In this document: positions 1 to 55,250 of the stretch, in pieces
How the letters are laid out: every line of letters starts with the position of its first letter
Numbering within the stretch: position 1 is the stretch's first letter
From: Gemmatimonadota bacterium
GTDB lineage: Bacteria; Latescibacterota; UBA2968
Length of the DNA stretch: 55,250 nucleotides
NCBI GenBank assembly: GCA_009838845.1
Contig: VXRD01000019.1
Coordinates: forward strand, 1 to 55,250
Reading direction: 5' to 3'
Program-made: the position numbers and the translations under genes
Notes under the pieces: model-generated
Told to the model about the DNA's origin: nothing
The model's database searches: none
The model's input: the letters and a program-made list of their open reading frames with translations, nothing else

Positions 1-78
1 TGTGGATAAGAGTCACATCTATTGAAGGTATATTTTAGTTGTCCCGAAATGAATAGAATTATTCCCGGTGAGGAGCGT

Positions 79-1341
79 ATGGCGAGACCAAATGTTGTGC
101 TGATTATGGCAGATGATATGGGGTTTGAGTGTTTGAGTTGTTATGGGAGTACGACGTATGAGACGCCGGTGTTGGACGATCTGGCAGCGCGGGGGATTCG
201 CTTTTCGCATTGTTATTCGACGCCGCTGTGTACGCCTTCTCGTGTGGAGATTATGACGGGGCAGTACAATTTTCGGAATTACGACAGGTTCGCCTATTTG
301 AATCCCAAAGAAAAGACGTTTGGCAATTTGTTAAAGGATGCGGGGTATGCTACGTGTGTTGCGGGCAAGTGGCAGTTGAGCAAGGATAATAAGATGCCGG
401 CGCATTTTGGGTTTGACGAGCATTGTTTGTGGAATATGACGCCGCTTCCAGAAGATCCTGCACGCGTTGCAAAGGGGCGATATGCAAATCCGCAAATTGA
501 ACGCAATGGGGAATGGTTGCCAGACGATTATATCGAAGATCGGTATGGTCCCGATATTTGTTGTGATTATTTGCTGGATTTTATTGAGCGACATCGGGAT
601 GTGCCTTTTTTTGCTTATTATCCAATGATTCTGGTTCACGCGCCTTTTGTTCCCACGCCCGATAGTCCGGAGTGGCGGGATAGAACTCGCAGGGATGAGA
701 GAGATACGCGCTATTTTGCCGATATGGTGGCGTATGCGGATACGCTGGTGGGACGGATTGTGGAGAAGCTCGAGGCGCTCGATTTGCTCGAGAATACACT
801 GGTGATGTTCACGAGTGATAATGGTACGCATCGCACGATTACGTCTCAGCTTGAGGGTGGTGTTGAGATTGTGGGTGGTAAGGGTACGATGCCCGATGCG
901 GGGACACATGTGCCTTTTATTGCTTTTTGGAGGGGTGTGGCGCCAGAGGGTGTGGTATTAGATGATCTGGTGGATTTTAGCGATTTTTTGCCGACGCTGA
1001 TGGATTTGGCCGATGCGCCCATTCCAGAGGGGATGCCGTGTGACGGGCGCAGTTTTTTGCCTCAGTTGCGGGGCGAACAGGGCGATCCGAGGGATTGGAT
1101 TTTTTGTCATTACAACCCGCGTTTTGGTTTTGGGCAAGATCACGCGGGACAGTTTGCGCGAGAACATCGGTTTAAAATTTATCACGATGGGCGGTTTTAC
1201 GATGTGCCGGCAGATCGGCTGGAAGAGCACGATATTGTTTTGGGGCAAGGCGATGCCGATTCTGAAGAGGCGCGCGAACGCTTGCAAAAGGTGTTGGATA
1301 TGATGCCGGAATTTATTGATGATTATGTTCCGGAGCGGTGA
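79..1341 (+). CDS. Sulfatase (formylglycine-dependent, S1 family)
   Basis: A 420-residue sulfatase of the alkaline phosphatase superfamily that would hydrolyse sulfate esters, most likely on a polysaccharide or oligosaccharide. The start at 79 is chosen over an in-frame upstream ATG at 22 because GGTGAGGAG sits just before it and the protein then opens MARPNVVLIMADD, the usual metal-binding start of the family. The signature CTPSR at residues 51-55, followed by TGQY, supplies the Cys that is converted to formylglycine. A second metal cluster FTSDNGTH lies in the C-terminal half. No signal peptide is visible, so the enzyme is predicted cytoplasmic. It is followed after 23 bases by a second sulfatase, so the two are probably co-transcribed. 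The exact substrate cannot be read from sequence. Confidence 0.93.
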   Translation: MARPNVVLIMADDMGFECLSCYGSTTYETPVLDDLAARGIRFSHCYSTPLCTPSRVEIMTGQYNFRNYDRFAYLNPKEKTFGNLLKDAGYATCVAGKWQLSKDNKMPAHFGFDEHCLWNMTPLPEDPARVAKGRYANPQIERNGEWLPDDYIEDRYGPDICCDYLLDFIERHRDVPFFAYYPMILVHAPFVPTPDSPEWRDRTRRDERDTRYFADMVAYADTLVGRIVEKLEALDLLENTLVMFTSDNGTHRTITSQLEGGVEIVGGKGTMPDAGTHVPFIAFWRGVAPEGVVLDDLVDFSDFLPTLMDLADAPIPEGMPCDGRSFLPQLRGEQGDPRDWIFCHYNPRFGFGQDHAGQFAREHRFKIYHDGRFYDVPADRLEEHDIVLGQGDADSEEARERLQKVLDMMPEFIDDYVPER

Positions 1342-1364
1342 TATTTTTTTTAAAGGAGGGTTTA

Positions 1365-2741
1365 ATGTCTGATTCGCGTCCCAATATTCTCTACATTATG
1401 TCTGATGATCATACTGTGAATGCCATCAGTTGTTATAACGGATGGCTGAATGAGGTGGTGGATACACCGAATATTGACCGCATCGCTCGTGAGGGGATGC
1501 GGTTTGACAATTGTATTTGCAATAATGCGCTGTGTTCGCCGAGCAGGGCGAGTATTATTACGGGGCAATATAGCCATAAAAATGGGGTGTTGCGGTTGAA
1601 TCAACCGCTGAGTGACGATCACCCCAATTTCGTGCGGCAGTTGCAGGCTTCTGGATATCAAACGGGTATTGCGGGTAAGTGGCATTTGGGGTCTGATCCG
1701 GATGGGTTTGATTATTGGGAGGTGTTGCCGGGGCAGGGGGCTTATTTTGATCCGTCGTTTACGCGCAATGGCGAGCCGACGCAGTACGAGGGGTACGCGA
1801 CGGATATTATTACGGATTTATCGCTCAACTGGTTGAGGGCGCGCGATCCGGATAAGCCTTTTTTGATGCTGTGCCATCACAAAGCACCCCATGGTTTGTG
1901 GGAGTACGCGCCCCGTCATGCGGATTTGTTCACGGATGGGGATTTGCCCGAGCCGTCGAATTTGTATAAGCCGTTTGACAAGGTGTCCAGCGCGTTGGAG
2001 AATCACCACCGCACGATGCTCTCGCAGGCCGAGCGGATGGATGAGGGCGTCCGGGGAAGAGCGTGGCCTACGGGGCGGTTGGATACGACGGGGATGAATA
2101 CGACGGAGAAGATTCAGGCGGCTTATCAGAAGTATGTGAAGGATTATTTGCGGTGTATTGTGGCGATTGATGAGGGTGTAGGGCGGTTGCTGGATTATCT
2201 GGATGAGGAGGGGTTGACGGAGAATACGATTGTGGTCTATACGTCTGACCAGGGTATGTTTTTGGGCGAGCATTCGTATTTTGATAAGCGGTTGATTCTG
2301 GAGGAGTCGCTTCTCATGCCTTATGTGATGCGGTATCCGAGAGCGATTGCACCGGGTTCGGTGAATGAGGATATTGTGGTGAATGTGGATTTTGGTGCGA
2401 CGTATCTCGATTTTGCAGGGTTGCAACCCGATGCAGAAGTGCAGGGCAGAAGTTTTCGCGCGCTGTGCGAAGGGGATACGCCAGAAGATTGGCGGCAGTC
2501 GGCTTTTTATGCGTATTGGGATGGGCCGACCAAGCACTATGGCGTGCGTACGCAAGACTATACGCTCGCAGTACATCGAACCGGCGAGCGCGATTTGTTC
2601 GATTTGGAGAAGGATCCCTGGGAGATGACGAGTGTGTACGGCGATCCGGCGTATGCCGATGTGCAGGTAGAGGTAGAAGCAGATCTGGCGCGGTTGATCG
2701 CGGAGATCGATATCAGTGCCGAGGAATTGCCGCAGGAATGA
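1365..2741 (+). CDS. Sulfatase (formylglycine-dependent)
   Basis: A 458-residue sulfatase. The start at 1365 follows a strong AAAGGAGGG site; an in-frame upstream start would overlap the previous stop codon and has no ribosome site. The N-terminus (RPNILYIMSDDH) carries metal ligands, CSPSR at residues 57-61 followed by TGQYSHKNG is the formylglycine motif, and YTSDQGMFLGEH is the second metal site. The C-terminal part (DLFDLEKDPWEMTS) is typical of N-sulfoglucosamine or iduronate sulfatase-like enzymes, though this does not fix the substrate. No signal peptide is seen. It shares the operon with the sulfatase upstream; the next reading frame is a broken methyltransferase. Confidence 0.93.
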   Translation: MSDSRPNILYIMSDDHTVNAISCYNGWLNEVVDTPNIDRIAREGMRFDNCICNNALCSPSRASIITGQYSHKNGVLRLNQPLSDDHPNFVRQLQASGYQTGIAGKWHLGSDPDGFDYWEVLPGQGAYFDPSFTRNGEPTQYEGYATDIITDLSLNWLRARDPDKPFLMLCHHKAPHGLWEYAPRHADLFTDGDLPEPSNLYKPFDKVSSALENHHRTMLSQAERMDEGVRGRAWPTGRLDTTGMNTTEKIQAAYQKYVKDYLRCIVAIDEGVGRLLDYLDEEGLTENTIVVYTSDQGMFLGEHSYFDKRLILEESLLMPYVMRYPRAIAPGSVNEDIVVNVDFGATYLDFAGLQPDAEVQGRSFRALCEGDTPEDWRQSAFYAYWDGPTKHYGVRTQDYTLAVHRTGERDLFDLEKDPWEMTSVYGDPAYADVQVEVEADLARLIAEIDISAEELPQE

Positions 2742-2784
2742 AGGAAATGATGTCGGATGAACGGGATATTGTCGTATCAGATGA

Positions 2785-3207
2785 ATGGGATGCGGGACAC
2801 ATGGGGTGCGGCTGGGGTTGCATATTTGCCGGGGCAATTGGACGCGGGATGAGTCAGCGGCGCTTTCCGGGGGGTATGGGTCGCTGATGGATGTGCTGAA
2901 GCGGGTGGATGTGGGGACGCTGTTTCTGGAGCTTTGCACCGAGCGGGCTGGTGATGTGGATGTGTTGAAAGCAGTTCCGGAAGATAAGCGCGTGGGTGTT
3001 GGTGTGGTGAATCAGAAGCTGGATTCGGTGGAGTTGATGGAAGATATTCAGCGGCGAATTTCAGCGGCGATCAATCTGTTTGGAGAAGCGCGCGTTTTGC
3101 TGACACCCGATTGCGGTTTTGCCACGTTCGCCGATAATCCCGTGGCTTCGGCAAATGTGGCGGAGGCAAAGTTGAAAGCTATTGTCGATGCGCGAGATTT
3201 GATTTGA
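2785..3207 (+). pseudogene. Truncated MetE-like methyltransferase, C-terminal end only
   Basis: The 140-residue frame matches only the C-terminal part of cobalamin-independent methionine synthase (MetE)-like proteins: HICRGNW, VGVGVVNQK and LLTPDCGFATFADNP are recognisable blocks. All four positions expected of the family's zinc site are present (His13, Cys15, Glu49 and Cys110 in this frame), but the first half of the barrel, more than 200 residues in typical members, is absent. The ATG at 2785 has no clear ribosome site and its first residues are not family-like. It lies between the sulfatase pair and the DUF262 gene, at the left edge of what looks like an insertion. A decayed remnant is the simplest reading; a functional zinc-site mini-protein is not excluded. 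Confidence 0.72.
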
Positions 3208-3304
3208 GAGTGAAGCGGCGTATGATTTATACCACGATGGGGTAGCCAATGTCCTACCAAGATGCAATAACTATACTACTCTCTCTTTGAAGGAGAAAAA
3301 TGTA

Positions 3305-4996
3305 ATGCCAGCAACAATAGAAGCTACAGAACTACAATTATTGGACGTTTTCAGTGATAAGTACATCTTTAATATACCACCATATCAGCGTCCATATGCC
3401 TGGACGACTGAACAGACAGGCGAATTGCTTGACGACCTCTTGTATGCAATGGGTAGGATTGAACAGATGAATGAGGCTCCTCCCTATTTTTTGGGCAGCA
3501 TCGTCATCATAAAAAAGGAAAAGGAAAACCCGTTAGCTGAAGTTATTGATGGGCAGCAGCGCTTGACTACACTTACCATATTACTCTGTGTGTTGCGTGA
3601 ACTCTCAGATGAGAAGATAAAGAGGGATTTAGACGAGTTTATTTGGCAGGAAGGTAGCGAGATCAAAGGCACAAAAGACGTTTTTCGTGTTACTCCTCGA
3701 GAGCGCGATAGAGATTTTTTTCAAAAAAATGTGCAGAAGTCCGGTCAGCTTCGGAATTTTGTAAAAAAAGACACTACGAAACGGCCAGATAGTCAGCAGA
3801 GGATGTTTGAGAACGCCAGGCATCTATGGCAAGAACTACAGGATCTCGATAGTAAGCAACGTGACAGACTTGCACAGTTCATCAGCCAGCGGTGCTATCT
3901 CGTTGTCGTTTCGACATCTGACCAGAGCTCCGCCTACCGCATCTTTGCGGTAATGAATGACAGAGGCCTTGATTTATCTCCGACAGATATTCTGAAAGCG
4001 GAGATAATCGGGGCAATGGCTGAAAGCATCCGTCCTAAATATACAGAAGCGTGGGAAGATATTGAGGAGGATATTGGCCGCGATAATTTCAGAGATATCT
4101 TTACTCATATACGCATGATTTATATTCAAGACAAGGCCCGTGGAGAGTTAAGTGAGGAGTTTAGAGATGGCGTCATGAGTTGCCTAAAAAACAAAAACTT
4201 CATTGACGATGTGCTCACCCCTTTTGCCGACACTTATAAGAAAGTAACGAGAGCGGACTACAAAAGTGAATATGGGGCCAGTGCTGAGGAAATCAAACTT
4301 TCCCTTTATCTGAAACACTTGAGAAGACTCGACAACTCCGATTGGGTTCCGCCTGCTATGGCGTTCTTCAATAGCGGTCCAAATAATAATGATGCGTTGA
4401 AGTTTGTTCGTCGTTTGGAGCGACTGGCTTACGGAATGTTTATCATGCGGGTGAACATCAACGGGCGTATAAATCGATATGCGCAGGTTCTTCAAGCGAT
4501 AGATACAGGGAATGACGAAAAACTTTTTGGGGAGGCACTTGAGCTTTCGCCTGAGGAGAAGGGGGAAATACTGAGGGTATTAGACGGCCCAATTTATTCT
4601 CTGCCACGAGTACCAAGGCCGCTTCTGCTACGGCTCGACAGCTTATTGGCCGGTGCAGGTGCAAGATATGATTATCCGACAATTTCTATCGAGCATGTAC
4701 TTCCCCAGAATCCGGCCTTGAATTCGAGATGGGTTATGCAATTTCCCGATGAAGAAGAAAGGGCACAATGGACACACAGACTCGCAAACCTTGTACTGCT
4801 ATCACGGCGAAAAAACTCACAAGCACAGAACTACGATTTCAAGCGGAAAAAGAACGAATATTTCCAGCAGGGCGATGTTACCCCCTTCGCTTTAACCACA
4901 GAAGTGGTAAATGAATTGGAATGGACTTCGCAGGTTTTGGATCAGCGCCAAAAAAGGCTAATTGACCGTTTGAAAAGTGAATGGCACTTGGATTGA
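3305..4996 (+). CDS. DUF262/DUF1524 protein, GmrSD-type nuclease
   Basis: A 563-residue protein combining a ParB-like DUF262 domain with a C-terminal HNH-type DUF1524 domain, the layout of GmrSD type IV restriction enzymes and other phage-defence nucleases. The motifs seen are IPPYQRPYAW at residues 24-33, DGQQRLTTL at 82-90 (nucleotide binding and hydrolysis in this family), and IEHVLPQNP near 462 with HRLANLVLL near 491 (HNH nuclease core). The ATG at 3305 is preceded by AAGGAG; an upstream TTG at 3287 overlaps that site and is less likely. The gene is A-rich and nearly free of the G/C strand skew of its neighbours, a sign of recent transfer. It likely cleaves modified or foreign DNA; the target is inference. 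Confidence 0.88.
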   Translation: MPATIEATELQLLDVFSDKYIFNIPPYQRPYAWTTEQTGELLDDLLYAMGRIEQMNEAPPYFLGSIVIIKKEKENPLAEVIDGQQRLTTLTILLCVLRELSDEKIKRDLDEFIWQEGSEIKGTKDVFRVTPRERDRDFFQKNVQKSGQLRNFVKKDTTKRPDSQQRMFENARHLWQELQDLDSKQRDRLAQFISQRCYLVVVSTSDQSSAYRIFAVMNDRGLDLSPTDILKAEIIGAMAESIRPKYTEAWEDIEEDIGRDNFRDIFTHIRMIYIQDKARGELSEEFRDGVMSCLKNKNFIDDVLTPFADTYKKVTRADYKSEYGASAEEIKLSLYLKHLRRLDNSDWVPPAMAFFNSGPNNNDALKFVRRLERLAYGMFIMRVNINGRINRYAQVLQAIDTGNDEKLFGEALELSPEEKGEILRVLDGPIYSLPRVPRPLLLRLDSLLAGAGARYDYPTISIEHVLPQNPALNSRWVMQFPDEEERAQWTHRLANLVLLSRRKNSQAQNYDFKRKKNEYFQQGDVTPFALTTEVVNELEWTSQVLDQRQKRLIDRLKSEWHLD

Positions 4997-5031
4997 CATA
5001 TAATTGAGGCACACTTTCCAAGAAGATAACC

Positions 5032-5145
5032 ATGTCAAATGTTCTCAAGTTTATCACACAAGAAGACCTGCATGTGGATGAATTGCTTCGGGAACCGCCT
5101 GAGTGGATCAAGATTAGACGACGCACTGCGGAGATTCGTCTATGA
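5032..5145 (+). pseudogene. Cupin-gene 5' remnant, 37-codon frame coupled to the next gene
   Basis: This short frame encodes 37 residues beginning MSNVLKFITQEDLHVDEL and containing PPEWI. The intact cupin gene at 6771 starts MSKSDVLRFITKSDVQVEEL with PHEWI at the same spacing, so the first ~26 residues are clearly related, after which similarity stops. The stop codon overlaps the ATG of the AlbA_2 gene in an ATGA arrangement. The fragment therefore looks like the broken-off start of a cupin paralogue marking one edge of the inserted islet. Its translation could still drive coupled translation of the downstream gene. The relationship is read directly from the two translations; the insertion history is inference. 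Confidence 0.7.
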
Positions 5146-6536
5146 CGCTTGAGTATATCACATCTCTAATTGCAACTGGCGAGTCCGAGACGCTGGAGTT
5201 TAAGCAGACGACTGGACGCCGTCGCGAGGCTACTCAAACTGTTTGTGCTATGCTCAATCATCGGGGAGGACATGTGCTATTTGGCGTTACGCCGGGAGGA
5301 AAAGTGACTGGCCAGGAGGTGAGTGATCGCACGGTTGAGGATGTGAGTAGGGAGATCCAGCAACTCGACCCGCCAGCCTTTCCCGCAATTGAGCGAGTTC
5401 CTGTGGAAGGAGGTCGGGAGGTGATTGTGGTGAGCGTTAATCAAGGTCAGATGAAGCCTTACAGCTACAGAGGCATCGCCTACCGCCGGGTTGGAAATAC
5501 CAATTTGACTATGTCGCGTGATGAGTACAATCAAATGTTGTTCGAACGGATGCACAGCGAACAACGTTGGGAGAATCAGCCTGCCACCGACTGGTCAGTT
5601 AATGATCTCGATATAGCTGAGATCCATCGCACGGTTGATGAAGCAATCCGCCGAGGACGCGCCGAGGATCCGGGGACACGCGATCCAGAGGCGTTGTTGC
5701 GGGGTCTTGGGCTAATCAAAGGCGGCGTATTATTGCGTGCCGCGGTTGTGCTGTTTGGGGCTACTGAGCGCATTGAGGCCGAAATGCCTCAGTGTCTGCT
5801 CCGGGTTGCCCGTTTTCGCGGCATTGATCGCACGGAATTTCTCGATAATCGACAGTTTCGCGGCAATGCTTTCACCTTGCTTACAAGAGCAGAGCGTTTT
5901 ATGATCGAAAACTTGCCCATAGCGGGACGCATCATTCCAAATATCTTTGAGCGGGTGGATGAGCCGCTCTATCCACCGGTCGCGCTGCGCGAGGCATTGG
6001 CGAACGCGCTATGCCATCGGGATTACTCAATTGGCGGTGGCTCAGTGGCCGTGGCGATATACGATGACCGTCTTGAGGTGACTTCGTCTGGTTCGCTGCA
6101 TTTTGGGTTGACTGCGGAGAAATTGTTTGAGACGCATGAGTCGCTGCCGTGGAATCCCTTGATCGCTGGTGTATTCTACCGACGTGGTATCATTGAGCAA
6201 TGGGGACGCGGTACGCTCAAGATGGCGGAACTGACAACATCTGCCGGTCTGCCGCAACCCGAGATTGAGGATGTGTCCGGTTGCGTGACGGTGCGCTTTC
6301 GCCCCAGCCAATACGTGCCACCCCAGCGCGTGGGACGAGACTTGACCGAGCGACAACAGGCGATTCTCGCTCTGCTGGATCAGGCTGGTCAAGGTCTGGC
6401 ACTGCGCGAGATATACGCCCAGATGAAGTTGCAGGCCAGCGAGCGGCAGGTGCGGAGAGATTTGAATACTTTGAGAATTCTCGAGCTGGTTGTGCCCAAG
6501 GGACATGGTCGCGGCGCACGGTGGAATCGTTTGTAA
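5142..6536 (+). CDS. AlbA_2-domain / RecG-like ATPase-fold transcriptional regulator
   Basis: A 464-residue protein of the COG2865 type. The N-terminal AlbA_2 (Schlafen-related) domain shows ESETLEFKQT at residues 14-23 and AMLNHRGGHVLFGV at 36-49. The middle carries a GHKL-like ATP-binding region with REALANALCHRDY near residue 281. The last ~65 residues (LTERQQAILALL...) form a winged-helix DNA-binding domain. Such proteins are annotated as regulators or putative helicases and often occur in defence islands; AlbA_2 domains can bind or cleave nucleic acid. The ATG overlaps the stop of the 37-codon remnant, and the DUF262 gene lies 145 bases upstream, so the two probably form one acquired pair. 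Tandem decamers just downstream could be its operator (inference). Confidence 0.87.
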   Translation: MTLEYITSLIATGESETLEFKQTTGRRREATQTVCAMLNHRGGHVLFGVTPGGKVTGQEVSDRTVEDVSREIQQLDPPAFPAIERVPVEGGREVIVVSVNQGQMKPYSYRGIAYRRVGNTNLTMSRDEYNQMLFERMHSEQRWENQPATDWSVNDLDIAEIHRTVDEAIRRGRAEDPGTRDPEALLRGLGLIKGGVLLRAAVVLFGATERIEAEMPQCLLRVARFRGIDRTEFLDNRQFRGNAFTLLTRAERFMIENLPIAGRIIPNIFERVDEPLYPPVALREALANALCHRDYSIGGGSVAVAIYDDRLEVTSSGSLHFGLTAEKLFETHESLPWNPLIAGVFYRRGIIEQWGRGTLKMAELTTSAGLPQPEIEDVSGCVTVRFRPSQYVPPQRVGRDLTERQQAILALLDQAGQGLALREIYAQMKLQASERQVRRDLNTLRILELVVPKGHGRGARWNRL

Positions 6537-6579
6537 TCCAAGTGTTTGCTAATGAACTGCTATCGTAGTTGTATTCTGT

Positions 6580-6680
6580 TCCGGTCTTATTCGGTCTTAT
6601 TTGCAAGTTGATACGATATAAATATTTGTTAATAAAAGATTTGGCTTATTCGGTCTTATTCGGTCTTATTCGGTCTTATT
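6580..6680 (+). repeat. Two clusters of a TCGGTCTTAT decamer
   Basis: Directly seen: two head-to-tail copies of TCGGTCTTAT ending near 6600 (the first imperfect) and three perfect copies at 6650-6679. A degenerate CAGTCTTATT occurs at 6740-6749. The 10-bp unit equals one DNA helical turn, as in cooperative protein-binding arrays. The clusters lie between the AlbA_2 gene and the cupin gene. No spacers of CRISPR type are present. Confidence 0.8.
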
Positions 6681-6737
6681 TTCGAATTGATATGTATAAT
6701 CATTTGTTAATAAAAGATTTGGCTCATTCTGGCTAAT
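6605..6737 (+). repeat. Two ~45-bp direct repeats, offset 78 bp
   Basis: The segment around 6607-6650 (GTTGATACGATATAAATATT then TGTTAATAAAAGATTTGGCT) recurs at 6686-6729 with a few differences; the shared core TTTGTTAATAAAAGATTTGG is identical. The repeats interleave with the decamer clusters. Together they fill most of the 234-bp gap before the cupin gene and may be a duplicated promoter or operator segment. Confidence 0.75.
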
Positions 6738-6770
6738 TTCAGTCTTATTAAGCGCGAGAAGGAGTGCGCG

Positions 6771-7181
6771 ATGTCAAAATCCGATGTGCTCAGGTTTATC
6801 ACAAAATCCGATGTGCAGGTGGAGGAATTGCCGTGGGGACCGCATGAGTGGATCAGTCGGGAGGGGTTGACCGAGGCGGATCATTTGTTGCTGGTGCGGG
6901 TGACGATGCCGCCGGGCAAGGCGCACGCGTTTCATCGCCATCCGTGTATGGAAGAGATTATTTATGTGATTGCGGGAACGGCGGAACAGTGGGTGGATAG
7001 GGGTTCGCGAATTCTGGGTCCGGGAGATGCGGCGCATATTCCGATGGATATGGTGCATGGGACGTATAATGCCGGGGATGAGGATCTGGTTTTTCTGGCG
7101 ATTTTGTCTCCGGCTAAATTCGATGGTGAAGTGCTGGTCGATGTGTCGGGGGATGAACCGTGGATCAATATGAGAGGTTAG
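6771..7181 (+). CDS. Small cupin-domain protein
   Basis: A 136-residue single-domain cupin. The metal-binding motif HRHPCMEEIIYVIAG (His-X-His-X3-Glu) and the second motif PMDMVHGTYNAG are both present, so the beta-barrel metal centre looks intact. GAAGGAG precedes the ATG by seven bases. It ends three bases before the next sulfatase and is surely in the same operon. In such loci small cupins act as sugar isomerases, epimerases or oxygenases; the reaction cannot be chosen from sequence. A fragment related to its N-terminus lies at 5032. Confidence 0.85.
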   Translation: MSKSDVLRFITKSDVQVEELPWGPHEWISREGLTEADHLLLVRVTMPPGKAHAFHRHPCMEEIIYVIAGTAEQWVDRGSRILGPGDAAHIPMDMVHGTYNAGDEDLVFLAILSPAKFDGEVLVDVSGDEPWINMRG

Positions 7182-7183
7182 AG

Positions 7184-8638
7184 ATGCCAAATACACGTCC
7201 GAATATTGTTTATATCCTCGCCGATGACATGGGCTATGGAGATGTGGGATGTTATAATCCGCATTCGAAGATCCCCACGCCGTATATGGATCGGTTGGCG
7301 CGCGAGGGGATGCGGTTTACGGATGCACATTCGCCTTCGGCGGTGTGTACGCCCACGCGATATGGGATTTTGACCGGGCGTTATTGTTGGCGCACAGAAT
7401 TGGAGAGCCATGTGTTGTTCAATTACGAATTGCCGTTGATTGAACCCGAGCGTATGACGGTGGCTTCTTTGTTGAAGAATTGTGGATATCACACGGGGTG
7501 TTTTGGCAAGTGGCATTTGGGTTTGGGTTGGGGGGTGAAGGATGGTGAGGTGTTTGATTTTGATCAGCCCCTGCCGTGGCCGGGTGGATCACCCGATCCT
7601 GTGGAGGAAGATAAGATCGATTTTTCAAAGCCGATTGCGGGCGGTCCGATTGAGCTGGGGTTTGACAGGTTTTACGGGACATCGGGTTGTTCGACGGCGC
7701 AACCGCCTTATTGTTTTATCGATCAGGATCAGACGGTGGGTATTCCGAGTGTGCAAAAGCCGGTTGAGATGGCGGGTGGTCGGCGCGGTTTGATGGTTCC
7801 GGATTGGGACCACAAGGAAGCGGATCCGGCTTTTACGGAGAAGGCTGTGGCGTATATTGAGGAGCGGGCAGGGGATGAAGATACGCCCTTTTTTCTCTAT
7901 CTGGCGGCTTCTGCGCCGCACGAACCGTGTACGGTCGCGTGTGTGCCGGAGTTTTTGCGCGGTGCGAGTGAGGCGGGTCCCCGGGGAGATATGGTCGCGC
8001 TGGTTGACTGGATGGTGGGGCAGGTGATGGATGCTCTGGATCGCTGTGGGTTGGCGGATGATACGCTGGTTATTGTGACGAGTGACAATGGGGCTTTGCC
8101 TGGCTGTAATGGTCGCACGTATGGTCACAAGTCCTGCGGTGATTGGCGCGGTTTTAAGGGGTTTATCTGGGAGGGGGGGCACAGAGAGCCGTTTATCGCG
8201 CGCTGGCCGGGTGTTGTTGCGCCCAATTCGGTTTGCGATGCGCTGGTCGGGTTGCAGGATTTTATGGCGACTGTGGCGGATATTGTGGGGGAGACGCTTC
8301 CAGAGGATGCGGGTGAAGATAGTGCGAGTTTTTTTCCCGCGTTGATGGGTGAGACTGAGCCAGTTCGAGATGATTTGATACACCATTCCTGCATGGGGGT
8401 GTTTTCGATTCGGCGAGGGGATTGGAAGTTGATTGTCGATTGTGATAATTCCGGAGATATGGGGCGCGGTGTGGATGGATGTGTGGGCACGGGTCCTGTG
8501 CCGGGGGCAAGGGGTCAGCTTTATCATATGGAAGATGATCCGTTTGAGTCGTATAATCAGTTTGGCAGAGAACCGGGTATTGTGCGCGAGTTCAGGGAGA
8601 TGGTCGAGCGGTATATCGCCGATGGAAGGAGCGTGTGA
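7184..8638 (+). CDS. Sulfatase, arylsulfatase A-like
   Basis: A 484-residue sulfatase with RPNIVYILADDMGYGDVGCY at the N-terminus, CTPTR at residues 55-59 followed by TGRYCWRT as the formylglycine motif, and VTSDNGALPG plus HKSCGDWRGFKG as the second metal and substrate region. The layout resembles arylsulfatase A and GalNAc-sulfatase-like enzymes. The start at 7184 lies two bases after the cupin stop codon; an earlier in-frame ATG would overlap the cupin. No signal peptide is visible. The stop codon shares one base with the ATG of the next gene (TGATG), so translation is coupled to the PhyH oxygenase downstream. Confidence 0.93.
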   Translation: MPNTRPNIVYILADDMGYGDVGCYNPHSKIPTPYMDRLAREGMRFTDAHSPSAVCTPTRYGILTGRYCWRTELESHVLFNYELPLIEPERMTVASLLKNCGYHTGCFGKWHLGLGWGVKDGEVFDFDQPLPWPGGSPDPVEEDKIDFSKPIAGGPIELGFDRFYGTSGCSTAQPPYCFIDQDQTVGIPSVQKPVEMAGGRRGLMVPDWDHKEADPAFTEKAVAYIEERAGDEDTPFFLYLAASAPHEPCTVACVPEFLRGASEAGPRGDMVALVDWMVGQVMDALDRCGLADDTLVIVTSDNGALPGCNGRTYGHKSCGDWRGFKGFIWEGGHREPFIARWPGVVAPNSVCDALVGLQDFMATVADIVGETLPEDAGEDSASFFPALMGETEPVRDDLIHHSCMGVFSIRRGDWKLIVDCDNSGDMGRGVDGCVGTGPVPGARGQLYHMEDDPFESYNQFGREPGIVREFREMVERYIADGRSV

Positions 8639-9414
8639 TGGCTTATTTGACGGTTGATGATAAAGAGGCGTTTCGAGAGAAGGGCTATGTGATTAAACGC
8701 GATGTGGTGACGCCCGAACAGATGGAAGCTGCGCGAGATGTGATCTGGGATCATTTGCCTGTGGATCGCAATGATCCTTCTACGTGGGTTGGGAAAGAGG
8801 GGTCTCAGGGGATGGATGGTCATGCGGCGTTTCACGCGTTGGTTTACGATTCGCCGTTGTACAGTATGGTTGAAGAGTTGGCTGGTAAGGGGCGTTTGGC
8901 GCCTTTGCATCCACCAGTTACGTCGGCAAATTTGCGGTTTCCGCAGGGTGGGGAGTGGGAAGAACCCAGGGGTAATCATATGGATGGGCACGGGCTTGGC
9001 AGCGGCGTTGTGAATAATTGGACGGTGGGTATTACGCTGTATCTCAATGATGTGAAGCCTCAGGGCGGGGGTACCTGCGTGTGGCCGGGGACGCATAAAC
9101 ACATGGCGGATTATTTTAAGACCCATTCGCGGGTGAGTCTGGGTAAGAAGTTTTACGATTTGCCGATTTACGAGGGCGAACCGCGTTCGACGAGGCCGCT
9201 GGAGATTCTCGATTGGGATGAGGAGGATTATGAGGAGATTTCTGGGCCAGCGGGGTCCGCGATGCTCTGGCATAGTCATTTGATTCACAGCGCGAGTATG
9301 AATTGTAGCGATGAGATTCGCATGGCGATTATTACGCGTTTTCGGTGGACGAATTGGGATGATCTCAAGTTTGAAGATCCGGATGATATGTGGGCGTATT
9401 GGGAGGGGATGTAG
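8638..9414 (+). CDS. PhyH-like Fe(II)/2-oxoglutarate dioxygenase
   Basis: A 258-residue member of the phytanoyl-CoA dioxygenase family. The iron triad is visible: His114 and Asp116 in NHMDGHG and the distal His217 in HLIHSASMN, with Arg228 placed to bind 2-oxoglutarate. The ATG overlaps the sulfatase stop by one base, giving tight coupling, so the substrate is probably a sugar or sulfated intermediate of this pathway rather than a lipid (inference). Members in environmental bacteria hydroxylate small metabolites, and the family is often expanded beside sulfatases. A GTG one codon upstream is a less likely start. Confidence 0.88.
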   Translation: MAYLTVDDKEAFREKGYVIKRDVVTPEQMEAARDVIWDHLPVDRNDPSTWVGKEGSQGMDGHAAFHALVYDSPLYSMVEELAGKGRLAPLHPPVTSANLRFPQGGEWEEPRGNHMDGHGLGSGVVNNWTVGITLYLNDVKPQGGGTCVWPGTHKHMADYFKTHSRVSLGKKFYDLPIYEGEPRSTRPLEILDWDEEDYEEISGPAGSAMLWHSHLIHSASMNCSDEIRMAIITRFRWTNWDDLKFEDPDDMWAYWEGM

Positions 9415-9433
9415 AAGTGTAAGGAGGTTTGTT

Positions 9434-10099
9434 TTGCGTTTGTGTTTTGATCCTGTTATGTGTCCAAAAGCCGTGTTGCCCGCTGCCTTGAAGATTGCGA
9501 AGGCAGCGGGTTTTGATGCTATGGTGTTGCATTGTGCGTTTACGGCGAGTTCGCCTTTTCATCCAGATGCGTCGGTGAGGATGATTCGCGATTATTTCGA
9601 CGATGCGGATGTGGCGTTGATGGGGTTACATGTGCGCGATGATCCAGGTTCTAATTTTCGGCAGGTTGAGTGGGATGTTCATCTGGCGCGTGCGCTTCGC
9701 TTGCGGTGTGCGAGTTTTCTCTGTGGTGCGCGTTCCCGCGAGGCGCGCGAGGCTCTGGTGAGCGGTGTGCATGCGTTGCTTGAAAGTATTCCCGATGTGA
9801 CGCTGAATATCGGGAATGGGGTGGATACGTGTTTGGAAAGTGCGGCGGATTTTGATGTTTTGATGCCCGATTTGCCCGCGCGCGCGCATGTCTGGCTCAA
9901 TGCGATGGATGTTGATAACGCTGTTGGGATTGTGGATAAGTATGTGGAGCGCATGGGTGTGGTGACGGTTGGGGAGGATGATATGGATGTGGTCCTCGCG
10001 CTCAAGGCGAATGGGTATGCTGGTCCTGTGGTGCTCAATGCCGTGGGTGGTTCTGTGGCAGATCTGAGGATACGAGTAGAAGAGGTTTTGAATACATGA
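9434..10099 (+). CDS. Xylose-isomerase-like TIM barrel protein
   Basis: A 221-residue protein opening MRLCFDPVMCPKAVLPAALK, with a TIM-barrel pattern of the sugar phosphate isomerase/epimerase (AP endonuclease 2) superfamily. The TTG at 9434 is chosen because AAGGAGG stands six bases before it and the protein then begins with the expected first strand; longer in-frame starts would run inside the PhyH gene. It is shorter than the usual 260-290 residues, and the expected Glu/Asp/His metal residues are not clear, so it may be a degenerate or non-catalytic member. It belongs to the sulfatase operon. Confidence 0.62.
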   Translation: MRLCFDPVMCPKAVLPAALKIAKAAGFDAMVLHCAFTASSPFHPDASVRMIRDYFDDADVALMGLHVRDDPGSNFRQVEWDVHLARALRLRCASFLCGARSREAREALVSGVHALLESIPDVTLNIGNGVDTCLESAADFDVLMPDLPARAHVWLNAMDVDNAVGIVDKYVERMGVVTVGEDDMDVVLALKANGYAGPVVLNAVGGSVADLRIRVEEVLNT

Positions 10100-10102
10100 G
10101 TA

Positions 10103-10124
10103 GGGGCGACCCTCGTGGTCGCCC
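10103..10124. repeat. GGGGCGACC hairpin, intergenic family copy
   Basis: The arms GGGCGACC and GGTCGCCC form a perfect 8-bp stem around a short CTCGT loop, three bases after the TIM-barrel stop codon. A nearly identical copy follows the RNase-H-fold gene at 50299. No T-run follows, so it is not a classical terminator, though it may protect or stop transcripts. Confidence 0.75.
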
Positions 10125-10153
10125 GTCACAACAAAATACATGAGGAGTTTTCT

Positions 10154-11611
10154 ATGAATGTTATTCTGATTGTGCTGGATACCTGGCGCCGAGATCACGT
10201 GGGGTGTTATGACAATTCTCGAATTCACACGCCGAATATAGATCGTTTTGCCGAGCGGGGCGCGGTTTTTGAGAATGCGTATTTGGCTTCGTATCCCACG
10301 CTGCCGTGTCGGCGGGATATTGCGACGGGGCGATACGAGTTTCCGTGGCGGGGATGGGGCGGTATAGAGCCTGATGATGTGACGCTGGGTGGGACGGTGC
10401 ATGAGGCGGGTAAGGTGTCTTATTTTTTTACGGATGTGTATCACCACTGGACGAGCAATCCGGGCAGTGGGTACTGGCGTCCGTTTTCGGGGTTTGATTT
10501 TGTGCGCGGGCAGGAGCGGGACCGGTATGTGACGGATTCGGATATTGTTTTTGAGAATCGGACGCTGGATTATCCGCCGCATAACAGGCCCGAGCAACCG
10601 CATTTTCGCAATGCGCAATATATCCGCAAGGAAGAGCGCGATTGGTTTTCGCCGCAGTTGTTTTCGAGGGCGGCGCGGTGGCTTCAGCACAATGCCGATC
10701 AGGAGTTCTTTTTGATGATTGATTCTTTTGATCCGCACGAGCCCTGGGATCCGCCACGCCACTATGTGAAGTTGTACGATGATTCTGAAGACGATGTGAT
10801 GGAGTATCCGGTGGCGCCTTACGATTGGGTGGATGGCAATTTGACGGAGGCGGAGTTGAAGCGGGTGCAGGCGATTTATGCGGGTGAGGTGACGATGGTG
10901 GATCGCTGGGTGGGGCATTTTCTCGATCAGGTTGAGAGTATGGGGCTGATGAATAATACGATGATTATTCTCGCGTCGGATCACGGGACGCACAATGGCG
11001 ATCACGGGCGTACGGGAAAGAACTGGGTGCTCTGGAATGAGATTACGCGGATTCCGATGATTGTCTGGCATCCCGAGTTTGGTCACGGGGCGCGTCCCGT
11101 GCAGTTTGTGCAGCCGGTTGATTATTTTCCGACTGTGGTGGAGGCGATGGGGTTGGCGGTGCCCGATGGGGTGAATTTGCACGGGCAGAGTTTGATTCCG
11201 TTTCTGCGGGATGAGGATGTGCCCGGGCGCGATGCGATTTTGTACGGTCAGTTTTCGGGGACGTGCAATATTACCGATGGGGAGTATGTGCTGTTGCAGG
11301 GGGTGGATGAGTCCAATCCGCCGGTGTATGCTTATTCGAGTATTATTGCGAATCGGAATCAGTTTGATTGGGGTGCCGATGTGCTTCGGAGCAAGCAGAC
11401 GCCTGCGCGACATCCCGAGAAGCACAAGACGCGGTTGTATCACATGCCTTCGGACCCCGATCAGGAGAATGATCTTGCCGATAGTGATTCAGATGCGCTG
11501 GCTCGTATGCAGAGTTTGATGGTTGAGAAATTGCGCGCTATTGATGCGCCGTCAGAGTTGTTGGTACGGTTGGGGCTGCAAAAGGAGGGGTTATGGAACC
11601 GAATATTTTGA
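10154..11611 (+). CDS. Sulfatase-fold hydrolase with Thr at the nucleophile position
   Basis: A 485-residue sulfatase-family protein (LDTWRRDHVGCY at the N-terminus, ASDHGTHNGDHG as second metal site, GKNWVLWNE after it). Where other family members have Cys-X-Pro-X-Arg followed five residues later by Thr-Gly, this one reads TLPCR then ATGRY, putting Thr49 at the nucleophile position and leaving no Cys or Ser to become formylglycine. In the wider alkaline phosphatase superfamily Thr nucleophiles occur in phosphodiesterases and nucleotide pyrophosphatases, so a phosphoester or other substrate is possible. The ATG at 10154 has TGAGGAG upstream. It overlaps the next sulfatase by 19 bases. Confidence is high for the fold and low for the reaction. 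Confidence 0.88.
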   Translation: MNVILIVLDTWRRDHVGCYDNSRIHTPNIDRFAERGAVFENAYLASYPTLPCRRDIATGRYEFPWRGWGGIEPDDVTLGGTVHEAGKVSYFFTDVYHHWTSNPGSGYWRPFSGFDFVRGQERDRYVTDSDIVFENRTLDYPPHNRPEQPHFRNAQYIRKEERDWFSPQLFSRAARWLQHNADQEFFLMIDSFDPHEPWDPPRHYVKLYDDSEDDVMEYPVAPYDWVDGNLTEAELKRVQAIYAGEVTMVDRWVGHFLDQVESMGLMNNTMIILASDHGTHNGDHGRTGKNWVLWNEITRIPMIVWHPEFGHGARPVQFVQPVDYFPTVVEAMGLAVPDGVNLHGQSLIPFLRDEDVPGRDAILYGQFSGTCNITDGEYVLLQGVDESNPPVYAYSSIIANRNQFDWGADVLRSKQTPARHPEKHKTRLYHMPSDPDQENDLADSDSDALARMQSLMVEKLRAIDAPSELLVRLGLQKEGLWNRIF

Positions 11612-12930
11612 TTATGATTGCAGATGATGCGACGTATCTCGATTTGTCGCTGTACGGGGGGCAGAATGTGGATACGCCGAATATTGATCGATTGGCGCAG
11701 GATGGTCTGGTTTTTAATCGGGCGTATTTGCCTATGGCGATGTGCAATCCGTGCCGCACGGCGCTTTATACGGGTTTGTATCCGGCACGCAATGGTTCGT
11801 GCTGGAATCATTCTGCCGCGCGTCCGGGAACGAGGAGTCTTCCGCATTTTCTGGGGGATCTGGGGTATCGCGTGGGGCTGTGTGGCAAGAAGCATGTGGG
11901 TCCCAATAAGAGTTTTCCTTTTGAATATGTGCCGGGTATTGAGGGGGGATGCACGCATCCCGATCCCGAGTTTGGCGTTGCGGGGATTCGCGCGTTTGTG
12001 GAGCAAGATCGGGATGCGCCTTTTTGTCTTGTGACCGGGCTTTTTGAGCCGCATGCGCCGTGGACGCTGGGCAATCCCGAGCATTTTGATCTGGATGCGT
12101 TGCAGTTGCCTCCGTATCTGGCAGATACAGAGGAGACGCGGGGTGATTATGCCAAGTATTTGGCGGAGATCGAGGTGCTGGATCAGGAGGTGGGTGAGAT
12201 TCTGGCGGTGCTGGATGAGTCCGGGAAGGCGGATAATACGCTGGTGATTTTTACGTCTGAGCAGGGGTCGCAGTTTCCCGGGTGCAAGTGGACGAATTGG
12301 AATACGGGTGTTCATACGGGTTTTATTGTGCGCTGGCCCGGCGTGGTGAAGCCGGGATATACCGATGCGGTTATTCAGTATGAGGATGTCGCGCCTACGC
12401 TGATTGAGGCTGCGGGTGGTGATTCAGGTGCGATTGATTTTGATGGGTCGAGTTTTATGTCTGTGCTGTTGGGGGAGGCAGATGCGCATCGGGCGTTCGC
12501 GTATTTTATGCATAATAATATTCCCGAGGGTCCGCCCTATCCGATCCGCGCGGTGACGGATGGTACGTATCACTATATTCGCAATCTGACGCCCGAGGCG
12601 ATCTATATTGAGAAGCATCTGATGGGGCAGTTTCGATGGCACCAGTACTGGCCGACGTGGGTTTTTGATACGACGTTTAATGAGCATACGCGGTTTTTGG
12701 TGGATCGGTACATGCGCCGCCCCCCCGAGCAGTTGTATCGCATGGATGAGGATCCCTGTGAGTTGAATAATCTGGCCGATGATTCCGCACACGTAGAGGC
12801 GCAAAAACGCCTGTCTGCCGAGCTCGATTGCTGGATGAAACAACAGGGCGACCCCGGTGCCGAGATTGACACAGAAGACCAATGGCAAGCGGCTAAAGAA
12901 GGTAGGCATTTTGAAATTCAGGAGAGATAA
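11593..12930 (+). CDS. Sulfatase (CNPCR active-site motif)
   Basis: A 445-residue sulfatase resembling N-sulfoglucosamine sulfohydrolase-type enzymes. It opens MEPNILIMIADDATYLDLSL; the signature CNPCR at residues 51-55 followed by ALYTGLYPARNG fits the Cys-X-Pro-X-Arg rule for formylglycine formation, with Cys instead of Ser at the fourth position. FTSEQGSQFPGCKWTNWNTG is the second metal and substrate region, with Glu replacing the usual Asp. The start has AAAGGAGGGG and lies inside the end of the previous gene (19-base overlap), so the two are translated together. No signal peptide is seen. Confidence 0.91.
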   Translation: MEPNILIMIADDATYLDLSLYGGQNVDTPNIDRLAQDGLVFNRAYLPMAMCNPCRTALYTGLYPARNGSCWNHSAARPGTRSLPHFLGDLGYRVGLCGKKHVGPNKSFPFEYVPGIEGGCTHPDPEFGVAGIRAFVEQDRDAPFCLVTGLFEPHAPWTLGNPEHFDLDALQLPPYLADTEETRGDYAKYLAEIEVLDQEVGEILAVLDESGKADNTLVIFTSEQGSQFPGCKWTNWNTGVHTGFIVRWPGVVKPGYTDAVIQYEDVAPTLIEAAGGDSGAIDFDGSSFMSVLLGEADAHRAFAYFMHNNIPEGPPYPIRAVTDGTYHYIRNLTPEAIYIEKHLMGQFRWHQYWPTWVFDTTFNEHTRFLVDRYMRRPPEQLYRMDEDPCELNNLADDSAHVEAQKRLSAELDCWMKQQGDPGAEIDTEDQWQAAKEGRHFEIQER

Positions 12931-12932
12931 CA

Positions 12933-14321
12933 ATGTCTCGTCAACCAAATATTGTAGTTATTATTACAGATCAGCAGCGCACGGATACAATGGCGTGTTA
13001 TGGCAATGAGTGGATTCAGTCGCCGCATCACGACGCGCTGGCTGCGCGGAGTTTTGTTTTTGAGAATGCCTATGTGACGCAGGCGGTTTGTACGCCGGCG
13101 CGGGGGTCGCTGATTACCGGGCTTTATCCGCATTCGCATGGGTGTGTGGTCAATGGGATTCCGCTGAGGGAGGAGACGTTGTCCATTGCGGAGATGATGC
13201 CCGATACGTACCGCAAGGGGTATGTGGGCAAGTGGCATTTGGGAGATGATGGCAACTGTCAGCACGGGTTTGACGAGTGGTGCAGTATTGCGGATGGGTG
13301 TGGGTATCACCAGTGGTTGCTGGATCAGGGCTTTGTGCCGGATGTGCCCAACAGGTTTACGCCCCAACAACGCGCGGAGATGCCGGCTTCCGCGCAGATT
13401 GGGGCTTATGTGGGCGCGGAGTCCGAGCGGTTTATTCGCGAGAATACGGAGCGGCCATGGCTGCTCGTTGCCAGTACGTTTGAGCCGCATCCGCCTTATC
13501 GGGGACCCTATGACGGGTTGTACGATCCGGAGGAGATTCCGGTGGGACCGACGTTTTTGAAGCATCCGGAAGGGCATTCGCTGTTTAATCGCGTGCGTTC
13601 GGATTTTTATCGCAATACCACGGATGCGCGGGTTGTGGCAGAAGATATGACGCGGGATGAGAATTGGCGGAAGTTGCGGGCGCAGTATTTGGGCAATGTG
13701 AAGATTGTGGATGATGCCATTGGGAAGATGGTGCAGGCACTGGATGAGACGGGTCAGATGGAGAATACGATTTTTGTGTTTACGAGCGATCACGGCGAGA
13801 TGGCGGGCGATCACCGCATGTGGGAGAAGCGGGCGTTTTACGAGGAGTCGGCGCGGGTTCCGTTTTTGATGCATGTGCCGTGGTTGAGTGCGGAACAGAC
13901 GCGGGTGGATGGGGTGTTTGGTCACGCGGATCTGGTTCCGACGCTTTTGGATCTGGCGAGTCTGCCGATTCCAGATCAGTGTCAGGGTGAGAGTGTGGCG
14001 GGTGCTTTGACGGGTGATCGCGATTTGAGGGAACACATGGCGTTTATGGAGTGGAATGGGATTGGCGACCGCAATTTGGGGAATCCGGATATCAATTTGG
14101 TGGCGACGCTGCCGTGGCGCTGTGTTGTGACGGGCGACCGGTGGAAGTTGAATTTGTGTGCGGGCGATCAGTGCGAGTTGTTCGATTTGAATACCGATCC
14201 TTTTGAGGAGAATAATTTGTTCGATGCGCCCGAGCACCGGGATCGCGTTCGCAATATGGCGGCGGCGATTCGCTTGTGGCAGCACGAGACGGGCGATACG
14301 GCACCTTTGCCGAGTATTTGA
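12933..14321 (+). CDS. Sulfatase (CTPAR active-site motif)
   Basis: A 462-residue sulfatase starting two bases after the previous stop codon, with AGGAGAG before the ATG. The N-terminus (QPNIVVIITDQQRTDTMACY) and CTPAR at residues 53-57 followed by LITGLYPHSHG resemble choline-sulfatase and heparan-type sulfatases that begin TDQQR. FTSDHGEMAGDHRMWEK is the second metal site. All catalytic positions appear intact, so it should be active once the Cys is matured by a formylglycine-generating enzyme encoded elsewhere. No signal peptide is visible. Confidence 0.93.
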   Translation: MSRQPNIVVIITDQQRTDTMACYGNEWIQSPHHDALAARSFVFENAYVTQAVCTPARGSLITGLYPHSHGCVVNGIPLREETLSIAEMMPDTYRKGYVGKWHLGDDGNCQHGFDEWCSIADGCGYHQWLLDQGFVPDVPNRFTPQQRAEMPASAQIGAYVGAESERFIRENTERPWLLVASTFEPHPPYRGPYDGLYDPEEIPVGPTFLKHPEGHSLFNRVRSDFYRNTTDARVVAEDMTRDENWRKLRAQYLGNVKIVDDAIGKMVQALDETGQMENTIFVFTSDHGEMAGDHRMWEKRAFYEESARVPFLMHVPWLSAEQTRVDGVFGHADLVPTLLDLASLPIPDQCQGESVAGALTGDRDLREHMAFMEWNGIGDRNLGNPDINLVATLPWRCVVTGDRWKLNLCAGDQCELFDLNTDPFEENNLFDAPEHRDRVRNMAAAIRLWQHETGDTAPLPSI

Positions 14322-14332
14322 GGAGAATAAAA

Positions 14333-15154
14333 ATGGGTTTTTCGTATTGTTTGAATACCAGCACGATTCGCAATGAGGGTGTTTCGGTGGTCGATGCCAT
14401 CGATATTGCGGCGGATGCGGGTTATGAGGGGATTGAGCCGTGGGTGGCAGAAATTGATGCGTGGGTTGCAGGGGGTGGTTCGCTGTTTGAGATACGCGAT
14501 AAGGCAGCGGATAGGGGGATTCAGATTGTCAATTTGATCGCGTTTTTTGAGTGGTCAGTGCCAGAGGATGAGGAGCGGGCAAAGGGGCTTGAAGAGGCGC
14601 ATCGCTGTTTTGAGATGGCCGATGCGCTCAATTGCACGTATGTCGCGGCACCGCCTTTTGGGATTCGAGACCGGGATGTGGATTTGTTTTCTGTGGCGCG
14701 TCGCTACGGTGAGTTGGTGGATGAGGTTGCCGGGTTTCAGGCGAGACCCCTGCTGGAGTTTTGGGGTATTGCGCAGACTTTGGGTACTTTGGGCGAGGCT
14801 TTGCTGGTGGCGGCTGAATGCGGGCGGCCCGATACGGTGCTGCTGGCGGATGTTTATCATATGTATAAAGGGAGTGGACATTTTCACGGGCTGGAACATC
14901 TGGGTCCGGGCAAGTTGGGGTTGGTGCATGTGAATGATTATCCAGCGTCGCCCGGCAGGGATACCATAACAGATGCGGATCGGGTTTATCCGGGGGATGG
15001 TTTGGCGCCCTGGGCAGAGATTGTGGCGGGGTTTGAGAATGTGGGGTATGAGGGGATGTTGTCTCTGGAGTTGTTTAATCCGGGTTATTGGGAGAAGGGG
15101 TCTGTTGTGGTTGCTGAAGAGGGTCTGGCAAAGCTCAAGGCGTGTGTGGAATGA
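14333..15154 (+). CDS. Sugar phosphate isomerase/epimerase family protein
   Basis: A 273-residue xylose-isomerase-like TIM barrel. The ATG follows GAGGAGAATAAAA; an upstream in-frame start would lie inside the sulfatase. The barrel strands carry the usual metal positions: EGIEPWVAEID, LLADVYHMYKG, LVHVNDYP and MLSLELFNPGYW. The family interconverts keto and aldo sugars or epimerises them, and members recur in oligosaccharide and inositol catabolism. Its stop codon overlaps the start of the MFS gene (ATGA), so uptake and isomerisation are produced together. The substrate is unknown. Confidence 0.85.
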   Translation: MGFSYCLNTSTIRNEGVSVVDAIDIAADAGYEGIEPWVAEIDAWVAGGGSLFEIRDKAADRGIQIVNLIAFFEWSVPEDEERAKGLEEAHRCFEMADALNCTYVAAPPFGIRDRDVDLFSVARRYGELVDEVAGFQARPLLEFWGIAQTLGTLGEALLVAAECGRPDTVLLADVYHMYKGSGHFHGLEHLGPGKLGLVHVNDYPASPGRDTITDADRVYPGDGLAPWAEIVAGFENVGYEGMLSLELFNPGYWEKGSVVVAEEGLAKLKACVE

Positions 15155-16416
15155 GTTCGAAAAATATTTTTGGCAATGCGCTGCCCGCGCGTGTGCCGTT
15201 TTATTACGGTTGGGTGGTTCTGATTTTTGCGGCGGTTGCGATGGTGGCGACGCTACCGGGCAGAAGTGTTGGTATTGGTTTGATTACGGAGCCTTTGATC
15301 GCGGATCTGGGTATTTCCCGGCTCGATTTTGCCAGGATGAATTTCTGGGCGACGATTTTTGGGGCGCTTTTCAATTTGATCTGTGGTGTAAGTATTGATC
15401 GCTTTGGGGTTCGCGCTGTTGTGACGTCGGTGTTATTTGTTCTGAGTCTGGTGGTTTTGGGTTTTAGCCAGATGACAGGTGCTGGTTTTTTGCTTTTGTT
15501 GCTGGTTTTGATGCGGGGTGTGGGGCAGAGCGCGCTGTCTGTGGTTAGTTTGACGATGGTTGGCAAGTGGTTTGTGCGGCGGTTGAGTGTTGCGATGGGT
15601 ATTTTTGCCGTGCTTATGAGTCTGGGTTTTGCGGTTGCTATTGTTGTTGCTGGCGATGTTGTGCTCAAGCAGGGTTGGCGGGTTATGTGGTCGGGGCTGG
15701 GGTGGATTTTGATGGTTCTATCTGGTTTGTGTCTGCTATTTGTTCGTCGAGATCCGGAGGCGGTTGGGCTGGATACCGAGGTTGTAAAAGATGATGAGTC
15801 GGATGAGCCGGTGGTTGGTTTTACGCTCGTACAGGCATTGATGACACCGGCTTTTTATGTTTTTGCTATTGGGAGTGCGCTCTACAATCTGGTTATTGCG
15901 GGGGTGATGCTGTTCAATCAGTCTATATTGGGGGAGTTGGGGTTTGATGAGACGGTGTTTCAATATGCGATGGCGGTGTTTATGGCGACGGGGTTATTGG
16001 GGAATTTTACAGCGGGTTGGGCGGCGCGCCGATGGTCTTTGGGCAGGCTGATGACGATTGCGATGCTGGCGGTTGGCGTTTATTTGCTCGCGTTTCCGGA
16101 GCTTAAAACGCCGGGGCAAGCTCTGGTACATGCGGGGTTGTTGGGGTTTTCAGGCGGTGTGGTTTCGGTGATTTTTTTTACGGCGTGGGCAGATATTTTT
16201 GGCCGTCTTCATCTGGGTAAGATTCAGGGCGCGGCACAGGTGTTTGCGGTTTTGGCTTCTGCAACAGGTCCGTGGTTTATTGAATCTGTTTTTAGTTCTG
16301 CGGGGTCTTATGCACCCGCGTTTTACGCGCTGGCGCCAGCGGTGTTGCTGGTGGCTATTTTTGCCTGGTTTGTGAATATTCCCAGGCCAGAAGATGCGCC
16401 GGTATTAGGCCAGTAA
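15151..16416 (+). CDS. MFS transporter
   Basis: A 421-residue integral membrane protein with about 12 hydrophobic segments and a major-facilitator loop (DRFGVRAVV after the second segment). The pattern resembles the monocarboxylate/oxalate-formate antiporter-like branch of the superfamily. The ATG at 15151 overlaps the isomerase stop by four bases. In this context it probably imports the unsaturated or desulfated sugar products released by the lyase and hydrolases; no TonB receptor or SusC/D-type pair is encoded nearby. Direction and substrate are inference. Confidence 0.88.
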   Translation: MSSKNIFGNALPARVPFYYGWVVLIFAAVAMVATLPGRSVGIGLITEPLIADLGISRLDFARMNFWATIFGALFNLICGVSIDRFGVRAVVTSVLFVLSLVVLGFSQMTGAGFLLLLLVLMRGVGQSALSVVSLTMVGKWFVRRLSVAMGIFAVLMSLGFAVAIVVAGDVVLKQGWRVMWSGLGWILMVLSGLCLLFVRRDPEAVGLDTEVVKDDESDEPVVGFTLVQALMTPAFYVFAIGSALYNLVIAGVMLFNQSILGELGFDETVFQYAMAVFMATGLLGNFTAGWAARRWSLGRLMTIAMLAVGVYLLAFPELKTPGQALVHAGLLGFSGGVVSVIFFTAWADIFGRLHLGKIQGAAQVFAVLASATGPWFIESVFSSAGSYAPAFYALAPAVLLVAIFAWFVNIPRPEDAPVLGQ

Positions 16417-16433
16417 TTCAGAAGATTTTGGTT

Positions 16434-16465
16434 GTCATCGCGGCAGGGTTTTAGCCGCGATCCAG
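16434..16465. repeat. Palindromic intergenic repeat, copy A
   Basis: GTCATCGCGGC, a 9-base centre, then GCCGCGATCCAG. The arms ATCGCGGC and GCCGCGAT are perfectly complementary. It lies between the MFS and lyase genes and could form a hairpin in a transcript spanning them. Confidence 0.85.
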
Positions 16466-16492
16466 TCTCAAATAGTTTTTAGAGGGGTGTGT

Positions 16493-19400
16493 ATGAAGTG
16501 GATCTTTATTTTTGTAGTTGGCCTGGCGAGTGCGGCGATGGCGCAGGATATGCCCTGGCGCTATGATTTTGAGGAGAGGTCTGGATCCTATCGGGCAGAT
16601 GCGGGTAGCGAGGTGTCGCTTTCAGCGAGGCGTTATAAAGGGGGACAGCACTCCTTGAAGTGGTCATGGCAGAATAACGGGCGGCTTTTGTTCACGGATC
16701 CCGCGCCGGGACGCAATAAGGCACTGACCGGGTTTCGGGCGTGGGTGTATAACGAGGTGGCGCTCGATGAGGTGCTGACGTTTCGGTTTGGGACAGAGTC
16801 TGAATTGGCTGCAAATAATCCGCGCTATCAGTTTGAGTTTGGCTTGAATTTTACGGGCTGGCGGGCGATGTGGATCCATTTGCGGGATGATGCGCGGAAC
16901 AGATCTTATGAGGGGTCGCGAAGTGGACGGGCGACGGCGTTTGAAATCAGGGCACCGAATAGCGGGGCTGTTTATCTGGATCTGGTGGAGTTGGTGGAGA
17001 GGATTCACCCCAGGCGGTCTCCAGATGCACAGGTTCCTTATGTCAATGCAGATAGAGCAGATAGGAGCCGCGAATATCGGTGGAGTCTGAATACATTGCC
17101 GGGTCCGCTTCCTACAGAGATAACTGATGATGAGAGACAGGCGTTTGAGACGATTGCGGCGCGATATGAGGCATGGGTTCTGGGTGATGGGGTGAAGGAT
17201 GATGAGCGGGAGCCTGTGAGGATTCGGCTCAATGAACTTACAGCCTATATAAGGCGTGGGTATCGCAGTCTGGCGGATTACGAGATTCGACGCGAGGGTG
17301 ATCGCATTCTGGGTAAACCCCTGTTTGCCGAGTTGTCGCCCTATGAACCCCTTTTTCAGAGTGTTTTTCAGGGTGTTTTGTTGCGTCTGGTGCTGGATTA
17401 TCGGTTGAATGGCAATGAGGAGGCCAGAGATCGGACACTGGATGTGTTCGATTATTTGCACGATCAGGGTTGGGCAGATGGCAGTGGTGTTGGGGCGATG
17501 CATCACGAGTTTTTACGGGTTGCTGGCTATGCCCACGCGGTGTATTTGATGCGGGATGTTTTGCAGAGCAAAGGATTATTGGCGCGAGAGTTGGCGACGC
17601 TGAGATGGTTCAGTATGTTTGGCGAGTTGTATGAGGATCCGCAAGTGCTGGGCGCGAATGCGGATTTTATACGTTCGGTGGCGATGTATCGGCTGTTGTG
17701 CATTTTGATGATGGACGATTCGCCTGAGAAGGTGGCGAATATGCGTCGCTATATTGTATGGCTCAATAATGCACTATCTATTGCGCCTGGGTGGCTGGAT
17801 ACGATTAAGCCGGATTTTGTGGGTTTTCACCATCGAGGTATTTACGCGAGTGGGTATGCGCCAAATGCTTTTCACGTGGCTTCTGTGCTGGTGTATTTGT
17901 TGCACGATACGCCTTTTGCGGTTGCGGAGGAGAAGCGCGATAATTTGAAGCAGGCGCTGTTGACGTCCAGGATTATGGCGAATACGTACGATATTTCAAT
18001 GGCTGTTAATGGTCGTTTTCCGCGGAATACAGCGGTGGCTACCAAACTTTTGCCAGCGTATATGTATGTGGCTTTGAGCTATTCTCCGGTGGATGCGGAA
18101 TTATCGGGCGCGTTTATGCAGCTTTGGAAGCCGAAGTCGCAGTTGCTGATAGAAGATTTGTTTGAGCGGGTGGCTGTGCGGCTGATGTATTTACACACGC
18201 CGGGTGCGATGCAGATGATGGCGGATTTTGCAGAGGCGGGGTACGTACCTGCCGCTCCGCCGTCTGGGCACTGGACTCTGCCTTATGGCGCGCTGTCCAT
18301 TCATCGGCGTGGGGACTGGATGGTGAGTATGAAGGGGTGGGGCAAGTACGTGTGGGATTACGAGTCGTCGGGGAGAAATAATCCGCTCGGTCGTTATTTG
18401 AGCTATGGTTCGATGCTGGTTTACGCGAATGGCGATCCTGTTGGCCGGGAGGCGAGTGGGATTGTTCGGGATGGGTGGGATTGGAGTATGTGGCCGGGTA
18501 CGACGGTGATTCGCTTGAGTCATGAGCAGATCAAACACGAGGGGCGTGATCGCAATTTTTCGGATGAGACTTTTGTGGGTGGGGTGAATTTGGAGGGACA
18601 AAATGGTGTGTTCGCGTTGAAGTTGCACGATACGAGATTCAATACGAGTTTTCGGGCGGTTAAGACGGTGTTTTGTTTTGACGATTTATTGGTCTGCCTG
18701 GGGTCTGGTATTGAGAATGATGATGGCGGGCATGCGACTGTGACGCCGCTGTTTCAGGCGGCTATTTCTGAGGATCGTCCTACGGGGGTGAATGGAGCAA
18801 GTGTGGGTGCGATTCCTTATGCGTTTTCGGGGATGGCGGGGCAGACGACATGGCTGATGGATTCACGGGGCAATGGGTATGTGGTTCCAGATGGAGGCGA
18901 GTTGCGGGTGCAGCGTCAGGTGCAGATTTCTAAAAATTATGGCAGAGATAGCGGTGGTACAGGAACTTTTGAATTGGCGTATCTGGATCACGGTTCTATG
19001 CCTCAGGGTGCGTCCTATCACTATGCCGTGCTGGTTCAGAGGTCGCCGGATAAAGTAAGCGCGTTTGCGAATGCGCCTGAGTACGATGTGTGGCAGCGAG
19101 ATCACGAGGCACATATTGTACATCACCGGGGGATGAAGGCGACGGGTTACGCGCTGTTCGATATTGCGACAAGGCCAGCGAATGGTCCGGTTGAGGCTGT
19201 TTCTTTGCCGAGTTTGGTGATGACCCGAGAAGTGGGTGATGGGTTATTGCTTTCGGTGGCTGATCCAGATTTTGGGTGGAGCTGGAAGATCCAGACGCCG
19301 CACCGTCAGGATGGTTCGTTGATTGTCAATCAGCCGAGTATGCCGCGGAAGGTAGAGGTGACAGTGCGCGGAAAATGGCGTTTGGATGGTGCGTATGATC

Positions 19401-19495
19401 TGGCGGACGCAATGGTTCAGTCGGATCAGACGGTTGTGTCGTTTATGTGTCAGGACGGCAAGAGCGTAGAGGTGAAGTTGGTGAGGGCAGATTAG
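16493..19495 (+). CDS. Secreted family-8 polysaccharide lyase, chondroitinase ABC-like
   Basis: A 1000-residue PL8-family lyase that cleaves uronic-acid-containing glycosaminoglycans by beta-elimination. A signal peptide (MKWIFIFVVGLASAAMA, cut before QDMPW) sends it out of the cytoplasm. The N-terminal domain has the FTGWRAMWIHLRDD block known from chondroitinase ABC, the alpha-helical catalytic domain follows, and beta-sandwich domains end the protein. The catalytic tetrad can be placed by comparison with the Proteus enzyme: His447 and Tyr455 in HHRGIYASGY, Arg508 in NGRFPRN and Glu624 in WDYESSGRNN. The ATG at 16493 is preferred over a GTG two codons upstream. With the sulfatases beside it, a sulfated chondroitin or related polymer is the likely diet. 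The exact polymer is inference. Confidence 0.9.
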   Translation: MKWIFIFVVGLASAAMAQDMPWRYDFEERSGSYRADAGSEVSLSARRYKGGQHSLKWSWQNNGRLLFTDPAPGRNKALTGFRAWVYNEVALDEVLTFRFGTESELAANNPRYQFEFGLNFTGWRAMWIHLRDDARNRSYEGSRSGRATAFEIRAPNSGAVYLDLVELVERIHPRRSPDAQVPYVNADRADRSREYRWSLNTLPGPLPTEITDDERQAFETIAARYEAWVLGDGVKDDEREPVRIRLNELTAYIRRGYRSLADYEIRREGDRILGKPLFAELSPYEPLFQSVFQGVLLRLVLDYRLNGNEEARDRTLDVFDYLHDQGWADGSGVGAMHHEFLRVAGYAHAVYLMRDVLQSKGLLARELATLRWFSMFGELYEDPQVLGANADFIRSVAMYRLLCILMMDDSPEKVANMRRYIVWLNNALSIAPGWLDTIKPDFVGFHHRGIYASGYAPNAFHVASVLVYLLHDTPFAVAEEKRDNLKQALLTSRIMANTYDISMAVNGRFPRNTAVATKLLPAYMYVALSYSPVDAELSGAFMQLWKPKSQLLIEDLFERVAVRLMYLHTPGAMQMMADFAEAGYVPAAPPSGHWTLPYGALSIHRRGDWMVSMKGWGKYVWDYESSGRNNPLGRYLSYGSMLVYANGDPVGREASGIVRDGWDWSMWPGTTVIRLSHEQIKHEGRDRNFSDETFVGGVNLEGQNGVFALKLHDTRFNTSFRAVKTVFCFDDLLVCLGSGIENDDGGHATVTPLFQAAISEDRPTGVNGASVGAIPYAFSGMAGQTTWLMDSRGNGYVVPDGGELRVQRQVQISKNYGRDSGGTGTFELAYLDHGSMPQGASYHYAVLVQRSPDKVSAFANAPEYDVWQRDHEAHIVHHRGMKATGYALFDIATRPANGPVEAVSLPSLVMTREVGDGLLLSVADPDFGWSWKIQTPHRQDGSLIVNQPSMPRKVEVTVRGKWRLDGAYDLADAMVQSDQTVVSFMCQDGKSVEVKLVRAD

Positions 19496-19738
19496 GCGTT
19501 TGGAGATAAAAAATTAACCGCAAGGCTCTTGACTCAAATGGGGATATGGGATAAATTGGATCGTTCAATAAAACAAGCTATCAGCAAAAAAGCAGTGATG
19601 TTGTCTTGGGGTTGATGGACGAGGGATAAAAGCTGAAAGCTGATTGCTACCTGTTAGCCTTTTACTCTGTGTTTATCCGTGTTTATCTGTGGTTGCTTTT
19701 GACTCTTTTGTCGTTGTTTCTATTTTTTGGAGGACTGG

Positions 19739-20350
19739 ATGATTTTTGAGGACGATGTGATCCTCGAGGATGAGGATAAAGAGGAAGACGGCGCGTCGAA
19801 GAACGGTATTTTGAACAAGGGACTGATAGATGCGCGTACGATTTTGATTTCCGATCCCGTGGATCACAAATTGACGGCTAAGGTGACGGCGCAGTTGCTG
19901 TTTTTGGATCATCAAGATTCGGAAGAGCCGATTAAAATTTTTATTAATTCGCCCGGCGGTAGCGTGTACGATGGGTTTGCGATTTACGATATGATCCGAT
20001 TTATCCGCCCCAGGGTAAAGATTATCAGTGCGGGTCTGTCAGCCAGTGCAGCGACGGTAATTATGATGGCGGCAGATAAGGCAGATCGGCTGGCTTTGCC
20101 AAATTCGCGCCTTATGATTCATCAGCCTTCGATGCGGTTTCAAGGGGTGGCAGAAGATGTGCGGCGTACGGCTGAGGAGGTCGTGAAGATTAAGAAGAAG
20201 ATTAACGAGATGTATGCCGATGAGACCGGTCAGCCACTTGAAAAGATTGAGGAAGATACGGATCGAGATTATTGGATGAGTCCCGATGAGGCTGTGGAAT
20301 ACGGGTTGATCAGCCGGGTTGTGAATGGGTTTGATGAGATAGATGAATGA
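19739..20350 (+). CDS. clpP: ClpP-family serine protease
   Basis: A 203-residue ClpP peptidase, the proteolytic barrel that works with Clp ATPases. The catalytic triad is visible: Ser103 in GLSASAATV, His128 in MIHQPS and Asp177 in DRDYW. INSPGGSVYDGFAIYD is the substrate-binding loop. GGAGG ends five bases before the ATG at 19739. The first 18 residues are unusually acidic (MIFEDDVILEDEDKEED) and unlike the short propeptides of most ClpP, which may mark a second, specialised paralogue. No clpX or clpA lies alongside. The 243 bases before it hold no recognisable gene. Confidence 0.93.
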   Translation: MIFEDDVILEDEDKEEDGASKNGILNKGLIDARTILISDPVDHKLTAKVTAQLLFLDHQDSEEPIKIFINSPGGSVYDGFAIYDMIRFIRPRVKIISAGLSASAATVIMMAADKADRLALPNSRLMIHQPSMRFQGVAEDVRRTAEEVVKIKKKINEMYADETGQPLEKIEEDTDRDYWMSPDEAVEYGLISRVVNGFDEIDE

Positions 20351-20633
20351 AGTCAATTAAAAATTAGGAATTGATATGCACAGCGCGTAAGTCCGTCTCG
20401 CAGCGGACATTCTTATGGTATCCTAACTGTGCAGGCGACAGCATGGCGTATTACTATAGAAGCGATTTGCGCTGTGCCAGCCCCTCGGCGTCTGAGAGCG
20501 GCATTTTTTGCCTACTTTTTGTTGCTGGTGACAAAAAGTCGGTCGCCGAAGGCATGAAAAGCAATATATAGAAAAAAGCTATATACTTCGCTGTATCACA
20601 ACAGTAGGAATTATGCACACTGCATCTATTTTT
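20351..20633 (+). other. Structured intergenic element flanked by direct repeats
   Basis: No convincing gene. Seen directly: TAGGAATTGATATGCACA at 20365-20382 recurs without GAT at 20605-20619, framing a ~240-bp segment. Inside, GCACAGCGC (20378-20386) pairs perfectly with GCGCTGTGC (20469-20477), and ACTTTTTGT (20514-20522) pairs with ACAAAAAGT (20531-20539) across an 8-base loop. A 66-codon frame at 20371 has no ribosome site and runs through the hairpins. A small non-autonomous mobile element or a structured RNA would both fit. Confidence 0.5.
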
Positions 20634-20662
20634 AAAAAGTCTCCTGAATTAGGAGACTTTTT
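20634..20662. terminator. Intrinsic terminator, bidirectional
   Basis: A perfect 12-bp stem, AAAAAGTCTCCT and AGGAGACTTTTT, around a GAATT loop. On + the stem ends in TTTTT followed by CTTTTG; on minus the opposite arm also ends in T5. It would end transcripts coming from clpP and isolate the helicase gene that starts 24 bases later. Confidence 0.82.
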
Positions 20663-20685
20663 CTTTTGTTTTGACTGAGATACTG

Positions 20686-23589
20686 ATGAATACACTTAAA
20701 AACAAAAGTATTACTCCGCACTGGATGATGCGTCTTTTGGGCACGCGGAAGGCGACTATTTTAATTTCATCTGATGGTCTGATTTTGGAAAGAGCCGGTA
20801 AACGCTTTGCCGTATGCTCTGAAAATTTGACGCGAGAAGATGTATTACTTCGGGGGAGGCTGTTTTTTGAGCTGGTGTTGCCGACGGATCGCGGTGTGCA
20901 GCAGCTGAAGGGTTTGCGCAAGGCAGAGGTGGAGGGATTTTTCGACTGGTTGCAGGATTATTGGTATTGGTTGGCGGAGTCTCAAAAGTTCGCGTCAGAG
21001 GTGCGGCGGTGTGCCGCGGAGATTGATAGATTGCTGGATATGGGTTATTTGCGCAGTTCACGCTGGTTGAAGATAAAAGCGATGGCACGGGAAATGCTCG
21101 ATCAGTTTCGCATGGTGCCGGCGGTGGGGTATTTGGATCGCGACCGCCATGCTGATTTCACGCTGGTGCAGGAGGTGGCACACTGGGGTGATCAAGAGGT
21201 GGAAGATTTTCGCGCGCAATATGTCAGTCGCCTCAAGGACCAGTTTTCGACCTTTTTTGATGGGGTGGAGAGCAATCCGCTGAGTGAGAACCAGCGCGAT
21301 GCCTGTGTGATAGATGAGGACAATAATCTGGTGCTGGCTGGTGCGGGTACTGGCAAGACGAGTGCGATGGTGGGGCGCGCGGGTTTTTTGGTTGAGAGCG
21401 GGCAGGCACAGCCCGATGAGATTCTCATGCTGGCTTTTGCGAATAAGGCGGCACGAGAGATGCAGGAGCGGCTGGATGAGCGCGTGGACAAAAAAGGCGT
21501 TGTTGCGAGTACGTTTCACAAACTGGGCAAGGATATTATTGCTTCGGTCGAAAAAGCGCAGCCTTCGATTTCGCCTCTGGCAACAGATGGCGCGTTGCTG
21601 GAGAAGCATGTGGATCAGTGGTTTGAGAAGTTGCTTGAGATCTCGACCTATAGACAATGGGTTCTGGATTATCTGGGTTATTACAGGTATCAAGAGGTCA
21701 ATCCCTTTGATTTTAAAACTCAGGGGGAGTACTTTGAATATATTTTTGCCAATGAGATTCGCACCTTAAAGGGGGAGATGGTAAAGGGTCTGGGCGAGTT
21801 GTGGATCGCCAATCATCTGTTTATGCTGGGTGTTGCGTATGAATACGAGGCGGATTATGAGCATGAGACGAGGGGACAGGATTATCGGCAATACCAACCC
21901 GATTTTTATCTTCCGGATTGCGGTATTTATCTGGAGCACTGGGGGATAGACCGCGATGGCAATACCGCACCCTTTGTGGGGAAGAAGAAGTATCACGCGG
22001 GGATGGATTGGAAGCGCAGAGTTCACGAGAAGTACGGGACGCGCTTGATTGAGACGTTTCACTACGAATATTCCGAAGGTTGCTTGCTGACGGGTTTGGG
22101 TAAAAAATTAACAGAGGCTGGGGTGCAATTTAATCCGCGTTCGCCAGATGAGATGCTGGATACGCTGAGGGAGTTTGGAGAGATTCGCGATTTGACACCG
22201 TTGCTCGCGGATTTGTTGAGGCGGTATAAGAGCCATTTGCCTCGTCCAGATCAACCGTGGAAGGAGATTGTCCAGGGTGGTCATTTGAGTTTGGTTCAGC
22301 AGCAGGCTTTGAAAATTGTGGTGCCGATTTATGAGAAGTATGAAGCGTTTTTGAAAGAAAATCGGCATATCGATTTTGACGATATGATTGGCAGGGCAAT
22401 CGCGTATGTGAAATGTGGTCGTTTTGTTTCGCCCTGGCGATATATTCTGGTGGATGAGTTTCAGGATATATCCGAGCCGCGTGCGCGGTTGGTTAAGACT
22501 TTGAGAGAATCTGTTGATGTGTGTTCTCTGTTTTGCGTGGGGGATGATTGGCAGTCGATTTATCGCTTTACTGGTAGCGATATTCGGTTTACTACGGATT
22601 TTGAAGAGAGATTTGGGGCTACTAAAATTACGGTTCTGGATAAGACTTTTCGGTTCAATAATAGTATTTGCGATGTTGCATCCCTGTTTGTGACTGAGAA
22701 TCCGGCGCAGGTTAAAAAGTCGTTGACTACACATGCGATGGTCAATCATTCCGCGGTTTCACTGTTGCGCGAGAAGAAGCGTCGCGGTTCAGAGGCGGAT
22801 CTTGACGATCGGCTGAATCGTGTGCTGGCGCATGTCGCCGCGCGGGCGGAAGAGGGTAGTTCGGTTTATTTGTTGGGCAGGTTTCGTTTTAACTTGCCCA
22901 ATGACACGCAGATGATGATGTTGAGGAAGCGGTTCCCCTCTTTGTCTATTGCGTGTAATACCGTTCACGGTGCGAAGGGTTTGGAGGCGGATTATGTGGT
23001 GGTGCTGGGGCTTGAACGCGGTCAGTACGGTTTTCCTTCGCAGAAGACGTCTCATTCTTTGCTCGAGGCGCTGTTGCCCGCGTTAGATCCCTTTCCATAT
23101 TCGGAGGAGCGCCGTTTGTTTTATGTCGCGCTGACGCGCGCCAAACAGCGCGTGTATTTGATTGGGGATATGACGAATGCGTCTGAGTTTTTGGTCGAGT
23201 TGTTGAAGAATAAATATCCGCTGGCGCTGGACGATTTTGAGACCAGTTTGGAACAAGCGTCTTTTGAGCGTATTCGCTGTGTGAAGTGCAAGACGGGTAC
23301 GCTTGTTGCCGTGCAGGGAAAGTCGTTTTACGGTTGTAGTAATTATCCGTTGTGCAATCATACTGAGAGCGGATGTCAAACGTGTGGCAATCCGATGCAG
23401 CGCGTTGGGCGATTTAAAATATGTCTGGATCCTGATTGTGATTCGTGGATGCCTGTTTGTCCAAGATGTGGCGCGGATATGGTTCAGCGCAAGGGGCGCT
23501 ATGGGGCTTTCTGGGGGTGTAGGAATTTTCGCGGGGATGATGATATTTCTTGCCGGCATACGGAGAATAATATTTCTTTTTCTTCGTGA
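20686..23589 (+). CDS. UvrD-family helicase, helicase IV-like, with C-terminal zinc fingers
   Basis: A 967-residue superfamily 1 DNA helicase. The N-terminal ~200 residues resemble the helicase IV (HelD) N-terminal region. Then come Walker A GAGTGKTSAM near residue 219, Walker B VDEFQD, VGDDWQSIYRFTGSD (motif III), NTVHGAKGLEADYVVV (motif V) and RRLFYVALTRAKQ (motif VI). The last ~100 residues hold topoisomerase-I-type zinc fingers: CVKCKTG...YGCSNYPLC and further CX2C pairs. It probably unwinds DNA in recombination or repair, and the fingers may add single-strand binding. The ATG at 20686 is preferred; an in-frame TTG lies five codons upstream. A terminator directly upstream implies its own promoter or leaderless expression. 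Confidence 0.9.
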   Translation: MNTLKNKSITPHWMMRLLGTRKATILISSDGLILERAGKRFAVCSENLTREDVLLRGRLFFELVLPTDRGVQQLKGLRKAEVEGFFDWLQDYWYWLAESQKFASEVRRCAAEIDRLLDMGYLRSSRWLKIKAMAREMLDQFRMVPAVGYLDRDRHADFTLVQEVAHWGDQEVEDFRAQYVSRLKDQFSTFFDGVESNPLSENQRDACVIDEDNNLVLAGAGTGKTSAMVGRAGFLVESGQAQPDEILMLAFANKAAREMQERLDERVDKKGVVASTFHKLGKDIIASVEKAQPSISPLATDGALLEKHVDQWFEKLLEISTYRQWVLDYLGYYRYQEVNPFDFKTQGEYFEYIFANEIRTLKGEMVKGLGELWIANHLFMLGVAYEYEADYEHETRGQDYRQYQPDFYLPDCGIYLEHWGIDRDGNTAPFVGKKKYHAGMDWKRRVHEKYGTRLIETFHYEYSEGCLLTGLGKKLTEAGVQFNPRSPDEMLDTLREFGEIRDLTPLLADLLRRYKSHLPRPDQPWKEIVQGGHLSLVQQQALKIVVPIYEKYEAFLKENRHIDFDDMIGRAIAYVKCGRFVSPWRYILVDEFQDISEPRARLVKTLRESVDVCSLFCVGDDWQSIYRFTGSDIRFTTDFEERFGATKITVLDKTFRFNNSICDVASLFVTENPAQVKKSLTTHAMVNHSAVSLLREKKRRGSEADLDDRLNRVLAHVAARAEEGSSVYLLGRFRFNLPNDTQMMMLRKRFPSLSIACNTVHGAKGLEADYVVVLGLERGQYGFPSQKTSHSLLEALLPALDPFPYSEERRLFYVALTRAKQRVYLIGDMTNASEFLVELLKNKYPLALDDFETSLEQASFERIRCVKCKTGTLVAVQGKSFYGCSNYPLCNHTESGCQTCGNPMQRVGRFKICLDPDCDSWMPVCPRCGADMVQRKGRYGAFWGCRNFRGDDDISCRHTENNISFSS

Positions 23590-23603
23590 AAGGAGCGGGC
23601 GTG

Positions 23604-24374
23604 ATGGTTTTGCCCAGTATGCGATTGGATGATAAGGTGGTGCTGGTGACGGGCGCGGGTTCGGGCATTGGGCGGGCGATTGCGCTGGCGGTGGCTGAGG
23701 TGGGTGCGGATGTGGCGGTGTGTGAGGTGCCACAGAAGGTTGATGCGCTGGATGTGGTGTGCAAAGCGGTTGGAGATTTGGGGCAACGGGCATTGCCATT
23801 GGCGTTGCAATTGCCGGATCAGGAGAGTATTGATGCGGCGGTGAGCCGGGTTATCGATACGTATGGCAGGGTTGATATTTTGGTGAATAATGCGGGTGTG
23901 AATATTCCCAGGGACGCGCTCGAGGTGACAGAGGCAGATTGGGATGGGGTGCTGGATGTGAATTTGAAGGGGTTGTTTTTTATGTCGCAGCGCGTGGCGC
24001 GGTCGATGGTTGAGACGGGTGGTGGCAAAATTGTCAATATTGCGTCGCAAAATGGGGTGGTGGGTTATTACAAGCGCGCGGCTTATTGTTCGAGTAAGGC
24101 CGGTGTGATAAATCTGACGCGGGTGTTGGCTGTGGAGTGGGCATCCCATCAGATTACGGTGAATGCCGTGGGTCCGACGTTTATTTTGACGCCGTTGACA
24201 CAATCGACGTTTGACAATGAGGCGTTGCGCGAGGATTTGCTTTCTCGCATTCCTCTTGGGCGCGTGGGAAAGCCCGAAGATGTGGTGGGTGCGGTGGTGT
24301 TTTTGGCCAGTCCGGCTGCGGATCTTATTACGGGGCATACGCTGCTGGTGGATGGCGGCTGGACAGCGCTGTGA
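23604..24374 (+). CDS. SDR family NAD(P)-dependent oxidoreductase
   Basis: A 256-residue classical short-chain dehydrogenase. The cofactor motif TGAGSGIG is at residues 16-23, NNAG follows in the fourth strand, and the catalytic Ser plus Tyr-X3-Lys lie in NIASQNGVVG and AYCSSK. AAAGGAG precedes the ATG at 23604. It starts 14 bases after the helicase gene but is more like sugar-acid dehydrogenases (for instance gluconate or 2-keto-3-deoxygluconate types) than a DNA enzyme, so it may serve the nearby sugar pathway or the CoA-transferase pair downstream. The substrate is unassigned. Confidence 0.9.
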   Translation: MVLPSMRLDDKVVLVTGAGSGIGRAIALAVAEVGADVAVCEVPQKVDALDVVCKAVGDLGQRALPLALQLPDQESIDAAVSRVIDTYGRVDILVNNAGVNIPRDALEVTEADWDGVLDVNLKGLFFMSQRVARSMVETGGGKIVNIASQNGVVGYYKRAAYCSSKAGVINLTRVLAVEWASHQITVNAVGPTFILTPLTQSTFDNEALREDLLSRIPLGRVGKPEDVVGAVVFLASPAADLITGHTLLVDGGWTAL

Positions 24375-24407
24375 GGTGTGAAGTGAAAAGTGTGAAGGAC
24401 CATACCT

Positions 24408-24440
24408 GTCATCGCGGCATGGTGTTGAGCCGCGATCCAG
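24408..24440. repeat. Palindromic intergenic repeat, copy B
   Basis: GTCATCGCGGC, then ATGGTGTTGA, then GCCGCGATCCAG. The same centre is found in copy C at 26294. It follows the SDR gene, whose 3' flank reads GAGGTGTGAAGTG, a motif related to the 14-bp unit found after the YceI gene. Confidence 0.87.
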
Positions 24441-24474
24441 GAGGTTTTTAGTTGATGGTTAAAGGCGAATTGCT

Positions 24475-25470
24475 ATGAAGAGTTCTAAAAATACAGGCCG
24501 GGGACCGCTGTTTACAGATCCCGATCCAGATGTTGCACGGGCGTTTTTTCGAGAGAAGAAGGGCGCGTTGACAGATAAGCTGATGTCTGTGTCTGATGCT
24601 GTTGCCGAGTTTGTGCACGATGGTGACTATTTGGCTTCTGGCGGGTTTGGTGGGAACAGGATTGCGACGGCTCTTTTGCACGAGGTTGTGCGGCAGGAGC
24701 GAACAAATCTGGGGTTTGCCGGTCATACGACGACGCACGATTTTCAGATTTTGGCAGCGGGTACGCGTACGGGGAAGCAGATTTTTTCGCGTTTGGATGC
24801 GGCATATATTTTGGGGTTGGAAGCGCGCGGTTTGTCGGCGCAGGCGCGGCGGTTGATGGAGAGCGGAGAGGTTGAGGTGTGTGAGTGGACAAATTACGCG
24901 CTGGCATGTCGGTTTCGAGCGGCGGCGACGGGTGTGCCTTTTGTGCCTGTTCGCAGTATGCTGGGGACCGATACGTTTAGAGAGAGTGCAGCTAAGGAGA
25001 TCGCGTGTCCTTTTACGGGCAAACCGCTGACGGTTGTGCCGGCTCTGTTTCCCGATGTGGCGCTTATCCATGTGCACGAGAGTGATTTGTTCGGGAATTG
25101 TCGCATTCGGGGGATTACGGTGGCTGATTGGGATTTGTCGCGTGCATCCAAACATGTGATTGTGAGTGCGGAGCGCATTGTGAGTACAGATGAGATTCGC
25201 AGCGATCCAAATGCGACCGCGATTCCTGCTTTTTGTGTTGATGCGGTGTGTCATGTGCCTTATGGATCGTTTCCCGGCAATATGGCTGGGGAGTATTTCT
25301 CGGATGAAGAGCATCTCAAAGCGTGGTTGGACGCAGAGCGAGATGTGGAGGCATATCGCGCGTTTCTGGATAAGTATTTGTATGGTGTCGATTGTTTTGA
25401 GGACTATCTGGAGATTTGCGGTGGGGAAGAGCGGCTGGCGGAGTTGCGGCGGTTGGAGAATAGTGGTTAG
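24475..25470 (+). CDS. CoA-transferase, alpha subunit (glutaconate/IpdA-like)
   Basis: A 331-residue class I CoA-transferase alpha subunit. The recognisable blocks are DGDYLASGGFGGNRIATALLHEVVRQ at the nucleotide-fold start (residues 42 onward) and VALIHVHESDLFGNCRI further on, as in glutaconate CoA-transferase A and the steroid-ring enzyme IpdA. It would pair with the beta subunit encoded 28 bases downstream to move CoA between carboxylic acids in a degradative pathway. No strong ribosome site is obvious before the ATG. The substrate is not readable; absence of other ring-degradation genes argues against assigning a sterol role. Confidence 0.83.
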   Translation: MKSSKNTGRGPLFTDPDPDVARAFFREKKGALTDKLMSVSDAVAEFVHDGDYLASGGFGGNRIATALLHEVVRQERTNLGFAGHTTTHDFQILAAGTRTGKQIFSRLDAAYILGLEARGLSAQARRLMESGEVEVCEWTNYALACRFRAAATGVPFVPVRSMLGTDTFRESAAKEIACPFTGKPLTVVPALFPDVALIHVHESDLFGNCRIRGITVADWDLSRASKHVIVSAERIVSTDEIRSDPNATAIPAFCVDAVCHVPYGSFPGNMAGEYFSDEEHLKAWLDAERDVEAYRAFLDKYLYGVDCFEDYLEICGGEERLAELRRLENSG

Positions 25471-25498
25471 CAGGCTGTAATACTGAGAGGGGAGGCCT

Positions 25499-26269
25499 AT
25501 GTCTGATTATTATAACGCGATGGAACTGATGATTTGTGTGGCATCCCGATTGCTGGAGGATGAGGCGACTGTTGGGGTGGGCACGGGGGCGCCGTGTGCT
25601 GCGGCGATGCTGGCGCAAAAGACGCATGCGCCGGGGCTTTTGGTGGCTTTTGAAGCGGGTGGTTTGGCGCCGATGTTGCCCGCGATGCCCATTTCTGTGG
25701 GTGATTCGCGCACGACACACCGGGCACTTATGGCGACGAGTATGTGTGATATTATGGAGACCTGTCAACGGGGTGTGATGGATTACGCGTTTTTGGGTGG
25801 CGCTCAGATCGATGCGTATGGGAATTTAAATTCTACGGTTATTGGCGATTATAAAAAGCCGCGCGTGCGTTTTCCGGGTAGCGGAGGTGCCAATGATTTT
25901 GCGAGTTTTTGCTGGCGCACGCTGATTATTACACAGCACGATCGCCGTCGTTTTGTGGAAGAGATCGATTTTTTGACGACGCCGGGTTTTCTGACCGGGC
26001 CGGGCGCGCGCGAGGCTGCGGGGTTGCCCGAAGGCGGGGGACCTTATCGCGTGATTACGGATCTGGGTGTGATGAGTTTTGATGAAGATACATGTCGGAT
26101 GCAGGTCGAGAGTTTGCATCCCGGTGTGACGTTTGATGAGGTGCAGAGAAATACCGGGTTTGAATTGGGTCGGGTAGATTCTCTTGAAGAGACTGTGCCG
26201 CCCTCAGAAGAGGAGTTGTGCATTTTGCGCGATGAGGTTGATCCCGATGGGTTGATTATTGGGAGATGA
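25499..26269 (+). CDS. CoA-transferase, beta subunit (glutaconate/IpdB-like)
   Basis: A 256-residue CoA-transferase beta subunit. GVGTGAPCAAAMLAQ near residue 26 and the FEAGGL block at 51-56 match the region that carries the catalytic Glu in the family (Glu52 here). DYAFLGGAQIDAYGNLN is a conserved beta-subunit block. GGGGAGG precedes the ATG. It completes the heterodimer or heterotetramer with the alpha subunit. The pair is followed by a convergent fucosidase gene, separated by one palindromic repeat. Confidence 0.84.
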   Translation: MSDYYNAMELMICVASRLLEDEATVGVGTGAPCAAAMLAQKTHAPGLLVAFEAGGLAPMLPAMPISVGDSRTTHRALMATSMCDIMETCQRGVMDYAFLGGAQIDAYGNLNSTVIGDYKKPRVRFPGSGGANDFASFCWRTLIITQHDRRRFVEEIDFLTTPGFLTGPGAREAAGLPEGGGPYRVITDLGVMSFDEDTCRMQVESLHPGVTFDEVQRNTGFELGRVDSLEETVPPSEEELCILRDEVDPDGLIIGR

Positions 26270-26293
26270 TGCCAACAATTTCAAAACAAAGCC

Positions 26294-26326
26294 GTCATCG
26301 CGGCATGGTGTTGAGCCGCGATCCAG
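26294..26326. repeat. Palindromic intergenic repeat, copy C
   Basis: Same sequence and centre as copy B, placed in the 71-bp gap between the converging CoA-transferase beta and GH95 genes. The ATCGCGGC/GCCGCGAT stem could act in both transcripts. Confidence 0.87.
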
Positions 26327-26340
26327 TGCGCTTAAATAAC

Positions 26341-28629
26341 TTATCCCCCGAGCGCAATATTGTAGCTTTTTCCTTTTTCGGTTTGGAACGCTATTTCTCC
26401 CTGGCGTTCTGCGATGACCTCCCGGTCGTCATTGACTGCGCGCATCAATCCATTGTATAGCAGGCGGATGGGGTTGCCCAATAGGGAAGTTATGCGCGCG
26501 GATTTTTCTCCGTTTTTCCATTGTAAATCTACTATAAATCCCCCCCTTGCTCTCAGTCCTTCTGTGTTGCCTTCTGTCCAGGCGTCTGGCAGTGCGGGAA
26601 ATAGCTCAATAGCCTGATGATGGCTTTGTAATATCATTTCCACAATGCCCGCGGCACCGCCCATGTTGCCGTCCATCTGAAACGGGGGATGGTTGTCGAA
26701 TAGGTTGGGCAGTGTCGAGCGTATGAGCAGTTGCCTCACGTCTTCCCAGGCGCGATCCGCGTCTTTTAACCTCGCCCACACGTTGATGAGCCATGCTCTG
26801 CTCCAGCCCGTGTGTCCGCCGCCATGCGCGAGGCGGTGTTCAATGCTTTTGCGCGTGGCAGCCAAGAAGTCGGGTTGATCGACGAGTTGAAAGCCGGGAT
26901 ATACGCCGTAGATGTGTGAAATATGCCGGTGCCCCGGTTCTGGTTCTTCAAATTCTTCCGTCCATTCCATCAGGCGTCCATCAGTGCCGATTTGCGGTTC
27001 TGCGAGACGGGATAATGCACTTTTTATGTCGTCGATAATGGGGTCGTCGAGGGATAGGATCTCGGCACAGCGCAGACAATTTGTAAATGTTTCCCAGATG
27101 ATCTGCTGGTCCATGCTCGGTCCCATGACGAGGTTGCATACGTCCTGCGTGCCCGGCGCGAGGAAGCGGTTTTCCGGTGAAGAAGAGGGACCGGATACGA
27201 GTTTGCCAGTTTTTGGATCTTCTGCCAACCAGTCGAGGAAGAACAGGGCGGCGTCCCTCACAACCGGCCAGGCCTGGTCTCGCAGAAATGTTTCTGAGCC
27301 GTTAAAATCCCAGTGTTCCATAAAGTGCCTGCTGTTCCATCCGCAGCCCATGGGCCACATGCCGTATTGGACCTTTCCCAATGGGTCGGTGAATCGCCAC
27401 GCATCTGTTGTGTGATGCGCTGCGGTTCCGCGACAGCCATAGACTTCTTTTGCGGTTTGGCGGGCTGTTGTGCGCAGGGCGTCTGAAAACTCCAAATACG
27501 GTTCATGGCATTCGGGCAGGCCGACGAGTTCACAGAGCCAGTAGATCATCTGGATATTGATGTTGATGTGGTAATCGCTGTTCCAGGGGGCTTCGTATTC
27601 CTGGTTCCAGATGCCCTGTAGATTGGCGCATAAACTGCCCGGGCGCGAGCAACAGATTGTGAGGTAGCGTCCGAAGTTGAAGTAGAGTGCAACGAGCGCG
27701 GGGTCTGATGTGTGTTCGAATTCGGCGAGGCGACGGTCTGTGGGGATGTTGTCGTATTTGTCTTCTCCGAGAGAGAAGGCGCATCGGTCGAAGTAGGTGC
27801 TGTGATCCCGAATGTGTTCGCGTTTTACGCGGGGATATGGACGTGTACCACACGCTTCGATTGTGGATATTGCGGAGGCTTTCAGGTCGCGTGTCAGGGG
27901 CGTGTAGGGGTCGTCAAAGTTGTAGTCGGTATCGGCGCAGACGACTATTGTGACTGCGTCCGCATTTTCGACGACGAGGGCGTCGTTGGCACACTGGACG
28001 CGCCCGTTTTCGGCAATTGCTTTGATTCCTGCAGAGAATTTTACGCCGGGATGGGTTTCTCCGTGTCCCGCGCGTCCGGTTATGAGGAGTGTGTTTTCGG
28101 ATATGCCCGACCACTGCGCGTTTTCTTCCCGATGGAAAGATATCCGACACGATATTGCGCCTGCTTTGTCCGATGCGATGCGACAGATGATTGCTCGGTC
28201 GATTGCTGTGGCAAATACTTCTCGGTGATATGCGACGTCATTTGCAACCCATTGCGTTGTGGCGATTGCAGAGTTTAGTGAGAGTTCGCGGCGGTAATCG
28301 GTGTGTTGTTCGATGCCGCTTTGCTCGATGAGCAGGTCGCCCAATGTCTGATAGCTGCGCGGTACTATGCGTTCTCCCATGACGCCTTCTTGCACGAGGT
28401 CCTGCGCTTCGGTGTATTGGCCTTCAAAGAGCAGTTGACGCGCGCGTGCGACGACCTGTTGCGCGCCCGGTGGTGATACGGGTACGGGAGGTCCCGCCCA
28501 GATCGAGTCTTCGTTCATTTGTATGCGTTCATTGCTTACCCCACCAAATACCATGGCGCCGAGTTTTCCAGCCCCCACGGGTAAGGCGTGATTCCAATCT
28601 TCCGCTGGTTCGTTATACCAGAGTTTCAT
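26341..28629 (-). CDS. Glycoside hydrolase family 95, alpha-L-fucosidase-like
   Basis: A 762-residue GH95 enzyme, a family that removes terminal alpha-L-fucose (or alpha-L-galactose) with inversion. It opens [21 protein letters not shown], the family's N-terminal beta-domain signature with [16 protein letters not shown] after it. The catalytic-barrel block [20 protein letters not shown] followed by NIQM carries the Asn pair that activates the water. GGAGG stands seven bases before the ATG. No signal peptide is seen, so it likely acts on imported oligosaccharides. The gene points against the sulfatase operon, but its chemistry suits fucose-bearing sulfated glycans. Confidence 0.92.
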
Positions 28630-28957
28630 TATTTCCTCCGCTGTTTTAGTTCCATAAATTCTCTGGTAAAATAGCAGGTGAATTCGGTTCTCGCAACTGT
28701 CTATTGTATCGTGTCAAATATTTGTGACTCAGGGTTCGTTGACACCCTTTTGGCTTTCGGATATATTGCACCAAAGAGCATTCTAATTTTTAAATTTGTG
28801 GACATTTGTTGATGCATTAAGGTCGGCCTGATAGACTTCCAAAAGGCCACGCATTGCGCGTCTGTGAGCAATGTTTCAGGGTTTATATGTGGGTACAAAA
28901 AGGTGATGTGCGGCTATTCGAATGCGTATATCGGAATGTGAAAGAAGTGGAATAACA
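28630..28957. other. Divergent intergenic region without a convincing gene
   Basis: This 328-bp gap separates the GH95 gene (minus) from the Cys-rich membrane protein (plus) and must hold both promoters. A 65-codon minus frame at 28701-28898 has no ribosome site and matches nothing I recognise. No repeat or terminator is seen. Confidence 0.45.
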
Positions 28958-29539
28958 ATGGAACGATTATTGTCTTTTATTTTTTTGCTGATTATTGTGG
29001 TGGGTCCCATCTATCTGATCTTCTATATCCGCCAGAAAAATCGGCGATGCCGATACTGTTTGGTTGGGACAAAGAAGGTGCTGGGTCTGCCAGAACAGGA
29101 GGAGATTAATCGCCTCATAGAAAATGAAGAGATGCCGGGGACATCAGCCCATTATGAGTTGTGTTCAAAGTGCAAAAGGCTATACGATTGGAGATGGTTT
29201 GACGATGAACGCGTACACAGGCGGGACGGAGATATGCACGATAGACAGTGCGTTTGTGGGTTTGATTTGAAACCTCTGTGGGGTATAAAACCGGAGATTT
29301 CTAAAGAGGCATTACGCGCGATTCCCCTGGAAACGCTCAATGCATTATATGAAAAATATGGAAAATCGAGGTTGATCGAGAAACTCTACGATCCGCTTGA
29401 TGATGACAATATTCTTTTTTTGTGTTCACAATGCAGACGAATTTATATGTGGCAGCCCGTAGGTGACTATCAAGTGTTACAGTGCATTTCACAAAATCAT
29501 TCAAAATACGATCCAGACCCGTTTGTGAATCGTTCTTGA
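28958..29539 (+). CDS. Membrane-anchored Cys-rich protein of unknown function
   Basis: A 193-residue protein not assigned to a family. Residues 6-24 form one hydrophobic segment, so it is probably anchored with the rest in the cytoplasm or periplasm. Cysteines come in pairs: C31/C34, C69/C72, C98/C100, C156/C159, then C176. Two blocks are alike, LCSKCKRLYDW (68-78) and LCSQCRRIYMW (155-165), pointing to an internal duplication of a zinc-ribbon-like knuckle. The ATG at 28958 is the start immediately before the membrane segment; a longer frame opens at 28922 without better support. It stands alone between GH95 and the antitoxin gene. Confidence 0.68.
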   Translation: MERLLSFIFLLIIVVGPIYLIFYIRQKNRRCRYCLVGTKKVLGLPEQEEINRLIENEEMPGTSAHYELCSKCKRLYDWRWFDDERVHRRDGDMHDRQCVCGFDLKPLWGIKPEISKEALRAIPLETLNALYEKYGKSRLIEKLYDPLDDDNILFLCSQCRRIYMWQPVGDYQVLQCISQNHSKYDPDPFVNRS

Positions 29540-29554
29540 TTTGATAAAAACCAT

Positions 29555-29571
29555 ATTACAATAATGGTAAT
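29555..29571. promoter_or_regulatory. Possible operator upstream of the antitoxin gene
   Basis: ATTAC and GTAAT form a perfect 5-bp inverted repeat around AATAATG, 30 bases before the antitoxin ATG. Phd-type antitoxins bind such palindromes to repress their own operon. The match is short, so this is only a candidate. Confidence 0.35.
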
Positions 29572-29601
29572 TTGTTGAAAATGAGATTATTGGAGGAAAC
29601 A

Positions 29602-29853
29602 ATGCAGATATGGAGTGTGACTGAATTTAAGGCTCAGGCACTGGGAATTTTGGACCAAGTTGCTCAAACAGGCGAACCTGTGATCGTGACAAAACAGGGG
29701 AAGGCGATTGTTAAGGTGATACCTTTACCCTATGGTGCAGATATCTCAGAAGGTGCAACGGTTCAAGAGCCGGGTAAATTGAAAGGAACAGTACTGGAGG
29801 AAGTTGATATTGTATCTCCTTTGGGCGCGGATATTTGGGATGCTGCGCGATGA
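29602..29853 (+). CDS. Phd/YefM-family antitoxin, orphaned
   Basis: An 83-residue antitoxin of the Phd/YefM type: MQIWSVTEFKAQALGILDQV is the DNA-binding N-terminus and GEPVIVTKQGKAIVKVIPL the conserved core. The C-terminal tail would wrap a VapC-like PIN toxin. GGAGG precedes the ATG. Its stop codon overlaps a new ATG (ATGA), the arrangement used to couple a toxin gene, but the toxin frame breaks off after a few codons. It is therefore either an orphan antitoxin or a relic; the frame itself looks intact. Confidence 0.85.
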   Translation: MQIWSVTEFKAQALGILDQVAQTGEPVIVTKQGKAIVKVIPLPYGADISEGATVQEPGKLKGTVLEEVDIVSPLGADIWDAAR

Positions 29854-29908
29854 TATATTTAATGGATTATTGGGATATGCGCAAACTGACGATAGTAATA
29901 CCTCATAT
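29850..29908 (+). pseudogene. VapC-type toxin stump
   Basis: The frame that begins in the antitoxin stop codon reads MIYLMDYWDMRKL. VapC PIN toxins typically begin with a short hydrophobic strand ending in the first catalytic Asp (for example MIYLLDT), so the first six residues fit and the rest does not. The stop codon of the oppositely oriented DUF5615 gene lies at 29909. The stump suggests that the toxin body was replaced when the DUF433/DUF5615 pair arrived. Only a few residues support this. Confidence 0.4.
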
Positions 29909-30277
29909 TCATATGGGCAAAATTCGGATCCGAGTTCTGATCTCATCTACAACAACCAGAGATCCAGAAGCCAGATCATCATCGTGCTGTCTGAGAGCAG
30001 CGATTACGATATTTTCCAGATGCTCCGGCAATATATCTCGCGCGCGAACCTGAAGCACACTTGGACCGGTCGCGTGAGATAGAGCCAGCATAGTGCCGAA
30101 ATCCAGATCGTGGGTAAACACGATGTATTCATACCTCAGCGCCCAATCCATAATTACCCGGTCACTGTCTCGCGGATCCCCTATTGTGGACCAATGGACT
30201 GCGGACCATCCATGGCGCTTCAGAACGGGCACCCAATCGGGTGACAAATTCATGTCGATCAGAAGCTTCACACTCAT
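29909..30277 (-). CDS. DUF5615 PIN-like protein, putative toxin
   Basis: A 122-residue DUF5615 (Mut7-C-related PIN-fold) protein. LLIDMNLSP at the N-terminus gives the first acidic residue, and VFTHDLDFG carries the next Asp pair, together a likely metal site for RNA cleavage. The start overlaps the DUF433 gene by four bases (ATGA), the usual layout of DUF433-DUF5615 toxin-antitoxin-like modules, in which this protein is the presumed toxin. Toxicity is inference from the family. Confidence 0.86.
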   Translation of the reverse strand: MSVKLLIDMNLSPDWVPVLKRHGWSAVHWSTIGDPRDSDRVIMDWALRYEYIVFTHDLDFGTMLALSHATGPSVLQVRARDILPEHLENIVIAALRQHDDDLASGSLVVVDEIRTRIRILPI

Positions 30278-30504
30278 GGAGTGACCAGTGCAACTTCCCG
30301 TTCTTCGACCCGCCAGGCTGCATAGGCCAGAGCTTGATCGATATCTTCGCGCTCGAGATAAGGATAGGCTTTTAGAATTTCCTCATGTGAGCGACCAGCC
30401 GCCAGGAGCCCCACAACAGTTCCGACCGTTACTCGCAGTCCCCTAATACATGCTTTGCCGCCCATAACAGCGGGATCAAAAGTAATTCTCGTGAATTTTT
30501 CCAC
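30274..30504 (-). CDS. DUF433 antitoxin-like protein
   Basis: A 76-residue DUF433 protein. The core block VMGGKACIRGLRVTVGTVVG, followed by a helix-turn-helix and HEEILKAYPYLEREDIDQAL, is the full family signature. The start is GTG at 30504 with AAGGAGA upstream. It is the first gene of a two-gene operon with the DUF5615 partner and presumably binds both the toxin and the promoter. An imperfect inverted repeat (TATCCG...CGGGTATA, about 30521-30540) lies in front and could be its operator. Confidence 0.87.
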   Translation of the reverse strand: MEKFTRITFDPAVMGGKACIRGLRVTVGTVVGLLAAGRSHEEILKAYPYLEREDIDQALAYAAWRVEEREVALVTP

Positions 30505-30607
30505 GCGCTATCTCCTTCTATATCCGTATGATCGGGTATAAAAACGATTCATAAAAATAAAAGTGTAGCAACAGTGAAAGTTTGTCAACCGCATTTCAAC
30601 AAAGGTT

Positions 30608-31636
30608 ATGAACAGCATGAATCGTCCCTATGTGCAAATCGAGTCTGAGAATAAGATCTCCACGCTTCGACATCATTTGGAAAAGATGTTGCCGGAGTTT
30701 GAAGCGTTGCCGGGTGTTGTGGGCTTGACCTTGAATGGTGGCCTTTCACGGGGTTATGCAGATCATCTTTCGGAGATTGATGTAACCATCTATTTGACTT
30801 CAGAAGCTTTTGTGGATTGGCAATTGAGTAAGCCTCCGATTGCTGTTGGAATTACCAAATTGGCGGGGCAACTCTATGATGTCAAGTATGTAGATTTTGC
30901 TGCTGAAAGCGCGCGCGATTGGAATGATACTGAGTTGTGGGATGCATCGTATGCGGAGATTCTGTTTGATCCTGAGGATCTTCTCCATTCAGTTTTTGCT
31001 GAGAAATTGGCTGACCGACCTGAACCCGGTAAGGCGGGAAATTTGCTGATGAGTTGCTGGTGGTATTTCCGGCTTACGGGCGATAGTTGGATTCATCGTG
31101 GGGATGTTCTACAGGGTCACTATGTGTTCAATCAGGCTGTCACTGCGTTGGTTCAAGCACTTTTTGTAGCCAACCGGGAGTATATTCCACATGAGAAGTG
31201 GTTGCTGCATTTGAGCCGCAGTCTTGGGTGGACGCCAGAGAATTGGGAGGAGCGCTTACAGGCTGCGATGAGTACGGGAGATTTGACTGTGGAGAGTTTG
31301 AAGTCCCGGCAAATTACAATCGCGAGTCTGTGGCGGGAAATAGACAGGTATATTATTGAAAATTACTATCCACACCTGCCTGTTCATATGATGCAAAAGA
31401 CAACGTATGAGAGGTTAAAATTACTGGCGAAAGAGGGGTCCATATCGAAAGGCGAATGGCAAATGAGAACGGGTTCGGGCGTTCCCGGAGGAGATCCATT
31501 TTATTCGATTTTTAAACTTGAGGACGATGAGCTGATTTTTGATCTGCAGGCATTGCTCGCAATTGATGAGGACGCTATGTATGACTGGCACTATGAAGTT
31601 CTGCGGGCTGTGAAAGAGGATCTTCAGAAGGGGTAG
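30608..31636 (+). CDS. Nucleotidyltransferase-fold protein (DUF4037-like)
   Basis: A 342-residue protein with an N-terminal nucleotidyltransferase motif, LNGGLSRGYADHLSEIDVTI: the Gly-Gly-X-Ser start is intact, but the usual Asp-X-Asp is Glu-Ile-Asp. The rest is a helical region with several Trp and His residues (MSCWWYFRL, YYPHLPVHM), as in antibiotic-nucleotidyltransferase-like proteins and DUF4037 members. A second ATG three codons in is an equally good start. It follows the toxin-antitoxin patch and has no operon partner. The acceptor substrate is unknown. Confidence 0.6.
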   Translation: MNSMNRPYVQIESENKISTLRHHLEKMLPEFEALPGVVGLTLNGGLSRGYADHLSEIDVTIYLTSEAFVDWQLSKPPIAVGITKLAGQLYDVKYVDFAAESARDWNDTELWDASYAEILFDPEDLLHSVFAEKLADRPEPGKAGNLLMSCWWYFRLTGDSWIHRGDVLQGHYVFNQAVTALVQALFVANREYIPHEKWLLHLSRSLGWTPENWEERLQAAMSTGDLTVESLKSRQITIASLWREIDRYIIENYYPHLPVHMMQKTTYERLKLLAKEGSISKGEWQMRTGSGVPGGDPFYSIFKLEDDELIFDLQALLAIDEDAMYDWHYEVLRAVKEDLQKG

Positions 31637-31640
31637 TACG

Positions 31641-31669
31641 GGGAAGGGGAGAGTATGTCTCCCCTTCCC
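31641..31669. terminator. Strong GC-rich hairpin between convergent genes
   Basis: GGGAAGGGGAGA and TCTCCCCTTCCC make a perfect 12-bp stem around GTATG, between the 3' ends of the nucleotidyltransferase-like gene (+) and larC (-). There is no T-run, so it may act as a bidirectional stop or a transcript stabiliser. Confidence 0.55.
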
Positions 31670-31698
31670 TGTACGGGGAGAGACCGGGGGAGGGTTAG

Positions 31699-32850
31699 CT
31701 ATAGTGAATTTACAGATTTATAAACGTCGAGTATCGGCACCTGTTTTTCGCGTGCAATACGGGCGCAGTCGTCGTATTCGGGAGTGATGCGTTGTTTGCC
31801 GCCGATGTCGGCGATTTTGACGCGGATGGGTCCATAAGGGGTTTGGACGGTGTCTGTGCGGCGTTCGAGGATGTGGCGTTGAACGGGCAGGCGGCGGATG
31901 CCGAGGGTGGTGGTTTCTGAAAAGATGAGTTCGGTGAGTTCGGTTTCTTTGTTGGGGTCGGCCAGGACAGTGAGTTGAATGCCCGGGCGGCCTTTTTTCA
32001 TGATGACGGGGGTGAGGAAGGCGTCGCGCGCACCGGCTTCGAGCAGGCGGTCGATGAGGTAGCCGTAAATTTCAGGGGTCATGTCGTCGATATTTGTTTC
32101 GAGCAGGACGGGTAAATCTGTCCGGGGATCTGCGACGAGTTCACCGATTTCAACGCGGAGGAGGTTGGGTACCTGTTCGACATCGCGCGTGCCAGCGCCA
32201 TAACCCGTGTTTTCTGTGCGTAGCTGAATTGTTTCGCCAATATTAGAGGCGAGTGCCGTGAGGAGAGCCGCACCGGTGGGGGTGACGAGTTCATACGGGA
32301 TGTCTGTGCGTTCGGATGGAAAGCCTTTTGTCATTTCTACGACTGCGGGAACCGGGACGGGCATCGCCCCGTGTGCGCCCCGCGTGTGACCCGAGCCAAA
32401 TCGGAATTTGGAGGCGTAGATCGCTTCGATTTCGAGGAGTTCGAGGCCGACGATAGCGCCGACGACATCGACGATGGCATCTACTGCGCCTACTTCGTGG
32501 AAGTGGACCGCTTCAATGGTGGTGCCGTGGATTTTTGCTTCGGCTTCGGCGAGTTTTTGAAAGACGCGCGCGGCTTTTTCTTTTGCAGAGGCCGATATCT
32601 CGCTGTTGTTGATGATTTCAAGAACGTCTTTCAGGTGCCGGTGGACGTGGCCTTCCCGAGCGTTGACGTCTATTTTGGTGCCGGCAATGCCGTGTTTTTC
32701 CACGCGACGCTGGGAGAGGGTGAATTCGCGCACACTGAGTTTGTCGAGTTCAGATTTCAGGACGGAAAAAGACAGGCCCGCATCGACGAGCGCGCCGAGG
32801 GTCATGTCGCCGCTGATGCCGGCAAAGCAGTCGAAATAGGCGACTTTCAT
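31699..32850 (-). CDS. larC: Nickel-pincer cofactor biosynthesis protein LarC
   Basis: A 383-residue LarC-type protein (DUF111), the CTP-dependent nickel insertase that completes the nickel-pincer cofactor of lactate racemase and related enzymes. It opens MKVAYFDCFAGISGDMTLGA, and VHFHEVGAVDAIVDVVGA and LLETNIDDMTPEIYGYL are strongly conserved blocks. The length is complete and there is no frameshift. No larA, larB or larE lies in the window. An intrinsic terminator ends 12 bases before the ATG, leaving only AGGA as the ribosome site after its U-run, which may limit read-through from the upstream peptidase gene. Confidence 0.92.
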   Translation of the reverse strand: MKVAYFDCFAGISGDMTLGALVDAGLSFSVLKSELDKLSVREFTLSQRRVEKHGIAGTKIDVNAREGHVHRHLKDVLEIINNSEISASAKEKAARVFQKLAEAEAKIHGTTIEAVHFHEVGAVDAIVDVVGAIVGLELLEIEAIYASKFRFGSGHTRGAHGAMPVPVPAVVEMTKGFPSERTDIPYELVTPTGAALLTALASNIGETIQLRTENTGYGAGTRDVEQVPNLLRVEIGELVADPRTDLPVLLETNIDDMTPEIYGYLIDRLLEAGARDAFLTPVIMKKGRPGIQLTVLADPNKETELTELIFSETTTLGIRRLPVQRHILERRTDTVQTPYGPIRVKIADIGGKQRITPEYDDCARIAREKQVPILDVYKSVNSL

Positions 32851-32861
32851 GAGATAATCCT

Positions 32862-32888
32862 AAAAAAAAGACCGTGAGTATTCACGGT
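32862..32888 (-). terminator. Intrinsic terminator upstream of larC
   Basis: On the minus strand ACCGTGA and TCACGGT form a 7-bp stem with a four-base loop, followed by C and eight T. It ends the M23 peptidase transcript. Its U-run stops 12 bases before the larC ATG. Confidence 0.87.
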
Positions 32889-32925
32889 TATAGAACTTGT
32901 TTATCCGGGGAGGTGAGAAAAGAAT

Positions 32926-34308
32926 CTACTCTGCTACTACCCCTACCGGCAATGCAGTTGTGACGATTGAACCGTTTTTGCGACCTAAGAGCGCGAGATA
33001 CTGGTCGCGCTGCTGGTGAAAATACGCCATGTATTTTTCGGGGATGGGTTGACCTGCGGGGCGATTGATTTTCCGCGTTGGGTTGATCAGTTTGTATTTG
33101 CCATTTACTGTGGCGTAAAAATTGAAGTGCAAGTGTGGGCCTGTGGAGCGTCCGGTTGAACCTACATAACCGATGGTTTGTTTTTGGTTGACGCGCTGTC
33201 CCTTTCTCAGGCCCCGCGCAAATCCCCTCAGATGGCCATAGCCGGTTTTATAGCCGTTGCTGTGTTCGATTTCGATATAGTTGCCAAGCGGACCTTTGCG
33301 TCCGACAAAAGCAACCGTGCCATTGGCAACGGCCCAGACTTTTGTGCCGTATGGCGCGGCGTAATCCACGCCGTGATGCCGCGTGTATTTTTTTAGTATG
33401 GGATGAAATCTACGGTTGGTAAATGGGGAACTGATGCGGGTAAAGTTCAGGGGTTTACGCAGGAAGAGTGCCTGGAGTGTGCGACCTTTTGCGTCGTAGT
33501 AATTTCTGTTTCCTCTGGGGTCGGTGTAGAGAAATGCTTGAAAAGATTCTTTATCGCCTTCGTATTGGGCTGAGAGAATATCGCCATAGCGGACAAAGGC
33601 ACCGGATTTGCCGTAGAGTTTTTCAACGACGAGCGTAAATTCGTCGCCTGTTCTGCAGTCGTTGTAAAAGTCGATATAGTATTCAAATACGTATTCGAGT
33701 TTGTCGCACAGAAGAGCCGGATTTTCACCGGTTTTTTGAAGCGCGCTCCAGATGTTGTCTTTTATGCGGCCGGATACGATAATGGCCTCTCGCTTCAATG
33801 GCAGGTTTTCTTGCCTGGCTTTGAGTTGGCCATTTATTCGTTCGACGATAAATTGCGTTTCGTGGTTGTTCTGCCTGGTGTATTTGAGGTGCTGAATGGT
33901 TGAACGGCTGTCGAGCACCAGTTCATAGCGATCCCCACGCCGAACGATATTGGGATTGAATGACGCGCGTTTAATATCTCTGTGTAGCACATCGATAAGT
34001 TCGAGAACTTCGGTGCGTGAGATATTTTCGCTCGTGAGGGCTTCGGTGAGATTTTCTTTGTTGGCGATATAGCCCACAATTCTGGTGGTTTTGGATTCTG
34101 GAGGAGGGGTAAGTGGGAGGATGAGATCTGCTTCAACTGGATCTGGTTTTGCGGGACTTTCTTCAGTCATTTTTGCGACGGGTTCATCTTTTGCCGGTTC
34201 TTTGCCAAGACCAAAGAGCATACTGACGGATATTAGTAAGCAGAAGAAGATCCATCTTTTGCGTGGCTTGGGGGATTTGGGCTGACCTTTATAAGCGCGA
34301 ACCGGCAT
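32926..34308 (-). CDS. M23-family murein endopeptidase, membrane anchored
   Basis: A 460-residue peptidoglycan endopeptidase of the DD-metalloendopeptidase (LytM/M23) type. After a basic tail, residues ~18-35 (RWIFFCLLISVSMLFGL) form a membrane anchor. The middle resembles the OapA/LysM-like linker of MepM-type enzymes. The catalytic zinc domain has HHGVDYAAPYG (His-X3-Asp) and GPHLHFNFY (His-X-His), all ligands present. The ATG at 34308 is preferred; the longer frame opens with a TTG at 34365. It should cut cross-links for cell-wall growth in the periplasm. Confidence 0.9.
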   Translation of the reverse strand: MPVRAYKGQPKSPKPRKRWIFFCLLISVSMLFGLGKEPAKDEPVAKMTEESPAKPDPVEADLILPLTPPPESKTTRIVGYIANKENLTEALTSENISRTEVLELIDVLHRDIKRASFNPNIVRRGDRYELVLDSRSTIQHLKYTRQNNHETQFIVERINGQLKARQENLPLKREAIIVSGRIKDNIWSALQKTGENPALLCDKLEYVFEYYIDFYNDCRTGDEFTLVVEKLYGKSGAFVRYGDILSAQYEGDKESFQAFLYTDPRGNRNYYDAKGRTLQALFLRKPLNFTRISSPFTNRRFHPILKKYTRHHGVDYAAPYGTKVWAVANGTVAFVGRKGPLGNYIEIEHSNGYKTGYGHLRGFARGLRKGQRVNQKQTIGYVGSTGRSTGPHLHFNFYATVNGKYKLINPTRKINRPAGQPIPEKYMAYFHQQRDQYLALLGRKNGSIVTTALPVGVVAE

Positions 34309-34531
34309 GTGGGGAGGGACCCTCGTGAACTTTGATGTGTTGCTGACTGAATGTGCGCCAAACAATAAACCATCTTGCTGTGTACGTCAACCGCATTATA
34401 TTGGGGTCGCAAAATTGTGTCTGCTATATGTTGTAATTCGCGCGCTGTGACCTTGACGTTATCTGCAAGCCTGGGTAAATTGAGTTGTTGAAGATCAGGT
34501 GGGCCGATCGATAGCGAGGATATAATATACA

Positions 34532-35587
34532 ATGAATGCTGAGAAAATAGAACTCAAAGGTTTGTTTCCCGAAGAATTGGCACAGCATGTGTCCGATATG
34601 GGCCTGGAGCGGTACAGAACCCGACAGTTGGTTGACTGGCTCTACAACAAGGGTGTCACGGATTTTGAGTTGATGACGAATTTGTCCAAAACCGTGCGCG
34701 CGCAGTTCGATGAGCAATTTACGCTTTTGAGATTAAATTGCGTTGGTGAATTGAGGTCTTCGTCAACAGATACGGTGAAGTTTTTGTTTGAGTTGCCCGA
34801 TAAGCGACTTATCGAGAGTGTTTTGATGTGGGATGGCAAGCGTCGCACGCTGTGTGTGTCGTCGCAGGTGGGGTGTCCGCTCGATTGCCAGTTCTGCGCG
34901 ACTGCGCGCATGGGGTTGATTCGCAATTTGACGGCGGCAGAGATTGTCGAGCAGGTGTTGTACGCACAGCGTTTTTTGCGTGCAGAGGGCGATGAGTTGA
35001 CGCATGTGGTGATGATGGGGATGGGAGAACCTTTGCTGAATTTCGATCAGGTGATTCGAGCTATTCGATTGATCAATCTGGATTATGGGGCGGCCGTGGG
35101 CATACGTCGCATTACGTTGTCAACGGTTGGCCATGTGCCGGGTATTGCAAAACTGGCAAGAGAAAAACTCAAAATTGGATTGGCTGTATCGCTCAATGCG
35201 ACGACCGATGAGCAGCGGTCAGAGATTATGCCGATCAATCGCAAGTGGCCTATTGCAGAACTCCTGTCCGCTGTGCGGGCTTATTACGATCAGGTCAGAC
35301 GGTGGGTGACATTTGAATATGTGTTGTTGCACGGGTTTAATGATACAGCCGAAGATGCATACAGGCTGATTGACCTGATGCGAGATATTCCATGTAAAAT
35401 CAATGTGATACCGTGGAATCCCATTGAAGATGCGCGCTATGAACGCCCCCCGCAGAAAGCAATTGATCGGTTTGTCGATATTTTGTCTCAGGCAAAATTG
35501 ACAGCAACTGTTCGCTATAGCAAGGGAGATGATATTGCGGCCGGGTGTGGACAGTTGTATTGGGAAATGGAGAAAGGTGTGAAGTAG
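34532..35587 (+). CDS. rlmN: 23S rRNA (adenine-2503-C2)-methyltransferase RlmN
   Basis: A 351-residue radical-SAM methyltransferase that methylates A2503 of 23S rRNA and A37 of some tRNAs. The iron-sulfur cluster motif is GCPLDCQFCATARMG with Cys115, Cys119 and Cys122; MMGMGEPLLNF and ITLSTVGHVPGI are conserved blocks. The resolving cysteine lies in GDDIAAGCGQLYW (Cys339). The length is complete. It is divergent from the peptidase gene. Its 3' end reads GGTGTGAAGTAGG, a motif that recurs at other gene ends near palindromic repeats. Confidence 0.96.
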   Translation: MNAEKIELKGLFPEELAQHVSDMGLERYRTRQLVDWLYNKGVTDFELMTNLSKTVRAQFDEQFTLLRLNCVGELRSSSTDTVKFLFELPDKRLIESVLMWDGKRRTLCVSSQVGCPLDCQFCATARMGLIRNLTAAEIVEQVLYAQRFLRAEGDELTHVVMMGMGEPLLNFDQVIRAIRLINLDYGAAVGIRRITLSTVGHVPGIAKLAREKLKIGLAVSLNATTDEQRSEIMPINRKWPIAELLSAVRAYYDQVRRWVTFEYVLLHGFNDTAEDAYRLIDLMRDIPCKINVIPWNPIEDARYERPPQKAIDRFVDILSQAKLTATVRYSKGDDIAAGCGQLYWEMEKGVK

Positions 35588-35590
35588 GTA

Positions 35591-35603
35591 GGGGACGGTC
35601 CCC
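35591..35603. repeat. GGGGAC/GTCCCC mini-palindrome
   Basis: GGGGAC and GTCCCC pair around one G just after rlmN. The TAGGGGACGG sequence resembles the GGGGCGACC and GGACGG hairpins at 10103, 50299 and 50337, so it is probably a member of the same intergenic family. Confidence 0.55.
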
Positions 35604-35612
35604 GTGCCGTGC

Positions 35613-35672
35613 GTCATCGCGGCAGGATCCCTGCTCAACACCATGCAGGGACATGCTTTAGCCGCGATCCAG
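35613..35672. repeat. Palindromic intergenic repeat, copy D (long form)
   Basis: GTCATCGCGGC at 35613-35623 and GCCGCGATCCAG at 35661-35672 enclose a longer centre that itself folds (CCCTGC and GCAGGG around TCAACACCAT). This 60-bp form is a hairpin within a hairpin. It sits between rlmN and murA. Confidence 0.82.
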
Positions 35673-35832
35673 AAGGTTTTGCCTCTGATTTTCATCCTGT
35701 TTATCCTTTCATCCTGCAAATCCTGATTCTGCCTTTTTACTCTTGAAATATTTCCCTATCTGTTCTATGATAAGCATAACCACGAAGCTACCTGTTTTTT
35801 CTCCTCCATAATACAGTTTGGAGATGTTTTTT

Positions 35833-37122
35833 ATGGACCAATTTGTTATCGAGGGTGGACATCCTTTGTCTGGAACTGTTGTTCCTGCTGGCAATAAGAA
35901 TGCGGCTCAACCTCTTTTGGCGGCGACTTTGTTGACTGAAGAACCTGTGGTGCTAAAAAATGTACCTGATATTGGTGATATTGCCGTTATTGTCGAAATT
36001 TTGCGCGATCTGGGGGCAGAGGTTCGCTACTCGGGTGATCACGAACTGACTATTTGTACACGGGATGTCCTCAAGTCTGTGTTGCGGGCCGATTTGTGCC
36101 GGAAAGTGCGCGGCAGTTTTATGTTTGCCGGTCCGTTGTTGGGGCGATTTGGGAGGGCGACGATTCCGCGACCTGGGGGCGATCGCATCGGTCGGCGGCG
36201 GGTCGATACGCATTTGATTGCGCTGGAAGAACTCGGCGTGCGTTTTCATACCAATCACATTTATGATTTTGAGGCGCCCAGAGGCCTTGTGGGGGCGGAT
36301 ATTTTTTTGGATGAGCGCAGTGTGACCGGCACTGAAAATGCCGTGATGGCAGCGGTTCTTGCGCGAGGTACGACTATTTTGAGCAATGTGGCTTCAGAGC
36401 CTCATGTGCAGGAATTGTGTTTGATGCTGAACAGGATGGGTGCTCAAATTTCGGGTATTGGGACCAATGAACTGGTTATTGAAGGCGTGTCGAGGCTCAG
36501 TGGGACTACGCATACGATTGGTCCAGATTATATGGAGGTCGGCAGTTTTATTGGATTGGCAGGGGCGACCAATAGCGAGATACGCATTGTCAATGCTGCG
36601 CCCAAAAATATGCGCAAGAGTTTGATGGTGTTTCGGCGTTTGGGGCTGGAAGTTGAGGTCGATGGACAGGATATTGTGGTGCCGTCCTTTCAAAAGCTGG
36701 AAATTATGCCGGATGTGGGCGATGCGATTCCGCGCATTGACAACGATCCCTGGCCGGGTTTTCCACCCGATTTAATGAGTATTGCCATTGTGTTGGCGAC
36801 ACAGGCGCGGGGTACGGTGCTGTTTTTTGAGAAGATGTTTGAACAGCGCATGTACTGGTTGGACCGTCTCATCGATATGGGCGCGAAGATTGTGATTTGT
36901 GACCCGCATCGCGCTGTGGTGGTGGGGCCGTCAAAACTTTATGGCGAGCATTTGACGAGTCCCGATATTCGAGCGGGTATGGCGCTGATTATTGCGGCTT
37001 TGTGTGCCGAGGGTCAAAGTGTGATTAGAAATATCGAACAGATCGATCGCGGTTACGAACAAATCGATACGCGCTTGCGCAGTTTGGGTGCGCGTATTCA
37101 GCGGGTGACGGTAGAGGAGTAA
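35833..37122 (+). CDS. murA: UDP-GlcNAc 1-carboxyvinyltransferase MurA, Cys-to-Asp type
   Basis: A 429-residue MurA that transfers enolpyruvate from PEP to UDP-GlcNAc, the first committed step of peptidoglycan synthesis. [10 protein letters not shown] holds the conserved Lys22. In the mobile loop most bacteria have PGGC followed by the loop arginine; this protein reads PRPGGDRIG, so residue 117 is Asp where the fosfomycin-target Cys would be. That substitution is known in Mycobacterium and Chlamydia, whose enzymes are naturally fosfomycin resistant. GGAG lies nine bases before the ATG at 35833. The CCA-adding enzyme gene follows 20 bases later. Confidence 0.94.
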
Positions 37123-37142
37123 TGGTAAAGAGGTGATTTGAT

Positions 37143-38468
37143 GTGACGAATGACCAGGATGCACGCATGGGCGCGCTGGAAATTGTGCGTCGTTTGCAGG
37201 CGCGGGGTTTTCGCGCTTTGTGGGCCGGTGGATGCGTGCGAGACATGTTGATGGGGCAGGTGCCCCGCGATTACGATATTGCCACAAATGCCGATCTCCA
37301 ACAGGTGATCGGCATTTTTCCTCATGCACAGGTGGTTGGGGCGCATTTTGGGGTGGTGATTGTGCGGCTGGGTGATTATCATTATGAGGTGGCGCGTTTT
37401 CGCCGCGATCTGAAGTATTCCGATGGTCGACATCCCGATGGTGTGGTGTTCGTGGATGAAGAAGAGGACGCGAGGAGGCGCGATTTTACCATTAATGGGA
37501 TGTTTTACGATCCCGTGGTAGATGTTGTGCTCGACTATGTGGGGGGACAGGCTGATTTAAAAAAAAAGGCGATCCGCACGATTGGCGATCCGCATGCCCG
37601 ATTTCGTGAAGATCGATTGCGTATGTTGCGCGCGATTCGCTTTGCGTGTCGGTATCACTGGCCCCTTGAGGAGAAGACGCGAGAGGCTATTGGAGAACTG
37701 AGCGCGAGTATTGTATTTATAAGTCACGAGCGCATTCGCGATGAAGTTGTTAAAATTTTGACCGAGGGGGGCGCGCCTTTGGGGGTGCGCTGGCTGATCG
37801 ATCTGGGATTGATGGCGGTTTTTATGCCCGAGGTTGTGGCTATGGATGGTGTGCCCCAACCGCCTCAGTTTCATCCCGAAGGCGATGTGTTGACCCATAC
37901 GCTTATTATGTTGGGTTTGATGCAGAATCCCTCTGTAGAGTTGGCGATGGGTATTTTGTTGCACGATGTGGGCAAACCCCCTACTTATGAGGTGCGGGAT
38001 CGCATTCGGTTTCACAATCATACAAAAGTTGGGCGCGAGATGGCCGAGGAGATTTGCAGAAGGTTGCGTTTTTCGTCGGAACAGATAAAGCATATTGCGG
38101 CGTTGGTAGCAGATCATCACAAATTTATGCATGTACAGGAGATGCGCTCGAGTACGTTGAAGCGCTTTTTGCGTACGGATCGGTTTGAAGATCACCTGGA
38201 ATTGCACCGGATTGATTGTTTGTCGAGCCATGGTGCGTTGGACAATTATGCGTTTTGTAAGGCTGCGCTGGAGAATCTGGAGCCAGAACAAATCAGACCT
38301 GTTCCGTTGATTAATGGACGCGATTTGATTGCGATGGGACAAAAACCCGGTCCCGCGTTTAAGAAGGTGTTGCGGGCTGTTGAAGATGCACAGTTAGAAG
38401 GGCGTGTAACGCGACGCGATGAGGCGCTGAGGTTGGCTACACAGGTGTTTGAATCGCTTGGGTTGTAG
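37143..38468 (+). CDS. cca: tRNA CCA-adding enzyme / poly(A) polymerase family
   Basis: A 441-residue class II nucleotidyltransferase that adds CCA to tRNA 3' ends (or, in some relatives, A-tails). The catalytic head has GGCVRDMLMGQVPRDYDIAT with the metal carboxylates, RRRDFTINGMFYDP and RFREDRLRMLRAIRFA, followed by an HD phosphohydrolase domain (LLHDVGKPP and later HH). The start is GTG at 37143 with AGAGGTGA upstream. CCA addition versus poly(A) addition cannot be settled by eye. It is closely spaced behind murA. Confidence 0.9.
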   Translation: MTNDQDARMGALEIVRRLQARGFRALWAGGCVRDMLMGQVPRDYDIATNADLQQVIGIFPHAQVVGAHFGVVIVRLGDYHYEVARFRRDLKYSDGRHPDGVVFVDEEEDARRRDFTINGMFYDPVVDVVLDYVGGQADLKKKAIRTIGDPHARFREDRLRMLRAIRFACRYHWPLEEKTREAIGELSASIVFISHERIRDEVVKILTEGGAPLGVRWLIDLGLMAVFMPEVVAMDGVPQPPQFHPEGDVLTHTLIMLGLMQNPSVELAMGILLHDVGKPPTYEVRDRIRFHNHTKVGREMAEEICRRLRFSSEQIKHIAALVADHHKFMHVQEMRSSTLKRFLRTDRFEDHLELHRIDCLSSHGALDNYAFCKAALENLEPEQIRPVPLINGRDLIAMGQKPGPAFKKVLRAVEDAQLEGRVTRRDEALRLATQVFESLGL

Positions 38469-38565
38469 TTCTGCAGTTCATCCTGCAACTGTTTGTCTGT
38501 TGAGATGTATAAGAGATGATATTTGAGATGTTTACTGGTTGCTGTTTTTTTCAGGAGGTAGGAGA

Positions 38566-39132
38566 ATGTATAAACGATTGTTTGCAGGTCTGATGTTGAT
38601 GGCTATGGGGTGGACGCCCGCCTGGGCGACGACTGTGAAGACGTTTGTTTTTGAAGAGATGTGCGAAACCGCGCAGACTATTGTATATGTCAAATGTCTC
38701 GCGCGCGATAATGCAGTTTTTGCCGATCGAGAGGGTATTTTTACCCAAACGCGGTTTAAAATTATGGAGGTGGTCAAAGGGCAGACTGATTCAGAAATGG
38801 TGCTGACTTTGCCCGGCGGTGAGTGGGAAGGACAGCGCATGTATGTGCCTGGTATGCCGCAGTTTGTGGTGGGGCAAGAGACTGTGCTGTTTCTTTCGAA
38901 GCGCGACGATTTTGGTTCTCCATGGCCGATGGGATTGGGACAGGGGTGTTATGCCGTGCAGGTGGGTGAAGGTGGAAATCGCCAGGTCAGACTCAGACAT
39001 GTGCCTTTGCCTCCGGAGGTACGCAGCAAACCCGCACAAGCGCAAACATCGCACATGGAGTTGGGCGATTTTTTGACTGCGGTTCGAGAAGTGCTCAATT
39101 TGAACCAGCAAGAGGCACCTGCTGAACAGTAA
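38566..39132 (+). CDS. Secreted protein of unknown function
   Basis: A 188-residue exported protein. MYKRLFAGLMLMAMGWTPAWA is a clear signal peptide, cut before TTVKT. The mature part contains TRFKIMEVVKGQT and an LPGGEWEGQRM turn, as in small uncharacterised secreted proteins; no catalytic motif is visible. AGGAGGTAGGAG precedes the ATG. It ends eight bases before a membrane-protein gene and begins a five-gene + strand cluster that includes the branched-polyamine synthase, so a surface-related role is plausible but unproven. Confidence 0.75.
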   Translation: MYKRLFAGLMLMAMGWTPAWATTVKTFVFEEMCETAQTIVYVKCLARDNAVFADREGIFTQTRFKIMEVVKGQTDSEMVLTLPGGEWEGQRMYVPGMPQFVVGQETVLFLSKRDDFGSPWPMGLGQGCYAVQVGEGGNRQVRLRHVPLPPEVRSKPAQAQTSHMELGDFLTAVREVLNLNQQEAPAEQ

Positions 39133-39140
39133 GGGGTAAT

Positions 39141-40229
39141 ATGAATCTGCATTTTGATATTCGAGATATTTTTCGCTGTGTGCGACTGGGTTGGTCTGGG
39201 AAAAAAATTTGGGTTGGGCTGTTGGGGCTGGTCGCAGCTTGGGCGGGCTATTCGGCTTTGTTGCTTATCGCACATGTCCGCGCGGGCAGTGGGGACATGT
39301 GGCAGCGCTATGGTTTATTCCCTGGCGCAGCGATCGGTGAATTTGATCTGCCTGGCACGGGGTTGCACATTTTGGGCATGGTGTTTGCCCTTGCGGTGGT
39401 GTTTGTAACGACCAGTATGATGTGCAAGATCACTTTTCAGCAGCTTCGGGGCGATGAATTTTATTCGGTTGGCGATGCCTGCCGATTTGCAAGCGCGCGC
39501 TGGAAAACCGTGCTGTTTGGCCCCGTTGCCGTGCTTGCTCTGTTTGCCCTTTTTGTGGTTGGCGGCGTTGTGATTGGGTGGATTGCCGGCTGGATCCCCT
39601 CGGTGGGTGAGATAGTTTTCGCGCTGTGTTTTATTCCCATTTTTTTTGCGGCTTTGTTGGCTGTGTTTATCGGTCTGGTATTTGTTGTTGCTGTGATTAT
39701 GTCGCCAGCTATTGTGGGTACAGAGGGGGTTGATATTTTAGATGTTGTGATACAGTCGTTTTCACTGACGTGGTCACAGCCCTGGCGATTGGTTTTGTAT
39801 GCGGTGTGGATGATTTTTGCGGTGTGGGTTGGTTTGATGATGCTGGGAGCTTTAACCATGGCTGCGATTGGTCTGATTGCCTGGGCATGTGGTTTGTTTA
39901 TGGATGTTAAACTGGCCAATCTTTTTTACGTGGCGTCGCACTATCTCTTGTTTGTCCCGGAGAAATGGGATGATTTGTTTGCGAGTTTGCCCGTGCCTGG
40001 GATACCGTCGGGAGCCGAGGTCTGGGGTGGTGGTATCCTCGGGGTGATGCTCATTGTGATTACGGGTATTGTGGTTGCTTATGTCCAGGCGACTTATGCG
40101 TCGGGACTGAGTTTGATGTATGTGGTTTTAAGACATCGCAAGGACGATGAAAATTTGCTTGCTCGGGATGATGATCTCGAGGTTGTGAGCGAGGAGGCCG
40201 GCGATAACACTGATTCCGAAACGGCATAG
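39141..40229 (+). CDS. Multi-pass membrane protein of unknown function
   Basis: A 362-residue integral membrane protein with about six to seven long hydrophobic stretches (for example residues 27-44, 76-95, 125-150 and 160-190) and an acidic cytoplasmic tail. No transporter or enzyme motif is recognised. AAGGGG precedes the ATG. The end of the gene contains GAGGAGG, which is probably the ribosome site of the polyamine synthase gene, so the two are translationally linked. It may build or export the product of the downstream enzymes (inference). Confidence 0.8.
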   Translation: MNLHFDIRDIFRCVRLGWSGKKIWVGLLGLVAAWAGYSALLLIAHVRAGSGDMWQRYGLFPGAAIGEFDLPGTGLHILGMVFALAVVFVTTSMMCKITFQQLRGDEFYSVGDACRFASARWKTVLFGPVAVLALFALFVVGGVVIGWIAGWIPSVGEIVFALCFIPIFFAALLAVFIGLVFVVAVIMSPAIVGTEGVDILDVVIQSFSLTWSQPWRLVLYAVWMIFAVWVGLMMLGALTMAAIGLIAWACGLFMDVKLANLFYVASHYLLFVPEKWDDLFASLPVPGIPSGAEVWGGGILGVMLIVITGIVVAYVQATYASGLSLMYVVLRHRKDDENLLARDDDLEVVSEEAGDNTDSETA

Positions 40230-40248
40230 GTCAAATTTTCCCGTTGAC

Positions 40249-41262
40249 TTGCTGCGCGAGGTGGCAATCCAGGCGCGGCTGGCCGAAGGTGCCGAGGGTG
40301 TGCGTCGCATTCTGCGAACGGTTTTTATGGCTGAGCAGATTCCCGTTCGCAATGTCGCCCAGGAGGTGGGGTTGCCCGTTCCCGTGGTTGCCGCTGTGCG
40401 GGGTGAATTGGAAAAGAGAGGTATTTTGACGCGAAAAGGTGGGGTTTCGCTCACGGGTAAGGGCCTGAGTGTTGTGCAATCGGAGTTGGGGCTTTCGTGC
40501 CGCAAACGCTTTGCGCGCCCGGGCGTGCCTCCCATACCTGTGGTTTTGAAAGAGGTGTGTGGTCGTTTTGCAGATATTGCTGAGAGGCGACCAGAGGTCG
40601 ATGTCAAACTGGATCAGTCCCATGCAACGCCCGAAACTGTTTTAAGGCGTGCTGTGTATTTGTACGAACACGATGCTCTCGAAGGGCGCAATCTGCTCGT
40701 TCTTGGGGACGACGATCTGACGTCTGTGGCGGTGGGATTGCTGGCGCAGCATTTGGAGATTGTTCTCGGGCAGGTGGTGGTGTTGGAGTGCGATGGGCGG
40801 CTCGTTGATTTTCTCGGTGTAATCAGCGAACGCGAAGGGTTGCCTATCACTGTGATTGCACGCGATTTGCGCGAAGATATTCCGGGTGACCTGTGCGGGC
40901 AAATGGATGTGTTTTTTACCGATCCACCCTACACGTTGTCCGGTTTGTCGTTATTTGTTTCTCGCGGTGCTTCTGCACTGGTGCCCGAGGTGGGTAAGCA
41001 GGGGTTTGTCAGTTTTGGCCGTCGTTCACCAGATGAGACAGTACGGGCGATTGGTTCATTGATCGAGATGGGCTTTGCGCCTGTGGAAATCATACCGGAT
41101 TTTAATAAATATGTCGGTGCCCAGGTATTGGGGGGGGTCAGTCAGATGATTCGTCTGATTTCTACCGGGAAGCCACAGCCTCTTGTGACTGGCACATATC
41201 ACGGGGCACTGTACACGGCTGATCTCAAAAGGCGGCGACAAGGTGATCGGGCATCCCATTGA
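40249..41262 (+). CDS. bpsA: Branched-chain polyamine synthase-like protein (BpsA family)
   Basis: A ~337-residue aminopropyltransferase of the BpsA type, which attaches aminopropyl groups to spermidine to give branched polyamines. An N-terminal winged helix (VRNVAQEVGLPVPVVAAV) precedes the methyltransferase-like core. GDDDL at residues 153-157 and DPPYT at 225-229 are the family's catalytic motifs, and LDQSHATPETVLRRA is its typical lead-in. The start is uncertain: the first conventional start codon is TTG at 40249 without a ribosome site, while GAGGAGG at 40191-40197 points to a start near 40204-40213 at a non-standard codon. The DUF2156 gene overlaps its end by 20 bases. Best known from thermophiles, so its presence here is notable. 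Confidence 0.82.
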   Translation: MLREVAIQARLAEGAEGVRRILRTVFMAEQIPVRNVAQEVGLPVPVVAAVRGELEKRGILTRKGGVSLTGKGLSVVQSELGLSCRKRFARPGVPPIPVVLKEVCGRFADIAERRPEVDVKLDQSHATPETVLRRAVYLYEHDALEGRNLLVLGDDDLTSVAVGLLAQHLEIVLGQVVVLECDGRLVDFLGVISEREGLPITVIARDLREDIPGDLCGQMDVFFTDPPYTLSGLSLFVSRGASALVPEVGKQGFVSFGRRSPDETVRAIGSLIEMGFAPVEIIPDFNKYVGAQVLGGVSQMIRLISTGKPQPLVTGTYHGALYTADLKRRRQGDRASH

Positions 41263-42121
41263 TCCCACGTATGGCGAGTATTTGCGCGATGTGTTTTTGC
41301 GAGCAAATAAGCGGGCCTGGTGTTATTTTCCGCCCTTTCTCTGTGCTTTTAGTCTCGCACCCAATCGGATTGTGTGCGTCGATGAAATTGCGGGGAGTAC
41401 GTGTCTGTTAGTAAAGCGTCCAGAAGGTGTTGACTTGCTGCTGCCACCTGTTCCCTGTGATGCTGATACGCTGAAGAGGGTTGTCGATAAACTTGCCTCT
41501 CATCAGGGTGGTCGTCTGCCGAGAATTTTGTGGTTAGATGCCTGTGATGCCAAATATGTAGATACCGACAAGTTTGCACTTCGCGATAAAGACGCAGAAT
41601 ACGTTTACGATCCATCGCAGATTGCTGCGGCTACAGGAAGGCGTTTCAGGGATGTGCGCAAGCGCGTGCGCCGTTTTGAGCGCGCCCACGCGTTCCGTTT
41701 TCGCGCTTTGACTGCGTGGGATGTGCCGGATTGTTTCGCGCTGTTGAAGCATTGGCGTCGGCGCCAGGGGCGTCGGCATCCCTTTTTGCTGGACTGGGGA
41801 TATACGCGGGCAGCGCTCGATCAGTTTCATTTTTGGTCAGAAGATGTGTTGTGGGGGTGGTGTGTGGAGGTTGCGGGACGGATTGAGGCTTTTGCCCTGA
41901 GCGGAAAGATGCAGCCCGATTTGGCGCATTTTTTTGTTGCGAAGACCAATCCCGATTTGCCCGATTTGTCGTATTTTTTGCGATGGCGAGTTTATGGCGC
42001 GTTGTCTGCTTATCGCCGCGTAAATGACGCTGGAGATCTGGGTTTGTCGGGTTTGCGCCAGTTCAAGCAGAAATTTCGACCTGTGGATCAGTGGCGGGTT
42101 TTTTCAGCAGAACCCCTGTGA
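41243..42121 (+). CDS. DUF2156 protein, GNAT-fold acyl/aminoacyl transferase-like
   Basis: A 292-residue DUF2156 protein related to the catalytic part of phosphatidylglycerol lysyltransferase (MprF) with two GNAT folds. Conserved blocks are YVYDPSQIAAATGRRFRDVR in the middle and NDAGDLGLSGLRQFKQKFRP at the C-terminus. Relatives transfer aminoacyl groups to lipids or act on other small molecules. The start is a GTG at 41243 overlapping the polyamine synthase gene, so the two proteins are made together; a role in attaching or modifying a polyamine is a fair hypothesis and nothing more. Confidence 0.82.
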   Translation: MIGHPIDPTYGEYLRDVFLRANKRAWCYFPPFLCAFSLAPNRIVCVDEIAGSTCLLVKRPEGVDLLLPPVPCDADTLKRVVDKLASHQGGRLPRILWLDACDAKYVDTDKFALRDKDAEYVYDPSQIAAATGRRFRDVRKRVRRFERAHAFRFRALTAWDVPDCFALLKHWRRRQGRRHPFLLDWGYTRAALDQFHFWSEDVLWGWCVEVAGRIEAFALSGKMQPDLAHFFVAKTNPDLPDLSYFLRWRVYGALSAYRRVNDAGDLGLSGLRQFKQKFRPVDQWRVFSAEPL

Positions 42122-42129
42122 GGCATATT

Positions 42130-42417
42130 ATGAACAGGTTGCTAATCGTTGCAATTTTGAGTCTATGGATTTGTGGATGCGAGACCACATCGCCCTCTTC
42201 TTATGTTTATTACGAGGTGGTGCATTCTCCAGAGCAAGTCGCGGTGGGAGATTCTCTGTTGATAGAGACCAGAGAGGGCGCGACATTTCAAGGGATTTTG
42301 TTGCGGGCAGATAAAGAAGAGATTGTGGTGACGACAGAGACGCAGGGTAAGATCCGGGTACTCTGGCGCGAGGTCTCCAAGGTGAAGCGCGTTATAAGGG
42401 CAAGGGCGCAGGAGTGA
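42130..42417 (+). CDS. Small putative lipoprotein
   Basis: A 95-residue protein starting MNRLLIVAILSLWICGCETT: a basic tip, a hydrophobic core and a lipobox-like WICGC, so the Cys before Glu-Thr is probably lipidated and exported. The rest is a small beta-rich domain (GDSLLIETREGATFQGILLR), similar in feel to Sm-like or SH3-type folds. It starts eight bases after the DUF2156 stop codon and overlaps the convergent PhyH gene by 26 bases. An upstream in-frame start at 42091 would lie inside DUF2156. Confidence 0.78.
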   Translation: MNRLLIVAILSLWICGCETTSPSSYVYYEVVHSPEQVAVGDSLLIETREGATFQGILLRADKEEIVVTTETQGKIRVLWREVSKVKRVIRARAQE

Positions 42418-43207
42418 GTAAGCGATCTACTTCGTTGGACCAGGTGTTGGCAACGCAAAGGCCGTATTCTTTTTTTCCTCCTGTGGAAAGGGGACCTGTG
42501 AGGTGGGTATAGCGTTGGGTTGCTTTGAGGTTTTTGGGAATATAGTCGGTGTTCAAAAAGTGCAGTGCAAGGCCCGCGCGTTCTCTGTGTGTGGTATTTG
42601 CAAGTGTGCGATGTGCAATGCCAAAGTTGAAGAAGACGGCACCTCCGGCTGGCAATTCAATGGGGATGGCTCTTTCTTCGGGTACTGTGCAGTGGATGTG
42701 GTGGTCGCTGTTGGGGTCCCGGTCGTGGGCGTAAATTTCGCGGTGGCTGTCGGGTACGATGTGCAGTGTGCCGTTGGCGATGTTGGCATCGTGAAGGGCA
42801 ACCCACATGCCAACGCCTTTGGCGGGATCGCTGATTTTGAAATACGCGTTGTCCTGGTGCCAGTCCGTGCCAATGCCCTGTTTGCCGGGTTTGAGAAAGA
42901 TCTGGTCGAGGTGGAATACAAAGGGAGAGCCGATGAGTTGCTCGACAAGGGCGAGGACTTTGGGGTGAAAGTGCAGGGCGCGATAAAACGCGCTTTTGGG
43001 CGTGATGGGACAGATTTGCAGGTTGATTTGCGTTTGTGAATGGGTCTGCCCATCCCCGTCGGTGGCGACATTGCGGAGGAGGCCCTCGCGTTTGAAGCGG
43101 TCGAGTTCAGCGCGCATGGCGCGTATTTCCCGGCGGGTGAACATGTCCGGGACTATGGCGTAACCCGAGGTGCGAAAGCGGTCGAGTTGTTCTTGTGTTA
43201 GAGACAT
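42392..43207 (-). CDS. PhyH-like Fe(II)/2-oxoglutarate dioxygenase
   Basis: A 271-residue phytanoyl-CoA dioxygenase-family protein. The iron ligands are His117 and Asp119 in DWHQDNAYF and His199 in GIAHRTLANTT, with Arg210 for 2-oxoglutarate. It begins eight bases after the end of the oligopeptide-type ABC transporter operon on the same strand and is likely its last gene, so it may act on a compound that the transporter imports. Its end overlaps the lipoprotein gene on the other strand. The substrate cannot be assigned. Confidence 0.9.
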   Translation of the reverse strand: MSLTQEQLDRFRTSGYAIVPDMFTRREIRAMRAELDRFKREGLLRNVATDGDGQTHSQTQINLQICPITPKSAFYRALHFHPKVLALVEQLIGSPFVFHLDQIFLKPGKQGIGTDWHQDNAYFKISDPAKGVGMWVALHDANIANGTLHIVPDSHREIYAHDRDPNSDHHIHCTVPEERAIPIELPAGGAVFFNFGIAHRTLANTTHRERAGLALHFLNTDYIPKNLKATQRYTHLTGPLSTGGKKEYGLCVANTWSNEVDRLLTPAPLPL

Positions 43208-43215
43208 TTTCCCTC

Positions 43216-44235
43216 TTAAAATGTGAGTTCACCGGCAAAGTGACAACTCGCACGATGCCCCGGTTCGATTTCTATGAGCCGGGGTTCTTCTGTTTTGCAT
43301 TTGTCCTGTGCATAAGGACAGCGCACGTGAAATTTGCATCCTGGTGGGGCGTCGGCGGGGTCTGGTACGTCGCCTTCGAGGGGGATGCGCTCGCGCTGAT
43401 CGTCGGGGTCGGCGATGGGAACGGCGGATAGGAGGGCCGCAGTGTAGGGGTGAAGGGGATTCTGGTAGAGTCGTTCGGATGTGGTGATTTCAATGATTTG
43501 ACCGAGGTACATTACTGCAACGCGGTCGGAGATGTGTTCGACGACGCTGAGGTCGTGGGCGATGAACAGGTAGGTGAGGTCGAAGGTTTCCTGGAGGTCT
43601 TCGAGGAGGTTGATGACCTGAGCCTGTACGGACACGTCGAGGGCGGAGACGGGTTCGTCTGCGATGACGAGTTTGGGGTTGAGTGCGAGGGCGCGGGCAA
43701 TTCCGATGCGCTGGCGCTGTCCCCCTGAAAAGGCATGGGGATATCGCCGCAGGTGATCGGGGCGCAAGCCCACGCGGATGAGCAGTTGTTCGACGCGGTT
43801 TTCGAGTTCAGATCCCGATGCGATCTGGTTGATGATGAGGGGTTCGGCCACGATGTCGAAGACGGTCATGCGCGGGTTGAGCGACGAGAAGGGGTCCTGG
43901 AAGATGTATTGCAGTTCTCTCCGCAGGTCACGCATGTGTTCTTTGCCGAGGCTGCGCAGATCGAGTTGCTGGCCGTTGTGATGGAAGATGATTTCGCCGT
44001 CGGTGGGTTCTATCAGGCGAATGATGGACCGCCCTGTTGTGGTCTTACCGCAGCCCGATTCGCCGACCAGGCCGAGGGTTTCGCCCCGGTGCAGGGTGAG
44101 GTCTAAGCCATCTACTGCTTTGACATAGCCGACGACTTTTCGCCACAAGCCCTTTTTGATGGGAAAGTGGGTTTTGAGTCCGGTAACTTCGAGAAGAGGC
44201 TGATTGTTTTTCTCTGGCATGATGTCTGGTTCCAT
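43216..44235 (-). CDS. Oligopeptide-type ABC transporter ATP-binding protein (OppF/DppF-like)
   Basis: A 339-residue ABC ATPase. Walker A is GESGCGKT, the signature is SGGQRQR, and Walker B is [12 protein letters not shown]. The C-terminal CPYAQDKC region is the oligopeptide-family extension, with Cys residues that may hold a cluster. The start at 44235 gives [11 protein letters not shown]; an alternative is the ATG five codons later. It is the second ATPase of the five-gene transporter and sits 11 bases after the OppD-like gene. Confidence 0.93.
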
Positions 44236-44246
44236 TTGCGAGGCGG

Positions 44247-45233
44247 TCAGTTTTCCAGCCAACAACTGACGCGATGGCCCGATTCTATTTCGAGGAGTTG
44301 TGGTTCTTCTCGGCACTTATCCATTGCATGCGGGCACCGCGGGGCAAAGGCGCAGCCTTGTGGGATTTCAAAAGGATCGGGGATTGTGCCTTCGATGGGT
44401 ACCAGGCGGCGTTTTTGGCCTACTTGTGGAATGGAGTTCAGCAGGCCCCTGGTGTAGGGATGGCGCGGATCTTTGAAGACGGTGCGCGTGTCGGAGTATT
44501 CGACGATTTTGCCCAGGTACATCACCGCGACGTAGTCGGCCATGCTGGCGACGACGCCGAGGTCGTGGGTGATGAGCATGATCGCCATGCCGATGTCGGA
44601 TTGGAGATGGCGCATCAGGTCCAGGATTTGGGCCTGTACTGTGACATCGAGGGCTGTCGTGGGTTCGTCGGCGATGAGCAAGCTGGGATTGCACGAGAGG
44701 GCCATTGCGATCATGGCGCGCTGGCGCATGCCGCCTGAGAGTTCATGGGGATACGCATCGACCTGACGGTCGGGACGGGGCAGGCGCACTTTGTTGAGGG
44801 CATCGATAGCGCGTTCACGAGCTTCTTTTTTGTCTGCGTTCTGATGCAGCATGATCGCCTCGGCAATTTGGTTGCCCACGGTGTGTACAGGGCTGAGAGA
44901 GGTCATAGGCTCCTGAAAGATCATGGCGATGTCATTCCCGCGAATGTCACGCATCTGCGTGCCTTTGGGATTGAGTTGTGTCAGGTCAATGGGATCGCTT
45001 TCGGGATCTTTGTGAAAGAAGATCTGCCCGTGTTCGATTTTGCCCGGGGGACTCGGGATGAGGCGCATGGTTGAAAAGGCGGTGATGCTTTTTCCACAGC
45101 CCGATTCGCCGACCAGGCCGAGGGTTTTTTCGGGCGCTATGGATAGGGATACGCCATCGACCGCGCGCACGACGCCATCGTCGGTGTGGAAATAGGTTTT
45201 GAGGTCGCGTATGTCTAAGAGCGGTTGGGTCAT
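44247..45233 (-). CDS. Oligopeptide-type ABC transporter ATP-binding protein (OppD/DppD-like)
   Basis: A 328-residue ABC ATPase with Walker A GESGCGKS, signature LSGGMRQR and Walker [13 protein letters not shown]. The C-terminal [14 protein letters not shown] block is the oligopeptide/dipeptide family extension. It starts three bases after the preceding permease stop codon and works as a heterodimer with the OppF-like ATPase to drive import. The substrate follows the binding protein and is not known. Confidence 0.94.
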
Positions 45234-45236
45234 ATC

Positions 45237-46379
45237 TTATCTGCTCGAATACGGGTCGGCTGCATCGCGCAGGCCATCGCCGAGGAAGTTGAAGGCGAGG
45301 ACGGCAATGATGATGCAGACCCCCGGGATGAGGAGCCAGGGATAGAGACTGAGCGAGTGAATGTTCATGGCGTCGGATAAGAGCAATCCCCAGGAGGTCA
45401 TGGGCGGTTTGATGCCCAGGCCCAGAAAACTCAATGTACTTTCGCCGAGGATGAATCCGGGAATGGCGAGGGTTGCAATGACGATGATGTGGCTGAACAT
45501 GGATGGGAGCAGGTGCCGAAAAATGATGCGCCGATCTTTGGCACCGGCCACGCGGGCGGCCAGTACAAAGTCGGATTCGCGGATGGACAGAGTTTTGCCG
45601 CGTATTTCACGGGCGAGTCCGCCCCAGCCCACGAGCGCGAGTACGGTGACAATGCCCATAAAGACCAGATGCGAGGGCCATTCGGGAGGCAATATTGCGC
45701 TGAGGGCCATGAGAATGGGGATAGATGGAAATGCAAAGATGAGTTCGATGATGCGCTGGATGATGTTATCGATATTGCCGCCGTAATAGCCGGAGATCAC
45801 ACCGAGTGTGGAGCCGAGGGTGAGGCTGATGAATACGGCGAGCAGGCCAATGGTGAGGGAGATGCGGCCCCCTGCGATAATGCGCGAGAGCATGTCGCGC
45901 CCAAAGCGGTCGGTGCCGAGGAGGAACATGGGATTGTCTTTGCCGGTGCCAAACAGGTGAATGTCGGTGGTAAAGAGGCCATAGAATGTGTATTGGGCAC
46001 CTCGCGCAAAGGGGTACACGGGATAGCGCACAGAGGCGTCTTCTGTATAGGTTTTGATACCGGTTTGCAGGTCAAAAGATTTTTTGATGCCATAGACAAA
46101 GGGCCAGTGGATGCCGTCTTGAGAGAATATGTGGATGCGCTGGGCGGGCAGGTGTACGTAGTTATAGTAGCGATGCGCCGGATCGTGTGGGGCAAGAAAT
46201 TCGCCCAGAAAGACGCAGATGTAGAGAAAGATGACCACGCATCCACCGATGACGCCAGCGCGGTGTTTTTTGAAACGCCGCCAGATGAGCTGGCGCTGTG
46301 AATAGGTGGCGGTGGTTGTGTTTTCTACGACGAGGGTTTCTTCGCGCTCGTCGGGAGGTGTTTCGACGACACTACTCAT
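45237..46379 (-). CDS. Oligopeptide-type ABC transporter permease (OppC/DppC-like)
   Basis: A 380-residue inner-membrane permease. The BPD_transp_1 core holds the ATPase-docking EAA-like loop near ALVGWGGLAREIRGKTLSIR and several membrane segments; the N-terminal ~90 residues form a long extracytoplasmic loop typical of OppC. The ATG overlaps the end of the first permease gene by eight bases, so the two permease subunits are co-translated. Confidence 0.92.
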   Translation of the reverse strand: MSSVVETPPDEREETLVVENTTTATYSQRQLIWRRFKKHRAGVIGGCVVIFLYICVFLGEFLAPHDPAHRYYNYVHLPAQRIHIFSQDGIHWPFVYGIKKSFDLQTGIKTYTEDASVRYPVYPFARGAQYTFYGLFTTDIHLFGTGKDNPMFLLGTDRFGRDMLSRIIAGGRISLTIGLLAVFISLTLGSTLGVISGYYGGNIDNIIQRIIELIFAFPSIPILMALSAILPPEWPSHLVFMGIVTVLALVGWGGLAREIRGKTLSIRESDFVLAARVAGAKDRRIIFRHLLPSMFSHIIVIATLAIPGFILGESTLSFLGLGIKPPMTSWGLLLSDAMNIHSLSLYPWLLIPGVCIIIAVLAFNFLGDGLRDAADPYSSR

Positions 46380-47370
46380 AGCGAATCCTCGGGTCGAGCC
46401 ATGCCAGGAGAATATCGGCTAATAAATTGCCGATGAGTAAGAAAGTGGCGGCTAAGAGCAGGAATGCACCTGCCAGATACATGTCTTGAGATGTGAGTGC
46501 TGTGAGAAAAATGGGGCCGGCGGTTGGCAGGCCGAGTACGATGCCAGTGACGACGGCGCCAGAGAGCAGGTTGGGCAGTTCGAGGCCCAGGCGGCTGACG
46601 AGGGGGTTGATGGCAATGCGCACGCCGTATTTGACGATGACTTTGCCTTCTTTGAGGCCCTTGGCGCGGCCGGTTTGGATGTGTTGTTGGCCGAGTATGT
46701 CGAGCAGGTTGCCGCGCATGATGCGGATGATGCCCGCTGTGCTGCCCGTGCCGATGACGATGATGGGGACCCAGATATGTTTGAGGAGATCGACGAATTT
46801 TGCCCATGTCCAGGCAGCGCCGATGTATTCGGGAGAGAGGAGTCCGCCTACGGATTCGGCTTCGAAGACGGCGACCTGAATGAACATGATGACCAGAGCC
46901 AGCAAAAAGTTTGGGGTGGCCAGGCCGATGAATCCGAGAAAGGTAAAGCCGTAATCGCCTATCGAATACTGTCGGGTGGCAGAGTAGATGCCAATGGGTA
47001 TGGCGACGATCCAGGTGAAGATCAATGTGGAGAGTGTGAGTGTGAGGGTGAGTCCCAGTCGTTCGGCCAGGAGTTCCATCACGTCCATTTCGTAAGTGAA
47101 GGATTGCCCGAAGTCGCCTTTGCTGACGATTTTCCAGATCCAGTGGATGTATTGCACATAGATCGGATCGTTGAGGCCATAGCGTTCGCGCAGGGCGTCG
47201 ATTTGCGCCATCGCGCTTTCAGATCCGAGTTCGCCCTGTTCGGCCAATTCGGCGAGGCGAGAGGTGAGCATATCGCCCGGCGGTGCTTGAATGACCACAA
47301 AGCTGACCATTGAGATCAGGATCAGCGTGGGGATCATGTGCAATAGACGGCGGATGATGTAGTTGGTCAT
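46372..47370 (-). CDS. Oligopeptide-type ABC transporter permease (OppB/DppB-like)
   Basis: A 332-residue permease with the OppB pattern: MTNYIIRRLLHMIPTLILI as first membrane segment, GDFGQSF in the extracytoplasmic region, and TAGIIRIMRGNLLDILGQQH leading into the EAA docking loop. It pairs with the OppC-like permease. It starts three bases after the binding-protein stop codon in the same operon. Confidence 0.93.
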   Translation of the reverse strand: MTNYIIRRLLHMIPTLILISMVSFVVIQAPPGDMLTSRLAELAEQGELGSESAMAQIDALRERYGLNDPIYVQYIHWIWKIVSKGDFGQSFTYEMDVMELLAERLGLTLTLTLSTLIFTWIVAIPIGIYSATRQYSIGDYGFTFLGFIGLATPNFLLALVIMFIQVAVFEAESVGGLLSPEYIGAAWTWAKFVDLLKHIWVPIIVIGTGSTAGIIRIMRGNLLDILGQQHIQTGRAKGLKEGKVIVKYGVRIAINPLVSRLGLELPNLLSGAVVTGIVLGLPTAGPIFLTALTSQDMYLAGAFLLLAATFLLIGNLLADILLAWLDPRIRYE

Positions 47371-47373
47371 AGG

Positions 47374-49281
47374 CTATTGCTTTATAAATATCTGTTCGTG
47401 AAACACGGGGCGACCCCAGCCGCGGTGTACGTCGGCAGCGCTGCCCTGCATGGGGACATTGCCGAGTCGCGTGCTGGCACCCCATATAGAGTAGGCGGAT
47501 CCGACGACGATAACGGGTACGTTGTCGGTGTGGAGGTCGCGCACTTCTGTCATGTGTTCATGTACGGCTATGGGATCTACGGTTGTCAATACTTTTTTAA
47601 TGCGCATTGTGGCTTCGTGCAACCACGCGGGACCTTCTTTGGAGGCGTTGCGGTGCCAAAAGGGGACGGTGGGTGCCATAATTGCCCAGTCATTGAGGCG
47701 ACCGAGAGGGTCGGCGGGTCCTTCGAGGCCCCAGTGGTGTATGTCGTATTCGCCGTTGAGGCGGCGGGGCCATACAATGTCGCGCAGGGAAATGTTCAGG
47801 TTGGCTTTGATGCCTATGTCGCGCCAGTGTTCGGAGACGAGTTCAGAGACATCGACGCCGACGCCGGGGACGACGTCGATGTTGAGTTCAAAACGCGAGC
47901 CGTCTTTGAGTTCCCGCCAACCATCGCTGTCTGTGTCGCGGTATCCGGCTTTGTCGAGGAGATCGCAGGATTTGTCGGGGTCGAATTTGGCGTATTTGCG
48001 ATAGGCGGCTTCTGAATAGTGCGGGTTAGAGGGCGCGAAGGAGTAGCCCGCGGGGTCGAGGAGGCCGTGATAGACGATCTGGTTGATTTCTTCGCGGTTG
48101 ATCGCATAAGACAGGGCTATGCGTACGTCGCGGTTGCGAAAGGCTTCTCGCAGGGCGGGTTTTGGGGTGTCCCAGTTGAGGTAATAGGCTGGACCGCGGT
48201 CTGGGCCGGTGATCCTCAATTTGAATTTGCCCTTTTTTTCTTCGGTGCGCAGCGTGGGAAACATGTTGATGCGAGAGTAGCGTCCAAACAGGTCGAGTTC
48301 GCCGTTGACAAATTTGAGCAGGATAACCTGGGGGTCCTGGATGACGGTAAATTCGATGCGGTCTGCATAGGGCAGTTGGTTGCCCGCTGTGTCGATTTTC
48401 CAATAATAGGGGTTGCGCGCATAGACGATGCGCTGACCGCGAATCCATTCGACGGGGACCCAGGCGGATAAGCGCGGCATGCCGGGTTTCATGATGACCA
48501 TGGCATTGGTGGCTTGTTCTCGAAATTCTTCATAGGTCGCTTCGGGGTTATAACGAGGGTGCAGGTGTGACAGGTGGTGTTTGGGCTGTGCTATGACATC
48601 TGAACACAGGGCGTGTAATACGCGACCGAGGGGTTTGGACGATGAGACTTCAAGGGTGTGGTCGTCGATTTTTTTCAGGTCGATGGGTTTGCCATCGACG
48701 ACCCACACAGAGGGGGGGACGGGCTGGTTGTGGGGACGGGCATTGTCGTCAAAGGTCATGTCGTAGTACCAGAACAATATGTCGTCAACTGTAAATGGCA
48801 CGCCGTCTGACCATTTGATGCTTTTGCGGATTTTGAAGATGGCGGTTCGGCCTTCGTTGTGAAATTCAAAACTCTCGGCGAGGTTGTGTACGATGCTGTC
48901 GGGCATGGGACGCAAAAATCCCATGAGGTTTTCGCTCAGTGTTTTATTGACGCCCGCTGTTTGGATGATGTCGCCCGTGAGTGCGCGCCGCAAGACGCCG
49001 CCGTATTGTCCGATGGTGTCCATGGGGACGACGATGAGAGGATTTTCGGGCAGGCGTTCAGATACGGGGGGGAGTTCCCCTTTTTTGACTTTTTCAGCGA
49101 GAATGGGGGCTTCATTAAAGGTGCGGTTGATCAGAATTTCCGGGTCGATTTGTACGGGTGCGCGCGTTTCGCGAATCGCCGCGTTGGATTGCGCGGCTTC
49201 ACCTGTTTTTGCAAGATGCCCTGGGTCGGGTGCAAGACAACCACAGAAGAGTAAGGGGATGAGGAAGTAGGTTCGTTTCAT
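47374..49281 (-). CDS. ABC transporter substrate-binding lipoprotein (SBP_bac_5)
   Basis: A 635-residue solute-binding protein of family 5 (oligopeptide/nickel/glycoside binders). MKRTYFLIPLLFCGCLAPD is a lipoprotein signal with the Cys after FCG as the likely lipid anchor. IKWSDGVPFTVDDILF is the conserved family block. It is longer than typical (~530 residues) because of an N-terminal extension and insertions. It is the first gene of the five-gene import operon that ends with a PhyH dioxygenase. In lineages like this such systems often import oligosaccharides rather than peptides; the ligand is undetermined. Confidence 0.92.
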   Translation of the reverse strand: MKRTYFLIPLLFCGCLAPDPGHLAKTGEAAQSNAAIRETRAPVQIDPEILINRTFNEAPILAEKVKKGELPPVSERLPENPLIVVPMDTIGQYGGVLRRALTGDIIQTAGVNKTLSENLMGFLRPMPDSIVHNLAESFEFHNEGRTAIFKIRKSIKWSDGVPFTVDDILFWYYDMTFDDNARPHNQPVPPSVWVVDGKPIDLKKIDDHTLEVSSSKPLGRVLHALCSDVIAQPKHHLSHLHPRYNPEATYEEFREQATNAMVIMKPGMPRLSAWVPVEWIRGQRIVYARNPYYWKIDTAGNQLPYADRIEFTVIQDPQVILLKFVNGELDLFGRYSRINMFPTLRTEEKKGKFKLRITGPDRGPAYYLNWDTPKPALREAFRNRDVRIALSYAINREEINQIVYHGLLDPAGYSFAPSNPHYSEAAYRKYAKFDPDKSCDLLDKAGYRDTDSDGWRELKDGSRFELNIDVVPGVGVDVSELVSEHWRDIGIKANLNISLRDIVWPRRLNGEYDIHHWGLEGPADPLGRLNDWAIMAPTVPFWHRNASKEGPAWLHEATMRIKKVLTTVDPIAVHEHMTEVRDLHTDNVPVIVVGSAYSIWGASTRLGNVPMQGSAADVHRGWGRPVFHEQIFIKQ

Positions 49282-49372
49282 AGGGGTTCTAAATTAAACA
49301 AAGAGCTTCGTTCATGCGAGTTTTTTTTCTATCACCTTGACGGATTGGCTGTTGTGCGAGTATATTGTTTTT

Positions 49373-50299
49373 ATGATTTCTGATGAGATGAGAAGACGCA
49401 TTGCCGCGCTCAATCGCCGCGATTTGAAACACGCAGATGAGGTTTCGGAAGCCGAGGGGCAAGTAGAGCCTGAAGTTCGGTCTGCCCGTGGAGAGAGGCG
49501 CGCGCCCGATCCCGGCGAGTTGCGCGTGATGGCTGCTGCGTCCGATGCGCGATTGCATCTCTCGCTGGACGAGGTGGCACAGGGCGAGGAGATTCATACG
49601 CCCGCAGGCACATTTTTGCTGATTGATCAGACTGTTCAAGAGGTTCTGCGCGGTGGTGGGCGCGCGTTTGGCGCGCGATACGAACGCGCGATTGGTGCGT
49701 TACATGAGGGCAATGTGCCGCATGATCCGTATGATACATTTCATTCTTTGATTGATGCACGCGCCGAAGATGTGATTTACGTCGATATTGAGACGACGGG
49801 GTTGACGGCTGGTACGCCGCTGTTTTTGATTGGGGTGTTGGGGCATTTTGATGGCGATTTGCGCGTTGTGCAGTTGCTGGCGCGAGATTATACGGAAGAG
49901 GCCGCGTCGTTGTCGCACTTCGTCACTATGTTGGATGCTTCACAGGTGATTGTAAGCTTTAATGGCAAGTCGTATGATTTGCCCTATATCCGCGACCGGT
50001 GTTTGTTTATGGGTGTGCCGTTTCGATTGCGACAGGCGCATATCGATATGTTGCATGTGGGGCGTCGTATATGGGGCAGGCAGTTGCCCAATTGCAAGTT
50101 GCAGACTCTGGAACAATATATTTGCCGTCGCACCCGACAAGGCGATATTCCGGGTGCGGAGATTCCCAATGCGTATCACCGGTTTGTCAAGTCGGGAAAT
50201 GCCGTGCAAATGCGCGATATTTTACATCACAATGCGCTGGATCTGCTGACGACGACAGAGGTGTTGTTGCGTGTGTTGGAGGGGAAGGTGTATTTGTAG
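49373..50299 (+). CDS. RNase H-like exonuclease-fold protein (YprB family)
   Basis: A 308-residue protein whose C-terminal half is a ribonuclease H-like (DEDD exonuclease-type) domain: VIYVDIETTGL carries the first Asp-X-Glu, IVSFNGKSYDLPYIRDRC the second Asp, and ILHHNALDLL the C-terminal Asp. The family (YprB/RNase_H_2) occurs with DNA-repair helicases in Firmicutes. The first ~130 residues are charged and unassigned. The ATG at 49373 is preferred; a TTG upstream at 49337 extends the frame without a ribosome site. It has no operon partner here. Confidence 0.83.
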   Translation: MISDEMRRRIAALNRRDLKHADEVSEAEGQVEPEVRSARGERRAPDPGELRVMAAASDARLHLSLDEVAQGEEIHTPAGTFLLIDQTVQEVLRGGGRAFGARYERAIGALHEGNVPHDPYDTFHSLIDARAEDVIYVDIETTGLTAGTPLFLIGVLGHFDGDLRVVQLLARDYTEEAASLSHFVTMLDASQVIVSFNGKSYDLPYIRDRCLFMGVPFRLRQAHIDMLHVGRRIWGRQLPNCKLQTLEQYICRRTRQGDIPGAEIPNAYHRFVKSGNAVQMRDILHHNALDLLTTTEVLLRVLEGKVYL

Positions 50300-50321
50300 G
50301 GGCGACCCTCTGTGGTCGCCC
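50299..50321. repeat. GGGGCGACC hairpin, intergenic family copy
   Basis: GGGCGACC and GGTCGCCC pair around CTCTGT, beginning on the last base of the RNase-H-fold gene. It differs from the copy at 10103 by a single inserted base in the loop. Confidence 0.77.
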
Positions 50322-50336
50322 GCAGGTGGTCATGCG

Positions 50337-50356
50337 GGACGGCACAGAGACCGTCC
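50337..50356. repeat. GGACGG/CCGTCC hairpin
   Basis: A 6-bp stem around CACAGAGA between the converging RNase-H-fold and isocitrate dehydrogenase genes, next to the GGGGCGACC hairpin. It may serve as the stop for the isocitrate dehydrogenase transcript. Confidence 0.6.
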
Positions 50357-50360
50357 TCTA

Positions 50361-52803
<2,443 letters not shown>

Positions 52804-52868
52804 GAAGTTTTTAGCTGACTGCTGATTTTATAGTTCAGGTGTTATTCCCAGAGAGAAGGAGACAAAGT

Positions 52869-53558
52869 ATGAATATGCGGTGGATCATCGGTTTGTTTTT
52901 TGTCGGGTGTGTTATAGTACAACAGGTCTGGGCGGAGACATCATTGGGGTTGCCGGTTGAGGGTGTGCAGACGATTGTGTTGCGCAATGAGGTGGGTAAG
53001 AATCAGATTCAGTTTGTGAGTTCGGCACCGCTGGAGGAGATCCACGGTACAGCGTCGGAGATTTCGGGTGCGTTGATACTGGATCCGGCAAATGTGCAGG
53101 GTTTGACGGGGAAGATTGAGGTGCAGGTTGCGAGTATGGAGACGGGTATCGAGAAGCGCGACGCGCATTTGCATAGCGCGGATTGGTTGGATGAAAAACA
53201 GTTTCCGGTGATTGGGTTTGAGATTGCGGGGTTGAAGGATGTGTCTGTGGAGGCAGGGGAAGATAGGGCTGTGATTAAGGGATTGGCAATGGGGACGTTT
53301 TCACTGCACGGCGTGGCGAAGAAGATGGAGATTCCTTTTGAGGCGACGTATTTGCTGGCGTCAGAGCAGACAAAGAAGCGCGCGTTAGGAGATTTTTTTG
53401 TGGTGAAGGGCGAATTTGAGATTGCGTTGAAGGATTTTGATATTGCAGGTGCGCGCGGGCTGGTGGGTAACCGGGTTGGGAAGAAGATCGATTTGAAGAC
53501 GAATTTTTTTGGTTCGACGATGAGAGGTGAGAAGGATGAAGTAGGAGGTGTGAAGTAG
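52869..53558 (+). CDS. YceI-family lipid-binding secreted protein
   Basis: A 229-residue YceI-like protein. MNMRWIIGLFFVGCVIVQQVWA is a signal peptide. The mature domain is the lipocalin-like barrel that binds polyisoprenoids or amphiphiles, recognisable by IEVQVASMETGIEKRDAHLH followed by LDEKQFPVIGFE. AGAAGGAG precedes the ATG. The last few codons (DEVGGVK and stop) lie inside the first units of a 14-bp tandem repeat, so the C-terminus has been rewritten by the repeat. It is a periplasmic protein, monocistronic here. Confidence 0.88.
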   Translation: MNMRWIIGLFFVGCVIVQQVWAETSLGLPVEGVQTIVLRNEVGKNQIQFVSSAPLEEIHGTASEISGALILDPANVQGLTGKIEVQVASMETGIEKRDAHLHSADWLDEKQFPVIGFEIAGLKDVSVEAGEDRAVIKGLAMGTFSLHGVAKKMEIPFEATYLLASEQTKKRALGDFFVVKGEFEIALKDFDIAGARGLVGNRVGKKIDLKTNFFGSTMRGEKDEVGGVK

Positions 53559-53636
53559 GAGGTGTGAAGTAGGAGGTGTGAAGTAGGAAGTGTGAAGTAG
53601 GAAGTGTGAAGTAGGAAGTGTGAAGTAGGAAGGGTG
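53539..53636 (+). repeat. 14-bp tandem repeat (minisatellite) across the YceI stop codon
   Basis: About seven head-to-tail copies of AAGTAGGAGGTGTG; the first three have AGG and the later ones AAG at the seventh-to-ninth bases. It begins in the YceI coding region and includes its stop codon. The following 53641-53672 stretch is rich in the reverse motif TACTTC, so the two could pair. Confidence 0.88.
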
Positions 53637-53674
53637 GATTTCTTACTTCTTACTTCTAACTTCTTACTTCTCTT

Positions 53675-53687
53675 GGCCGCGATCCAG
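53675..53687. repeat. Half copy of the palindromic repeat (F)
   Basis: GGCCGCGATCCAG is the right arm of the repeat, present directly after the TACTTC-rich stretch without a left arm. The insertion or growth of the minisatellite has apparently replaced the left half. Confidence 0.65.
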
Positions 53688-53772
53688 TGCTTGAGAACTG
53701 TGGATGGGAAAACTTGATATCCCATTCACAGTTTTTTTTATAAAAATGCACTAATTCTGAAAAAAATTAAAA

Positions 53773-53810
53773 AATAAGAGATATTCGGAAGGAATAAGAG
53801 ATATGCGGAA
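53773..53810 (+). promoter_or_regulatory. Pair of 18-bp direct repeats, 20-bp period
   Basis: AATAAGAGATATTCGGAA at 53773-53790 and AATAAGAGATATGCGGAA at 53793-53810 differ in a single base and are spaced exactly two helical turns apart. AraC-type activators bind such tandem half-sites. The AraC-type regulator gene lies 420 bases downstream. Confidence 0.6.
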
Positions 53811-53850
53811 TCTTTTTGGGTTGAACTTATAGACGCGATGGTGTTATCAT

Positions 53851-53894
53851 AAAAAAGCCGCTGACAAGACCAGGACAAGTCAACTGTCAGCGGC
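53851..53894 (-). terminator. Intrinsic terminator of the candidate small RNA
   Basis: GCCGCTGACA pairs with TGTCAGCGGC over 10 bp and is followed on the minus strand by TTTTTT. On + the same stem is preceded by A-runs and has no T-run after it, so it functions mainly for minus-strand transcripts. Confidence 0.8.
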
Positions 53895-53927
53895 AGCAAA
53901 TATCTCAAGCTGATAACTTGAGAAGGT
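53851..53927 (-). ncRNA. Candidate small RNA, minus strand
   Basis: Reading the minus strand, a consensus TTGACA -35 box and a weak -10 (TACCTT) would start a transcript near 53927. It holds a hairpin (CTCAAG/CTTGAG) and ends in a 10-bp perfect stem GCCGCTGACA/TGTCAGCGGC followed by six T, a proper intrinsic terminator. The predicted RNA is about 77 bases and encodes nothing obvious. No known RNA family is recognised. Confidence 0.45.
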
Positions 53928-53933
53928 TAAACA

Positions 53934-53962
53934 AAGGTAGCGACCTGAAGCGCGATTGTCAA
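53934..53962 (-). promoter_or_regulatory. Sigma-70-type promoter for the candidate small RNA
   Basis: TTGACA (minus strand, 53962-53957), a 17-base spacer and TACCTT (53939-53934). The -35 is perfect and the -10 is weak, which suggests dependence on an activator if it is real. Confidence 0.4.
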
Positions 53963-54057
53963 TGTGAATATAATGTTCAATCGAAAAGAGAAAAGTGAAC
54001 AATGTTTTTACTTCTCAATTCGATATTCAGCCTGACTTTTACTCAATAATAACTTCT

Positions 54058-54109
54058 ATATGGAATAAAAATAATACTTTATAGAAATTATCATTTTAAA
54101 ATTCCATAT
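54058..54109. promoter_or_regulatory. Inverted repeat arms beside the sigma-54 promoter
   Basis: ATATGGAAT (54058-54066) and ATTCCATAT (54101-54109) are perfectly complementary with 34 AT-rich bases between them. The right arm abuts the -24 element of the sigma-54 promoter, so a regulator bound here would touch or block the polymerase site. Confidence 0.5.
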
Positions 54110-54126
54110 TGGCACACATGTTGCAT
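54110..54126 (+). promoter_or_regulatory. Sigma-54 promoter (-24/-12)
   Basis: TTGGCACACATGTTGCATG contains the GG (54111-54112) and GC (54123-54124) elements exactly 10 bases apart and matches the TGGCAC-N5-TTGC consensus at every fixed position. Transcription would begin near 54136 and read into the receiver-AraC gene with a ~90-base leader. A sigma-54 activator must bind upstream; none is encoded in the window. Confidence 0.75.
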
Positions 54127-54226
54127 GTATCTGTTTAAGCAGTGGATAATCTGTTTTGAATCGTGTGGAAAGTCAGGCTCTAAGCCTCAAATATTTAGAC
54201 AGCATTTTATCGCACCGGAGAAAAAT

Positions 54227-54991
54227 ATGAACAAACAGAAAATACTGATTATAGATCGCGACCTCAGCATTCTATCGACCCTTGCAGGATTCCTGAGCGA
54301 TGAACCTTATGACATAAGTACGGCGGAAAATGGAAAAGAAGGGCTTAAAATTTTGAGACGAGAGAAGATTGATCTGGCTGTTGCTGAAAAAGATATAGCG
54401 GGTCTTGATGGGATCGCACTTTTGGAGCGCGTTGCAGCAGAGAAAATTCAGACAAACATCCTGATCATGGGAAGCGTTGTGCCTATGGAAGTAACGAAAG
54501 AAATACTCACAGCAGGTGCTGTGAGCGTATTGGATAAACCGATTGTGAAGGACAAATTTTTGGCAGAGGTAAAAACCTGTATCCTGCTGAATGAGGTGAG
54601 ATACAAGGTATCGCGGACCAGTGAAGCATCCCGTTCACTGCCCAGATCCTTTCAACGGCCATTGAACACTGGCCGGGAGAAGGTTTCGCAAGAGAAGTTG
54701 GCATCATTTTTGGAGGAGCATTACAGAAATCCAGACCTGAAATTTGAAGACCTCACGAACCATTTTAAGATCTCTCTATCGCAGGGTCATGCGCTGTTCA
54801 AAAAATATTTTGACAAGACCTTCCGTGAAAAACTGAGAGAGGTCAGAATAGCGCAGGCAGAGCACTTTTTAACGGGATCATCACTATTTATGTATGAAAT
54901 TGCACCCCTATGTGGGTATCGCGGATCAAATCGTTTCTCTGAGGATTTCAAGAGGATACATGGCATTTCTCCTACCCAGTACCGCAAATAA
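54227..54991 (+). CDS. Receiver-AraC response regulator with Glu at the phosphosite
   Basis: A 254-residue regulator. Residues 1-125 form a CheY-like receiver and ~150-254 an AraC-type double helix-turn-helix ending IAPLCGYRGSNRFSEDFKRI and SPTQYRK. In the receiver, the phospho-acceptor position is Glu54 (DLAVAEKDIAGLDG, where most have Asp), and the acidic pair at the N-terminus is only half kept (IDRD: Asp10 then Arg11). Lys in LDKPI remains. The domain is thus unlikely to be phosphorylated and may be constitutively active or controlled by another signal. The ATG has CCGGAGAAAAAT before it. A perfect sigma-54 promoter lies 100 bases upstream. Confidence 0.9.
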   Translation: MNKQKILIIDRDLSILSTLAGFLSDEPYDISTAENGKEGLKILRREKIDLAVAEKDIAGLDGIALLERVAAEKIQTNILIMGSVVPMEVTKEILTAGAVSVLDKPIVKDKFLAEVKTCILLNEVRYKVSRTSEASRSLPRSFQRPLNTGREKVSQEKLASFLEEHYRNPDLKFEDLTNHFKISLSQGHALFKKYFDKTFREKLREVRIAQAEHFLTGSSLFMYEIAPLCGYRGSNRFSEDFKRIHGISPTQYRK

Positions 54992-55089
54992 TTTATGCGT
55001 GGGGAAATTCAGGCGTTTTCGGAAGATGTCTGAGTTGAATGTTCATTTGCTTGGTCGAAATTCACTTTTAACAGTAGGCTGAATGAGTT

Positions 55090-55250
55090 ATGGCACATAG
55101 TGAAAAGATTGTAAAATTCAATGGCTATCCACAAAAAGATGTGTCTTTTGAAAACACAGAGGCGCGAGAAGCCCTCTCAACTTCGGGGATTGGTTTCCGG
55201 TTTGTGCGCTATTTCTTGCTCACCATTTTGTGTGTTGTGGGAAGCATGGT
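55090..55250 (+). CDS. Start of a membrane protein, cut by the window end
   Basis: An open frame from ATG 55090 to the window edge (53 codons, no stop). It reads MAHSEKIVKFNGYPQKD near the start and GIGFRFVRYFLLTILCVVGS near the end, the latter a likely membrane segment after a soluble tail of ~30 residues. The ribosome site is weak. The length and family cannot be determined from the visible part, although a short cytoplasmic tail followed by a membrane helix is common in polysaccharide-export, HlyD-type and sensor proteins. Confidence 0.5.
   Translation, partial: MAHSEKIVKFNGYPQKDVSFENTEAREALSTSGIGFRFVRYFLLTILCVVGSM

Follow-up and report, generated by a model that had tools for sequence, protein, structure and literature searches.

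In the window, i.e. the whole 55,250-nucleotide stretch analysed here (contig VXRD01000019.1 of assembly GCA_009838845.1, from a bacterium of the Latescibacterota), a gene for a BpsA-like protein adjoins a gene for a DUF2156 protein, and this pair is a real unit. We tentatively propose that the pair is a two-step module, in which an aminopropyltransferase dependent on dcSAM (decarboxylated SAM) would make an amine and its partner would acylate it, probably from aminoacyl-tRNA.

Gene arrangement in the window

ORF calling placed five closely spaced genes on the + strand between positions 38566 and 42417 (Table 1), separated by gaps of 8, 19 and 8 bases and, between the bpsA-like and DUF2156 genes, by an overlap of 20 bases, which bears out, in place and strand, the compact run of adjoining genes reported in the preliminary description. 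A Pfam scan of the five genes gave no match over cut-off for the secreted, membrane and lipoprotein genes, an Rfam scan of the window found no family, and promoter-like and terminator-like sites in the window stayed within the range given by shuffles.

Table 1. Genes of the cluster and their positions in the window
Feature	Position	Strand	Length	Remarks
Secreted protein	38566-39132	+	188 aa	Signal peptide by eye; peripheral member, kept in part of f1 and f2
Multi-pass membrane protein	39141-40229	+	362 aa	No family assigned; precedes bpsA-like at every f1-f3 locus
BpsA-like probable aminopropyltransferase	40249-41262	+		TTG start; N-terminal winged-helix-like region plus BpsA_C
DUF2156/LPG_synthase_C double-GNAT protein	41243-42121	+	292 aa	Soluble; overlaps bpsA-like
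Small lipoprotein	42130-42417	+		Lipobox by eye; possible SH3/Sm-like domain; peripheral member

Conservation of the pair

Among 64 genomes of the phylum, the DUF2156 subfamily of the window was found in 23, and in all 23 it adjoins a GDDD-type BpsA-like gene. By comparison, none of 28 generic DUF2156 loci had a BpsA-like gene or SpeD within about 1.5 kb. A functional link between the two proteins had been suggested in the preliminary description, with random neighbours of BpsA homologues as the outcome that would speak against it; the link is upheld by this adjacency and by one fusion, and the neighbours are not random for the window clade, whereas for other BpsA_C types the contrary outcome was found, all six genomes with such types being without this DUF2156 subfamily. 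The membrane, BpsA-like and DUF2156 genes follow one another in an unchanged order at all 21 loci of three families (f1-f3), down to 42-64% identity. In the genera L045, L047 and L049, no upstream rlmN-murA-cca block could be seen in the 20 kb around each locus, and yet the pair is kept, indicating that general synteny does not explain it. In the two genomes of a fourth family (f7) the order is bpsA-like, speD, DUF2156, and the SpeD (AdoMet decarboxylase family) lying between the pair is the sole one of that genome.

In G320, from another phylum, a single protein combines BpsA_C (2.7e-40), a Zn ribbon and LPG_synthase_C (2.4e-16); its gene stands after an MTA phosphorylase gene (TIGR01694, 307 bits against a cut-off of 274.85) and before SpeD (1e-19). 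With SpeD between or after the pair and MTA phosphorylase before the fusion, this genomic context makes aminopropyl chemistry at the pair likely, and the fusion is such that one gene suffices for a direct test of our hypothesis. A fortuitous neighbourhood, in which unrelated genes are held together by slow rearrangement, could account for the conservation of the whole rlmN-to-phyH region inside the window genus, but the pair outlives the surrounding synteny and its order changes with SpeD; we consider this explanation extremely improbable and reject it on account of the fused protein in another phylum.

In a DUF2156 tree, the BpsA-linked rows and two Microvirga rows formed one group (support 100/99), within which the BpsA-linked rows by themselves were not resolved as a single clade. 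These two Microvirga genes of the same subclade lie on a plasmid and have no BpsA-like neighbour in the surrounding 12.8 kb, an observation that we count against our best explanation. A plasmid search matched the window DUF2156 protein only in Microvirga ossetica and the BpsA-like protein only in Nonomuraea and on an Agrobacterium plasmid, the pair being absent from the contexts of all these matches, and no relative was found in viral contigs scanned with a BpsA-like profile.

The BpsA-like enzyme

The BpsA-like protein matches the Pfam family BpsA_C (PF01861; 1.6e-44, 152.5 bits, cut-off 27) and, by phmmer, 2qm3 and 5xnc. In common with BpsA, the N4-bis(aminopropyl)spermidine synthase (EC 2.5.1.128) of T. 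kodakarensis (5xnc) and T. thermophilus, it has an alignable N-terminal region ahead of BpsA_C, the GDDD motif, the TDPP Asp, the FNxY Tyr and the tail Tyr. The GDDD motif (Gly153-Asp154-Asp155-Asp156) is invariant in all 14 rows of the BpsA-like alignment A3, and in BpsA (Asp159, Asp160) it positions dcSAM and its aminopropyl group, according to an excerpt of PMC12979288. Of the acceptor-site residues, the equivalents of Asp225, Tyr290 and Tyr316 are kept in the alignment (the position of the last was counted off along canonical rows of family f8) and Glu259 is replaced. The retained residues, together with the linkage to SpeD and MTA phosphorylase, support an aminopropyl step. In this step SpeD, as AdoMet decarboxylase, would supply dcSAM, and the BpsA-like protein would move the aminopropyl group of dcSAM onto an acceptor amine (probably a di- or polyamine) with release of MTA, as motifs and context suggest.

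Unlike BpsA, the window clade has lost Glu259 and the C-terminal acidic cluster of aminopropyl carriers (absent in 11 of 11 clade rows, present in three canonical f8 rows); its tail is short and mostly basic, being longer in f7, most members lack the N-terminal CxxC pair, and the gene is always tied to DUF2156. In a BpsA tree, the separation of the clade (with G320) from other BpsA_C proteins was weakly supported (59/66). Branched polyamines are reviewed as chiefly a thermophile trait, with one enzyme type bearing an acidic carrier tail, in the excerpted part of PMC12979288. Given the loss of the acidic carriers and Glu259, the reaction may differ from that of characterised BpsA, and we reject a plain BpsA identity; of the branched-polyamine synthase proposed in the preliminary description, membership of the BpsA family stands and the assignment as a canonical synthase does not. 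The same losses, and the weak tree support for the clade, are counted against our best explanation.

SpeD and other polyamine genes

Of the 23 clade genomes, 21 have SpeD, and the two in which it was missed are assemblies of 420-430 contigs; in the window genome it is encoded elsewhere and not at the locus. No PF01564 aminopropyltransferase was found in either f7 genome (97% and 95% complete), and the only PF01564 match in the f3 genome scored 22.7 bits, leaving the BpsA-like protein as the only aminopropyltransferase candidate found there. In the f1 and f2 genomes examined, the window genome included, SpeD has the canonical ESH...HTWPE...C pattern. The f7 SpeD keeps Ser, His and Cys, with Gln before the cleavage Ser (QSH) and Ala for the HTWPE Pro, and the G320 SpeD keeps Ser, Cys and Pro, with its processing His changed to Asn. 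By the criteria for SpeD class 1b in an excerpt of PMC10407285, in which a Pro (we infer which one) separates AdoMetDC from ADC, the f7 and G320 proteins may perhaps not be AdoMet decarboxylases, a point that weighs against our best explanation; the same excerpt ties SpeD without SpeE to ornithine or arginine decarboxylases.

These features, together with the lost acidic tail, would fit a quite improbable alternative, namely that SAM itself is the substrate of the BpsA-like enzyme (for 3-amino-3-carboxypropyl transfer) or that the enzyme carries out another SAM reaction, with the linked SpeD being an ornithine/arginine decarboxylase or decarboxylating the product. MTA phosphorylase is compatible with this chemistry too, and the PF02784 genes examined, which score best as diaminopimelate decarboxylase (LysA), also speak for it; however, both the invariance of the dcSAM-positioning GDDD motif and the canonical SpeD of f1 and f2 argue against it.

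The DUF2156 protein

The DUF2156 protein matches LPG_synthase_C (PF09924; 2.2e-15, 57 bits, cut-off 27.5), and a PF13480 acetyltransferase match is sub-threshold in the window protein and over cut-off in the G320 fusion. A fold search with its AF2 model (pLDDT 90.7) gave Z scores of 32.2 for 2hqy, about 19-20 for MprF C-domains (over about 260 residues), about 16.5 for the streptothrisamine aminoacyl-tRNA ligases Sba18/Sbb17, about 16 for FemX and 14 for CoA-dependent tandem GNATs such as mycothiol synthase, i.e. among functionally characterised relatives the aminoacyl-tRNA users match best, ahead of the CoA-dependent tandem GNATs. By hydropathy it has no hydrophobic span over threshold, and we predict a soluble protein of MprF/FemX fold without the MprF membrane domain. 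Both the Pfam family and the predicted fold agree with the earlier proposal of a relationship to MprF (lysyl-/alanyl-phosphatidylglycerol synthase), but the window protein, unlike MprF, stands alone with no multi-TM LPG_synthase_TM domain in its chain, and its partner is a BpsA-like enzyme. When the PDB was searched with profiles from two DUF2156 alignments, 2hqy alone scored credibly, so it is the Pfam family and the predicted fold that connect the protein to MprF and FemX. The Bacteroides thetaiotaomicron DUF2156 protein 2hqy, of unassigned function (9.2e-20 by profile), is both the only clear sequence relative in the PDB and the best fold match; it differs from the window protein in resembling, by eye, the generic DUF2156 set with its NREQDLG-type motif.

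Aminoacyl-tRNA-dependent GNAT ligases have a conserved catalytic Lys (Lys305 in FemX, Lys329 in DhpH-C); a candidate for a counterpart in DUF2156 proteins is Lys275, which is the same in all 17 of the diverse rows aligned. The FemX-type ligases (Sba18/Sbb17 of the streptothricin group, VlmA and Orf11) resemble the window protein in predicted fold (Z about 16), although the PDB searches detected no sequence match, and excerpts of PMC2922099 and PMC12945691 offer a precedent in aminoacyl-tRNA-dependent ligases that aminoacylate a soluble amine. In the two-step module that we favour, the DUF2156 protein would acylate the product of the first step, as its fold, the fusion and the co-occurrence suggest; the acyl group would most likely be an amino acid from aminoacyl-tRNA, and the product an aminoacylated, possibly branched, polyamine.

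The predicted fold would leave the donor undefined, CoA-dependent enzymes having the same fold. We regard as rather unlikely that the protein simply acetylates or acylates a branched polyamine made by the BpsA-like enzyme, in a CoA-dependent reaction setting charge or turnover. An acetylated branched polyamine is reported from T. kodakarensis in the excerpt of PMC12979288, and the GNAT fold, the PF13480 matches and the tandem GNAT scores are in keeping with this chemistry, but the closest characterised folds are aminoacyl-tRNA users (Z 16-20), and a partner that is dedicated, adjacent in every case and in one case fused exceeds what would be expected of a general acetylase.

A possible new class of modified polyamine

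Our literature search found no paper combining DUF2156 and polyamine and, by title and abstract, none on the BpsA-like/DUF2156 pair. The pair, including its single-protein form in an unrelated lineage, suggests a kind of modified polyamine that is so far undescribed. It could possibly, although this is doubtful, represent a new natural-product class, in which an aminopropylated (perhaps branched) polyamine is aminoacylated at the expense of aminoacyl-tRNA, with the pair occurring as an operon, an operon with SpeD and a fused enzyme. If true, the aminoacyl-tRNA pool would be tied to polyamine chemistry in these bacteria, which are presumably not hyperthermophiles. In uncultured bacteria, a divergent, tail-less BpsA_C clade locked to a partner of MprF/FemX fold would mean that aminopropyl transfer has a new acceptor or mechanism, and would also assign a function to one branch of the DUF2156 family, which is unannotated.

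The membrane, secreted and lipoprotein genes

The membrane protein has about six or seven hydrophobic spans by hydropathy; two members of its family had no Pfam match, LPG_synthase_TM included, and its AF2 model (pLDDT 62.4) was too low for a fold search. Homologues of the secreted protein, which has no NCBIfam match, were found beside the cluster in L002-L008, L046, L048, L050, L051, L052 and L058, and not beside it in L045, L047, L049, L053 and L054. No homologue of the membrane, secreted or lipoprotein genes was found beside the two f7 clusters, and by eye none of these genes was seen beside the G320 fusion. These three genes therefore lie outside the conserved core and are lost in the most distant clusters.

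In the preliminary description, the company of these genes had suggested that the polyamine may be attached or exported to the envelope. Such a route, in which a lipid or a surface molecule would receive an aminoacyl or polyamine group through the DUF2156 protein and the product would be flipped or exported by the membrane protein, would be in line with MprF C-domains being among the best fold matches, with the membrane gene being adjacent in all 21 f1-f3 loci and with the frequent adjacency of the secreted and lipoprotein genes. Their absence from the f7 clusters and the G320 fusion, the lack of a hydrophobic span in the DUF2156 protein and of a Pfam match in the two members of the membrane family scanned speak against it, and we consider it unlikely. 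For the two-step module, we would guess that the membrane protein of f1-f3 may move or sense the product. The small lipoprotein has homologues in L045, L046, L049, L052, L058 and the window genus; it gave weak RimP-type matches, and a homologue gave an LSM match.

Conservation of the BpsA-like/DUF2156 gene pair

Gene calls on the window (contig C19) returned the five genes with the coordinates and spacing given in the preliminary description, in a genome of 5.75 Mb that is 97.8% complete. Pfam places the product of the third gene in BpsA_C (PF01861, 152.5 bits) and that of the fourth, the DUF2156 protein, in LPG_synthase_C (PF09924, 57 bits); genes 1, 2 and 5 were assigned no Pfam family. The BpsA-like protein has close named relatives at 91–95% identity (six Latescibacterota/Latescibacteria and one Gemmatimonadota) and matches PDB entry 2qm3 and the BpsA structure 5xnc by sequence; the sole credible PDB sequence match of the DUF2156 protein is 2hqy, of unknown function.

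We surveyed 64 genomes of the phylum, 29 of which carry BpsA_C above the cut-off and are of three kinds: 23 are window-like, three (family f8) have canonical proteins with an acidic tail, and three (family f4) have GDHD replacing GDDD and a long C-terminal extension. A profile built from the cluster's DUF2156 (14 rows) matched exactly the 23 genomes with window-like BpsA_C, within ~0.7 kb of it every time, and matched none of the remaining six BpsA_C genomes. The membrane gene precedes the pair at all 21 loci of families f1–f3, and the membrane/BpsA-like/DUF2156 trio is intact at three loci (L045, L047 and L049) where the 20 kb fetched did not contain the upstream rlmN-murA-cca block; the secreted and lipoprotein genes are variably present. 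The pair is real and informative, and we found no description of it in the literature searched. The preliminary description misread it in part: the core, BpsA-like plus DUF2156, probably works with dcSAM (decarboxylated SAM), and the envelope genes were added in particular lineages.

The BpsA-like active site

According to the review PMC12979288, the GDDD motif of BpsA (Asp159, Asp160) positions dcSAM, Asp225, Glu259, Tyr290 and Tyr316 activate the acceptor, and the aminopropyl carriers are five acidic residues in the C-terminal tail. The window clade retains GDDD, the TDPP Asp, the FNxY Tyr and the tail Tyr but lacks Glu259, and its f1–f3 members end in a short, mostly basic tail. An acidic tail is present in the phylum's f8 proteins. 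Judged by these residues, the window protein has a predicted dcSAM site and is missing the known carrier, so transfer would be direct or the carrier would be located elsewhere.

Linkage to SpeD

The two f7 genomes each have a 118-aa gene between bpsA-like and DUF2156; the copy scanned (L054) belongs to the AdoMet decarboxylase family (PF02675, 1.2e-27; TIGR03330, 90.3 bits against a cut-off of 75.65), and in each genome this gene is the single SpeD match of the phylum search. When the DUF2156 profile was run against 386 genomes, one strong match lay outside the phylum (G320, 1.1e-79; the only match among seven genomes of its own phylum), besides 24 weak ones at 5e-27 or weaker. The G320 protein is a 762-aa fusion of BpsA_C, a zinc ribbon (below cut-off) and LPG_synthase_C, preceded by a gene for MTA phosphorylase and followed by a PF02675 gene (1e-19) whose TIGR03330 score, 69.1 bits, is below the cut-off of 75.65. 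Generic DUF2156 loci of other lineages (n=28) gave no BpsA-like or SpeD match within ~1.5 kb of flank, and both were matched at the f7 and G320 loci included alongside them, a control that is soft for SpeD because two of the three sequences in its profile came from these very clusters.

Of the 23 clade genomes, 21 have SpeD; the other two are in 420–430 contigs. According to PMC10407285, a SpeD homologue that occurs without SpeE may be a decarboxylase of ornithine or arginine, marked by a Pro and four residues. The motif is ESH...HTWPE in the window's own genome and in those examined from f1 and f2, QSH...HTWPE in an f3 genome (G021), QSH...HTWAE in f7 and ESH...NTWPE in G320; from its inferred position, the Pro of HTWPE would be the distinguishing one. 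These deviations make the case for dcSAM weaker in f7 and G320, but not in f1 and f2. PF01564 had no match in the f7 genomes at E 0.001, one in G021 (22.7 bits), and in G320 matches only in 772-aa and 515-aa frames. The window's own genome encodes a 508-aa polyamine aminopropyltransferase of PRK03612 type (570.7 bits, cut-off 472), so the BpsA-like protein is not the sole candidate for this activity there. PF02784 decarboxylases were present in all 13 genomes tested; the five proteins examined all scored best as diaminopimelate decarboxylase, three above its cut-off.

SpeD–SpeE fusions occur in G012, G013, G014 and G015–G020 (e.g. L152–L156) as 409–446 aa frames that also match PF01564, unlike the separate genes of the window genus.

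The DUF2156 fold

An AF2 model from the 14-row alignment (pLDDT 90.7) matched 2hqy with a Z of 32.2, followed by MprF C-terminal domains (about 19–20), 6snr (titled FemX; 16.7), the streptothrisamine aminoacyl-tRNA-dependent ligases Sba18 and Sbb17 (about 16.5), Weissella FemX (about 16), mycothiol synthase (14.0) and then other CoA enzymes. Six residues, including Lys275, are invariant across 17 diverse DUF2156 proteins. GNAT enzymes that carry amino acids from tRNA onto small soluble molecules are known from PMC2922099, which describes VlmA as MprF-like, and PMC12945691, which reports its sequence and structural similarity to FemABX.

Microvirga ossetica has two DUF2156 genes of the window subclade with no BpsA-like gene near them, indicating that the subfamily also works without BpsA-like. 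A CapA-family gene lies nearby.

Neighbouring and related genes

A PhyH-type dioxygenase gene, kept downstream in several relatives, shares the 26 bases at its end with the end of the lipoprotein gene. The lipoprotein is weakly similar to the SH3 domain at the C terminus of RimP, and a homologue to LSM, which suggests a small, lipid-anchored beta-barrel.

Coordinates of genes and matches in the window and related loci
Feature	Location	Strand or orientation
Lipoprotein gene	window 42130-42417	+
PhyH-type dioxygenase gene	window 42392-43207	-
Second PF01861 match, own genome	C79:28106-28303	
DUF2156 genes, Microvirga ossetica plasmid	L117:5905-6825 and 7780-8712	opposite orientation
Short BpsA-family gene, Agrobacterium plasmid pLN1-233332	L118:6013-6843	
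GDHD BpsA_C variant	L055:3685-5424	
GDHD BpsA_C variant	L056:9527-11197	
GDHD BpsA_C variant	L057:8077-9723	
GDHD BpsA_C variant	L119:5479-7368	

The second PF01861 match, weak and below cut-off (23.8 bits), also occurs in other genomes of the genus and is probably a generic Rossmann enzyme. The Agrobacterium gene, annotated as bis-aminopropyl spermidine synthase family, lies in a run with genes for an AAA ATPase, a helicase and an ATP-binding protein, and its motif, GDGD, means that it may serve a role other than polyamine making. The GDHD variant with its long extension is found in Nonomuraea (L119) besides f4; by eye, its surroundings in L055 and L057 include PhyH, enolase-superfamily and DNA polymerase I genes.
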